DNA of 46,367 bases from Trueperaceae bacterium (GTDB taxonomy: Bacteria > Deinococcota > Deinococci > Deinococcales > Trueperaceae). Where the stretch lies: the NCBI GenBank assembly GCA_002707365.1, contig PAMQ01000019.1, forward strand, positions 1-46,367, written 5' to 3'. This document shows, piece after piece, positions 1 to 46,367 of the stretch. Both the position numbers and the translations under genes were made by a program. Within the stretch, counting starts at the first letter, position 1, and the number at the start of each line of letters is the position of its first letter. Below the pieces are notes generated by a model. The model was not told the origin of the DNA. It searched no databases and saw nothing but the letters and a program-made list of their open reading frames with translations.

Positions 1-220
1 AATCGCCAAGTCCGTGTTCGTGTGCCATAACTAGGAGTTTGTCGAAGTACGAGCGGTTAGTTTCGATCTCGTCAGGCGAGTAAACGTCTAGTGGGAAGAC
101 GTACCCTACTTCGTTGTATTTTTTGATTTGCTCTTTGGTGAGTTTTTTTGGATCTTTTGTTTCTATGGGAAAGAATTTTAGTTCTCTCTCCATATCTGGA
201 ATAGCATCTGTTTGTGCCAC
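1..220 (-). CDS. Phytanoyl-CoA dioxygenase family protein, N-terminal part (runs off the window)
   Basis: Reading the minus strand from a GTG at 218-220 gives 73 open codons up to the window edge. The start is supported by an AGGAGG Shine-Dalgarno sequence about 9 nt upstream (230-235). The peptide contains LTKEQIKKYNEVGYVFPLDV followed by SPDEIETNRSYFDKLL, which is typical of the N-terminal helix and first strand of phytanoyl-CoA dioxygenase (PhyH) proteins. These are Fe(II)/2-oxoglutarate oxygenases that hydroxylate small molecules. The HxD...H iron ligands would lie beyond the edge, so catalytic competence cannot be judged. The substrate is unknown. A second, complete PhyH-family gene lies at 2782-3660. 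Confidence 0.72.
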   Translation of the reverse strand, partial: MAQTDAIPDMERELKFFPIETKDPKKLTKEQIKKYNEVGYVFPLDVYSPDEIETNRSYFDKLLVMAHEHGLGD

Positions 221-250
221 TACCCGTACCTCCTGTTGAACTACTAAAAG

Positions 251-634
251 TCATTGCTCAGTGGTTCTTTCTAAATACCTACTTTGACCGTCTCGTCTAG
301 TCGGTTTAATACGGTTAAATCGTGGTAAGTCTCCGTGCTTATAACGGTACTTCTCTATTTCGGAAGCTTCTTCAGCTTTGGGTATGCGACTGTAAGTATA
401 ACGCCAGAATCGGATGTGTTCCTTCATGCATTTGCTGCTTTCTAGGTGCTGTCTGATCCTGTTTGGTGCATCGCGCGTCGATTGACCGATGTATATTAGG
501 CGCTTTCCTTCGTCAGCTAGTTCGTATACTCCTGGCAAGGCTTCACGTCCACGACGGGCGGGTAGCGTGCGGAGAGGGCGCCATCGAGCTAAGAGAGGCA
601 ATTTCCCCCCATAATTTTCGCAAAAAGAAGGCAT
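251..634 (-). CDS. Small GIY-YIG domain protein
   Basis: This is a 127-residue protein with a single GIY-YIG-like nuclease fold. GVY at residues 35-37 and YIG at 48-50 form the two-strand signature. Arg59 in NRIRQHL and Glu94 in the EIEKYR helix fit the usual catalytic Arg and Glu, and Asn107 fits the C-terminal Asn. No DNA-binding or second domain is present, so it resembles the stand-alone GIY-YIG proteins of unknown role rather than UvrC or homing enzymes. The ATG at 634 has no clear Shine-Dalgarno, and the first 30 residues are Arg-rich and outside the domain, so the start could be internal. It lies 30 nt upstream of the PhyH gene on the same strand, with era next upstream. Confidence 0.7.
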   Translation of the reverse strand: MPSFCENYGGKLPLLARWRPLRTLPARRGREALPGVYELADEGKRLIYIGQSTRDAPNRIRQHLESSKCMKEHIRFWRYTYSRIPKAEEASEIEKYRYKHGDLPRFNRIKPTRRDGQSRYLERTTEQ

Positions 635-658
635 GTTGATTTTTGGTTATGGTAATAA

Positions 659-1576
659 TTATGATTCATAACCTAATTCCCTAAGTTTTCGAGGATCTTC
701 GCGCCAATCAGCACTTATGACTACCTCTAAGTCCAAGAAAAGTTTAGTGTCAAGAAAGATCTCAAGTTGCTTTCGAGCGGTAGTACCAATTTCGCGAATC
801 ATCCGACCACCTTTCCCAATGACTATCGGTCGGTGGTTAGGGCGTTCAACCCAAATTTCTGCACTAAGATAAAGGGGATCTCCCTCGGCTTCGGGTTCTT
901 CCCAATTAGTTACCCTGGTTGCCACCGAGTAAGGTAGTTCTTGCCGAAGATGAATCATGGTGCTCTCGCGGATTAGTTCAGCCGCCCAAGCTTCACGGGT
1001 TTGATCACTACTGATGTCTGGTGGGAAGAAGAAAGGGTTCTCTGGGAGTAATTCTAGAAGTTTTGTTCGCAGGTCGTATACTTCCTGGGGACTTTCCAGA
1101 ACGCTCAATGGATAAACATAGGAAGGTTCAAATAAATCCTGGTAAAGTCGCAGCGCTTCATCAGGAAATTTAGCTGCATCAATCTTATTACCAATGAGGA
1201 ACACTGGTGTTTTGGTTTCGACGTTAGAAAGGATTTTTACAACATCCTTATCCTCGTCACTGGGTGGGCGTCGCAGATCAACTACCCACAGCACAGCGTC
1301 AACATCAGCGAGTGCAGTTCGGATTTCACGCGTCATGAATCGATCAAGCTCAGTGGGTCCTTGATGCACTCCTGGGGTGTCCACAAAAATTATTTGCGAA
1401 GATGTTTCTATGTCGGTGAAGACTCCACGAACACCTCTCCGAGTGGTTTGAGGTTTTGGAGTGATCGGTGCTACCTTCACCCCAAGCAATGTGTTGAGTA
1501 GAGTTGACTTACCTACATTGGGTTTCCCAATTATAGCTACAAAACCTGCACGTGAATTTGGGGTGGTGGTCACCAT
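659..1576 (-). CDS. era: GTPase Era
   Basis: Era is a ribosome-assembly GTPase that binds the 3' end of 16S rRNA during 30S maturation. The 305-residue length is normal. The G1 P-loop GKPNVGKST is at residues 17-25, followed by the switch region with [12 protein letters not shown] (G3) and NKID (G4). The C-terminal third is a KH domain with the GxxG-type loop [12 protein letters not shown] near residue 255. The end of the protein, [14 protein letters not shown], is characteristic of Era. It is transcribed toward the GIY-YIG gene, 24 nt away. The tRNA-fMet gene lies upstream on the same strand. Confidence 0.96.
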
Positions 1577-1669
1577 ACGAATTCAATGTAGCATTTAGAT
1601 TTGGATTACGTTTTCGGAGGCCTCAATAAAAATGCCTATACTCTGTCCTAGCAGGGCATAAGCATTGTT

Positions 1670-1746
<77 letters not shown>

Positions 1747-1761
1747 CCGACGAGAATTTGC

Positions 1762-1791
1762 ACTGTACCGCCTGTCAGCGAGACGTGTCAA
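1762..1791 (-). promoter_or_regulatory. Sigma-70-type promoter for tRNA-fMet
   Basis: On the minus strand there is a perfect -35 hexamer TTGACA (1786-1791), an 18-nt spacer and the -10 hexamer TACAGT (1762-1767, 4 of 6 consensus bases). Transcription would begin near 1755, about 9 nt before the mature tRNA 5' end. It fits in the 49-nt gap between the moeB stop and the tRNA. Confidence 0.6.
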
Positions 1792-1795
1792 GCTG

Positions 1796-2611
1796 TCAGG
1801 TGACTTCTTCACCACAGAAAGCTTTATAGTCGATGAGTTCTGTCACGCTAGGGTCGCTACCGCAAACCGGACAATCTGAATTGCGATCGAAAGATAACCT
1901 GTGGAACGTAGTCCCAAGCGCATCAAAGTAAACTAGCGTCCCAATTAAAAGTTCCCCCAACCCGACAATTAGCTTAATGGTTTCAGTAGCCATGATACTC
2001 CCCACCACTCCAGGAAGGACGTTAACTACACCGGCGTCAGCACAATTCGGGACGGTGCCAGGAGCTGGTGGTTCAGGGAATAAGCAGCGGTAGCACGGCC
2101 CAACTCCAGAGGTGGTAGGTCCATGAAGGAGGCTAACTTGCCCTTCGAAACGTGAAATTGCACCGTACACCAAGGGACGACCTTCGAGAACACAGGCATC
2201 GTTTACTAAGTACCTGGTAGGGAAATTATCACTACCATCAATCACAATGTCGTATTCACGTATTAACTCTCGCGCGTTATTTTGAGTGAGGTATACTGCA
2301 TGGGATCTAATCTTGATTTCAGGGTTCAAAGCCTGTAAGCGTTCAGCAGCTGCATCCGCCTTTAGCTTCCCGATTTGGTCAGTAGAAAAGATGACCTGCC
2401 TTTGTAAGTTAGAAATTTCGACTTGATCGTGATCAACCACCCCGAGAGTGCCAATGCCCGCTGCAGCCAAATACTGAAGGGCAGGAGAGCCAAGACCACC
2501 TGCGCCAATTACCAGCACCCGGGCATCCCTAAGTTTTAGTTGGCCTTCTATACCAACTCCCGGCAAAATTATGTGACGAGCATACCGGTCTATCTGCTCC
2601 TTATTGAACAT
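1796..2611 (-). CDS. moeB: MoeB/ThiF-type E1-like adenylyltransferase (HesA/MoeB/ThiF family)
   Basis: The enzyme adenylates the C-terminal Gly-Gly of a small sulfur carrier (MoaD for molybdopterin or ThiS for thiamine). The 271 residues contain the nucleotide-binding loop GAGGLG (36-41), the segment DGSDNFPTRYLVND (125-138), and a structural zinc site formed by Cys173/Cys176 (CYRC) and Cys247/Cys250 (CPVC). Cys190 lies in the usual cysteine-bearing loop. No rhodanese domain is fused. MoaD and MoaE are encoded at 29768-30450, so a MoeB role is plausible. No thiamine genes are in the window, but ThiF activity or dual use cannot be excluded. It is divergent from the PhyH gene at 2782. Confidence 0.88.
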   Translation of the reverse strand: MFNKEQIDRYARHIILPGVGIEGQLKLRDARVLVIGAGGLGSPALQYLAAAGIGTLGVVDHDQVEISNLQRQVIFSTDQIGKLKADAAAERLQALNPEIKIRSHAVYLTQNNARELIREYDIVIDGSDNFPTRYLVNDACVLEGRPLVYGAISRFEGQVSLLHGPTTSGVGPCYRCLFPEPPAPGTVPNCADAGVVNVLPGVVGSIMATETIKLIVGLGELLIGTLVYFDALGTTFHRLSFDRNSDCPVCGSDPSVTELIDYKAFCGEEVT

Positions 2612-2781
2612 GACTTCAGTTTAGTGTAGGTGAAGCCTGAGAGTGGGGAATTAAAAACTTTTCTGCATTATCGTGAACAGGGTCAACAAATTAATTTGAT
2701 ATTGGATAGCATACAATTCTAGACAAGAAATAATATCTTGCAGAATTACGGACGCAACTTAGTTTATTTACAACTCGTGAT

Positions 2782-3660
2782 ATGAAAAGCCTCATGGCCA
2801 TTAGTGACGACGTGCTAGACAACCTTAGGACAGAAGGTTATGCCGTAGTGGAAGGGTTCTTAAACCCTAAGGAGCTTGCTGCCGCCCGAGAGGGCCTTTT
2901 TCTTGAATACCCTACGCCAGAAGCCTATTTCGCTAACCCTGAAAAATACACGCAGTTAGTCGAGACCCAGTTTAGTGGATTGAAGCTTGCGCCTTACTCC
3001 TCCTGGGATTTAAACAAAATCGCTTTCCATCCTGATCTGGTAGATTTTGCCGAGAGGTTCTGTGGTACGACCAATCTAGAACTCTATAAAATTGAGTTGT
3101 GGGCAAAGTACTCGGGTGCTATTGATTACGACCAAGCTCATCACCGTGATTTTGGCAATCACAATATGGTTGTGCCACGCCGGGACATGCTTTGGCCTCA
3201 ACTGACGTCATTCATATTGTTATCCGACGTTACTGAGGACGATGGTCCTACCCGGATTGTTCCTCGAGCTCATGGTGAAAAAGCACCAATGATTCCTCAC
3301 CTGCTCACAATGGGTGAAATGCAAGAACATGAAGTTACAATAACTGCTCCTGCTGGGAGTCTATTTCTCTACTCAACTGATATTTTCCATAGGGGATCCG
3401 CAATGACCGGTAAAAACCGTTCACGATTTATACTCCTTGCTGATTACTCGGCCCGCGGGAACCCGTGGATGGGCAAAATGTCTTGGCCTAGGTATGCTAA
3501 TCTCCCGGCCTGGCGGAAAATGATGGAGCGAGCCTCAGTTAGGGAACGTGACTTGTTCGGATTCCCATCTCCCGGCAATGAATACTGGAACGAACAGACG
3601 CTAGCTGACGTACAAGCCCGATACCCCGGAATGGACATGACACCCTACGCCCAAAAATAA
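2782..3660 (+). CDS. Phytanoyl-CoA dioxygenase (PhyH) family protein
   Basis: This is a 292-residue Fe(II)/2-oxoglutarate-dependent oxygenase. The iron-binding facial triad is visible as His121 and Asp123 in HHRDFGNH and His203 in IFHRGSAMTG. Arg213 or Arg215 in KNRSRF would bind the 2-oxoglutarate carboxylate. The N-terminal segment LRTEGYAVVEGFLNPKEL is typical of the family. Related proteins hydroxylate very different small molecules, so the substrate cannot be named. The gene is monocistronic, and its neighbour on the other side is the divergent moeB. No Shine-Dalgarno precedes the ATG at 2782. The ATG at codon 5 is an alternative start. Confidence 0.85.
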   Translation: MKSLMAISDDVLDNLRTEGYAVVEGFLNPKELAAAREGLFLEYPTPEAYFANPEKYTQLVETQFSGLKLAPYSSWDLNKIAFHPDLVDFAERFCGTTNLELYKIELWAKYSGAIDYDQAHHRDFGNHNMVVPRRDMLWPQLTSFILLSDVTEDDGPTRIVPRAHGEKAPMIPHLLTMGEMQEHEVTITAPAGSLFLYSTDIFHRGSAMTGKNRSRFILLADYSARGNPWMGKMSWPRYANLPAWRKMMERASVRERDLFGFPSPGNEYWNEQTLADVQARYPGMDMTPYAQK

Positions 3661-3830
3661 ATTTACTCCATTCAGTTTTCGTTATAGAAAAGTACTTATT
3701 GGGGTAGTCTCGACTCGGAAGAATTTGTCTAGATCTCTGTTTAGCTAATGTATGCTCTACTGAGCAGTTTAGAGAGGGCTTATAGAGCCAGGAGTAGCGT
3801 TGTTCGCGTTAATGAGGGGGCCCCCATACT

Positions 3831-5084
3831 GTGGGTATGACTACTACAATCCAGGGGTTTGATGCTGAGCCTGGAAAGACAAGGAATCTTTTGCTCTTGG
3901 CTGTAGCTACTTTGTTTTCGCTATCCCTGTGGTTTTCTGGATCTGCTGTCATTCCCCAAGTAACAGAGGCATGGGAGTTAGTTAGCTGGCAACAGTCTTG
4001 GCTTACTATGGGTGTGCAAGTTGGATTCGTCGTGGGTGCCCTTGTGAGTTCATTATTGAACTTGGCAGATCGAATTCCAACTAGGTGGTTTTTGGCAGGT
4101 AGTGCTCTAATGGGGGCCATCTTTAATGGGCTTATCGCCATCGCAGTGGACAGTTTTGAACCAGCGTTAATCCTTCGCGTTCTAACAGGAGTTTGCATGG
4201 CTGGTGTTTACCCACCCGGGATGAAACTTGTTGCGACATGGTGCCTACGGGACCGTGGGTTTGGCATCGGAGTTCTAGTAGGGGCTTTGACTATAGGATC
4301 AGGTTTGCCACACTTACTAAACGTTATTCCGGAATTATTTACAGAATCTACTGCTGTGGAGTGGAAGCCTGTTCTCCTAATCGCCTCTGGCTTGGCTCTA
4401 CTGGGTTCAGCAATAGCGGCCCTGTTTGTACGTCAAGGGCCCCACCTTACAGCAGCAACAAAATTCAACTGGCGGTTCGCGATGCGAGGGCTTTCTGATC
4501 CCCCTTGCCGACTTGCTAATTTTGGTTATTTCGGCCACATGTGGGAACTATACGCCATGTGGGCTTGGGTACCTCTCATGTTGATTGCCAGCTACAGCCA
4601 AGCAGGAATTGAGCTGATTCTAGCTCGCATTGCGGGCTTCGGAGTTGTGGCTATAGGTAGCGTCGGCTGCCTCATCGCGGGTTGGATGGCAGACAGATTA
4701 GGAAGGACGCAAGTCATAAGCGGAAGCCTTATTATCTCAGGTATTTGTGCAGCCGTGATTGGATTTTCTTTTTCGAACCCAGTATTACTAACTGCTATCG
4801 CTTTGATATGGGGGTTAACTGTGATTGCGGATAGCGCTCAATTTAGTGCTGCCGTAACGGAATTGAGTGACCCACGTTATGTTGGTACGGCTTTAACGGT
4901 ACAAACTAGCTTGGGTTTTCTGCTCACCCTCGTGTCAATTCATGCTGTCCCAAAGGTACAGGCCGTTCTCGGATGGGAGGGGGCGTTTCTAATCTTAGTT
5001 CTAGGGCCAGCATTTGGCTTGTGGAGTATGGTTGCCTTACGTCGGTTACCCGATGTACGTCGAATAGGTTCAGGTCGGCATTAG
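3831..5084 (+). CDS. MFS transporter, about 12 membrane segments
   Basis: This 417-residue membrane protein begins with TM1 at about residues 17-38 (LLLLAVATLFSLSLWFSG) and alternates hydrophobic helices to its C terminus. The inter-helix motif DRLGRTQV between the seventh and later helices is the typical MFS loop signature. The general form (single-domain permease without added domains) resembles the nitrate/cyanate-type or unassigned MFS families. The substrate is unknown. Start choice is GTG 3831, preceded by GAGGGGG about 10 nt upstream. ATG 3837 in the same frame is an alternative. It is convergent with the nucleoside phosphorylase gene. Confidence 0.82.
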   Translation: MGMTTTIQGFDAEPGKTRNLLLLAVATLFSLSLWFSGSAVIPQVTEAWELVSWQQSWLTMGVQVGFVVGALVSSLLNLADRIPTRWFLAGSALMGAIFNGLIAIAVDSFEPALILRVLTGVCMAGVYPPGMKLVATWCLRDRGFGIGVLVGALTIGSGLPHLLNVIPELFTESTAVEWKPVLLIASGLALLGSAIAALFVRQGPHLTAATKFNWRFAMRGLSDPPCRLANFGYFGHMWELYAMWAWVPLMLIASYSQAGIELILARIAGFGVVAIGSVGCLIAGWMADRLGRTQVISGSLIISGICAAVIGFSFSNPVLLTAIALIWGLTVIADSAQFSAAVTELSDPRYVGTALTVQTSLGFLLTLVSIHAVPKVQAVLGWEGAFLILVLGPAFGLWSMVALRRLPDVRRIGSGRH

Positions 5085-5152
5085 ATGGATTAAGTTTCTT
5101 AGAACCTCAGGACTTTGTGATTTGCTTTGGTTTAATTATGGGTTTTATTCTT

Positions 5153-6433
5153 TTAAGATCTAATCACTTTAAGGACTGTTTCTCTGGGTTCACCAGAGTC
5201 TTTTATTTTAATAGCGCTTTGGGTATGTTCGGCCGCTGCTTCAAGTCCACGCCCGCCACGATGGTAAAGAGTGACTACAGGCTCTCCCATAATCACAGGA
5301 TCCCCGACCTTGGCGTGTAATTGCGCTCCGACCCCGAAATCTATTTCGTCCGTTTTGGCACTACGCCCACCTCCAAGCGTTTCGATAGCTCGACCTAAGG
5401 AAAAGGCATCTAATTCTGTAATGATACCGGTGATCGGCGCCCTAATTAGAAGCTGATCAGGCGCAAGTTCCAGATTAGTCGCTGTATCAGGATTGCCTCC
5501 CTGAGCCAATATCCATCGTTCAAATTGTTCATAGGCCACTCCACTGTCAAGAGTTTTGGCAATTAGGTTTTCGTTTATGCTGAGTCCACTTGTCGCGAGT
5601 AACTCGGTGGCCAACGATAGGCATAGATTACGTAGCTGCGAGGACCCCTTACCTTGAAGACACTCGATAGCCTCCCGTACCTCTATTGCATTGCCGATTG
5701 TAAGGCCAAGCGGTTCAACCATATCTGTGAGTACAGCTCGCATGCGGCGACCAGCGTGTTCACCTATGTCCATCATAGTCCTCGCGAGGGTAGTGGCCTC
5801 TGAGATGGTTTTCACAAAAGTGCCGCTACCAACCTTTACGTCTAAAATTATGCTTTTAGCGCCACCTGCAAGTTTCTTGCTCATAATGCTACTAGCTATT
5901 AGAGGGTGAGATTGAACGGTTGCGGTTACGTCGCGAAGGGCGTACATAAGGCCATCAGCTGGCGCCAAATTCTTTGACTGCCCAGAAATTACGATGCCAA
6001 CTGAACGAGCTTGATGCAAAAAAGCTTCTTCTGAGAGGCTGCTATTGAAACCAGGAATGCTCTCTAACTTATCGATGGTGCCACCGGTATGTCCTAAACC
6101 TCTACCACTCATCTTTGCTACGGTAGCCCCACAAGAGGCAAGTAGTGGTGCTAGCACTAGAGTTGTCTTATCGCCAACCCCACCAGTTGAGTGCTTATCT
6201 ACTGAGTGAGCAAATTCGTCGAGATTAAGAGATTCACCAGACTCTGCCATTGCCTCAGTCAGGGCCGTTGTTTCAGACGTAGTCATACCTCGCCAGCAGA
6301 CTGCCATTAACCAAGCTGATACTTGATAATCAGGTACAGATCCGCCTACGTAATCAAATATGAAGTTAAAAATCTCTTCTCGAGAATGCGCTTGCCCTTC
6401 TCGCTTAGCCATGATCAAGTCGGAGGTTCGCAT
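5153..6433 (-). CDS. pdp: Pyrimidine-nucleoside phosphorylase
   Basis: The enzyme cleaves (deoxy)uridine and thymidine with phosphate to free base and (deoxy)ribose-1-phosphate in pyrimidine salvage. The 426 residues carry KHSTGGVGDK (80-89), which binds phosphate, and the family signature SGRGLGHTGGTIDKLE (109-124). A C-terminal PYNP domain follows (about 345-420). The length and C-terminal domain fit the Pdp/DeoA group rather than TrpD. It lies 47 nt downstream of murE on the same strand and is probably co-transcribed, an unusual pairing. Its stop is 68 nt from the stop of the convergent MFS gene, and no clear intrinsic terminator is seen there. Confidence 0.95.
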   Translation of the reverse strand: MRTSDLIMAKREGQAHSREEIFNFIFDYVGGSVPDYQVSAWLMAVCWRGMTTSETTALTEAMAESGESLNLDEFAHSVDKHSTGGVGDKTTLVLAPLLASCGATVAKMSGRGLGHTGGTIDKLESIPGFNSSLSEEAFLHQARSVGIVISGQSKNLAPADGLMYALRDVTATVQSHPLIASSIMSKKLAGGAKSIILDVKVGSGTFVKTISEATTLARTMMDIGEHAGRRMRAVLTDMVEPLGLTIGNAIEVREAIECLQGKGSSQLRNLCLSLATELLATSGLSINENLIAKTLDSGVAYEQFERWILAQGGNPDTATNLELAPDQLLIRAPITGIITELDAFSLGRAIETLGGGRSAKTDEIDFGVGAQLHAKVGDPVIMGEPVVTLYHRGGRGLEAAAEHTQSAIKIKDSGEPRETVLKVIRS

Positions 6434-6480
6434 AGGTGTATTTTACTTATGGGGCCTAAAAGGGTGCGCCCTTGTGGCAG

Positions 6481-7938
6481 TCATAGGTGTTGGCGAGCCT
6501 CGTATTCCTCATCCCAATCCAACGTTTCTGTAGACCGCTCGAGGGTTCGTTCATGTCCTTTGCCGCTGAGGATAACGGTGTCTCCGGGTTGGGCTTCGGT
6601 TATAGCTGCTGCGATAGCTTTTCGTCGATCAGGTTCGAGTTGGAAATCTGTTCCAGCAATAGCACCAATTGACCTAGCGCCATGAGCTAAATCAGCTAGG
6701 ATTACTTCGATTGCTTCGCTGCGGCTGTCTTCCTCCGTGAAAAAGACTAAGTCAGCTTTGCTAGCGGCGACTTGGCCTAGCGGAAAGCGTTTGGTAGGGT
6801 CGCGTTGTCCCGCTGCTCCAACAACCAAGATGAGCCGTCCTTTAGTTAACGGTCGGAACGTGTCAAGGAGCTTTTCCACGGAAGGCGGGGTATGAGCAAA
6901 ATCAACTATCACCTGAAAGGGTTTCGTTTGGAGAAGTTGCATACGCCCTGGGACGCCACCGAATGTTTCCAGGCGCTGAAGAGCCACCTGGAAAGGTATG
7001 CCTGTTTCAACTGCAGTAGCAATGGCTGCAGCAGCGTTTGCAACATTGTGAACCCCCAATATTGGTAAATGGGTTGAGCCCTTTCCAGATGGTCCTGCTA
7101 ATTCAAATGAAACACCAGTTGTCTTCGGGATGACATTCTGAATCCGCCAATTGCTCTCTGGATGCAAGCCGTAACTCTGGGAGTTTTTTGAGTTTTTAGC
7201 GAACACTTCATAGCTATCATCGTCACGATTTAAAATCATTAGCTTTGCCTTACGCGCCAACTCGAGTTTAGCTTCACGATAGGCACTGAACGTTCCGTGG
7301 AAATCGAGGTGTTCTGGACTGAGGTTGGTCCATACTCCGATATCGAAATTGATCTCTGATAGGCGTTTTTGTGCGAACCCGTGAGAGCTTGATTCGACTA
7401 CAGCATATTTACATCCGTCGTCACGAAACTTAGCGAGAATGCGCTGCACCTCAGGGGATTCGGGTGTAGTGAAATGACCTTCCTCTTTAAGTGCATCATT
7501 ACGACTGCATATAAGGGCTGTACTGATCAGGCCAACTGTTTCAGTAGATGAAAGTAAGTGATGGATTAGATAGGCTGTTGTTGTTTTGCCATCGGTACCG
7601 GTAACACCTAGAATGTTTAGGCTTCTTGACGGGTGACCGTATAGCGCCGCTGCGAGTTGCGCTGTTGCTGCCTGAGCATCATTTACTTGCAAATACGGTA
7701 GGCCTTCAAGATGAGATAGGCCTGGTCTTTCCCCCATTATGGCTATTGCCCCAGCTGCAGCAGCTGTGTTGGCAAAGAGATGGCCATCCGTTTCTATTCC
7801 AGTGCGAGCAACAAAAACGAAAGCTTTCTTTACCAGCCTGCTGTCCTGCGCAACTCCCAAAACATCAATGTCTGGAAGGTCGGCTTCATAGCCGAATGCG
7901 TTTTTGACTAGAGTTCCTAGTTTCAAGATGATTCCCAT
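6481..7938 (-). CDS. murE: UDP-N-acetylmuramoyl-tripeptide synthetase MurE
   Basis: This cytoplasmic peptidoglycan ligase adds the third amino acid to UDP-MurNAc-L-Ala-D-Glu. The 485 residues have the three Mur ligase domains. The ATP loop GVTGTDGKTTTAY is at 111-123, the substrate segment TTPES at 157-161, and the likely carbamylated lysine Lys224 lies in SAYREAKLE. The position that reads DNPR in meso-diaminopimelate enzymes reads EDSR here (403-406), so the diamino acid added (meso-DAP, Lys or Orn) cannot be read off. No other mur genes are adjacent. It is followed closely by the nucleoside phosphorylase gene and is divergent from the CNNM gene at 8144. Confidence 0.94.
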   Translation of the reverse strand: MGIILKLGTLVKNAFGYEADLPDIDVLGVAQDSRLVKKAFVFVARTGIETDGHLFANTAAAAGAIAIMGERPGLSHLEGLPYLQVNDAQAATAQLAAALYGHPSRSLNILGVTGTDGKTTTAYLIHHLLSSTETVGLISTALICSRNDALKEEGHFTTPESPEVQRILAKFRDDGCKYAVVESSSHGFAQKRLSEINFDIGVWTNLSPEHLDFHGTFSAYREAKLELARKAKLMILNRDDDSYEVFAKNSKNSQSYGLHPESNWRIQNVIPKTTGVSFELAGPSGKGSTHLPILGVHNVANAAAAIATAVETGIPFQVALQRLETFGGVPGRMQLLQTKPFQVIVDFAHTPPSVEKLLDTFRPLTKGRLILVVGAAGQRDPTKRFPLGQVAASKADLVFFTEEDSRSEAIEVILADLAHGARSIGAIAGTDFQLEPDRRKAIAAAITEAQPGDTVILSGKGHERTLERSTETLDWDEEYEARQHL

Positions 7939-8143
7939 CCTACGTAGCCCTGATGCTTAACCGTGTTTTCGGGGTGAGGAATCACGTTAACTCCGATCGG
8001 GTATTCCATAACTAGCAGTAAGCAATCTTTCTTGGGCACTAAGTATACCTTTGGACTTGGTTTTAGGTACGTATGATCCCACTGTGCAGAAGGCACAAAA
8101 AGGGTCTTCGCTAAGGTGAGTTTTCGAAAGAGTTGCTAGGGCT

Positions 8144-9589
8144 GTGCTACAATTCCGTGAATACATGGAAGATGTTCCCAGTCGATCTAGACTCTATTGG
8201 AAAGTTTTATTCTTCCTGGTAGTTATACCTCCCTTACTTTTTGTTATGGCTCAGATGCCCGAAGGAACGCGGGGCGTGAGTCTTGGACAAATAGTATTGC
8301 TTATCGGATTACTTCTGTTGTCCGGGTTAATGTCTGGTTCTGAAACAGCGCTTACAGCTATTGGGGAGTGGAAGGTTCGTCAGCTCCGAGAGGATGGTGA
8401 GGATCCCTCTGGCGCGTTCGCCCTACTTGAGAAGGATCCAACACGTTTTATCACCACCCTGTTGATAGGGAATAATCTAGTAAACGTCGCAGCTACGGCA
8501 CTCGTTACTCAGATTGTGTTGTCGCTTTCTAGAACTTATGGTTTCAGTGAACCCGTGGCGGTTGGTTATGCCACGGTTGCGATGACTTTGCTTATCCTGG
8601 TTTTTGGGGAGATTACTCCCAAATCGATAGCGGTTCATAATGCCGTGAGGTTTTCTAGGCTTGTGATAAGACCGGTCTACGTTTTATCAATTGCCCTTTA
8701 TCCGGTTGGCCTATTCTTCACTTGGATAGCTACTCGAGTGCTGAGATTATTCCGCCTTGAGCCATCAACAGGTCCTTTGATTTCTCAGAGTGAACTACGA
8801 TTGATGCTCCGAAGTGCTCAGGAATCAGGTGTCATTGAAGCTCAGGAACAAGAGATGATCGGGTCTATAATCGATCTTGAAGAGACGGTTGTCCGTGAGG
8901 TGATGACTCCGCGGGTTGACGTGGTGGCTATAGATGAGGATGCTAGGCTTGACGAGTTACTCAGTTTGACGACTGAAAATGGTTACAGCCGTGTGCCAGC
9001 TTATAACGAGACAATAGATGATATTCGGGGCATAGCCTATGCTCGTGATTTACTACCGTTTTTAGGTAATCCGGAAGATCTAGTTAAGACTCGCGTCAAT
9101 GATGTAATGAGTCAACCCCAATATGTTCCGGAGACTTTAAGCGTGATGAATCTTCTTAGAGATATGAGATTGAGAAAGAATCACTTAGCAATAGTGGTCG
9201 ATGAATTCGGTGGTACCTCCGGCCTGGTTACACTTGAGGACATTATTGAGGAAATTACAGGGGAGATTTACGACGAGACTGATACTGAGGAAGAAGACGA
9301 TATTACGCTGTTTGGGGAAGGAAAATATAAGATCCAGGGAGCTGCCAACCTCGAGCAAGTAGCTGAGGAGCTCGGTTTGGAGTTTGCTGATGACGGCGAG
9401 TACGATACGCTCGCCGGCTTCCTAATAAGTGAGTTCGGATATATTCCCGATACGGGTGAATCCTTGCATTACGAAGGGTTCAGGTTCGTGGTCCAAGAGG
9501 CTGATGAGCGGCGCATCATAAGGATTGCGGCATCGAAAGATCAAGTGCAACCTGTTCCTGTGAGACGTGACAACGCTGCTTCTGAGTGA
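8144..9589 (+). CDS. CNNM/CorC (hemolysin C-like) membrane protein with CBS domains
   Basis: This 481-residue protein has a first membrane helix at about 20-37, then a DUF21/CNNM transmembrane domain (about 45-195) with the MSGSETALTAI motif. A pair of CBS domains (about 215-345, including VMTPRVDVVAID and FGGTSGLVTLEDIIEEITG) follows. A CorC_HlyC C-terminal domain (about 360-450) contains the typical DTLAGFLISEFGYIP. Related proteins take part in Mg2+/Co2+ homeostasis, and the older 'hemolysin' name is probably misleading. The GTG start at 8144 is uncertain because no Shine-Dalgarno is clear. The ATG at 8165 is an alternative that keeps all domains. It is convergent with alr. Confidence 0.9.
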   Translation: MLQFREYMEDVPSRSRLYWKVLFFLVVIPPLLFVMAQMPEGTRGVSLGQIVLLIGLLLLSGLMSGSETALTAIGEWKVRQLREDGEDPSGAFALLEKDPTRFITTLLIGNNLVNVAATALVTQIVLSLSRTYGFSEPVAVGYATVAMTLLILVFGEITPKSIAVHNAVRFSRLVIRPVYVLSIALYPVGLFFTWIATRVLRLFRLEPSTGPLISQSELRLMLRSAQESGVIEAQEQEMIGSIIDLEETVVREVMTPRVDVVAIDEDARLDELLSLTTENGYSRVPAYNETIDDIRGIAYARDLLPFLGNPEDLVKTRVNDVMSQPQYVPETLSVMNLLRDMRLRKNHLAIVVDEFGGTSGLVTLEDIIEEITGEIYDETDTEEEDDITLFGEGKYKIQGAANLEQVAEELGLEFADDGEYDTLAGFLISEFGYIPDTGESLHYEGFRFVVQEADERRIIRIAASKDQVQPVPVRRDNAASE

Positions 9590-9705
9590 GTTAGTCAAAG
9601 CCCAGAGATTGTTAGTTTTTTGAAATATATCTCTAGTTCTAAATTCAATTCTAGGTAGTTAACTAGCCAGAGTTTAAGATGGTCGGGACACCTTAGGCTG
9701 GCCTC

Positions 9706-10815
9706 TCACAGTAACGGTTTATTTTGTGACGACATATATGTCCGCTTAACTCGGGCTGATATTGACGTCAATAGTTCGTATGAGATGGTACCAATTGACG
9801 CGGCTAACTGCACCAGGTCAGGACCTTCAGGACCAAATAACTCTACTCGGTCTCCTACGGCAATTCCGGAATCGCCCGCATCAACCATCATCTGGTCCAT
9901 GCACACTCTCCCTGCAACCTTCAAGCATCTGTTACTGAACTGCACGTGTCCCAAGTTAGATAACCCCCTAGGGTACCCATCAGCGTACCCACAACGTACT
10001 GTCGCGATAACGGTATCCGTGGTTGCCGTCCATAAACCCCCATAAGAAATTGGGGTGCCGGCCTGTACTGCTTTGACGAAAGTTATCGGTGCACTTAGGC
10101 TCATGATTGGTTTTAATTTAGGTTCGTACTTGGCGATGGTTGGGCTAGAGTGATATCCGTATAGAGCGATGCCAGGACGCACCATATTGAAGTGGCTATT
10201 ACGGTAAGAGATGATAGCTGCCGAGTTGGCCGCATGTACAAGCGGTGGCCTTAACCCCTCTTTTTCAAGAGCGTCGAGCACATTGTTAAAGAGATCAAGC
10301 TGTTGATGCGTATGCTCAACAGCCCCCTCATCGGCGCGAGCCAAATGCGTCCAGACTCCTTCTAGCTCGATAGAGGGAGTCCTAGCTATTTCAAGAGCGA
10401 GTTGTATGGAGTTTTGCCAATCAAGTCCGAGACGTCCCATTCCGGTATCAACTTTAAGATGAACTTGGGCAGTTCTAGTTGCTCCTGATGCCGCAATAGC
10501 AGTTACGCTTTCAGAGTTAGCCACAGTTAGGGTAATGTTGCAGTCAATTAATTCTGACAGTTGTTCGAAAACGGGGCTGAAGATTAGGATGTTGGCAGTG
10601 ATCCCTGAGTGTCGGAGTGCCAGAGCCTCCGCTGCTGTGGCAACCCCGAAAGCTTCCACCCCACAACTTTCAAGATGAGTCGCGATTTCGCAAGCGCCAT
10701 GCCCATAGGCGTTACCCTTCACGGCGGCCATTATTTTCGTATCAGCAGCAAGATAATCGCGAAGTACTCTTAGATTATTTCCAAGACTAAGAAGATCGAT
10801 AGCAGCGTGTGGCAT
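9706..10815 (-). CDS. alr: Alanine racemase
   Basis: This PLP enzyme interconverts L- and D-alanine and supplies D-Ala for peptidoglycan. The 369 residues begin with HAAIDLLSLGNNLRVLR. The PLP lysine is Lys33 in VKGNAYGHG, and the TIM-barrel segment VHLKVDTGMGRLG follows. The SYGGLWTA segment carries the second catalytic region, then RCGYADGYPRGLSN. GRVCMDQMMVD and the C-terminal YELLTSISARVKR are normal for the family. murE lies about 3 kb away, so cell-wall precursor genes are scattered here. It is 88 nt downstream of the DHA2 efflux gene on the same strand. Confidence 0.96.
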   Translation of the reverse strand: MPHAAIDLLSLGNNLRVLRDYLAADTKIMAAVKGNAYGHGACEIATHLESCGVEAFGVATAAEALALRHSGITANILIFSPVFEQLSELIDCNITLTVANSESVTAIAASGATRTAQVHLKVDTGMGRLGLDWQNSIQLALEIARTPSIELEGVWTHLARADEGAVEHTHQQLDLFNNVLDALEKEGLRPPLVHAANSAAIISYRNSHFNMVRPGIALYGYHSSPTIAKYEPKLKPIMSLSAPITFVKAVQAGTPISYGGLWTATTDTVIATVRCGYADGYPRGLSNLGHVQFSNRCLKVAGRVCMDQMMVDAGDSGIAVGDRVELFGPEGPDLVQLAASIGTISYELLTSISARVKRTYMSSQNKPLL

Positions 10816-10903
10816 ACGGGTAGCATACCTGTGTCAGGACCAAAAGTAGGTGTTAGTGGGTCTGGGTGGGGCGGCTTTTAATAGATATTTATAGCCGAAA
10901 CTT

Positions 10904-12340
10904 TTAGTTTTGGGGACCTTCTTTGTTACCCCTATTATTGATTGCTAGTAACAATGAAACTACTAATGCAATGCCAATCATTACTTGGATTACTCGGAAC
11001 ACGTCGTGAAGGCCAGCTACCTGGATTGAGGCTGAGGCTTCGGTAACATTAAAGTGTATTTCACTATTAGCTCGAGCATTGCCTCGAGCCACCCAAACGG
11101 TACCTAGGACGGCAATGCCAGTGCTCGACCCGAGTGTCCTGGTCATTGCCAATAAACCTCCTGCCAAACCAGATTGATGCCGGGGTACTGATCCCATTAT
11201 GGCACTGCTGTTAGGGGTTTGGTAAAAGCCCATGCCAAGGCCGATAGGGAGAAAGCGGAGTAAATAACCTACTGCAGTAGTATTTTCAGAAAGGGTGTTG
11301 ACAGAAAAATAACCGAATAATAAGATTGTCAGCCCAATTAGAGAAATAGGGAGTTCACCAAACTTATCAGATGCAAGGCCAGCTATAGGTGTCACGATGA
11401 CTAGGAAGATCGGAATTACAGACATGAGGAGTCCCACATTCCTCGGGTTGTGGCCAAGAACGTTTTCTAAATAGAAAGGCATCATCAGGACAGCAGCAGA
11501 GATAGCAATAAAGGTGAGGAAAGCTACGCCAAGATTAATGCCTAAAACGGGTTTCCGAAATAGCCTGAGGTCCACTATGGGTTCCTTTGTGAACAATTCA
11601 ATGATCAAGAAAGCCGCCATCGCTAAGCTACCCGTAACGAATAGAGATACAATGAAGGTTGACGTAAAGCCGAAATCTTGTCCTAAAGTAAGGCCTAAGC
11701 TCCATAACAGTAGTGCCCCAAATAGTGAAACGGCACCTAAGAAATCAAAGCTCTGCTTTCCCGCAGGGCGGTCTGGAGCTATAAAACGCTGAGCAAAAAT
11801 TAATCCCAATAACCCTAGGGGTACCACGATAAAGAAGACCCATCTCCAGGTAAAAACATCGACTAATAATCCACCAAGCGATGGCCCAATAACTATCCCA
11901 GACGACATGATTGCGGCGTTAAAACCAAGCGCACGCCCACGTTCGTGACGAGGAAATGCTTCCGTAATAATCCCGAGCCCAAGAGCTGTTACAGAAGCTG
12001 AACCAAGCCCCTGTATGATCCGGAAGACGACCAAAAGACCAACGTTTGAGGCGAGACCGCATAAAAGGCTTCCCGCAATAAAAACTCCGTATCCCAAGAG
12101 AAACAATTTCTTTTTACCGACCATATCTGCCCAACGCCCCATAATCGGAAGGACAGTTACAGATGCAAGCAAGAAGGACAGCATCACCCACTGAACGAGA
12201 TTAAAATCCACCTCAAATGTTTTTGCCAGTGAGGGCAGCGCAACGTTAACAGCCCCATACATTAATGCGCTTAATAACGCACCAAGGCTAGAGGCTATTA
12301 GTGCCAGCCACTTGTATTCCCTAATAGAATCCTTAATCAC
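10904..12340 (-). CDS. DHA2-type MFS drug/H+ antiporter, about 14 membrane segments
   Basis: The 478 residues fit the 14-helix EmrB/QacA (DHA2) family. They include QWVMLSFLLASVTVLPIMGRWADMVGKKKLF (TM2 and the A-motif loop, given here as consecutive landmarks from about residue 50: QWVM, SFLLA, GRWADMVGKKKLF). The C-motif-like segment SGIVIGPSLGGLLVD in TM5 is the antiporter signature. The substrate is unknown and drug export is only the family-level expectation. No EmrA-type partner or regulator gene is adjacent. The start is GTG at 12338-12340. A perfect 17-bp dyad lies 5 nt upstream and could be an operator or a hairpin over the ribosome-binding site. Confidence 0.87.
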   Translation of the reverse strand: MIKDSIREYKWLALIASSLGALLSALMYGAVNVALPSLAKTFEVDFNLVQWVMLSFLLASVTVLPIMGRWADMVGKKKLFLLGYGVFIAGSLLCGLASNVGLLVVFRIIQGLGSASVTALGLGIITEAFPRHERGRALGFNAAIMSSGIVIGPSLGGLLVDVFTWRWVFFIVVPLGLLGLIFAQRFIAPDRPAGKQSFDFLGAVSLFGALLLWSLGLTLGQDFGFTSTFIVSLFVTGSLAMAAFLIIELFTKEPIVDLRLFRKPVLGINLGVAFLTFIAISAAVLMMPFYLENVLGHNPRNVGLLMSVIPIFLVIVTPIAGLASDKFGELPISLIGLTILLFGYFSVNTLSENTTAVGYLLRFLPIGLGMGFYQTPNSSAIMGSVPRHQSGLAGGLLAMTRTLGSSTGIAVLGTVWVARGNARANSEIHFNVTEASASIQVAGLHDVFRVIQVMIGIALVVSLLLAINNRGNKEGPQN

Positions 12341-12345
12341 GTTTC

Positions 12346-12362
12346 TTGATGCACTACATCAA
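12346..12362. promoter_or_regulatory. 17-bp perfect dyad upstream of the DHA2 efflux gene
   Basis: TTGATG (12346-12351) and CATCAA (12357-12362) are perfect inverted arms around a 5-bp centre. The site lies 5 nt upstream of the GTG start of the minus-strand efflux gene. Size and symmetry resemble TetR- or MarR-type operators, which often control such pumps. Alternatively the RNA could fold over the ribosome-binding site. No regulator gene is nearby. Confidence 0.35.
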
Positions 12363-12414
12363 CTCCAAGCATCTATGTTACTAAGCAACGCCTGTCCCTG
12401 TCTTTACAGGCCCT

Positions 12415-12434
12415 CGCCTATAAGGCGTTTTCTT
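12415..12434 (+). terminator. Orphan intrinsic-terminator-like hairpin
   Basis: CGCCT (12415-12419), loop ATA and AGGCG (12423-12427) form a 5-bp GC-rich stem followed by TTTTCTT on the plus strand. No annotated plus-strand gene precedes it, since the gene to the left reads leftward. It could end an unannotated transcript or be chance. The stem is short. Confidence 0.3.
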
Positions 12435-12748
12435 CCAGGATAAATATCTTAGGGCCTGCCGCAGGTAAACTGAAGCGTGCCGAACTTCTTAAACTCAAGC
12501 GCCAGTTTACGTAATTTGTCTAGAATGTAGTTGAGAAGAGCTAGTAATGAAACAAATATGAGAGAGATAGGTTCCTAGTATTGGGTCGTAGCAGCGGTTG
12601 AATAAGGAGATTTTCGCATGAGGGGAGTATATCCAAATTATCCAATCCAATAGGATTTTTCATGATCATCAAATGTTGACTCGGAAATTGAGCAGGTATG
12701 AGTTAGAACCCTGCGAGCCTTTTAGTAAGCGGGACTGTTCTTGGGTTT

Positions 12749-14836
12749 ATGACTGAGTCTGTAGTTCGGGAGAAGCGTAAATCATCGATTCTTGATTTGG
12801 CTATTAAGACCCGGGAGGTTGATCTCGGAGTTCATTCTCACCGCAAGCTAGGCGAAATTGGAATTAAGGAGTTTCGGGATCTTTTGCACTACTATCCGAG
12901 GCGCTACGAAGATAGGCGTGTATTACCCCATTTTGGCAAACTAAACCACAACGATATTGCCACTGTAGTTGGCAATGTTACAGGCCGCAAGGTAGTTCGA
13001 AGTCGCCGTGGCATGAAAATCATACGAGCCTTTATGAAAGACGAGAGGGGAGGTCGCCTTACTGCCCTTTGGTTTAACCAACCGTGGTTAGAAAAACAGC
13101 TATTTCCGGGTCAACGACTAATTCTTACCGGTAAGGTAAGACGCCAGGGCCGGCAGTTAGAAATAAATGTCGCTCATTTTGAAATTGATGAGGAAGCCGA
13201 ATCACTTTCTGCTGGGAGAATAGTTGGGATTTATTCTAGTACCCAAGGATTGAGCCAAGCATATATCAGGCGGTCGGTACATCGCCTCCTTAGTGCACTC
13301 GGTACGATCCCAGATTACTTGCCTCGGAGTGTCCTGAAGCGCTTCGAGATGATCGCTCTTGACAAGGCACTAAGAGTTATACACCTTCCTGATTCAGAAG
13401 GTGATTTGCAGAAGGCTCTTGAGCGACTTAAATTTGACGAGTTTTTATTTCTGGAACTGCGGGTGTTACTTAATAGCGATACCTCAATTGAGGGTCGATC
13501 TTTTGAGATTAATCAGGCCGATCTAGAGTCCTTCAAGCAAAACCTTCCCTTTACCTTTACTAAGGCCCAAGATCGGGTGCTTGGAGAAGTATTAGATGAC
13601 ATGGCTGGATCACGGCAAATGGCGAGACTGCTTCAGGGAGATGTTGGTTCTGGGAAAACCGCTGTGGCTGCGGCAGCTATCTATGTAGCTGTGCAGAATG
13701 GTGTTCAAGCTGCCCTTATGGCTCCTACAGAGATCCTTGCACGACAACACTTTCTAAATCTAAAAGATTATTTGTTTCCCTTAGGAGTTTCGAGTGAGTT
13801 GTTAATAGGTTCAATGAGCGTGAAGGAACGTGATGAGGCGCGAGATCGTGTTCACTCGGGACAGGTTGATGTTGCGATTGGGACTCACGCTTTAATTCAG
13901 GAAGGCGTTGAGTTCCATGATTTGGGGTTGTCGGTAATCGACGAGGAACACCGCTTCGGGGTTGAGCAAAGGCGTAAGCTTTTGAGAGACTTGCCTGACG
14001 TTATGGTCATGAGTGCAACTCCAATCCCTCGATCCCTAGCACTTACCTATTATGGCGACCTTGAGCTATCAATCATTGATGAGTTGCCACCCGGTCGGAA
14101 GCCAGTAACTACTCGGCTCCTAAATGAATCTAAGAGGCGTGATGTTTACCGTTTTGCCTGGGGTGAGGTTAAAAAGGGAAGACAAGTTTATCTAGTTACC
14201 CCTCTGATTGAAGAGAGCGAGGCCCTTGAAGAGGTAGTGTCAACCACAAAAATGTTTGATGATCTTCGAGTACTGATGCCCAAAGAAATGAAGATTGAAA
14301 TGCTGCACGGAAAAATGCCTGGCGTGGAAAAGGACGCGGTAATGGAGAGGTTTCGTCGGCACGAATTTGACTTACTGGTTTCAACAACGGTTGTTGAGGT
14401 TGGAGTAGATATTCCTAATGCAAGCCTTATGATTATTGAGAACGCTGAGAGGTTCGGTTTATCACAGTTGCACCAACTTCGTGGACGTGTCGGACGCGGA
14501 GAGTACGAAAGCCACTGCATTTTAATAGCTGGTGATACCAGTAAGAAGACTCGAAATAGACTCGAGGTGGTTGAGAAGAGTAATGATGGTTTCGTAATTG
14601 CGGAGAAGGACCTGGGCTTACGGGGACCAGGAGAGCTGAAAGGAACCCGGCAGTCAGGTTTACCCGACCTAATTCTGGGCGATCTATCGCAGGATGGGGA
14701 AATTATTGAGAAGTCTAGGGATTTTGCCAAGACGATACTTGATTCTGACCCTAGATTAGAGGCGATTTGGGCTGAACGGTTACGTTTGGAGTTAAAGCGA
14801 CGTACCGAATCTGTCGGTTTTCGAGAGATAATATAA
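12749..14836 (+). CDS. recG: ATP-dependent DNA helicase RecG
   Basis: RecG is a superfamily 2 helicase that remodels stalled replication forks and Holliday junctions. The 695-residue length matches the family (about 690). The N-terminal wedge/OB domain includes LLHYYPRRYEDRR. Walker A GDVGSGKT is at about 297-304 and the DEEH box at 398-401. MSATPIPRSLALTYYGDL is motif III, and the C-terminal helicase half has the QLRGRVGRG motif VI. The downstream TRQSGLPDL TRG-type motif couples ATP use to translocation. It stands alone, with about 400 nt of non-coding sequence on each side. Confidence 0.97.
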   Translation: MTESVVREKRKSSILDLAIKTREVDLGVHSHRKLGEIGIKEFRDLLHYYPRRYEDRRVLPHFGKLNHNDIATVVGNVTGRKVVRSRRGMKIIRAFMKDERGGRLTALWFNQPWLEKQLFPGQRLILTGKVRRQGRQLEINVAHFEIDEEAESLSAGRIVGIYSSTQGLSQAYIRRSVHRLLSALGTIPDYLPRSVLKRFEMIALDKALRVIHLPDSEGDLQKALERLKFDEFLFLELRVLLNSDTSIEGRSFEINQADLESFKQNLPFTFTKAQDRVLGEVLDDMAGSRQMARLLQGDVGSGKTAVAAAAIYVAVQNGVQAALMAPTEILARQHFLNLKDYLFPLGVSSELLIGSMSVKERDEARDRVHSGQVDVAIGTHALIQEGVEFHDLGLSVIDEEHRFGVEQRRKLLRDLPDVMVMSATPIPRSLALTYYGDLELSIIDELPPGRKPVTTRLLNESKRRDVYRFAWGEVKKGRQVYLVTPLIEESEALEEVVSTTKMFDDLRVLMPKEMKIEMLHGKMPGVEKDAVMERFRRHEFDLLVSTTVVEVGVDIPNASLMIIENAERFGLSQLHQLRGRVGRGEYESHCILIAGDTSKKTRNRLEVVEKSNDGFVIAEKDLGLRGPGELKGTRQSGLPDLILGDLSQDGEIIEKSRDFAKTILDSDPRLEAIWAERLRLELKRRTESVGFREII

Positions 14837-15254
14837 ACTTCTAGTCGTAACAGGTATTCCTAGCAAGATTAAATATTTAAAGAGAAGCTATTATTGAGCA
14901 GTCCAATATTGAGGAAATAGAGCTTATCGTAACTCTTAGTATCGTTATTACGTATCTTCCGTTACTGGACAGGGGATAAGTTTAGAGTCGGTTCCGTTTC
15001 ATCTGGGAATCATAGCGGTTTAATTGACACCTTCAAACAGCAGTTGGTGAGATGTTGAACCACTAACGCTCTTATCAAATGGCCTCCATAATTTTCCGGT
15101 TGGTTGAAATTTAACTTCTGGTGTTGAGCGCAATTATCACCAGAGAAGGCAGAGCCCTGTAGAGCGCTATCTGGTGAACTTTTCGCACGAGGTTGATCTA
15201 CTTGAAAGAGCTTGTTACTTTGGTGGTCTTACCCCATGCTATAGTCACTCGAGC
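14837..15254. other. Gene-free leader region upstream of serA
   Basis: These 418 nt separate recG from the preferred serA start. A perfect -35 hexamer TTGACA (15024-15029) is followed 18 nt later by a weak -10, TGAGAT (15048-15053). If used, transcription would begin near 15060 and give a leader of about 195 nt. The leader contains the complementary segments listed separately. An open extension of serA back to GTG 15174 exists, but it has no Shine-Dalgarno and no family similarity that I recognise. Confidence 0.45.
15118..15176 (+). promoter_or_regulatory. Possible serA leader switch: CTGGTG / CACCAG / CTGGTG
   Basis: CTGGTG (15118-15123) is complementary to CACCAG (15138-15143), and the same CTGGTG recurs at 15171-15176. 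The middle segment can therefore pair with either flank. GAGCGC also occurs twice (15126-15131 and 15162-15167), inside the two alternative hairpins. This looks like the geometry of an attenuator or riboswitch-like leader. I recognise no known class, and there is no T-box consensus or terminal T tract. Confidence 0.3.
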
Positions 15255-16826
15255 ATGTTAAGAATTCTTGTCTCAGACACGATTCACATAGGCAAATTAA
15301 ACGCTTCGGATATCGAGGTTGTTTACTCTCCTGATATCGAATACGATCAACTTAAGCGTGTACTACCAGAGTTTGACGCTCTGGTTACCCGTAGTCGCAC
15401 ACAGGTAGATGAACCGCTAATTGGAAGTGCATCACGGCTCAAGGTAATTGGTCGCGCTGGAGTAGGTATTGATAACATTGATATTGAAGCAGCAAGTCGC
15501 CACGGGATAATTGTTGTTAATGCACCGGAAGCGAACAATATTTCTGCTGCGGAGCTTGCGATCGCGCTAATGCTCAACGCTGTAAGAGGCGTTAGTCAAT
15601 CTGATCGTATGATTCGCAAAGGTATTTGGGACCGACATTTTCTAGGACGCGAGGTTAACGGTTCTTGCCTTGGCATAGTAGGGTTAGGTCGGATAGGTTC
15701 CTTAGTCAGTCAGCGCGCTCAAGCTCTTGGAATGACGGTAATCGCTTATGACCCATATGTCTCCCATCGTCGGGCTGAACAGATTGACGTTGTGCTATAC
15801 GATGACCTGCACGAAATGTTATCCCGAATAGATATACTCACGGTTCATACACCCCTCACTAAGGAAACTACGGGAATAATCGGTCCAGCAGAATTTAACC
15901 TTATGCGAGAAGGCGTGGTAGTCGTTAATGCGGCTCGGGGCGGAATTGTGCAGGAGAAGGCCCTAGCATCCGCCCTCGAAGAGGGAAAGGTATTTGCTGC
16001 TGGACTAGATGTTTTTGTGACAGAACCGCCGAATACTAATAACCCTTTGATTGGGAGGACCGACGTAGTGTTTACTGCCCACCTTGGAGCTAACACCACA
16101 CAAGCTCAGGAAAGGATAGGGGCTGAAATTCTCGAGCGAACGGCAAGGGCGCTCCATGGAGAACTATCTCAGGGATTAGTTAATGCCCCTGCCCTAGATC
16201 CAAACGTTATATCAGCTCTTGGAGGCCATTTACGATTGGGTGAGATTTTGGGGAAAACCATAGCCCAACTTGTTGACGGTAGGGTCAACAGGATTGAGGT
16301 TGAGTTTTCTGGGAACTTTCCTCTTGATCCTGACCCAGTAGTTGTAGCTGTTACAAAGGGTTTTCTGGAAGTATTTCTTGATGAGGCGCCAAACTATATC
16401 AATGCTATGTCGATAGCCCGTGAGCGTCACATTAGTTTTTCAGTAATTTCAGATCCTGAGAGTCGTGGTTACACTAATCATATTCTAGTGTCAGTTCTTA
16501 CCGGAGTCGGACGTACTAGTGTTAGCGGGACGGTGTTGGAAGGAGATCCGAGAATTGTCAGCGTTGACGATTATCCCCTTGAAATCAGGCCAGAAGGAAC
16601 CTTATTAATTTGTAGGAATTACGACCGACCTGGTGCGGTGGGCCGTATCGGGACTGTCCTCGGAGATGCTGGTGTCAACATAAATAACATGCAGCTATCT
16701 CGCGTTGATCAGGATGGGTCAGCAATGTTTGCCTTAAGCCTCGACCAGTTGCCAGGAGAACCGGTATTGAACGTACTAAATAACCTTAGTGATGTTATTC
16801 AGAGTCTTCGAGTGGTGCAATTATGA
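15255..16826 (+). CDS. serA: D-3-phosphoglycerate dehydrogenase
   Basis: SerA makes the first committed step of serine synthesis, oxidising 3-phosphoglycerate with NAD. From ATG 15255 the protein has 523 residues and starts MLRILVSDTI, which matches long type I SerA proteins (about 525). The NAD loop GLGRIGSLVSQRA is near residue 143. The catalytic segment ARGGIVQEKAL and the proton-relay His in AHLGANTTQAQER follow. The middle ASB domain (about 320-445) and the C-terminal ACT domain (NYDRPGAVGRIGTVLGDAGV) indicate possible serine feedback control. The frame stays open back to GTG 15174, but that 27-residue extension is not family-like. The stop overlaps the start of the aminotransferase by 4 nt (ATGA). 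Confidence 0.96.
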   Translation: MLRILVSDTIHIGKLNASDIEVVYSPDIEYDQLKRVLPEFDALVTRSRTQVDEPLIGSASRLKVIGRAGVGIDNIDIEAASRHGIIVVNAPEANNISAAELAIALMLNAVRGVSQSDRMIRKGIWDRHFLGREVNGSCLGIVGLGRIGSLVSQRAQALGMTVIAYDPYVSHRRAEQIDVVLYDDLHEMLSRIDILTVHTPLTKETTGIIGPAEFNLMREGVVVVNAARGGIVQEKALASALEEGKVFAAGLDVFVTEPPNTNNPLIGRTDVVFTAHLGANTTQAQERIGAEILERTARALHGELSQGLVNAPALDPNVISALGGHLRLGEILGKTIAQLVDGRVNRIEVEFSGNFPLDPDPVVVAVTKGFLEVFLDEAPNYINAMSIARERHISFSVISDPESRGYTNHILVSVLTGVGRTSVSGTVLEGDPRIVSVDDYPLEIRPEGTLLICRNYDRPGAVGRIGTVLGDAGVNINNMQLSRVDQDGSAMFALSLDQLPGEPVLNVLNNLSDVIQSLRVVQL

Positions 16827-17980
16827 CAGGCATTGGGAACTACAAGCCAAGGCTTCTAGCACCTGGACCCGTGGAAGTTCCTCCTGCAGTTTTGGCAGCA
16901 ATGGCGAAGCCGACAATTCATCACCGAAGCCCTGAATTTGCGGCACTACTTGAACGGATTCGTTCGAAAATAGCGGAGGTAGCTTTAGTTCCGGGTGACG
17001 ATGTGATGATTTTGACCGCTAGCGGTACTGCAGCATTCGAATCTGGGTTGACAGCCTGTGTTCCAGCGGGAGCAAAGGTACTGGCTTTGCATGCAGGAAA
17101 ATTTGGCGCGCGTTGGGCAACCCTAGCTCGTCACCACGGCTATCGCGTTGAGGAGTATTCACTGCCTTGGGGAGAAGCAATCGATGCTAACGAGGTTGCT
17201 GACGAACTTCGCAAACACCCGGACGTTTCTGCAGTATTGGTAGTCCATTCTGAGACGTCTACTGGGACATTGCATGATATCCAGGCGATATCAAAAGCTG
17301 TGCACGATACGGTACCCGAAGCCCTGCTTCTTGTTGATTGCATAACAAGCCTAACTGTTGCTGAACTTCGGCCTCACGAATGGCAGCTTGACGGGATTTT
17401 CTCTGGCTCTCAAAAAGGATTTATGAGTCCTCCAGGACTTTCAATTGCTTGGTTGTCGGAGCGAGCTTGGGAACATGGGGCAAAAGCTAAAACGGGTTTT
17501 TATTTGGATTTACGTAAGGAAAGGGATAGCCAACGAGAAGGTCAATGTGCTTACACGCCGGCTGTTAACCTTTTTTATGCTCTCGATGAAGCGGTAGAAA
17601 ATTTGCTAGCCGAAGGAATTGAAACTATTTGGCAGCGTCGTGCTCATAATAATTTTGCAATATTAGCGGGTGCGGAAGCTATTGGGTGTAAAGGTTTTGC
17701 GGCCAGAGTTAGTCCCGCAGTTGCAGCTCTTCGTGCGCCAGAAAAAATCATGGCTCCCCTAATTGTCAAAGGATTTGCTGATCGGGGAGTTCGGATTTCA
17801 GCGGGTCAGGATCACACCCGCGATGTGTTATTCCGACCGTCTGTCCTTGGTTATGCTGATTCTAATGATGCCGTACTTTTGGTTGCGGTTTTAGAGGACG
17901 TGTTACGGGAGTTAGGAAGTAACGTGCAACATGGTGTAGGTGTAGCAGCCGCTATGCGAGCATTGGAATCCCAAGTGTGA
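16823..17980 (+). CDS. Class V aminotransferase, probable phosphoserine or serine-glyoxylate type
   Basis: This 385-residue fold-type I PLP enzyme starts LLAPGPVEVPPAVLAAMAKP, and HHRSPEF follows. LTASGTAAFESGL binds the PLP phosphate. The PLP lysine lies in SGSQKGFMSPPGL (about residue 196), and VDCITSL supplies the pyridine-ring Asp. The sequence resembles alanine/serine-glyoxylate aminotransferases more than the classical SerC of enterobacteria. ATGA coupling to serA makes a phosphoserine aminotransferase role likely, replacing SerC, as is known for some archaeal and bacterial enzymes of this class. Serine-glyoxylate activity is the main alternative. It is convergent with the methyltransferase gene. 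Confidence 0.9.
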   Translation: MTGIGNYKPRLLAPGPVEVPPAVLAAMAKPTIHHRSPEFAALLERIRSKIAEVALVPGDDVMILTASGTAAFESGLTACVPAGAKVLALHAGKFGARWATLARHHGYRVEEYSLPWGEAIDANEVADELRKHPDVSAVLVVHSETSTGTLHDIQAISKAVHDTVPEALLLVDCITSLTVAELRPHEWQLDGIFSGSQKGFMSPPGLSIAWLSERAWEHGAKAKTGFYLDLRKERDSQREGQCAYTPAVNLFYALDEAVENLLAEGIETIWQRRAHNNFAILAGAEAIGCKGFAARVSPAVAALRAPEKIMAPLIVKGFADRGVRISAGQDHTRDVLFRPSVLGYADSNDAVLLVAVLEDVLRELGSNVQHGVGVAAAMRALESQV

Positions 17981-18103
17981 CCAGATGACTAATTAGGCAT
18001 ATCAAGCAAGACAAGTATCGCCTTATAGTTCTTGTGAGGAAAACCCTGATTGATTGATGGCAGAATGTTGATGATTCAGGTTTTACCTGAGAAGTGCGTC
18101 GAA

Positions 18104-18125
18104 GTCGTCATCGAGCAATGACGAC
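18104..18125. other. Hairpin over the methyltransferase stop codon in a convergent gap
   Basis: GTCGTCA (18104-18110) and TGACGAC (18119-18125) form a perfect 7-bp inverted repeat with an 8-nt loop. It covers the stop codon of the minus-strand methyltransferase in the gap facing the aminotransferase gene. No T tract follows on either strand, so it is not a canonical terminator, though it may stabilise 3' ends. Confidence 0.3.
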
Positions 18126-18854
18126 CATTTGCTTACTTTCGTGAGTAAGCGGTTCCCGATTAAAACTCCCATAAAAGAGAGTCCGTGTCATCCCGGCCTG
18201 TTTTAGGGCACGGGTAAGTTCAAAACGAGTGTAATAGCGTTGCTTGAGAATAGCTGTTTTTCGGTAAAGACTCCCGTCATTATTAGTGGTATCAAGATAA
18301 TATCGAGATTCAAGTAATTGATTTTCAGGATTGTGGTGCTGAACCAAAAACAACTCTCTTCCAACTCCCAGAGAACGATTTAACATGGGCTCTCGTTTAA
18401 TTCCTTTATTAGATTCTGACTTCGGTATGAAAAGGTCGAGTGCAAAAGCTCCGTCCGATGCTAGGTGCTTGCGTATGGAATTAAGTGCAGCGTCTTGGTC
18501 AGCCATCGTATAGAGGTGGGCAAACACGTTGAAGGGCGCCACAATCAAAGAGAATGTGCGGTTTAGTTCGAAGGTACGAATATCATCTAGAAGAAGCGAC
18601 ACCTGCTTCCCGTTTGCTTGAGATGCAACATAGGCTCTAGCTCGTTCAAGCATCGCTTCGGAATTATCTAATCCGACTACTTCGTACCCGCGTCTGGCTA
18701 GGGTGGCAGTTACTCTTCCCGTTCCAGCTCCTAGTTCAAGAATCGGACCTCCTTGGTCGTCAGCCAACCGAGAATAGAAGGACAGGTCATCCCGATAGTC
18801 TAGGTATTGCTCATCATAGAGGTCAGGAAGTTGATATAGATTAGTTGGGTCCAT
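18108..18854 (-). CDS. SAM-dependent class I methyltransferase
   Basis: This 248-residue soluble protein has the Rossmann-fold SAM motif I ILELGAGTGRVTATLARRG (about 38-56). The acidic loop VVGLDNSEAMLERAR follows, then DIRTF as motif II and LIVAPFNVFAHL in the motif IV region. It resembles small-molecule methyltransferases, and the substrate cannot be told. It begins 2 nt after the ABC exporter stop, so it is the last gene of the lipid A operon. A link to envelope lipid or glycan modification is only inferred from position. Confidence 0.85.
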   Translation of the reverse strand: MDPTNLYQLPDLYDEQYLDYRDDLSFYSRLADDQGGPILELGAGTGRVTATLARRGYEVVGLDNSEAMLERARAYVASQANGKQVSLLLDDIRTFELNRTFSLIVAPFNVFAHLYTMADQDAALNSIRKHLASDGAFALDLFIPKSESNKGIKREPMLNRSLGVGRELFLVQHHNPENQLLESRYYLDTTNNDGSLYRKTAILKQRYYTRFELTRALKQAGMTRTLFYGSFNREPLTHESKQMVVIAR

Positions 18855-18856
18855 AA

Positions 18857-20509
18857 TCAGAGCTTCTTTGCTGCTATTTGGCGATGAGTTTCTAAGGAAC
18901 CATTACCCGATAGGCGTATGATTAGGTCACAGCATTCCAATAAGGTACGTTTATGTGTTACCACGAGTACTAGGCGATATTGTGATTCTCGGATGAGGGT
19001 ATCGATTAGAACTGCTTCTGTCTCGCGATCAAGGTTGGCGCTGGGCTCATCTAGTAAAAGTACTTTTGGATTACCTAGCAAGGCTCTGGCCACAGCCAGG
19101 CGTTGTCGTTGGCCACCCGATAAGCCTGCTCCATCCTCTTGCAATTGGTAGTTAAGTCCACCAGATAATGACCGTACGGCATGATCCATCTGGACGTCTT
19201 TAAGGGTTGTCCAGGTATCCGTCTCATTCGCGGGGCGTCCTAAACGTAAGTTGTCTATTATGCTTCCCCGAAGCAAATCTGTTTCCTGGGGAACGTATCC
19301 TATTAAGTCAGCGATTTGGTGTTGGTCTATTAACTGCCCCTCCCACAGGACAGCTCCTTTTTGAGGTAATAGAAATCCGAGTATTAGGTTTAGGAGAGTA
19401 CTTTTTCCTACTCCACTTTCACCTTGCAAAGCTATTAGTCCTTTATCACCAAAGGCGATATTGACGTTATTAAGAATTGGGGTGGTTGGTTGATAACCGA
19501 AAGTAACGTCTCGAAGTTCTAGACCTGGGGAGTCACTTTTTAGATGTTCGATGCTTTGCATATTGTCCGTAATTCTCATGAGTAGAATTAGTCGGGTCCG
19601 AGCTGCTCTGGCCTGTTGCAAAAAGGCATAGCTACGGGGCAGAATCTGTGCTGGTGTAGCTAAGAATGCCACTAAGGCTAGAAACGTTGCCGCTTCGCCT
19701 GCAGTGAGGGTTCCTCCGGCTACTCGGCCGGCAAGTAGACTGACAAGACCCGCTACGGCCAAGAAAACCAGGATTTGTGTTATTGGAACCTGCAGGCTAG
19801 CTAGATAGGTTCTTCTGATTGATGCTAAGCGAGTAAGCTTATTGTCTACAGAGAATCGCGTCATTAGGAAATGAATAGCGTTGAATGCCTTAGCCACTCT
19901 ATGATGCTTTAAGCCTTCTTGTAAGTGGGCACTTACCGCCTCAGTACTCTCTTGTGTTGACGTTGCTGCCCGTCGAAGCCAGTAGCCAACTAACCAGAGT
20001 ATTCCGATAGGAGGAATAGTTAGTAAGGTGAGAGCAAGGGTTGCGTTGAAGCTAAGTGCTGCTAGAATTCCTAGGGTGCCGAGTATAGTAACGGTTTCAG
20101 CCACCAAGCTACCAACGCCAAACTGAATGAACATCTCAACATCTTTTAAATCAGTAAGGATTCGTCCTGTGATTCCGCCGCTCGTACCGGGAAGAGTTCC
20201 GGGACGCCGGTTTAGGAGATCTTGGTAAATCTGTTTTCGCCAACGCTCTGCAGTTGTCGCTGCTTCTCGGCCGAAAAGACTGTCTTGGCTAAATAGAAGC
20301 ACCGAGGTTCCAATTACTGCTAGTCCTACTAGTACTAATATGCGCGGTAAAGCGCTTAAGTCTCCTGCTGTTAGTACCTGATCAAACAAAGGCGTGACGA
20401 AAAGAGGAATAATCGCGACTCGCAGGCCGGCGGTTCCTATAGCTGCAAAGAAACCAAGGATAGCGAGAAGGGACCTGGGAAAAAGTGGGGGGAAACGACT
20501 ATTTAGCAT
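18857..20509 (-). CDS. MsbA-like ABC exporter (fused membrane and ATPase domains)
   Basis: This 550-residue half-transporter has an ABC type 1 membrane domain (about 12-310, six helices) and an ATPase domain (about 328-545). Walker A GESGVGKST is at 363-371, the signature LSGGQRQR at 463-470 and Walker B LLLDEPSANLD at 484-494. The H-loop is in VVTHKRTLL. Its place directly after the LpxB-like gene (11-nt overlap, with ATG inside the upstream stop region) suggests it flips lipid A precursor across the inner membrane, as MsbA does. Sequence alone cannot separate it from other lipid or drug exporters. Confidence 0.88.
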   Translation of the reverse strand: MLNSRFPPLFPRSLLAILGFFAAIGTAGLRVAIIPLFVTPLFDQVLTAGDLSALPRILVLVGLAVIGTSVLLFSQDSLFGREAATTAERWRKQIYQDLLNRRPGTLPGTSGGITGRILTDLKDVEMFIQFGVGSLVAETVTILGTLGILAALSFNATLALTLLTIPPIGILWLVGYWLRRAATSTQESTEAVSAHLQEGLKHHRVAKAFNAIHFLMTRFSVDNKLTRLASIRRTYLASLQVPITQILVFLAVAGLVSLLAGRVAGGTLTAGEAATFLALVAFLATPAQILPRSYAFLQQARAARTRLILLMRITDNMQSIEHLKSDSPGLELRDVTFGYQPTTPILNNVNIAFGDKGLIALQGESGVGKSTLLNLILGFLLPQKGAVLWEGQLIDQHQIADLIGYVPQETDLLRGSIIDNLRLGRPANETDTWTTLKDVQMDHAVRSLSGGLNYQLQEDGAGLSGGQRQRLAVARALLGNPKVLLLDEPSANLDRETEAVLIDTLIRESQYRLVLVVTHKRTLLECCDLIIRLSGNGSLETHRQIAAKKL

Positions 20510-21701
20510 TTATGTCCGCTAGTATTTCGGTAACTAATTTTTTGGCGGCACCAGGTCTTGGCATGCTAGCAAGGAGTTGTCGTCTCCGGCGCAAAAGATC
20601 TGTTGGGTCATCAATCAATCCGGTTATTTTCTCTACTACTTGAGGGACAGAAATTATTCCTCGTACCTCTAACATTATATCCGTCCCAGCAATCCTATTA
20701 GGTAGGGAAATGGGGATAGATAGACGATTTACAAAAATCCTTACAGCGCATCTCTTAAGTAAAGGCCCAACTAAAGGGATTAAACCCAGCCAGTGACCAA
20801 TTCCTTCGAGCGGAATGGCTTCAGGCTTGTTCATTGGTAGAAGAACAATACTCGGCACACCTGCTATGCCTAGTTCAAGAGTGTTAGTTCCTGGGATTGT
20901 TACTGCGATGTCAGAATTCCGCATGTGTTTATAGCGGTCGGCCTCAGGCACCATTTCAATAAGGGTGCCTGAGGGTGTTGTCACAAAATTTCCTTGGCGC
21001 GATCCTGCAAGGCTGCATGGAAATACTGGTTGTTTAGCAGCGATACCATCTTCAATAGTGCGTTCAGAAAGCAATCGGCTCACTGGCCACACAAAACTGG
21101 CATTAGGATAAATTTGACCTAGCTCGTCTGCTAACGCAAGGAAAAAAGGTATAAGCGTTACGGCGAAGGCATCGCGGCTACCAGGAAAAAGAAGGATGTG
21201 GGGAAAGTTGGTAGATTCAGGTGGCGTGCTGATATCCACTGCATCAGCAACCAGGTTTCCTACCCTCTTGATTCGGTTATTAGGCGCCCCTTTAAGGTGG
21301 GCCTGCCGTTCTGTAGGTTTGTCTTGTACAAAAATTGCTTTAAGATCTCGATGCCAGGATGGGATGAAATGGTAACGGTAAGTGGGATAACCAAGTTTCC
21401 TGCCAAGGCGAAGAGCCAAAGCCTGGCTACCTCCGAGGCTTAAGACGAAACCATTGTCACCGCTCCAAGCTGGCGGTATACGGCCCGTGGTAAGGAAACT
21501 AATAAATTCTTTTGGAGAGCTTACGCTATCAGCACCAAACGTCCGTGCGATATCTGTCTCGTCCCCAGCCGCAAACTGGCAAGGGATTAAACAGATCGTG
21601 GTTTTTACTTTCAAATTTCGTGATTGAAGCTCCTTTAAAACTGGTTGGACCCAGGTGTAAAGTTCACCAGGTCCATTGCTAACCAGAATCGCCTCAGTCA
21701 C
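20499..21701 (-). CDS. Lipid-A-disaccharide synthase (LpxB)-like glycosyltransferase
   Basis: This is a predicted glycosyltransferase of about 400 residues in the lpxB position. It starts TEAILVSNGPGELYTWVQPV, a GT-B type N terminus, and has SGTLIEMVPEADRYKHM and TIPGTNTLELGIAGVPSIVL, equivalent to the SGTxTLE segment of LpxB. The canonical LpxB start (GEASGD) is absent, and it is closer in feel to the LpxB-related proteins of cyanobacteria. GTG 21701 is chosen because AGGAGG lies 7 nt upstream, at the tail of lpxA, with 1 nt between genes. An ATG 21 nt further upstream lies inside lpxA and lacks this support. Disaccharide synthase activity is inferred from context. Confidence 0.75.
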   Translation of the reverse strand: MTEAILVSNGPGELYTWVQPVLKELQSRNLKVKTTICLIPCQFAAGDETDIARTFGADSVSSPKEFISFLTTGRIPPAWSGDNGFVLSLGGSQALALRLGRKLGYPTYRYHFIPSWHRDLKAIFVQDKPTERQAHLKGAPNNRIKRVGNLVADAVDISTPPESTNFPHILLFPGSRDAFAVTLIPFFLALADELGQIYPNASFVWPVSRLLSERTIEDGIAAKQPVFPCSLAGSRQGNFVTTPSGTLIEMVPEADRYKHMRNSDIAVTIPGTNTLELGIAGVPSIVLLPMNKPEAIPLEGIGHWLGLIPLVGPLLKRCAVRIFVNRLSIPISLPNRIAGTDIMLEVRGIISVPQVVEKITGLIDDPTDLLRRRRQLLASMPRPGAAKKLVTEILADINAK

Positions 21702-21702
21702 T

Positions 21703-22476
21703 CTAAGGCCTCCTAGTTGCAAAGGAAGCTACACCACGCTCTGATTCATCGCGGAATTGTTTCATGACTTTTACATCAGTGCTATGGCAAGCTAATTCTT
21801 CGAACTTTTCTTTATCGTTTCTACGGAGAGCACGTATTGCTCGTTCTAGAGCTGCATAACGTTCGTCAGTAACGCCACGTCGTCTTAGGCCAACTCGATT
21901 CAATCCATAGTGAGTTGCTGGAGTACTTGCTGCCATACAGTGAGGCAAAATATCCTTAGAGGTAGCGCTTCCGCCAGCCATAATTGCTTGAGTGCCTACT
22001 CGGCAGAACTGATGGATAAGGGCATTAGCTCCGAGGAAAGCATAATCTCCTATCTGAACGTGGCCCCCTAGTTGAACGGAAGTAGCAAGGGTAGTGTGCT
22101 TACCTACTTTTACGTTGTGCGACACGTGAGTGTAGGTCATGATTAAGGAACCTGTACCGACCCGCGTTTCTGACCCTTCCCCAGTAGCGCGGTGAACTGT
22201 CACGAACTCGCGTAGCTCTACTTCATCCTCAAGGATCGCCAGGCTAGGTTCTCCTTGATAGGCGTTATCCATAGGTAGGCCACCAATTATCGCGTAGGGT
22301 CCGATTTTACATCGGGACCCAATTCGACTGCCTTTTAAAAGGACAGTGCCGGTTAGAAGCTCTGTATCTTCTCCAATCTCAACATCGTCTTCTATGACTA
22401 CGAGCGGTCCGATAGTTATTCTAGGCCCAATAACTGCCTTGCTGGAAACAATTGCGGTGGGATGAATTGAAGACAC
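21703..22476 (-). CDS. lpxA: UDP-N-acetylglucosamine acyltransferase LpxA
   Basis: LpxA performs the first lipid A step, moving a 3-hydroxyacyl group from ACP to UDP-GlcNAc (or the 3-amino analogue). The 257 residues form a left-handed parallel beta helix of hexapeptide repeats. The catalytic His is His120 in THVSHNVKVG, preceded by TVHRATGEG. The GSATSKDILPH region borders the acyl pocket. The C terminus is the helical LRRRGVTDERYAALERAIR tail that closes the trimer. Length is normal (E. coli 262). Start is GTG, 6 nt after the fabZ stop. The chain-length residue corresponding to E. coli Gly173 cannot be fixed safely without alignment. Confidence 0.95.
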   Translation of the reverse strand: MSSIHPTAIVSSKAVIGPRITIGPLVVIEDDVEIGEDTELLTGTVLLKGSRIGSRCKIGPYAIIGGLPMDNAYQGEPSLAILEDEVELREFVTVHRATGEGSETRVGTGSLIMTYTHVSHNVKVGKHTTLATSVQLGGHVQIGDYAFLGANALIHQFCRVGTQAIMAGGSATSKDILPHCMAASTPATHYGLNRVGLRRRGVTDERYAALERAIRALRRNDKEKFEELACHSTDVKVMKQFRDESERGVASFATRRP

Positions 22477-22482
22477 CTTATA

Positions 22483-22899
22483 TCACTTAGCTAGCACGAA
22501 AGTGAGTTTTGCTTTAGCGGCAAGTTCGTTACCTACTAACGCTGCGGCATTGACCTTCAATAGCGACTTCCTGAACAAAAGTATTGTTCCTGTAAGTCTG
22601 AGTTGATCCCCCGGAACGACCTTGCGCTTAAATTTTGTCTCGTCTACTGCTGCAAGATAACCGAGCCGACCTTCTTGGAATTCTTCACGTACTGCGAGGC
22701 CTATTGCAGCAGCTTGGGCAAGAGCTTCGATGATCAGGACGCCAGGCATAACTGGTTCCTCAGGAAAGTGACCCATAAAGAACGGTTCATTGTGACTAAC
22801 GTTCTTTATGCATTCGAAATCGTCTCCTTCTTGATAGACGAAAGAATCAACGAAGAGGAATGGGTAGCGATGCGGCAGGATCGCTTTAATATCGATCAT
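22483..22899 (-). CDS. fabZ: 3-hydroxyacyl-ACP dehydratase FabZ
   Basis: FabZ dehydrates 3-hydroxyacyl-ACP in fatty acid elongation and competes with LpxA for the same substrate. This explains its frequent place beside lpxA. The 138 residues have the hot-dog fold with LPHRYPFLFVD, catalytic His44 in GHFPEEPVMPG and Glu58 in VLIIEALAQA. It begins 59 nt after the oxidoreductase gene and is separated from lpxA by 6 nt. Confidence 0.95.
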   Translation of the reverse strand: MIDIKAILPHRYPFLFVDSFVYQEGDDFECIKNVSHNEPFFMGHFPEEPVMPGVLIIEALAQAAAIGLAVREEFQEGRLGYLAAVDETKFKRKVVPGDQLRLTGTILLFRKSLLKVNAAALVGNELAAKAKLTFVLAK

Positions 22900-22958
22900 G
22901 TCGGTAGTTTATCCCATCAGGCCTGGGGTTCTGACGAGACGAGCGCATTGTTTGCCAA

Positions 22959-23906
22959 TCATGGTTGTTGTTGGAGTTTTACAATCAAAGAGGTAGCTAG
23001 CTCAAGTGATCGTAAATCATCTTCAAGGGTGCCAATAGGATCTGCGCTTTGCTCAATTCTCGCTAAGAAGTGTTCTAGTTCCCTTCTGAGAGGATTATCT
23101 TCCACGACTACCCGACGATCAACCTGCACGTGGTTCTCTTCACCATTCGCTAACGGCCTAAATGTCGCTACTTCCGTGTGTGGCTCCTTGGCGAAGTCAA
23201 GATGAAGAGTCTGATGCTCCTCTGCCACTACAAGGGTCCTCTCAGCGTCAGGCGCAATTCTACTGGCTAAGAAACGAGCAATACACCCGTTTTCGAAACG
23301 TATTTGAGCCGCAGCTAGATCTTCGTATTTAACGCTGTTGAGAAAATGTCCAGCAACGGTAATCTCTTTTATGGGGCTTTCAACAATTCCCAATACAATG
23401 TCAATGTCGTGAATCATTAGGTCAAGTATGACTCCTACGTCCTGGATTCGAGCGTAAGGGGTTAGCCGACGTGCTTCTACCAAGTAAGGACTTTTAATCT
23501 GTGCGTTAAGAATATCTACCGCCTTATAAAAGCGCGTGATGTGTCCTACTTGTAAGACCAACTCTTCGCGGCGGCTAAGTTCCACTAGCTCCTTGGCCTG
23601 AACAACGCTTGTTGCAGCTGGCTTTTCTACCAATACATGTATTCCTGCAGATAACAAGGTTCGGGTTAGTTCGTGGTGAGTAATTGTGGGCGAGGCGACA
23701 CTAACAGCGTCGGGTGGATCGCATTCTAGTAACTCCGTTAAGGTTTCATACACAGTACAGCCGTAGACCTTTTGAGCTTCATGGCGTCGGGATGGGTCTG
23801 GATCAACTATTGCTATAAGAGTAGTTTGGGAAAGCGTGGCATAAACATTTGCATGGAATCTACCCATTACTCCAGCACCAATTACAGCTACCCTTAGGGG
23901 TTTCAC
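22959..23906 (-). CDS. Gfo/Idh/MocA family oxidoreductase inside the lpx operon
   Basis: This is a 315-residue NAD(P)-dependent sugar dehydrogenase-type protein. The Rossmann loop VIGAGVMGRFHANVY is at 8-22. EKPAATS at 94-100 has the catalytic Lys95, and the active-site MIHDIDIV places His166 and Asp169. The GTG start overlaps the lpxC stop (GTGA), so the gene is tightly coupled to the operon. In some bacteria a Gfo/Idh enzyme (GnnA) oxidises UDP-GlcNAc at C3 to make diamino-sugar lipid A, together with the aminotransferase GnnB. No GnnB is in the window, so this role is only a hypothesis. Such genes also occur in lpx operons without known function. Confidence 0.88.
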   Translation of the reverse strand: MKPLRVAVIGAGVMGRFHANVYATLSQTTLIAIVDPDPSRRHEAQKVYGCTVYETLTELLECDPPDAVSVASPTITHHELTRTLLSAGIHVLVEKPAATSVVQAKELVELSRREELVLQVGHITRFYKAVDILNAQIKSPYLVEARRLTPYARIQDVGVILDLMIHDIDIVLGIVESPIKEITVAGHFLNSVKYEDLAAAQIRFENGCIARFLASRIAPDAERTLVVAEEHQTLHLDFAKEPHTEVATFRPLANGEENHVQVDRRVVVEDNPLRRELEHFLARIEQSADPIGTLEDDLRSLELATSLIVKLQQQP

Positions 23907-24676
23907 AGGTCCATCTCCGGAGGCTTCTCGGAAAACAACTCTTTTAGGAAGTCTACATGGAGTTTATGAGATCCACGGGTCACGGTAATTTTCCCCTCGA
24001 GAGGATAGCCAAGTAAGAACATATCTCCAAGGGCATCCAGTGCTTTGTGGCGAGCCAGCTCGTCTGGGAAGCGTAACGGACGAAGTGGGCCCATATCGTC
24101 AAAGACAATAGCATTTTCTAGACTTGCTCCTAATGCTAAACCTGCTTCCTTAAGCTTCTCTGCTTCAGATAGAAAGCCGAATGTTCGTGCGCCTAACAAG
24201 GAAGAAAAGGAATCTGGACCACCACACCAAGCCTGATGGCCGATTGCTGGGTGTGGGAATTCAATTTTTGTACAAAGGCTATGCTCCCCAGGTTCTATCA
24301 TCATTGAACTTGAGCCCTGCCGATGATTCAAGCCTTTCTTCGGTTGTAAGGCTATAGGTTTTTGGCCTTTACCAAAAGGTGCTAGGGTCTCGATCCAAGG
24401 TTGGGCAGATCCGTCAAGTATAGGCAGCTCGTCGTTATCAACTTCAATAACTAATCCTGTCCATAAATCCAGGGTGTATAGACTAGCGAGCAAATGCTCT
24501 ACTACAGCTACTCGGGCTGGGCCTACTCCAAGGACGGTGCAACGATCAGTGCCAGTAACGGCACTTAGCTTTGCCGGTATTTCTTGGCCTGCACGTCGGA
24601 AACGTACTGCACCGCTGTCTTGGAAGATCCTAACTTTACTTCGAGTACCCCCGTGTAAAGTAATGCCTTCAATCAC
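23903..24676 (-). CDS. lpxC: UDP-3-O-acyl-N-acetylglucosamine deacetylase LpxC
   Basis: This zinc amidase makes the committed lipid A step. Zinc ligands are visible: the His in VVEHLLASLY, and the His and Asp in ARHKALDALGDMF. The catalytic His lies in RGSHKLHVDFL, and VDNDELPILDGSA is also typical. The start is difficult. GTG at 24676 overlaps the lpxD stop by 8 nt (GTGATTGA) and gives 257 residues. The eight or so codons upstream (KTLRVSVV) still match the family, yet no ATG, GTG or TTG occurs before the ATG at 24796, which would overlap lpxD by 128 nt. The true N terminus may thus be upstream or use a rare codon. LpxC is normally about 280-305 residues. Confidence 0.9.
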   Translation of the reverse strand: MIEGITLHGGTRSKVRIFQDSGAVRFRRAGQEIPAKLSAVTGTDRCTVLGVGPARVAVVEHLLASLYTLDLWTGLVIEVDNDELPILDGSAQPWIETLAPFGKGQKPIALQPKKGLNHRQGSSSMMIEPGEHSLCTKIEFPHPAIGHQAWCGGPDSFSSLLGARTFGFLSEAEKLKEAGLALGASLENAIVFDDMGPLRPLRFPDELARHKALDALGDMFLLGYPLEGKITVTRGSHKLHVDFLKELFSEKPPEMDL

Positions 24677-25688
24677 TACTGAGACTCTTAACGTTTTGCC
24701 ACATCTTTTCGAGTCTTCCGAGGAGATAAAGTCGTCTTGTAAATTTCCGGTGAGCCATAGCTGGGAAACCGCTGAAGGTTTCTCCAGCCGGAACATTTTT
24801 TGTAACCGCCGCGCAGAATGAAATGCGAGCGTCATCACCTATCGAAATATGATCGGCAAGAGTTGTCCCACCTCCTACAAGTACTCGCGAGCCTATTTTA
24901 GTACTACCACCAATGCCCGCTTTTCCAGCAATGACTGTGTCATTTCCTATTTGAACATTGTGACTTACAAAGCAGTGATTGTCGATCTTGCAGCGGTCTC
25001 CAATTCGAGTGGGATCTAAGGTACCTCGGTCGATAGTAGTGTTAGCTCCAACTTCTACGTTGTTGCCAATAATTACTCCGGCTAGGTGGTGGATCTTAAG
25101 CATGCCCTTTGGGCTTACTGCGTATCCGAACCCATCAGCTCCGATTATAGTTCCGCTGTGAAGATGGACCCCGTTCCCAATCGAAACTCCGTCGTATAAA
25201 ACTACTTTTGCGTAAAGCCGGCAACTATCGCCCAGTTGGGTGCCATGTCCTATTACGCATCCAGGACCTATACTAGTGTTCACTCCGATCTTGACGTGTG
25301 GACCTATAACAGTTCCTGGGCCTACATTAACCCCTTCTGCGACATGGGCAGTGGAGTCGATTGTTGCTGTTGGGTGTATGCCAGGGTTATCTTCAGGTCG
25401 ATTGTTAAACCTTGAACTGAGAAGAGCAAGCGCGACTCGTGTATCTTCGACTTTGATTATTGGTTGACTTTCACGGTACTCAGCATCGCTGGATACGACC
25501 AAAACACTAAATTGCGAGCCTTGTGCAGTTTTGAGAAGTTTGGTTGTGCCTGCAACCGCTATGCCACCTTCAACTGGTGTTGTAGGTGGCACTAGTTGCG
25601 TGACGAGGCGACACTCTCCAAACAATTTTCCGTCTAGCCAATTAGCTAATTCTGAGCTTGTTATGGGTTTAGGTAGTTTCCTGGTCAC
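24669..25688 (-). CDS. lpxD: UDP-3-O-acylglucosamine N-acyltransferase LpxD
   Basis: LpxD adds the second acyl chain (N-linked) to the LpxC product from acyl-ACP. The N-terminal uridine-binding domain includes ITSSELANWLDGKL. About ten hexapeptide turns follow from residue 105 (IHPTATIDSTAHV). The family landmark GADGFGYA is present and the catalytic His is in CFVSHNVQIG. A GTG at 25688 is preferred because GAGGAG lies 10 nt upstream, at the 3' end of the S55-like gene, leaving a 4-nt gap and 339 residues. An ATG at 25715 overlaps that gene by 23 nt. The C-terminal helix (LLGRLEKMWQNV) is the usual acyl-carrier contact tail. Confidence 0.94.
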   Translation of the reverse strand: MTRKLPKPITSSELANWLDGKLFGECRLVTQLVPPTTPVEGGIAVAGTTKLLKTAQGSQFSVLVVSSDAEYRESQPIIKVEDTRVALALLSSRFNNRPEDNPGIHPTATIDSTAHVAEGVNVGPGTVIGPHVKIGVNTSIGPGCVIGHGTQLGDSCRLYAKVVLYDGVSIGNGVHLHSGTIIGADGFGYAVSPKGMLKIHHLAGVIIGNNVEVGANTTIDRGTLDPTRIGDRCKIDNHCFVSHNVQIGNDTVIAGKAGIGGSTKIGSRVLVGGGTTLADHISIGDDARISFCAAVTKNVPAGETFSGFPAMAHRKFTRRLYLLGRLEKMWQNVKSLSSD

Positions 25689-25692
25689 CGTG

Positions 25693-27345
25693 CTATTGCT
25701 CCTCTTCTGCTTCATCTTGGTTTAGGTTCTGGATTTCTATTTCAAGCGTTTCTTGTCCTTCTATAATAAATGGGAAGATTTGACGTTGTAGAAGCCGGGC
25801 TTTCCCGTCAGTTATAACTTCAATCACGAGTTCGCTAGCCTGCTGTTCATCGCGTAAAGCAACTAGCAGGTCTCCGAAAGAGAGTATGTCTCCGTCCCAT
25901 GGTTCGTAGTCTTCCTTATCTTGCTCTTGATCTTGATCTCGATATTGTCCGGAACGAAAGACTAAAGCGACTTTGCCTTCTAGATCTTGCGGTAGGTCAA
26001 TTAGGAGTTCTTCAACTAACGCCTGGCCTCTGTATGGTTGGAGCCGGATGTAAGCCACTAATACTTCACCAGGTGCCACATCGAGGGTAGCTGCGTCAAC
26101 GTTTACCAGTTCCGCTGTTCTTAGGTATTTTTCGTAACTGATGTTTAGATTCACTTGTTTCAGGTCTGGCGTTTCAAAGGGGTTAATGCTTAGGATTTTC
26201 AATGGTTCTGCTGCAATTTTTGAAGTTGCCAGAGCAAGATCGTCGCGGTGGCTTGTTTGTTGAAGCATTGTAAGGCGGTCCCCTGTTTGGAAAAGTATTT
26301 CCCAGGCAAGCTCACTGGTTCCGCCGCTTACTTCGTTGCGGATTTCGTCGAGCAATTGCTGGACGCTGACTTGGAGGAGGGTGGGGTAGAGACCTTCCTC
26401 TCTTACTATTTCTACTTTTCTGATTAGCGTGTTTCGCGTATCACTCAGGCTGATGTTTACCGGTAGTAAATCTGGTTTCTTGTCGATATTTCCTGCGAGG
26501 CCAGCAAAGCGATCCTGAATGATAGATCCTAAAATATGGGTTCCGCTGTTTGCTAATTTAAAAGGCACAAGGTCGCTAGGGACAATATGGATGATGTCAG
26601 CGGTGGTAAGAGGAAATGAAACATTGCCGAGTCCAAGAAGGGAATGCCCTAGAGCCAAAACTTCTCCGTTAGCTACTTCTGTAACAGTCCCTATGGCTGC
26701 AACGGTTATGTCGCCACGAACGAGCTGGATGCTTATAGCGCTGCCTGCCTCCAGACTTGTTGATTCGTCGGACTGGACTGTACCACCTGTCTGTATTGGT
26801 AAGAAGTTTAACGGACTTTCTCTAAGGAGAGGACCTAGCCGATCAATAGTCCTACTACTTACTCCAGATAGTAATAGAGGAGTTGCTACTGGTACTGCTG
26901 CAGTTAAACCGCCGGTAGGCCACGTCCCGAATGGAATAGTTTCCGGTTCATCAAATAAGCCTCGCATAGCGCTTATGGGAGTAACGAGAGCCAGATGGTG
27001 ATCGCTTTCTGGAAACACATATGCGATGGCTCCTAGTAGAGATTTCTCTTGTTGGTCATCCTTGTGCAGATATACTGGACTCCCGCTCATACCTGCAGAT
27101 ATACCCTCAGCTTGGTCTATTAGCTCGCCTTCTGCTCTTATTATGATCAGCGGGAATCCAAGGCTGGGATCTTCTTGAACGCCAAGGATTTTAATGGGAA
27201 ACCGTTCGAGTTTACCTCCAACCCCTTCAGTAACACCAAATCCGTTTTGGCCTTCTACCAGTTCACTTAAAGGGAAATCTTCTGCTGTGGCAATAGCTAC
27301 TACCAACACAAATGTTAGAACAATCTTAGCCCGGCAGGCTTGCAT
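25693..27345 (-). CDS. SpoIVB peptidase S55-like secreted protein
   Basis: This 550-residue protein has a cleavable-looking signal (LTFVLVVAIATAEDF, cleavage near residue 21) and would be periplasmic. The serine motif AGMSGSPVY (Ser87) is followed by LGAIAYVF. The histidine motif EVLALGHSLLGLG (His234) and GSIIQDRFAG come later. Both are the S55 signatures of SpoIVB, but in SpoIVB the His motif precedes the Ser motif. Here the order is reversed, as also occurs in relatives outside spore formers. No PDZ domain is obvious. The C-terminal 200 residues are beta-rich and acidic (DQDQEQDKEDYEPWD). It lies between mreB (2 nt gap) and lpxD, so an envelope role is likely. Protease activity is unproven. 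Confidence 0.75.
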   Translation of the reverse strand: MQACRAKIVLTFVLVVAIATAEDFPLSELVEGQNGFGVTEGVGGKLERFPIKILGVQEDPSLGFPLIIIRAEGELIDQAEGISAGMSGSPVYLHKDDQQEKSLLGAIAYVFPESDHHLALVTPISAMRGLFDEPETIPFGTWPTGGLTAAVPVATPLLLSGVSSRTIDRLGPLLRESPLNFLPIQTGGTVQSDESTSLEAGSAISIQLVRGDITVAAIGTVTEVANGEVLALGHSLLGLGNVSFPLTTADIIHIVPSDLVPFKLANSGTHILGSIIQDRFAGLAGNIDKKPDLLPVNISLSDTRNTLIRKVEIVREEGLYPTLLQVSVQQLLDEIRNEVSGGTSELAWEILFQTGDRLTMLQQTSHRDDLALATSKIAAEPLKILSINPFETPDLKQVNLNISYEKYLRTAELVNVDAATLDVAPGEVLVAYIRLQPYRGQALVEELLIDLPQDLEGKVALVFRSGQYRDQDQEQDKEDYEPWDGDILSFGDLLVALRDEQQASELVIEVITDGKARLLQRQIFPFIIEGQETLEIEIQNLNQDEAEEEQ

Positions 27346-27347
27346 GA

Positions 27348-28382
27348 TTAGCGTCGGAGGAAGTTATCCGAAGTCAGCGCGTCTTGTAAGACATGAACCA
27401 TGTCCAGAGCCCGTCCTGTTCCAAGGGCAACACAGTCCATAGCATCTTCTGCTACGACTACTGGGATACCTGTTGTTTGTCGTAATAATTCGTCGAAGTT
27501 CTTAAGCATTGACCCGCCCCCAGTCATAATTATGCCGCGGTCAATCACATCAGCAACAAGCTCTGGTGGTGCTAGCTCTAGGACTCGTCGGACACCGTCC
27601 GCAATTTTTTGTATAGGTTCTCGTAGCGCCTCAACAGTGTCTTCAGTGGTCAGTGAAATAGTCTTAGGGAGGCCATTTATTAGATCACGCCCTCGGACAT
27701 CTATTTCGTGCACTTCATCAGGACCCCTAACTACAGCTGCCCCGATTTTAGTTTTTACTTCCTCAGCCGTTCGATCTCCGATTAGAAGATTTTCTTTGTT
27801 ACGAATGTAACGGATGATTGCTTCATCGAATTCATTACCAGCTATGCGCATGCTTTCCGATACAACGATACCTCCGAGGCTGATTATTGCAACGTCGGTG
27901 GTACCACCACCGATATCGACAATCATTGAGCCAGTGGGTTCCGCTATGTTTACGCCGGCCCCTATTGCAGCAGCTAGAGGTTCTTCAATTAGAAAGGCTT
28001 TTCGTGCTCCTACTTCTCGTGTGGCCTGAAGAACAGCGCGCCTCTCTACCTCAGTTACTCCTGAAGGAACACAGACCATTATGTGAGGCTTAAAAAAACG
28101 TCCAGCTCCCGTGATTACTTTTTGAACGAATGCTTTAAGCATCTTTTCTGTTAAATCGTAGTCAGCGATTACTCCATCTCGCATTGGTCGGACCGCGACG
28201 ATATTGCCGGGAGTACGACCGAGCATGCGGTAAGCTTCATCCCCTACTGCTTTAACGTCACCAGAGTCACGCACCATAGCTATGACCGAAGGTTCGCGAA
28301 GCATAATTGATTTGCCTTTGACATAGATTAAGACTGTAGCTGTTCCTAGATCTACACCAATCTCCTGCCAGAGCTTGAACAT
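27348..28382 (-). CDS. mreB: Rod-shape actin homologue MreB
   Basis: MreB is a bacterial actin that polymerises under the inner membrane and positions cell-wall synthesis. From ATG 28382 there are 344 residues. The start is chosen because GAGG sits 5 nt upstream, and the frame also offers GTG 28388. The N terminus MFKLWQEIGVDLGTATVLIY has the phosphate-1 motif, DIGGGTTDVAI is phosphate-2, and IIMTGGGSML lies near the adenosine site. FLIEEPLAAAIGAG is typical of MreB. MreC and MreD are not adjacent. Instead the S55-like gene and lipid A genes follow, which suggests co-expression of cell shape and outer-membrane lipid synthesis. Confidence 0.96.
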   Translation of the reverse strand: MFKLWQEIGVDLGTATVLIYVKGKSIMLREPSVIAMVRDSGDVKAVGDEAYRMLGRTPGNIVAVRPMRDGVIADYDLTEKMLKAFVQKVITGAGRFFKPHIMVCVPSGVTEVERRAVLQATREVGARKAFLIEEPLAAAIGAGVNIAEPTGSMIVDIGGGTTDVAIISLGGIVVSESMRIAGNEFDEAIIRYIRNKENLLIGDRTAEEVKTKIGAAVVRGPDEVHEIDVRGRDLINGLPKTISLTTEDTVEALREPIQKIADGVRRVLELAPPELVADVIDRGIIMTGGGSMLKNFDELLRQTTGIPVVVAEDAMDCVALGTGRALDMVHVLQDALTSDNFLRR

Positions 28383-28485
28383 CCTCACCTCAGACGTGCT
28401 CGAACCCTTCTCATAAACTTACGGTTCTATGCAACACCTCAGTATACCGCCTAGGGATGTTACGTGGGAGAGGTTCTATCGTTTA

Positions 28486-29040
28486 TCACAGGTACAAAGG
28501 TTCTACAGGGGATCCGTCGCTAACCCGGGACGCAATGTAGCTTGTATCGGGGGGTACGGAATCAATAATTGGATGACTAGTTCCTACCTTAGTGAACTCC
28601 GTAAGACTAATCTTAGAAGGTTGTTGTAGAGTTATTATCACTCCTTCTGATTTCTCATAAAGTCCGGTGTACACGTTACCGCGATGGGCATTTAAAATCG
28701 CAAAAGCCTTACCATCTTCTCGTAGTCCAGAAGCCGCCAGAGCCGCAAGGGTATCGCAGCCAGCTAAAGGTACATCAAGGCCACGGGCTATTCCTTGTGC
28801 GGCAGCTATGCCCACTCGGAGTCCAGTGTAGGAACCAGGTCCAACTCCTACTCCTATCCCAGTTAAAGCCTTGGCTTCTATATTGGCGTCATTGAACAGA
28901 CCAGTTAATTCTGTGATGAACCTCTTGGTGTGGCAACGGCCTACGTTCGGCGAACGGTAAGCCAACCTCCCCTTTTCTGGGGACCAAAGAGAAAGGCTTA
29001 GGAAGGTTGTTGCTGTATCTATTCCTAGATAAATTTTCAT
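28486..29040 (-). CDS. tsaB: tRNA t6A synthesis protein TsaB
   Basis: TsaB is the inactive ASKHA paralogue that pairs with TsaD (catalytic) and TsaE in forming N6-threonylcarbamoyladenosine at position 37 of ANN-decoding tRNAs. The 184 residues begin MKIYLGIDTATTFLSLSLW, and the family segment GVGVGPGSYTGLRVGIAAAQGIA is central. The C-terminal half is shorter than in E. coli (231). The start overlaps the tsaE stop by 4 nt (ATGA), so the two are translationally coupled. It precedes mreB by 103 nt. Confidence 0.93.
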   Translation of the reverse strand: MKIYLGIDTATTFLSLSLWSPEKGRLAYRSPNVGRCHTKRFITELTGLFNDANIEAKALTGIGVGVGPGSYTGLRVGIAAAQGIARGLDVPLAGCDTLAALAASGLREDGKAFAILNAHRGNVYTGLYEKSEGVIITLQQPSKISLTEFTKVGTSHPIIDSVPPDTSYIASRVSDGSPVEPLYL

Positions 29041-29480
29041 TCAGCGACCTTCCTTTGATGTGTTCTTGGTATGAAAATCTGGGCAACTCTAATACCGTCG
29101 TGCGAGACGAGGTCAATATGCATAGCTTCGGGATAGGGTTTCCTAAGATCCTCCCCCCATTCGACGACGACAAGGCGGGATCTTTCTAGGTAATCATCTA
29201 GTCCAAAGCGTATTAGAGATTCTGATCCTGGTAGTTGGAACGCATCAATATGAGTTAAAACTCCCGAGGAGGTTGGGTATTCGTGAATTAGTGTGTATGT
29301 CGGGCTTGTCACCCGCGCCTTACTGTGTAGTTGGGCTGCGATGTACTGCACGAGGGTTGTTTTACCTATTCCCATCGGCCCGGTTAATAAGAGTAAACTC
29401 CCAAAGGAACATTTCCTGAGAATTGTGCTAGCTAACAAATTTGTAGCTTCCAGCGATTCTAATTTTATTGAGCAAATCAT
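29037..29480 (-). CDS. tsaE: tRNA t6A ATPase TsaE
   Basis: TsaE is the ATPase that resets the TsaBD complex after each t6A cycle. The Walker A loop GPMGIGKTTL is followed by VTSPTYTLIHEY, HIDAFQL and VVEWGED, all family landmarks. ATG at 29480 (147 residues) is preferred because SIKLESLEATNLLA matches the normal N terminus. A TTG start 36 nt upstream would add 12 unrelated residues. Neither has a clear Shine-Dalgarno. A 22-bp tandem repeat lies about 170-215 nt upstream. Confidence 0.92.
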   Translation of the reverse strand: MICSIKLESLEATNLLASTILRKCSFGSLLLLTGPMGIGKTTLVQYIAAQLHSKARVTSPTYTLIHEYPTSSGVLTHIDAFQLPGSESLIRFGLDDYLERSRLVVVEWGEDLRKPYPEAMHIDLVSHDGIRVAQIFIPRTHQRKVAE

Positions 29481-29596
29481 GACAGTGTTTCGGGTTTTTT
29501 CTGTTGACGAAAACAATATCGGTGATGACAGGTAAAGGCTCTGAAATTCAGGTAGATCTCTAACAAAAATTTTATTCTAGAACATAGTTGGTAGAA

Positions 29597-29624
29597 CATG
29601 TATCCCTCACTCTATCTAATTCAA
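29597..29624 (-). promoter_or_regulatory. Weak candidate promoter for tsaE-tsaB
   Basis: On the minus strand TTGAAT (29619-29624) and TACATG (29597-29602) are separated by 16 nt. Each is only a moderate match to the -35 and -10 consensus. The 22-bp tandem repeat begins about 30 bp upstream of the -35, a usual place for an activator. Confidence 0.25.
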
Positions 29625-29652
29625 AGTACCTTGATTTGACCTGACTTTCTGT

Positions 29653-29696
29653 TAAATCACACCGTACATGTGTATAAATCACACCGTACTTGTGTA
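29653..29696. repeat. Tandem 22-bp direct repeat upstream of tsaE
   Basis: Two adjacent copies (29653-29674 and 29675-29696) of 22 bp differ at a single position (A or T at base 16 of the unit). Each unit begins TAAATCACACCGTAC and ends TGTGTA. It also contains the inverted arms CACA and TGTG separated by 7 bp. A 22-bp period is two helical turns, so both dyads face the same side of DNA. This resembles paired regulator sites between moaE (downstream end) and tsaE (upstream). Confidence 0.85.
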
Positions 29697-29767
29697 CCGA
29701 ATAACGATCAATTCAGGTATACAGCACTAAGTTTACTTATTTTCCATAAGGTTCGTCCGAACTTAAT

Positions 29768-30205
29768 CTAAAGAGTTTTACCAGCGACGTTCGTTCCTGG
29801 GACCCAATTAGTTCCTTCTGTGGTTGTTTCATGTTTCCAAACTGGCAAGCGCTCTTTAATCCTATCTATGCCTGCAGCACAAGCTGCAAGGGTTTCTTTC
29901 CTATGTCGACCAGAAACAAGTACTGCGATACTGGTGTCTCCAGGTTGTAATCGCCCAAGACGGTGCGCGATTACAACCTGACCAATGTTGAAATCTTCTC
30001 GAAGTTCTGTCGCTATCGATTGCATCTGAGCTTCCATCATGGATTCGTAACCTTCGTAATCTATGTACAAAACTACTTTGCCATTGTTGGGGGAGCGCAC
30101 TAAACCGAGAAATGTTGCGATTGCTCCGAATTCGGTTGCAGAAATAAGAGGAACTAGAACGCTCAAGTCAATTGGGTCTCGGGTAACAATGTTGTAATCA
30201 GTCAT
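29768..30205 (-). CDS. moaE: Molybdopterin synthase catalytic subunit MoaE
   Basis: MoaE binds cyclic pyranopterin monophosphate and receives sulfur from the MoaD thiocarboxylate to make molybdopterin. The 145 residues include GAIATFLGLVRSPN and YEGYESMMEAQM. GRLQPGDTSIAVLVSGRHR has the anion-binding Arg residues, and the catalytic lysines lie in RIKERLPVWKHE (Lys117 and Lys124). Its start is 5 nt after moaD. It is the last gene of hrcA-moaD-moaE. Confidence 0.95.
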   Translation of the reverse strand: MTDYNIVTRDPIDLSVLVPLISATEFGAIATFLGLVRSPNNGKVVLYIDYEGYESMMEAQMQSIATELREDFNIGQVVIAHRLGRLQPGDTSIAVLVSGRHRKETLAACAAGIDRIKERLPVWKHETTTEGTNWVPGTNVAGKTL

Positions 30206-30210
30206 AGACC

Positions 30211-30450
30211 TTAACCCCCTGCGACTGGAGGAAGGAATGCAAGCCTGTCACCATCGTTTAACAGGCCGTCGGGTTCCGAATATGCTTCGTTGATAGCGCA
30301 TAGGGTCCCGGCTAGTACAAGGCCATCGATCTCACGCTCAAGTAGTAACGCAACATCACGGACTGTTGAGCCAGCGGGCACGTCACGATCTATGGATCCT
30401 TTTCCCGCTAGTTCACGGAGGTGTGCAAAAAACAAAATGGTGATTTTCAT
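30211..30450 (-). CDS. moaD: Molybdopterin synthase sulfur carrier MoaD
   Basis: This 79-residue ubiquitin-like protein ends in Gly-Gly (FLPPVAGG), the residue pair that is adenylated by MoeB and turned into a thiocarboxylate. MKITILFFAHLRELAG is the usual first strand and helix. It is 12 nt after hrcA and 5 nt before moaE. A MoeB-type enzyme is encoded at 1796-2611. Confidence 0.94.
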   Translation of the reverse strand: MKITILFFAHLRELAGKGSIDRDVPAGSTVRDVALLLEREIDGLVLAGTLCAINEAYSEPDGLLNDGDRLAFLPPVAGG

Positions 30451-30462
30451 AGTTTCTAGTGA

Positions 30463-31470
30463 TTAATTCTGCCCAACGGATAGGTTGTCTGTTGCAGCTT
30501 GTGAAACGCCCAAGGCAATCATAAGCGCTTCGGGGTAACGCATTCGGGCAGGCCCCAGTAACGTTAGAATGCCTCGGCTAGATCCAATATGTATTTGGGC
30601 TGAAATGGCAGCTAATGTGTCGTCTAGCTGCAGTGTCAATTGACCTTCATCCGTGCGATTAGAACCATGGGGAGTCTCAAACTTTTCAACCGCTATTCGT
30701 ATAAAATCTGGATCTCTTGATTCAGGTTCTGCTAGCAGATTGGTGAGACCTTGACTATATAGCCGGTCGGGTGTTGCTTCTGGCCATGCCCTTGCTACGG
30801 CATGTAGAGTTCGAGTTAGTTCACTGTTGGTGTCTTTAGCTATCTCTACTAGAGCCTGGGGGATAAATCCCACAGGGACGGCTAACTGTCGGAGGTAGCG
30901 CTCAGCATCACTTATGATTTTTTCATTCGGAACCGGATCAAGATCTACAGAAATCTGACGAACCAAGCCGTTTTCAAGGACAATGACAGCTAGTAGGTGG
31001 CGTGAACTAAGTAATGAAAGGTGAATTTCGATTGTGCGGAGGTTGTCGTCAGCAGGGAGGGTTAAAACTACTGCATAGCTAGAAAGGTCCGCAGCTACTG
31101 TTGCTATTTCCCCCAGGAGTCTTTCGCCATGTACACTTGAAAGCCTCCGAGTTACGAATTGTCGATCCCGATAAGGTAAGCGGCGAGGGGGAATAAAATG
31201 CCGTGCGTAAGTTTGGAATCCTTTTGCTGTCGGCACTCTACCGGAAGAAGTATGCGGTTGGTATAAAAATCCTTTCTCTTCAAGAACTATAAACTCGTTT
31301 CTTACAGTTGCACTACTGACTTGCAAATGGTTAGCAATCTCCGATGAAGGTATGGGCCTAGCGGAACTGATGTAAGCTTCAGCAACCAGGTTGAGGATTT
31401 GATAACTTCGCTCCCCAGACATTCTGCAGTCTACCATTGTTGGTACTGATATCGTCCTTTGTCGACTCAT
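30463..31470 (-). CDS. hrcA: Heat-inducible transcription repressor HrcA
   Basis: HrcA represses groESL and dnaK operons by binding the CIRCE inverted repeat. The N-terminal winged helix is clear: IPSSEIANHLQVSSATVRNE and the wing HTSSGRVPTAKGFQTYA. The central GAF-like and C-terminal segments follow, to 335 residues. ATG 31470 sits about 15 nt after the predicted transcription start. ATG 31422 (MSGERSYQIL) is closer to the family's usual N terminus. No Shine-Dalgarno decides between them. No CIRCE copy is seen nearby, and no chaperone gene is in the window. Co-transcription with moaD and moaE is unusual. Confidence 0.92.
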   Translation of the reverse strand: MSRQRTISVPTMVDCRMSGERSYQILNLVAEAYISSARPIPSSEIANHLQVSSATVRNEFIVLEEKGFLYQPHTSSGRVPTAKGFQTYARHFIPPRRLPYRDRQFVTRRLSSVHGERLLGEIATVAADLSSYAVVLTLPADDNLRTIEIHLSLLSSRHLLAVIVLENGLVRQISVDLDPVPNEKIISDAERYLRQLAVPVGFIPQALVEIAKDTNSELTRTLHAVARAWPEATPDRLYSQGLTNLLAEPESRDPDFIRIAVEKFETPHGSNRTDEGQLTLQLDDTLAAISAQIHIGSSRGILTLLGPARMRYPEALMIALGVSQAATDNLSVGQN

Positions 31471-31882
31471 TATTATTGGGGTGTTATCACAAATATAGTA
31501 GTGTGAACCTCGAGTATCAAGAGTCAGTACTGCCTGGATGGGTTGTGGTTATCGTAAGCCTTATATTAAGATCACTTCCGCTTAAAAGTAACGTGCAAAT
31601 TTATTTCATTTTCGTAATTGTCGGGCTATTTGCTCTTAGGACTTAAGAATCGTCTAATACTCTTTACCGATTGCGTTAAAAACTAATTTATTTTTCCGTG
31701 CATTGCAGTTAACATCTCCATGCATAAAATATTGCTCGCAGACTTGGTCATACACCAAGCTCAGCAATTAATCTTCTGTAAAGTAAGGGAAGAGATAAAT
31801 ATAATTCTCGAATCAATGCTCACAAAAAGAGCTACAAATTTGGCTTTGACGATAAGGCATCCCGTTCAAAAGTCGTTAATCC
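31471..31882. other. Gene-free region between hrcA and guaA
   Basis: These 412 nt contain the hrcA promoter (31492-31520) and a small perfect hairpin CTTGGT/ACCAAG with a 5-nt loop (31743-31759). The rest is AT-rich. A short hydrophobic plus-strand reading frame of about 48 codons (GTG 31503 to 31646) runs over the promoter. It has no Shine-Dalgarno and I do not call it a gene. I see no clear terminator for guaA. Confidence 0.5.
31492..31520 (-). promoter_or_regulatory. Sigma-70-type promoter for hrcA-moaD-moaE
   Basis: On the minus strand TTGATA (31515-31520) and TATATT (31492-31497, 5 of 6) are separated by exactly 17 nt. The predicted start near 31485 leaves only about 15 nt before ATG 31470. 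This is one of the best promoter matches in the window. Confidence 0.6.
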
Positions 31883-33415
31883 TTATTCCCACTCAATAGT
31901 CCCTGGTGGTTTACTCGTAATGTCGTAAACAACGCGATTAACTTCAGGAACAGTATTAATGATTCGGTTAGAGATCGTCGCTAAGAATTCGTGTGGAAGG
32001 CGTGACCAGTCTGCAGTCATGCCGTCTTTGCTGGAAACTGCACGCAAGGCTATCGTGTGCTCGTAAGTTCGGCCATCACCCATTACGCCTACCGAACGCA
32101 GTGGCGTTAGAATAGCTAGAGCTTGCCAGGTTTGATCATACATCTCGAACTCTTTTAATCCGTCTATGAAGATGTGATCTACTTGGCGGAGTACAGCTAG
32201 TCTTTCTTGGGTAATCTCCCCGATGCAACGGATGGCAAGGCCTGGTCCTGGAAACGGGTGCCGGTCACGTAATGATTTCGGGAGTCCTAATGTACTGGCT
32301 ATTGCACGAATTTCATCTTTAAATAATGTCCGGAACGGTTCAAGGAGGTCGAATGTCAGGTCCTCAGGTAAGCCTCCCACGTTGTGATGAGACTTAATGT
32401 TGGCCGCTCCATCGCCACCAGCTGACTCAATAACGTCAGGGTAAAGAGTTCCTTGAGCAAGAAACCGGATATGCCCAAATTTCTTTTGGAGGTCTTTAGC
32501 GGCAATGTTGAAAACTTCAATGAATTCAGCCCCGATTATTTTCCGTTTGTCTTCAGGATCAGTTACGCCAGAAAGGGCCGTGAGGAATTGCTCAGCAGCT
32601 TGTATCACTGTTAAGTTGATACCGAGGTCCCGTAAAGATGCCTCCACTTCCTCCGCTTCACCTTCGCGGAGGAGACCATGATCGACAAAAACTGCGTGAA
32701 GGCGTTCTCCAATGGCTCTATGCAGTAGTAGGCCCAGGGTGCTCGAGTCTACTCCTCCTGAAATCCCAAGCAACACTTGGTCTTCCCCTACTTCTTTTTT
32801 CGCGTTTAAAGTTAGGGAATCTACAATGCTTTCTGGCGTCCAAGAGCGGTCGGCTTCGATAGCGTCTAGAAAATTTCTCAAAATCTGGTCGCCTTGAGGA
32901 GTGTGTTGAACTTCTGGGTGGAATTGGAGTCCGTAATAGCCTTTGTTGGCATTCTCCATAGCGGCTATGGGGCAGTTGTCAGTCGATCCGGTGACTTTAA
33001 AACCGTCAGGGATTTCAATCACTGAATCTCCGTGACTCATCCAGGCTATGAAGTCTCCTTCGACTCCTTTGAACAAAAGTCCATCGAACTCATTAAGAAT
33101 GGCCTTGCCGTATTCTCGAAGCGAACTTGGTTCGACGACTCCTCCGAGAGCTCGGGCTAAAAGATGCATTCCGTAGCAGATGGCCAGAATTGGTATTTCT
33201 GATTCAACAAGGCCTTCAGGAAGCCCCGGAGCTCCTTCGGCATAAACACTTTCGGGCCCTCCCGAGAGGATGATGCCGGAAGGTTCGTGGGATCGCACCT
33301 CCTGCAGGTTTACATCAGCATTTACAATAATTGAAAAGACATTGAGCTCACGCAATCTCCGGGTTATTAACCTGGTGTATTGTGACCCATAGTCGATTAC
33401 CACCACGTTGCCCAT
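31883..33415 (-). CDS. guaA: GMP synthase (glutamine-hydrolysing)
   Basis: GuaA converts XMP to GMP with ATP and glutamine. From ATG 33415 it has 510 residues (E. coli 525), starting [13 protein letters not shown]. The class I amidotransferase domain has Cys80 in AICYGMH and the His-Glu pair in FHPEVQHTP. The ATP pyrophosphatase domain has the P-loop [12 protein letters not shown], followed by [11 protein letters not shown]. The C-terminal dimerisation domain ends KPPGTIEWE, which is nearly invariant. A TTG ten codons upstream extends the frame without support. It is divergent from mrp with a 94-nt gap. Confidence 0.97.
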
Positions 33416-33488
33416 GCGAGAGCTTACCCTGAACGTGTTGAACAATGTCGCGAATCAACTCTTAACAGTCGACTTGTAGCTTAACGGA

Positions 33489-33503
33489 CAGCCTGATAGG
33501 CTG
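33489..33503 (+). promoter_or_regulatory. Tight hairpin at the mrp ribosome-binding site
   Basis: CAGCCT (33489-33494), loop GAT and AGGCTG (33498-33503) form a perfect 6-bp stem ending 6 nt before the mrp ATG. The only Shine-Dalgarno-like bases (AGG) are inside the stem, so the fold would hide the ribosome-binding site. Confidence 0.4.
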
Positions 33504-33509
33504 CGGCGT

Positions 33510-34562
33510 ATGGCAGGAATTGATAAGGCAATAGTAATGGAAGCCTTAAAGCAGATTAATGAGCCAGCAATTGGCAGGGACCTTGTGAGCTTAGGATTGA
33601 TCGATAGTATTGATATTTCTGAAAGTAAGGTTTCAATTCGCATTGAACTCGGTATGTTTGCAAGTCCGCATAGGGATTCGATTGAGGTAGGGGTTCGCGA
33701 TGCGCTCCTTGGTGTTGGCGCTAGTGAAGTAGAGACCAAGTTCAGCGTAGTTGTACGAGGGCCACAAAAGGAACCATTGCAAGGAGTCAAAAACATCATC
33801 GCAATAGGATCTGGAAAGGGTGGTGTGGGTAAGTCTACCGTCACCGCTAATCTTGCTGCTAATCTTGCTGCTGATGGAGCTTCCGTGGGTCTGTTAGACG
33901 CTGACATATATGGTCCTAGTCAGGGGAAAATGTTTGCGGTTGAGGGTCGGCGGTTAATGGCCGATGACGAAAAAAATATGCTTCCCCTCAAAAGTTATGG
34001 AGTGCGTATCATCTCTATCGCTAACCTTGTAGAAGACGGTCAAGCCCTTACGTGGCGAGGCCCGATTTTGCACGGTACTATCAATCAAATGCTGAATCAA
34101 ACTAGCTGGGGAGAACTTGACTATTTATTGATTGATCTGCCACCAGGAACTGGCGATGTTCAGTTATCATTAAGTCAGCTTGTGAATGTTACCGGAGCCG
34201 TACTAGTTACTACACCACAAGATATGGCTCTTCTGGATGTCCGAAGGGCGTGTAGTATGTTCCGTAAGACTCATATTCCTGTATTTGGCGTGCTTGAAAA
34301 TATGGCCTACTATCAACTGCCTGATGGTACACGCGATTACATTTTTGGTGAGGGTGGCGCTGAGGAATTGGCCAAATCTGAAAGCCTACAGCTTTTAGGG
34401 CAGATTCCCATTGCTCGTTCTATAAGAGAGTCTGGGGATAAAGGCAAACCGTTTGTTTTGACGGATCCGGATGACCCCCAGGCCCAGGCTTTTCGGGACG
34501 CAGCACGTGGACTAGCAGGAATAATTAGCACTCAAGTGGCCATGGAGCTGCCGCTACTCTAA
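33510..34562 (+). CDS. mrp: Mrp/ApbC family iron-sulfur carrier ATPase
   Basis: Mrp/ApbC proteins are P-loop ATPases that carry Fe-S clusters to target proteins. The 350 residues have an N-terminal MIP18/DUF59 domain (about 1-85). The deviant Walker A GSGKGGVGKST (about 100-110) is followed by LDADIYGPSQGKM and IDLPPGTGDVQLS. The C-terminal CxxC that binds the cluster in many homologues is missing: ENMAYYQLPDGTRDYIFGEGG has no Cys there. The same replacement is known in other phyla, such as cyanobacteria. Cluster binding must therefore be different or lost. It is divergent from guaA. Confidence 0.93.
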   Translation: MAGIDKAIVMEALKQINEPAIGRDLVSLGLIDSIDISESKVSIRIELGMFASPHRDSIEVGVRDALLGVGASEVETKFSVVVRGPQKEPLQGVKNIIAIGSGKGGVGKSTVTANLAANLAADGASVGLLDADIYGPSQGKMFAVEGRRLMADDEKNMLPLKSYGVRIISIANLVEDGQALTWRGPILHGTINQMLNQTSWGELDYLLIDLPPGTGDVQLSLSQLVNVTGAVLVTTPQDMALLDVRRACSMFRKTHIPVFGVLENMAYYQLPDGTRDYIFGEGGAEELAKSESLQLLGQIPIARSIRESGDKGKPFVLTDPDDPQAQAFRDAARGLAGIISTQVAMELPLL

Positions 34563-34967
34563 TTAGTAAGTCCGGAATCTGATTGCTAAGAACTCAAGAG
34601 GCAGAGAAAAAAGGTTTATGAATCTCTTAGTTCAAAGTATTTATGTTTCTACTAATCGCAGAAGTACCTGCTACCTGGGTTTGCTAAAAGATACTGCATT
34701 CGATAGATTTGTGTGGCGGACCTAACAACGATTGCCTAAATACTTTAGTGACGTATGCAGATTTGGACATGTGAAGGGTCAAGTATTCTACTGGACCCTC
34801 TAGGGGTTAATTAGCAAGTTAGGCTTAAAAAAGGGTTTAATTGTTAACACAGGCAGTTGGAACTGAGAAATGCAGTTAACTTCTTGAATAGAAATGTCTG
34901 TAATGATGATTATTTTTACTAGGTCGGAGGGTATAACCTCTGCTTCCAGTATGAACGGTGGTTATTA
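34563..34967. other. Gene-free region upstream of valS
   Basis: These 405 nt have no convincing ORF. They hold a hairpin AGGGTC/GACCCT with a 13-nt loop (34775-34799). The GACCCT arm can alternatively pair with the adjacent AGGG at 34802-34805. A weak promoter candidate, TTGAAT (34884-34889) with GATTAT (34908-34913) and an 18-nt spacer, lies nearer the gene. I see no T-box consensus. Confidence 0.45.
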
Positions 34968-37589
34968 ATGAAGGTTTCGGCGTTTCCTGAAATGGCTAGT
35001 CGCTACGATCCATTTGATGTTGAAGAGCGTTGGGCTAAACTTTGGAAAGAAGAGCCTTTTGAGGCTTTGCCAAATAGTGAAAGAGAACCTTTTTGCGTTG
35101 TGATTCCACCTCCTAATGTGACTGGAAACCTTCACTTAGGACATGCTTTCGACAACACGATTATCGATGCGTTAGTTCGGTTCAAAAGGATGCAAGGGTA
35201 CGAAACCCTTTATCAACCCGGTACTGACCATGCAGGCATTAGTACCCAAGTGGTAGTTGAACGAGCAGTACTTGCAGAGGAAGGCGTTAGCCGTCACGAT
35301 CTTGGTCGCGACGAGTTCCTAAAACGGGTGTGGACTTGGAAGGAAAAATACGGGGGAGTAATTTTAGAACAATTACAGCGCCTGGGTATTTCTGCTGATT
35401 GGAATAGACTCCGATTCACAATGGACGAAGGCTTGAGCCGAGCAGTTAGAAAACAATTTGTGGATCTCTATCATCAAGGGCTGGTATATAGGGGCGAGCG
35501 CATAGTTAATTGGGATCCTCGTAGTCAGACCACCCTGTCTGAGTTAGAGGTAGATCGTGACGAACGTCCCGGAAAGCTATATACCTTGGCATATGAACAT
35601 GCAGACGGTAGTCACTTAGGCATAGCTACCGTTCGACCTGAAACCATATTTGGCGATGCTGCTGTTGCCGTTAACCCCAACGATGATCGCTTTCGTCATC
35701 TTGTGGGGAAGAAAGTTAAGATTCCGCTCACCAACCGTTGGGTTCCCATCATTGCTGATTCTAATGTAGACATGGAGTTCGGTTCAGGAGTGTTAAAGGT
35801 TACTCCTGCTCATGACCAAACTGATTTCGAGATTGGTGAACGACACGACCTTCCTTGCCTCAGCGTAATTGATCGAAATGCATGTCTCACAAGCGAACTT
35901 GTTCCGACCGAATTTCAGGGTTTAGATCGTTTCGAAGCTCGGGAGCGAGTAGTTGAGGCCCTAAAAATTAATGGTGCTGTTCTTAGTGTCAAGAAGCATA
36001 CGATTCCAATCGGGATTTCAGGTAGAACTGGGGAGCCAGTTGAACCCATTCTTTCTGAGCAGTGGTTTTACAACACGGACAGCGCAGCCCAACGGGTCTT
36101 GAAAGCTCTCGATGACGGGGAAATTAGGTTGCATCCAGAGCGATACGCAAAGGTGAACCGAGACTGGCTAGCTAATATTCGGCACTGGAACATCTCACGA
36201 CAACTGTGGTGGGGTCACCAAATTCCAGCTTGGTATGACCATGAAGGGAACATTTACGTTCCTGATCCAGACGACCCATTTACTGATGCTCCTGACGATC
36301 CTCGCTACGAGAACTTGCAATTGGTTCAGGACTCCGACGTATTTGACACCTGGTTTTCGTCGAATCTTTGGCCATTTTCTACACTTGGCTGGCCTGATGT
36401 GAACGATCCGTTTTACCGTAAGTTTTACCCGACTTCAGTACTAGTCACTGGTTACGACATTCTCTTTTTTTGGGTAGCAAGAATGCAAATGTCTGGTTAT
36501 CACTTTACGGATTCTAAACCGTTTCGGGATGTACTTTTACACGGCCTGATTTTAGACGAAGAAGGTCGTAAAATGTCGAAATCGAAAAACAATGGGATCG
36601 ATCCACTCGTAGTCATTAGTGAATATGGTGCTGATGCGTTACGCTTTGCCATGTCTTACGCTTCGACAGGCGGCCAAGATATTCGTTGGGATCAGCGCCG
36701 AGTCGAAATGGGCAGGAACTTCAATAACAAACTATGGAATGCAGCGCGGTTTGCCTTTATCAATATTGGAAAAGATCCAAAAGCCGGTTCACCCACAAGT
36801 CTAGCGGATCGCTGGATGATGAGTCGCCTTCAAAGAGCTATCTTCGAAATCACTGGAGAAATGGAATCCTTCGAGTTAGGTCAAGCCAGCCGCTCGATGT
36901 ACGAATTTGTATGGAGCGAGTTTTGTGATTGGTATCTCGAGGCCTCTAAAGCATCTCTACGAAATGACGATTCGGGTACTAGGAGAGTGCTCAGCTTCAC
37001 TTTAAAGACAATTCTCAAGCTTCTTCACCCCCTAATACCGTTTATCACATCAGAGATATATACGCATTTTGATGCCGATGAGCAGCTCGGGTTAGCTTCG
37101 TGGCCAGAGGTCGACGAGAACTTATTGGATCCGGAAGCTGAACAAGAATTTGATCATCTTCGTGAGGCCGTGGGAGCAGTACGCAACTTGCGATCTGAGG
37201 CGAACCTCTCTCCGTCTCAGAATATTACAATTTTTGCGGATGGCCCAGCAGCATCTATCCTCTACAACAACCGGGACGTATTTCAGGATTTAACCCGGAG
37301 CAAACTTCTTGAGGGGAAACCTGAAGGAATGTCTCTTTCGCAGGTGGTGCCAGATATTGAGGTGGTACTACCTTTTGCGGGGTTAATTGATGGTAGGGAA
37401 TGGCGCGATAGGCAAGAAAAGCGAGTTGCGCAACTAAAAAAAGACCAAGAACGCAGTAATAAGAAACTTTCGAATGACAAGTTTATTAGGAATGCTCCGG
37501 CAGAAGTTGTTCAAGAAGAAAGACGTCGTTTAACCGAAACTGGCGAGCTGCTTGCACAAATACAGGCGAGTTTACTGCGTGTTGGCTAA
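34968..37589 (+). CDS. valS: Valyl-tRNA synthetase
   Basis: ValS is a class I aminoacyl-tRNA synthetase of 873 residues. The HIGH-type motif is HLGH at 56-59 in PPNVTGNLHLGHAF, and KMSKS is at 535-539. The CP1 editing domain lies between about 190 and 330 (RPETIFGDAAVAVNP). An anticodon-binding domain follows (DWYLEASKASL), then a C-terminal coiled coil (about 805-870) of the ValS type. A GGTGG Shine-Dalgarno lies 7 nt before ATG 34968. It is followed by pstS after 81 nt, with a separate regulatory element between. Confidence 0.97.
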   Translation: MKVSAFPEMASRYDPFDVEERWAKLWKEEPFEALPNSEREPFCVVIPPPNVTGNLHLGHAFDNTIIDALVRFKRMQGYETLYQPGTDHAGISTQVVVERAVLAEEGVSRHDLGRDEFLKRVWTWKEKYGGVILEQLQRLGISADWNRLRFTMDEGLSRAVRKQFVDLYHQGLVYRGERIVNWDPRSQTTLSELEVDRDERPGKLYTLAYEHADGSHLGIATVRPETIFGDAAVAVNPNDDRFRHLVGKKVKIPLTNRWVPIIADSNVDMEFGSGVLKVTPAHDQTDFEIGERHDLPCLSVIDRNACLTSELVPTEFQGLDRFEARERVVEALKINGAVLSVKKHTIPIGISGRTGEPVEPILSEQWFYNTDSAAQRVLKALDDGEIRLHPERYAKVNRDWLANIRHWNISRQLWWGHQIPAWYDHEGNIYVPDPDDPFTDAPDDPRYENLQLVQDSDVFDTWFSSNLWPFSTLGWPDVNDPFYRKFYPTSVLVTGYDILFFWVARMQMSGYHFTDSKPFRDVLLHGLILDEEGRKMSKSKNNGIDPLVVISEYGADALRFAMSYASTGGQDIRWDQRRVEMGRNFNNKLWNAARFAFINIGKDPKAGSPTSLADRWMMSRLQRAIFEITGEMESFELGQASRSMYEFVWSEFCDWYLEASKASLRNDDSGTRRVLSFTLKTILKLLHPLIPFITSEIYTHFDADEQLGLASWPEVDENLLDPEAEQEFDHLREAVGAVRNLRSEANLSPSQNITIFADGPAASILYNNRDVFQDLTRSKLLEGKPEGMSLSQVVPDIEVVLPFAGLIDGREWRDRQEKRVAQLKKDQERSNKKLSNDKFIRNAPAEVVQEERRRLTETGELLAQIQASLLRVG

Positions 37590-37612
37590 AGAACGGGATT
37601 TGGACGGCAGTG

Positions 37613-37640
37613 CTGAGCCAGGCTGACAAATCCTTGACAT
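37613..37640 (+). promoter_or_regulatory. Pho-box-like direct repeats upstream of pstS
   Basis: CTGACAA (37623-37629) and TTGACAT (37634-37640) are separated by 4 nt, an 11-bp period like the PhoB Pho box (two CTGTCAT-like 7-mers with a 4-bp spacer). A weaker CTGAGCC lies 10 bp upstream (37613-37619). TTGACA may also serve as a -35. The position before the phosphate transporter operon supports phosphate control, but a PhoB-type regulator is not in the window. Confidence 0.45.
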
Positions 37641-37670
37641 GGCTTTAGTAGGCTTTAGTCGGAGGTAGAA

Positions 37671-38630
37671 ATGATTCTTATCCGAAGATGTGTAGCCCTT
37701 CTTGCGCTCTTGAGTGCTGTAGTTATAGCACAGGAAATCCGTATTGATGGATCCTCTACTGTTTATCCGATTACATTAGCAGTAGCTGAAGAATTTTCAA
37801 TCGAATACCCCGATGCTAATGTAAGCGTTGCCTTTTCTGGCACTGGCGGTGGGTTCAAGAAATTCTGTGTTGGTGAAGCCCAGGTAACAAATGCGAGCCG
37901 CATCGTTAAAACCAGCGAGTGGGAGTTATGTGAAACTAACGGGGTGGAGTTTGTTGAGATACCAGTGGCTTTTGATGCGCTAACCGTCGCCGTTAACAAG
38001 GAAAACGACTGGGCTACTTGCATGAGCGTCGAAGAGCTTAACATGATTTGGCGACCCGGCTCGACTGTTAACACCTGGAGTGAAATACGACCCGAATGGC
38101 CAAACCAGGAGATTGTGTTATACGCCCCAGGAGTCGATTCAGGTACTTTCGACTACTTTACTGACGAGATTAACGGTGAAAGTGGTGCTGTACGCACGGA
38201 TTTCTTCCCCAGCGAGGACGACAACGTTCTAGTGCAAGGCATTGAGCAAGATGTTAACGCGCTCGGTTTCTTCGGTTACGCCTATTACCTCGAAGAGGCC
38301 GATAAACTCAACGCAGTACACATTGATGGTGGTGAAGGCTGTGTCGAACCAAGTACGACCACAATCGAGGGAGGTGTCTACACTCCGTTAGCTCGCCCGC
38401 TATTTATTTATGTGAGTAAAAACGCTACGGAATCTCATCCATACCTGCAGACTTTCGTCGAGTTTTACCTTTCTTACGAAGCTCGTGAGTTCATCGCTGA
38501 TACAGGATATGCGTTGCTTGATGAAGAAGCTTACGAGCTTTCCCTCGAGCGCTTCAACAGTAGTTCAACCGGTTCTATCTTTATTGATGGTGCTGGCAAG
38601 ACAGTCCTAGAAGTACTTGGAGCAGAGTAG
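37671..38630 (+). CDS. pstS: Phosphate ABC transporter substrate-binding protein PstS
   Basis: PstS captures phosphate in the periplasm. The 319 residues start with a signal peptide (CVALLALLSAVVIAQE, cleavage near residue 20). Phosphate-binding segments are visible: RIDGSSTVYPIT, FSGTGGGFKKFC, VDSGTFDYFTDEI and the TNASR loop. GGAGG lies 5 nt before ATG 37671. Between the upstream repeats and this start there is a 10-bp tandem repeat, GGCTTTAGTA/GGCTTTAGTC (37641-37660). Confidence 0.95.
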   Translation: MILIRRCVALLALLSAVVIAQEIRIDGSSTVYPITLAVAEEFSIEYPDANVSVAFSGTGGGFKKFCVGEAQVTNASRIVKTSEWELCETNGVEFVEIPVAFDALTVAVNKENDWATCMSVEELNMIWRPGSTVNTWSEIRPEWPNQEIVLYAPGVDSGTFDYFTDEINGESGAVRTDFFPSEDDNVLVQGIEQDVNALGFFGYAYYLEEADKLNAVHIDGGEGCVEPSTTTIEGGVYTPLARPLFIYVSKNATESHPYLQTFVEFYLSYEAREFIADTGYALLDEEAYELSLERFNSSSTGSIFIDGAGKTVLEVLGAE

Positions 38631-38672
38631 AAAGAACTGACTCTGGTAGGAACCTTATTTAACTGGGTTAAG

Positions 38673-38719
38673 CTAGTCCCCGAGGTTACTTGGGGTCTAG
38701 CCGCCCATTAGTGGCTTTT
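38673..38719 (+). terminator. Two overlapping hairpins between pstS and pstC (possible attenuator)
   Basis: CTAGTCCCC (38673-38681) pairs with GGGGTCTAG (38692-38700) with one T-T mismatch. A second stem, AGCCGC (38699-38704) with GTGGCT (38711-38716, one G-U pair), ends in a short T run. The stems share two bases and would exclude each other's outer pair. A partial terminator here would raise PstS over the membrane subunits. Confidence 0.4.
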
Positions 38720-38752
38720 ATAAGAAACTTCTGTCCTTGCGGTTGCTACATA

Positions 38753-39709
38753 ATGAGAGGCGTAATTATCAGTAGCCAACGAGAATTAGCTCAAAAAACA
38801 GGCCTTGCTCGTAGAGGAAATCGCCGTGTTCGCGAGGCAATTATAGGTTTCATGCTTTTTGTTTTTGCTAGCATATCGATACTCACTACTTTTGCAGTGA
38901 TAGTTGTACTAGCCCGCGAAACAATAGGACTCTTCCTCGACCCAGCTGTGACTCTTTGGGAATTCGTGACCTCGCGGGAATGGACCCCATTATTTGCAGA
39001 GAGCCAAAGAAGCTTTGGTATTTCACCATTGCTTCTTGGGACACTCCTTGTTACTACCATCGCTCTTGTCACAGGACTCCCGATGGGATTGGGTGCAGCT
39101 GTATTCCTTTCTGAATTCGCAAGTCCACGTGCGAGGCGGACAGCTGTTCCGATACTTGAGGTTCTTGCTGGGATCCCTACGGTTGTGTTGGGTTATTTTG
39201 CGTTGCTATTTGTTACCCCAATATTGCAACAATTCGTACCAGGTTTAAAGTTTTTTAATCCTTTATCCGCTGGTATTGTGATGGGCTTTATGATCCTACC
39301 TACGGTTTCAAGCATATCTATAGATTCTATGCAAGCTGTCCCTAGGTCGCTGCGTGAGGCCGCTTATGGGCTGGGTGGCACAAAATATGAAGTGGTTACC
39401 AGAGTCGTCATTCCTGCGGCCCTGTCAGGAATTGTGGCCTCATTTATTTTGGCAATGTCTCGCGCTATCGGCGAGACGATGATAGTAACTCTAGCGGCCG
39501 GCCAGAAACCAAATTTTACCTTTGACCCTAGGGAAACCATAGCTACAATGACTTCGTTTATTGTGCAAGCTGCTACCGGCGATCAGCCAGCTGGCTCCAT
39601 AGCATCCCGATCTCTATTTGCTGTAGCGTCCACACTATTCGTAATGACTCTTGGTCTCAACGTATTGTCTCAAATCGTAGTTCGTCGTTTTGCAGAGAAA
39701 TACGAATGA
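38753..39709 (+). CDS. pstC: Phosphate ABC transporter permease PstC
   Basis: PstC is one of the two permease subunits. From ATG 38753 there are 318 residues with six predicted helices. The first is at about 28-55 (EAIIGFMLFVFASISILTTF). The EAA loop that contacts the ATPase is EAAYGLGGTKYEVVTRVVIP. ATG 38753 is preferred because the frame upstream to TTG 38690 runs through the intergenic hairpins and contains a Cys-rich stretch not expected of PstC. No Shine-Dalgarno is clear. The stop overlaps pstA by 4 nt (ATGA). Confidence 0.93.
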   Translation: MRGVIISSQRELAQKTGLARRGNRRVREAIIGFMLFVFASISILTTFAVIVVLARETIGLFLDPAVTLWEFVTSREWTPLFAESQRSFGISPLLLGTLLVTTIALVTGLPMGLGAAVFLSEFASPRARRTAVPILEVLAGIPTVVLGYFALLFVTPILQQFVPGLKFFNPLSAGIVMGFMILPTVSSISIDSMQAVPRSLREAAYGLGGTKYEVVTRVVIPAALSGIVASFILAMSRAIGETMIVTLAAGQKPNFTFDPRETIATMTSFIVQAATGDQPAGSIASRSLFAVASTLFVMTLGLNVLSQIVVRRFAEKYE

Positions 39710-40971
39710 CAAGTAACAACACCAAACAGGCCAGTAAGCCCTTAAAGAATGATGGGAATCTTCTTACGTTAAGCGAGCGCAAACATTTGGAAGCTCGTAA
39801 GCGTCGTGGAGTCATGTTCAAGGCATTAACACTGCTTCCAGTGGTATTGGCTATTGGGTTGATTTTAGCTCTACTCGGTGACGTTTTAGTTGGTAGTGTC
39901 TCATGGCAAGTGGTTGAGCCTCGTGGGAGTTCGCAGACTTTTTCTTGGGCCGAGTCTTTTCGCGGTTTTAGTACTTGGAAGCAGGTTGTGAGTCTTGAAT
40001 TATCTGCTCAGGGTCTCGATGCAGCAGAAATTGATGGGCTTTTCCACGATAAGGAACGACTTCGGAAGTTTCGTCTTCGCAATCGAGTCCAGTTTGTGTG
40101 GTTAGCTGACGGCAAATCCTGGCGTTGGTTGGTCTCTAACAGCCGTGATAAGCGAATAGACGACATAGGGGTTTTTAAGGGATTTAGTGAACAGAACGAT
40201 TTGCTTGCTGGTCTTGAGGACGGACAAATTCTGTACCTTAATCCGTGGTTCGATGTTGCTTTTTTCCAGAAGAATGCGTCAAGAACGCCAATTATGGCAG
40301 GCCTCATAAGTGCTCTTGTTGGTAGTTTATGGGTTATTAGTTTCGTAGTTGTTTTTTCATTACCAATTGGGGTTGGAACTGCTGTTTACCTCGAAGAATA
40401 TGCTCCTGATAATGGTTACACTCGCTTTCTTGAGGTAAACCTTCGGAATCTTGCTGGTGTACCAAGTATCGTCTATGGGATATTAGGTCTTTCGGTTTTT
40501 GTCCGCCTGATGCAGATCGGACCAACGGTCCTTGCGGCATCATTGACATTGTCCCTTCTAATATTGCCGGTGGTAGTTATTGCTTCCAGAGAAGCGATAC
40601 GAGGAGTACCGGATTCTCTTCGAGAAGCTAGTTATGGGTTGGGTGCCACAAGGTGGCAGACAGTGAGTCGTATTGTGTTACCTAATGCTATGAATGGGAT
40701 AGTTACGGGAATGATCTTGTCGGTTGCTCGGGCTATAGGGGAGACAGCACCACTGCTTTTAGTAGGTGCTGCTGCTTTTGTCCCCCGCTTACCCGAAGGC
40801 CCGCTATCAACTTATACAGTTATTCCTATTCAGATTTACTCGTGGATTGCGGAGAATGATGCGGAGTTCCAACATGTGGCCTCATCAGGAATAATAACGC
40901 TTTTGGGTGTTTTGGTTATTCTCTATTCGATAGCCTTTTTTGTCCGGCGTCGGTTTGAGAGGAACTGGTAA
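39706..40971 (+). CDS. pstA: Phosphate ABC transporter permease PstA with large periplasmic insertion
   Basis: PstA is the second permease. At 421 residues it is well above the usual 280-300. TM1 is at about 38-62. It is followed by about 130 hydrophilic residues (about 63-195) before the conserved permease core starting IMAGLISALVGSLWVISF. The EAA loop EASYGLGATRWQTVSRIVLP and the end FFVRRRFERNW are normal. Long PstA forms with an extra N-terminal domain occur elsewhere, so this is an insertion rather than an error. It begins by ATGA overlap with pstC. Confidence 0.93.
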   Translation: MTSNNTKQASKPLKNDGNLLTLSERKHLEARKRRGVMFKALTLLPVVLAIGLILALLGDVLVGSVSWQVVEPRGSSQTFSWAESFRGFSTWKQVVSLELSAQGLDAAEIDGLFHDKERLRKFRLRNRVQFVWLADGKSWRWLVSNSRDKRIDDIGVFKGFSEQNDLLAGLEDGQILYLNPWFDVAFFQKNASRTPIMAGLISALVGSLWVISFVVVFSLPIGVGTAVYLEEYAPDNGYTRFLEVNLRNLAGVPSIVYGILGLSVFVRLMQIGPTVLAASLTLSLLILPVVVIASREAIRGVPDSLREASYGLGATRWQTVSRIVLPNAMNGIVTGMILSVARAIGETAPLLLVGAAAFVPRLPEGPLSTYTVIPIQIYSWIAENDAEFQHVASSGIITLLGVLVILYSIAFFVRRRFERNW

Positions 40972-41013
40972 TGTTTTCAGAGGTGCATATCAATAGAAGT
41001 TTTGGAGGTGTTC

Positions 41014-41820
41014 GTGACGCAAACAGTCCCACAAGACCATAAAACTCAAAGGACCGAACCGGTCATGCCGGAAGAGGCAATTATTTCTATTGAGAAATTA
41101 AGCCTATGGTACGGTTCGTTTCAAGCATTACACGATGTATCGGTAACCTTTCCCAGGAATAAAGTAACTGCCTTAATCGGGGCCTCGGGTTGTGGAAAAT
41201 CAACCTTGTTGCGGGGCATTAATAGGATGAATGAACTAGTTCCAACTGTAAGGGTAGAGGGGGGCGTTAGGTACGAAGGAGTCGACCTTTATGAGCCGTC
41301 TGTCGATCCTGTAGAAGTACGCCGGCGTATCGGAATGGTATTTCAAAAACCTAACCCGTTTCCGAAAACTGTTTATGAAAATGTGGCTTTCGGACCTCGG
41401 ATCAATGGTTATAGAGGAGACCTTGATGCTTTAGTCGAACGTTCTCTAAGGAATGCTGCTTTGTGGGATGAGGTGCAAGACAAATTAAGGCAATCTGGTC
41501 TTGGTCTTTCTGGTGGTCAGCAGCAAAGGTTATGCATTGCTCGAGCAATGGCTACTGAACCTGATGTGATCCTTATGGACGAACCAACGAGCGCTCTAGA
41601 CCCAATCGCAACGGACCGAATCGAGGAGCTTATCCATGAAATTAAACGTAATTACACAGTCATAATAGTTACGCACAATATGCAGCAGGCAGGAAGAGTT
41701 TCAGATCGCACGGCTTTCATGCATTTGGGGGTTCTTATCGAAGAAGGACCCACTGAACAGATTTTCACGAATCCGGTTCATGAAATGACAGAGCGTTATA
41801 TTTCAGGTCACTTTGGTTAA
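41014..41820 (+). CDS. pstB: Phosphate ABC transporter ATPase PstB
   Basis: PstB powers phosphate uptake. From GTG 41014 it has 268 residues. This start is chosen because GGAGG (41004-41008) lies 5 nt upstream, and an open TTG at 41002 would place that site inside the gene. Walker [10 protein letters not shown] is near 56, the signature LSGGQQQRL and Walker [14 protein letters not shown] follow, and the H-loop is in [17 protein letters not shown], a PstB-specific segment. It closes the operon. No phoU follows within the window. Confidence 0.96.
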
Positions 41821-42075
41821 ACCAAACTAAGCTTAATTTTAATTTTGGTTTGGCTGATTAACATTCCTAGAACATTACCTAAAACTAATATGTTTTGTAC
41901 CGTGTTCTTAGTATTTCTTGCTTAAGAGAATCGGGTTGCCCTATTGGGAGGTAGGATCTTATCAAGAATCTTAGGGAGTTTTGGTGGTTAACTAACGAGG
42001 CAATGTTTCTTGCATAGTTGCATTAGGATATGGATTGGACCTAACGCATAGTGTTGGCGGTCATTTTAGAAGCTA

Positions 42076-42645
42076 TTAGGCATCTGTTTCTGTTAAATCC
42101 AGTCCGTTACTCCAGCTCATTGCAGCGTATATATTCTCTTTAAGAAGGCGTTCTACTGCATCCGCAGCGGAGTCAATTACCCGATTGACTATAGTTGATT
42201 CTTCGGAAGTGAACCGACTTAATACCCAGTTTCTGACGGTGAGGTTTTCAGGGGGGCGTCCGATCCCCAATTTGAGTCGAGGGAAATCAGCTCCGACTCG
42301 ATTAATGAGGTCTTCAACGCCACGAGCTCCACCCGACCCCCCTCCGCCTGATTTGAAACGGAGGCGCCCTAAGGGTAAGTCTAAATCATCGTGAATAACA
42401 AGGATTTCAGAAGGCTTAATGCGGTGACGAGCCATCGCGGCTTGGACTGGTTTTCCCGATAGATTCATCATAGTAGTTGGTTTCATTAGTTGGATTGCAC
42501 CCCATGAACCAGTATCCGACTCTGGTCCCGGTTTAAGGGCCACGCCATGACGTGAAGCCAGTTTATCTAAAACTAGGAAACCAACATTATGTCTAGTTCC
42601 TGAGTACCGCGAGCCTGGGTTACCGAGGCCAACGATTAGTTTCAC
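42076..42645 (-). CDS. pth: Peptidyl-tRNA hydrolase
   Basis: Pth frees tRNA from peptidyl-tRNA dropped by ribosomes. The 189 residues have GLGNPG at 6-11, the catalytic His19 in TRHNVGF, Asn61 in MMNLSGKP, and Asp86 in IHDDLDLPLG. The usual GGHNGL loop, where His and Asn contact the substrate, reads GGARGV (105-110), so both are replaced by Ala107 and Arg108. The rest of the fold appears intact. It begins 6 nt after rplY and is probably co-transcribed, a pairing found in many bacteria. Confidence 0.94.
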   Translation of the reverse strand: MKLIVGLGNPGSRYSGTRHNVGFLVLDKLASRHGVALKPGPESDTGSWGAIQLMKPTTMMNLSGKPVQAAMARHRIKPSEILVIHDDLDLPLGRLRFKSGGGGSGGARGVEDLINRVGADFPRLKLGIGRPPENLTVRNWVLSRFTSEESTIVNRVIDSAADAVERLLKENIYAAMSWSNGLDLTETDA

Positions 42646-42651
42646 TATCCC

Positions 42652-43305
42652 TTAGCCACTATTCTCATCAGTACTTTCGCCATCTTCCTCATCTTCTGCA
42701 CCGCGCCCAATGACTTCAGGTTCAGCTTCTGCATTGAATTCGGATACGGGTTCTTCGACCTCTTCCACGCGAGGCGGTACCACTGTAATTAGTGTTAGGT
42801 CGCCATCGTCGACAACTTCGGCCCCTTCAGGGAAGAGGGAAGAGGCAAGGTCGTTAATGTGCACTGAATCGCCGATATTAAGTTCGGAAATATCAACCTC
42901 GATTTGCGATGGTATGAGACGGGGTAGGACGTTTAGTTGCAGTTCTCGGCGGGCGATGTCAAGTTGACCACCCTCAGCTACACCGACAGAAGTTCCGACA
43001 TAGTCTAACGGCACGGAGACAGTAACAGCTTGTCCCGCGGTTACTGCAAAAAAATCTACGTGTGAGGGCCGCCTCAAGCGCTTATCCATTTGAACGGCTT
43101 TTATGAGAACCGGATGGGTCTTGCCATCTACCTCAAGATCAATGAGATTCGCAGTACCGTTGTCCCGAAATGCTCGATCAAACGTTCGGAGGTCCACGCT
43201 TATAGTCAAATTGAGATCTTTATTGTAAATAATGCCAGGAAGTCGGCCAGCTTGTCTAAGCGATCCTGCCTTACCTGGGGTCCGAATTTCACCTTTTAAC
43301 TCCAT
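42652..43305 (-). CDS. rplY: 50S ribosomal protein L25, TL5/CTC family
   Basis: This L25 protein binds 5S rRNA. At 217 residues it is the long CTC/TL5 form: the N-terminal L25 domain (about 1-90, with VDFFAV) is joined to a C-terminal beta domain (about 95-180). A highly acidic tail follows (EDEEDGESTDENSG). ATG 43305 is chosen because GGAGG lies 5 nt upstream. An ATG 18 nt further upstream would absorb that site. An inverted repeat GCTAA/TTAGC (43341-43354) lies in the leader. The pth gene follows at once. Confidence 0.94.
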   Translation of the reverse strand: MELKGEIRTPGKAGSLRQAGRLPGIIYNKDLNLTISVDLRTFDRAFRDNGTANLIDLEVDGKTHPVLIKAVQMDKRLRRPSHVDFFAVTAGQAVTVSVPLDYVGTSVGVAEGGQLDIARRELQLNVLPRLIPSQIEVDISELNIGDSVHINDLASSLFPEGAEVVDDGDLTLITVVPPRVEEVEEPVSEFNAEAEPEVIGRGAEDEEDGESTDENSG

Positions 43306-43463
43306 GTGTTCCTCCACGATCATATTCCCAGCAACGGTATGCTAACCGATTAGCGAACTCAGCGTATAACGATACTCTTTGCCGCACAGTTATGTCCAGT
43401 TCGTTGTGATCAATCATGATTATTGGACGAAAGAAAATAACTCAGTTAAGTAGCAAGAAGAGG

Positions 43464-44405
43464 TCAAGTCGTAAAAAGAGAACTTACCGAGGCGTTTTCA
43501 TGGATATTGTGTATTGCCTTGGCTAGTAGGGGAGCTATACTGAGGACTTCAACACGTTCATTGCTCTCACTTAAAGGCACAGTGTCAGTTAAGTAGATCC
43601 GACTAATCGGTTCAAAGCTAAGCCTTTCGAGCCCAGGTGGAATGAACAAAGCGTGAGTTGCTACCACTCTAACGTCAGGCTTAGCTCCCAGTTCTAATAG
43701 AACTTCGATACCGTGCCGCATGGTACCAGCAGTGGAGATCATATCGTCGATGAGGATTGGGCGCATACCAGCCACATCACCTATGACGTGTGTGACTTCA
43801 GTTTCAGTAGGACTAGTTCTTCGCTTGTACAACATTGCTAGAGGAAGCTGAAGTTGGTTTGCAAGTCGACGCGCCTCCGTTGCTCTTCCAACATCGGGTG
43901 AGACGACTACGGCGTTTGAGAGGTCTGTGGTTTTAAGATGATCTCCGAGTATCCCTAACGCGGTTAGGTGATCGACAGGAACGTCAAAAAAGCCTTGGAT
44001 TTGTCCGGCGTGCAAATCTACCGTGATTACACGATCTACGCCTGCAGTTTCGAGCAAATTTGCGACCAATTTACTCGTTATTGGCTCACGAGCTTGACCT
44101 TTCTTATCCTGGCGGGCATATCCGAAGTAGGGAATAACTGCATTGACTCGCCAGGCAGATGCTCGGCGTAATGCGTCTGCTAAAACCAGTATTTCCATTA
44201 AATTGTGATTAACGGGGGCGCAGGTTGATTGAATAATATAGCAGTCGCTTCCCCGAACTGACTCTTCTATTGTGATTCTGGTTTCACCGTCTGGAAAGCG
44301 AGAAACAGTCCCGTTAGCCAGGTTCTGGCCTAAATGAGTTGCGACAGCGTTGGCTAAATCAGGCGTAGCTGTTCCACAGAAAAGTTTTACGGGTTCACCA
44401 ATCAT
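43464..44405 (-). CDS. prs: Ribose-phosphate pyrophosphokinase (PRPP synthetase)
   Basis: Prs makes PRPP from ribose-5-phosphate and ATP for nucleotide, His and Trp synthesis. The 313 residues include FPDGETRITIEESVRG, IPYFGYARQDKK and VDLHAGQIQGFFD. The PRPP loop ILIDDMISTAGTM is the family signature. The length is normal for class I enzymes. It stands 158 nt upstream of rplY, and the prs-rplY order is common in Gram-positive and deep lineages. Confidence 0.96.
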   Translation of the reverse strand: MIGEPVKLFCGTATPDLANAVATHLGQNLANGTVSRFPDGETRITIEESVRGSDCYIIQSTCAPVNHNLMEILVLADALRRASAWRVNAVIPYFGYARQDKKGQAREPITSKLVANLLETAGVDRVITVDLHAGQIQGFFDVPVDHLTALGILGDHLKTTDLSNAVVVSPDVGRATEARRLANQLQLPLAMLYKRRTSPTETEVTHVIGDVAGMRPILIDDMISTAGTMRHGIEVLLELGAKPDVRVVATHALFIPPGLERLSFEPISRIYLTDTVPLSESNERVEVLSIAPLLAKAIHNIHENASVSSLFTT

Positions 44406-44572
44406 AATAGGACCAGCTGTTGTGGTGTGTCATGGGCCTCGGAATAGATCATAATTGTGTCTCGCATCTCTTGCATTGTACGACGACTAGTTCGGTGTGT
44501 ATCGTTGTGGCAAGAATAGACGGAAGTCTCAATTCAATATTTAGTCTCGTAGAACAACAGACGGGCTAGGAG

Positions 44573-46243
44573 TTAGCGGGCGTATTCGACGGCCCGGGAT
44601 TCACGGACGACAGTTACTTGTACCTGGCCAGGATATTCCATGTCTTGTTCAATCCGGCTAGCAATGTCTCGAGCTAAGAGGACAGCAGAGGAGTCATCTA
44701 CCTTTTCTGGCTCTACAATGATACGAATCTCGCGGCCAGCTTGGATAGCGTATGATTTCTCAACTCCGGGAAAGCTTATGGCAATACTTTCGAGACCTTC
44801 AAGGCGCTTAATATAATTTTCCAGCGTCTCTCTACGGGCTCCTGGCCTAGCTGCGCTGATAGCATCGGCAGCATTAACAATCATTGGGAAGAGGGTATCA
44901 GCTTTATCGAGATCATGGTGATGATGTATAGCATCGATGACCTCGTCGGGTTCGCCAAAACGCCTTCCTAGATTCGCACCTATTTCCGTGTGGGTTCCCT
45001 CGATTTCTCTGTCAATGGATTTGCCAATATCGTGCAATAGCCCCGATCGTCGGGCCATAGCTTCGTCAACGTCTATGTGCGAAGCGATGATGCCTGTAAG
45101 ATGAGCTACTTGGACCGAATGCTTGAGCATGTTTTGGCCATAGCTGGTTCGGAAGTGCATTCGTCCTAGAAGTTGAATTATCCCTTGTTTAAGTCCTACT
45201 ACGTCTGCCTCAAGAGCTGCTTCCTCACCTTTTTCGCGAATGTAGTTTTGCATATCTTGTTGGGACCTATGAACAACTTCTTCGATTCGTGCAGGATGTA
45301 TACGGCCGTCGACTAGTAGTTCTGAGAGTGCTAGTTTGGCAACTTCGCGTCTAATGGGATTGAAACTGGAAAGAAGAACAGCTTCTGGAGTGTCGTCGAT
45401 AATGAGATCGACTCCAGTCAAGCTTTCAAAGGCACGGATGTTTCTTCCTTCACGCCCAATGATTCGGCCTTTCATATTATCACTGGGGATAGGGACTACT
45501 GAGACGCTGATGGCTGCCGAGACTTCCGAAGCACTGCGCTGTATCGCCTGGGCGATTATTGTGTACGCTTTACGATTAGCTTCGCTGTCAGCATTGTCTA
45601 AGGCAGCGCGAATTCTAGTAGCTTTCTCCCTTTCCAGTTCAAGATCTAGACGTTCAAGGAGAGTTTCAGTGGCCTGTTCTTTGCTTAACTGGGATATGCG
45701 TTGAAGCTCTGAATCGATGGCCTGTTCCAGATCAGTTATAGCTGCTTCCCGTATTTGAACAGCCTCATCACGGTCAGTGAGTTTTACTTCAACCTCATCC
45801 AACCGAACTGCCCTTGTATCTTGCTGCTCACCTCTTCTATTAAGACGATCTTCGAGTTGTTCGAATTTTTCACGATCCTTCCGGATCTGTTCTCTAGATT
45901 CACGCATGTCGATCCGTTCACGGTCTAGATCGCTTCGGGTGCGCTGCACCTGTTCGTCATGATTCTTTCGTGAGAGGGCGAAGTCTTGTTCAAGGTTTGA
46001 GCGAAGCCTTTGCAGCTCTGTTTCCTGACGCTGACGTTCCGTCTTGATTAGTTCTTCACGGTTCTTTTCTGCCCGATCGAGAATTAACTTTGCACTACTT
46101 TCAGCATCTAGCTTCTTCTGTTCTGCGGCCTTAGTTGCTTCAGAAAGAAGGTTTTGGTCATGTCGCCGTCGAACCAAAAAGTTAATTATTAGGCCAAGGC
46201 TTAGTCCAACAGTTAGGCCGATCAATAGGTTAATTAGGTTCAT
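44573..46243 (-). CDS. rny: Ribonuclease Y
   Basis: RNase Y is a membrane-anchored endonuclease that initiates mRNA decay in bacteria lacking RNase E. The 556 residues start with one membrane helix (about 3-25). A long charged coiled coil (about 28-230) and a KH domain (GRIIGREGRNIRAFE near 260) follow. An HD domain has metal ligands in SGLLHDIGKS (near 400). All four parts are in the usual order. Its start overlaps the upstream partial gene by 4 nt (ATGA), so the pair is translationally coupled. Confidence 0.96.
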   Translation of the reverse strand: MNLINLLIGLTVGLSLGLIINFLVRRRHDQNLLSEATKAAEQKKLDAESSAKLILDRAEKNREELIKTERQRQETELQRLRSNLEQDFALSRKNHDEQVQRTRSDLDRERIDMRESREQIRKDREKFEQLEDRLNRRGEQQDTRAVRLDEVEVKLTDRDEAVQIREAAITDLEQAIDSELQRISQLSKEQATETLLERLDLELEREKATRIRAALDNADSEANRKAYTIIAQAIQRSASEVSAAISVSVVPIPSDNMKGRIIGREGRNIRAFESLTGVDLIIDDTPEAVLLSSFNPIRREVAKLALSELLVDGRIHPARIEEVVHRSQQDMQNYIREKGEEAALEADVVGLKQGIIQLLGRMHFRTSYGQNMLKHSVQVAHLTGIIASHIDVDEAMARRSGLLHDIGKSIDREIEGTHTEIGANLGRRFGEPDEVIDAIHHHHDLDKADTLFPMIVNAADAISAARPGARRETLENYIKRLEGLESIAISFPGVEKSYAIQAGREIRIIVEPEKVDDSSAVLLARDIASRIEQDMEYPGQVQVTVVRESRAVEYAR

Positions 46244-46365
46244 GAAAAGACTTCTTCCTGGTTTGCTTGGTCTAGTTTGTTTGTGGTGGTTCTTGGTGAA
46301 TCTGGTTGGTCATTAGGTTTCGGTCTAACTATTTTTAGTACCTGCTCTCTAATATTGGCCAAGAG
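46240..46365 (-). CDS. 3' end of an upstream gene, possibly recA
   Basis: Reading the minus strand from the window edge gives 41 open codons and a TGA that overlaps the rny ATG (ATGA). The peptide runs from ANIREQVLKIV to a polar, acidic end (NQEEVFS). An amphipathic helix like IREQVL followed by a long hydrophilic tail is usual at the C terminus of RecA. From memory, recA lies before rny in some Thermus-like genomes. That identity is a guess from a short tail. The ATGA coupling and open frame support coding. Confidence 0.5.
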   Translation of the reverse strand, partial: LLANIREQVLKIVRPKPNDQPDSPRTTTNKLDQANQEEVFS

Positions 46366-46367
46366 GT

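Follow-up and report, generated by a model that had tools for sequence, protein, structure and literature searches.

The peptidases HtrA, DegP, DegQ and DegS of clan PA are periplasmic enzymes of envelope quality control, with catalytic residues in the canonical order His-Asp-Ser and with PDZ domains. To our knowledge, the order of the two barrels is constant in the known proteases of this clan; a natural family with reversed barrels would be a clean circular permutation between two half-enzymes. SpoIVB, of peptidase family S55 (Pfam PF05580; TIGR02860; structure 9LNF), is reported to signal across the membrane (PMC6581720) and to possess an unusual triad, Asp363 lying about 24 Å from His236 in the crystal and Thr393 being proposed instead (PMC12502668), while S55 has been widely detected in acidobacteria (PMC8841776). 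Vpar_0521, a protein with an N-terminal SpoIVB domain and a DUF1090, was recorded among 78 outer membrane (OM) proteins of V. parvula and in the whole-cell (WC), OM and SE fractions; in the available portion of that study it is said to be conserved in diderm Firmicutes, its role is given as unknown, and its description does not mention a permutation (PMC5491611). A further study describes mlaEFD-tolC-tamB as part of a large OM cluster and as conserved throughout the Negativicutes, and the word 'SpoIVB' is absent from its main text (PMC10665443).

Here we describe P0001, the product of a gene in a window of 46,367 nucleotides from a member of the Trueperaceae, in which the Ser half of an S55-like peptidase precedes the His half. 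The family is already known as an uncharacterised SpoIVB-domain protein. Within the open-licence literature, a coverage that makes any absence weak, we found no report of a permuted S55, and none of the barrel exchange, the Asp278/Asn switch or the near-coincidence with Omp85 set out below; in a comparison of the PA clan (PMC6524800), no word begins with 'permut', 'S55' or 'SpoIVB'.

The protein, its operon and its Ser half

P0001 is encoded on the minus strand, the plus-strand translation of the same interval (25693–27345) being full of stops. A preliminary description of this DNA had proposed a secreted protein with its Ser motif before its His motif, exchanged halves, extra beta-rich sequence behind them and a place in an envelope operon. 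The motifs GMSGSPVY, ALGHSLLG and QDRFAG (residues 277–282) lie where it had put them, and the N-terminus has, by eye, the hydrophobic character of a Sec signal (MQACRAKIVLTFVLVVAIATAED). The sequence behind the halves is indeed beta-rich by DSSP on an AlphaFold2 model, which was built on alignment A3 (36 rows) and has a pLDDT of 86.8 and a pTM of 0.85; this C-terminal module attracts weak Ig-like Pfam matches only, in single relatives.

The envelope operon was likewise borne out (Table 1), the gene lying between mreB and a series comprising lpxD, lpxC, a Gfo/Idh gene, fabZ, lpxA, an lpxB-like gene and an ABC exporter; two bases separate the mreB stop from the S55 start, and we take the hexapeptide acyltransferase gene to be lpxD from its place and form. 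As listed, the frames of lpxC and lpxD share 170 bases (24669–24838, minus strand); the LpxC profile begins at residue 48, so that lpxC probably starts downstream of its listed start. A Gfo/Idh gene stands between lpxC and fabZ both in the window and in most Trueperaceae loci; the 3-amino-GlcNAc for amide-linked lipid A is the product of GnnA-type enzymes.

Table 1. Features of the S55-like gene, its neighbours in the window, and short-form relatives (coordinates of the latter are those of the locus named)
Feature	Coordinates	Strand	Basis
mreB/mbl, directly upstream of S55 gene	27348–28388	minus	PF06723, E 4e-136
Permuted S55-like protein P0001, 550 aa	25693–27345	minus	translation, PF05580, A3 conservation
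Probable Sec signal peptide, residues 1–21	27283–27345	minus	by eye; model helix 6–13
Ser barrel, residues 18–134, predicted counterpart of SpoIVB/PA barrel 2	26944–27294	minus	PF05580, hhalign, VIA-align, PDB profile search
GMSGSPVY, residues 85–92, Ser87	27070–27093	minus	translation, A3 and homologue conservation
Joining segment, residues 135–198 (about 60 residues)	26752–26943	minus	136–150 pLDDT <50; 156–186 beta-alpha-beta in model
His barrel, residues 199–314, probable counterpart of SpoIVB/PA barrel 1	26404–26751	minus	hhalign, His-half HMM, fragment model
ALGHSLLG, residues 231–238, His234	26632–26655	minus	translation, A3 and homologue conservation
QDR, residues 277–279; Asp278 is the proposed triad acid	26509–26517	minus	135/135 rows (106 distinct); pairs with invariant SpoIVB Asn
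Beta-rich C-terminal module, residues 342–538	25732–26322	minus	DSSP on AlphaFold2 model
lpxD-type hexapeptide acyltransferase, 23-base overlap with S55 gene	24669–25715	minus	Pfam hexapeptide repeats
lpxC	23903–24838	minus	PF03331, E 5e-63
Gfo/Idh/MocA oxidoreductase	22959–23906	minus	Pfam
fabZ-type dehydratase	22483–22899	minus	PF07977, E 3e-24
lpxA	21703–22476	minus	PF13720, E 4e-15
lpxB-like	20499–21722	minus	PF02684, E 2e-7, short match
MsbA-type ABC exporter	18857–20509	minus	PF00664 and PF00005
Short permuted S55 ORF, L206 (G227)	3622–4713		
Short permuted S55 ORF, L207 (G260)	1–1332		
Short permuted S55 ORF, L208 (G314)	1691–2851	minus	

The S55 profile PF05580 matched P0001 at 27.6 bits (cut-off 25) in the Ser half only, with residues 43–113 on profile positions 131–196 of 210, which places the S55 likeness beyond chance; in a six-frame search the match to the gene reached 24.4 bits, below the cut-off. 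All 36 members of A3 match the profile at E up to 1, and where ordinary SpoIVBs span positions 2–210 the permuted proteins match only within 104–210. Both the GMSGSP-type Ser loop and the GH-type His motif of Peptidase_S55 are present, while the collinear His-then-Ser order of that domain is not, Ser87 preceding His234. The SpoIVB equivalog TIGR02860 scored 15.4 bits against a cut-off of 305.25, and P0001 shows no PDZ match in Pfam at E up to 10; for 36 relatives, searched at E up to 1, PDZ is likewise missing from the 17 families listed. P0001 is not SpoIVB, and is a member of S55 only in the permuted sense.

Profiles were compared half against half, using 135 permuted rows (106 distinct sequences) and 41 ordinary SpoIVBs, each cut in two. 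The Ser half (P0001 20–135) is homologous to the C-terminal half of SpoIVB, with an hhalign score of 116 (probability 99.4%, E 2.4e-21) against a shuffle mean of 12.4 (sd 2.5) and 0/150 column shuffles as high; the alignment starts at the SpoIVB inter-barrel linker (EAIPVAS in L118, residue 338) and runs to the C-terminus. When PDB sequences were searched, P0001 alone found no match and the A3 profile found 9LNF (E 1.8e-11) with the Ser half alone, at profile positions 31–111. In the full model, VIA-align placed residues from about 18 to 134 on DegP 149–261 and DegQ 127–243 (Z 7.8–7.9) and on norovirus 3C-like 68–174, which we take to be the second barrels of those enzymes; PA rows among the best 50 had Z of 7.1–8.0 and rmsd mostly of 2.3–3.7 Å. 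Although Z alone could mean a common arrangement, the sequence match agrees with it, and the Ser half is predicted to be the Ser-bearing second barrel of clan PA. The HtrA-type peptidases share this barrel 2 fold; in the window's genome PF13365 gives two trypsin-like matches apart from P0001. Foldseek with the whole model returned nothing at E 0.001, and 9LNF is missing from the best 50 rows for the full-length model in both Foldseek and VIA-align, appearing with the His-barrel fragment only.

Conserved residues and a proposed third catalytic position

At least 488 relatives were confirmed in named genomes, and the best 80, from Trueperaceae/Deinococcales, Negativicutes, Halanaerobiales and other Bacillota, were studied; among the matches listed, the closest is from Truepera sp. 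bin119 (56%), and the named homologues put the window within or close to the Trueperaceae (Deinococcota). These 80 loci yielded 73 sequences, all distinct and kept on length and 'SGSP' alone, after removal of five outside the ORF cluster (L047, L053, L055, L056, L086) and two that were wrong-frame or short (L058, L075). P0001 itself and 61 of the 65 loci among L003–L037 and L176–L205 make up the remaining 62 of the 135 rows, these loci being kept only if both G[MF]SGSPV and [FL]GH were found (L182, L186, L193 and L203, with SGSPI, were dropped); many of these 61 repeat genomes of the 73, hence the 106 distinct sequences.

In A3, Ser87, His234, Asp212, Lys263 and Asp278 are invariant, and Met86 is Phe in two rows. 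His234 and Asp278 are each present in 73/73 of the homologues from named genome contigs, and both are invariant, with Ser87, in all 106 distinct relatives, a conservation to be read in the knowledge that Ser was selected for throughout and His in 61 rows, whereas Asp212, Lys263 and Asp278 played no part in the selection. Ten of the dropped frames were inspected, and all ten show a GxSGSP and a GH motif, with Ser and His kept in 9–10. In Deinococcales family f3, three sequences (L035, L036, L037) have the loop GFSGSP in place of GMSGSP and retain all three of Ser, His and the QDR-site Asp; the fourth, L034, has GMSGSP.

The counterpart of Asp278 in the SpoIVB alignment is Asn in 41/41 sequences. 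The positions of Asp363 and Thr393, assigned from their distance to the Ser in the sequence, hold D and T in 41/41 SpoIVBs and have no conserved counterpart in the 135 aligned rows of the permuted family, which show mostly S, G or Y at the former (D in 4/135) and A, G or S at the latter. Because the permuted family holds Asp where SpoIVB holds Asn, the alignment of the His halves, itself weak, suggests that the third triad position of SpoIVB may be this Asn, so that its puzzling triad would receive a simple reading as Asn where the permuted relatives retain Asp.

Pseudo-peptidases usually lose one of the Ser, His and acid residues, and here two phyla share an unaltered His234, Asp278 and GxSGSP loop. 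This counts against the view that the permuted S55 fold is a scaffold or chaperone bridging wall and OM, in which Ser and His are structural only; we consider such a role unlikely, although the GFSGSP loop of the f3 sequences would suit it, as would the unusual triad reported for SpoIVB itself (PMC12502668).

Distribution and gene neighbours

The proposed envelope setting extends beyond the window. Neighbours were identified by Pfam on one representative each, together with the window genes. Most Trueperaceae loci that reach so far have the order mreB-S55-lpxD-lpxC-Gfo/Idh-fabZ-lpxA-lpxB-ABC exporter; the Negativicutes have S55-mlaE-mlaF-mlaD-tolC-tamB (e.g. L064, L066, L079, L093, L106), the Halanaerobiales mreB-S55-tamB-bamA (L084, L101, with variations in L062, L063 and L091), and L067 and L100 have flgI-flgJ-S55-bamA-short gene-lpxD. 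Downstream of the 74 S55-cluster ORFs of at least 400 aa lie mlaE (33), the lpxD/lpxA cluster (13, counting the wrong-frame L058), tamB (13), bamA (3), others (3) or nothing (9); once L058 is left out, one of these four OM neighbours follows the gene in 61/73. Upstream are a small biotinyl-lipoyl-like gene (25), mreB (16), NAGPA (14), flgJ (3), others (5) or nothing (11), so that mreB adjoins the S55 gene in a minority and elsewhere stands further off. By annotation and gene order, Vpar_0521 appears to be a member of the permuted family, its locus number being lower by five than that of TamB (Vpar_0526), an order also seen in the Negativicutes loci of this analysis (PMC5491611).

A tree of the 73 homologues and the window's protein sets Deinococcota apart from Bacillota (SH-aLRT 100 on each side), and each of Veillonellales, Selenomonadales, Halanaerobiales and Acidaminococcales is set off from the rest by a single branch; inheritance looks mainly vertical, since the tree follows taxonomic groups. 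One contig labelled Acholeplasmataceae (L117) carries the gene, groups with Acidaminococcales and is probably mis-binned. Viral contigs scanned with A1 and A3 gave 141 and 39 pattern matches and no relative, and plasmids searched by tblastn gave none.

The loci led to 17 genomes; in 12 of them the permuted protein is accompanied by an ordinary SpoIVB and in five it occurs without one, from which we take it to be a separate paralogue. We then surveyed 249 genomes from the phylum of Pelosinus fermentans (G111, genome of L066), taken as Bacillota, in 218 of which PF05580 has a match. Counting the permuted protein as present where A3 matched at E 1e-60 or better, it occurs in 64 genomes and Omp85 in 64 (63 above the Pfam cut-off, G367 below it): 61 have both, three the permuted protein only, three Omp85 only (G367 among them) and 182 neither. 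Fisher's test gives 1.8e-50 for this coincidence, with kinship ignored among genomes that are not independent. A sporulation role was considered and dropped, given this PF05580 survey and the ordinary SpoIVB alongside in 12/17.

The three Bacillota genomes with the permuted protein and no Omp85 match (G227, G260, G314) hold a short form of 363–443 aa (Table 1), in which GTSGSP or GASGSP is followed by FGHPLL and then QDR, with neither the C-terminal module nor, by eye, a clear signal peptide; an ordinary SpoIVB is also present in each (PF05580).

Among 111 Deinococcota genomes, a single-sequence search found the permuted protein in 41, against 101 with Omp85 and 61 with LpxC, which indicates that an outer membrane does not need this protein; in this phylum only some outer membranes come with the gene. 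The 41 carriers have an Omp85 match in 34 and an LpxC match in 37, PF01103 finding no Omp85 in G000, G005–G007, G092, G093 and G095. In the first of these, the window's own genome, POTRA repeats occur in an 895-residue open frame (G000:C17:27381-28253; L211, L212), which makes a divergent BamA-type protein likely there. Nor is the protein tied to LPS, since 21 genomes of family f5 have LpxC and no permuted gene and four carriers have no LpxC match; an LPS-bound role was dropped on the evidence of G084, among others. In that one-contig genome (Trueperaceae bin86), locus L039 has mreB-S55 by Gfo/Idh-fabZ-lpxA-lpxB, with no LpxC match and no clear lpxD; ordinary lipid A may have been lost there while the S55 gene was kept.

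An envelope operon would also suit a site-1-type signalling protease that, like DegS or SpoIVB, triggers an envelope-stress cascade, the latter being described as signalling across the membrane (PMC6581720). We think this quite improbable, however: no PDZ domain was found, no regulator is among the Pfam-identified neighbours (many neighbours having no Pfam identity), and Vpar_0521 is reported from the whole-cell, OM and SE fractions (PMC5491611).

The His half and the order of the barrels

In sequence, the His half (P0001 196–300) resembles that of SpoIVB weakly, with an hhalign score of 20.2 (probability about 6%, E 0.006) against a null mean of 12.0 (sd 2.2) and 16.3 for the reversed profile; 0/150 shuffles were as high, and the signal is modest because the best of them reached 20.1. 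The crossed pairings of halves fall within the null, with 38/150 and 12/150 shuffles as high. A first run with a wider cut had given the His half just 0.1%, and cutting more tightly, at a low posterior threshold, produced a collinear alignment (4–5% probability, E about 0.01) that pairs GTxT...GH and G-x-I-x-x-[DN]-x-x-x-G. An HMM of the SpoIVB His half gave 19.0 bits for one permuted relative, L199, a frame of 666 residues in which the Ser loop lies near residue 93 and GTLTYLDPSGRFVAFGHPLT lies beyond residue 230, placing GTLTYLDP...GH in register; it scored 8.4 for the next permuted protein, at most 6.6 for 895 ORFs that do not belong to the S55 cluster and 4.1 for the best shuffle. This score is clear for one relative only, and the best match spans the GH motif in 82/134 proteins. 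The His-half profile found short unrelated matches only among PDB sequences, at E 0.3.

Folded alone, P0001 190–342 reached a pLDDT of 91.6, and Foldseek ranked 9LNF, SpoIVB, first of 350,542 chains for this fragment (prob 1.00, E 0.039; nothing at E 0.001). VIA-align superposed 86 residues on 9LNF at 2.8 Å, with 23% identity and Z 4.5 (model 10–100, P0001 199–289, on chain 108–301). Other PA proteases reached Z 7.0, with matched stretches from near residue 104 or later, presumably their second barrel; such values would be expected if the two barrels of the fold resemble each other. Since this exceeds the Z of 9LNF, a PA-type barrel is the firmer description of the His half, and its assignment to barrel 1 rests on 9LNF and on sequence, PilZ, MreC and other beta-barrels scoring 4.4–5.5. 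The model strands (203–211, 214–225, 228–231, then His234, 240–255, 262–279 with Asp278 at its end, and 282–287) follow what we take to be the order of PA barrel 1, with Asp278 presumably corresponding to Asp102 of chymotrypsin. The identification of the second half as the SpoIVB His barrel is fairly well supported, and the exchange of halves proposed at the outset holds, for the Ser half by hhalign and the barrel 2 fold, for the His half weakly by sequence and by the rank of 9LNF. Mean-field coevolution, at an effective depth of 77 for 298 columns, put inter-barrel pairs among the top, and these carry no interpretable signal.

An active site formed in trans, by a domain-swapped dimer in which Ser and His barrels from different chains pack together, would be permitted by a join of some 60 residues whose residues 136–150 fall below pLDDT 50; we hold this to be very unlikely, the single-chain pTM suggesting a defined arrangement. 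That there is no permutation, the S55 Ser barrel having behind it a beta-barrel of other origin whose GH motif is fortuitous, would suit the weak His-half match and the PilZ and MreC scores, but is made highly improbable by the first rank of 9LNF, by L199 standing well above background and in register, and by the invariance of His234 and Asp278.

With moderate confidence, we favour the reading of P0001 as a Sec-exported serine peptidase of the S55/clan PA kind, periplasmic or associated with the OM, that acts in OM biogenesis and has its barrels exchanged. It shares with SpoIVB the GxSGSP loop, a homologous Ser half and a His half that is similar in fold and, weakly, in sequence, and departs from it in the order of the halves, the lack of a PDZ domain, the added C-terminal beta module, the Asp in place of the invariant Asn, the lack of a conserved counterpart of Thr393 or Asp363, and the setting of the gene in an OM operon and not one of sporulation. 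In the exchanged-barrel peptidase, the Ser barrel, the join, the His barrel and the beta-rich module would follow one another in that order, the barrels packing so that Ser87, His234 and Asp278 form a PA-type triad, in which Asp278 would take the place of Asp102 where SpoIVB has Asn. The putative enzyme may cut, in a limited way, an OM-assembly component (of LPS, phospholipid or OMP transport), or itself beside one; the C-terminal module would dock it, and its adjacency to mreB may couple OM growth to wall elongation. A wider proposal, which we consider rather doubtful, is that a naturally circularly permuted peptidase of the chymotrypsin fold is an ancient, vertically inherited core component of OM biogenesis in Terrabacteria, coupled to elongation by MreB; the sporulation protease SpoIVB would then be its paralogue with the order changed, one that was taken into forespore use and lost the Asp102-type acid.

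Because the gene accompanies OM-building genes in the bacteria examined, a role in making or checking outer membranes is probable, and the family is probably an overlooked part of how this is done. For a published and conserved, though unexplained, OM-related factor of diderm Firmicutes, the exchanged-barrel reading provides a concrete hypothesis, with Ser87, His234 and Asp278 as its key residues.
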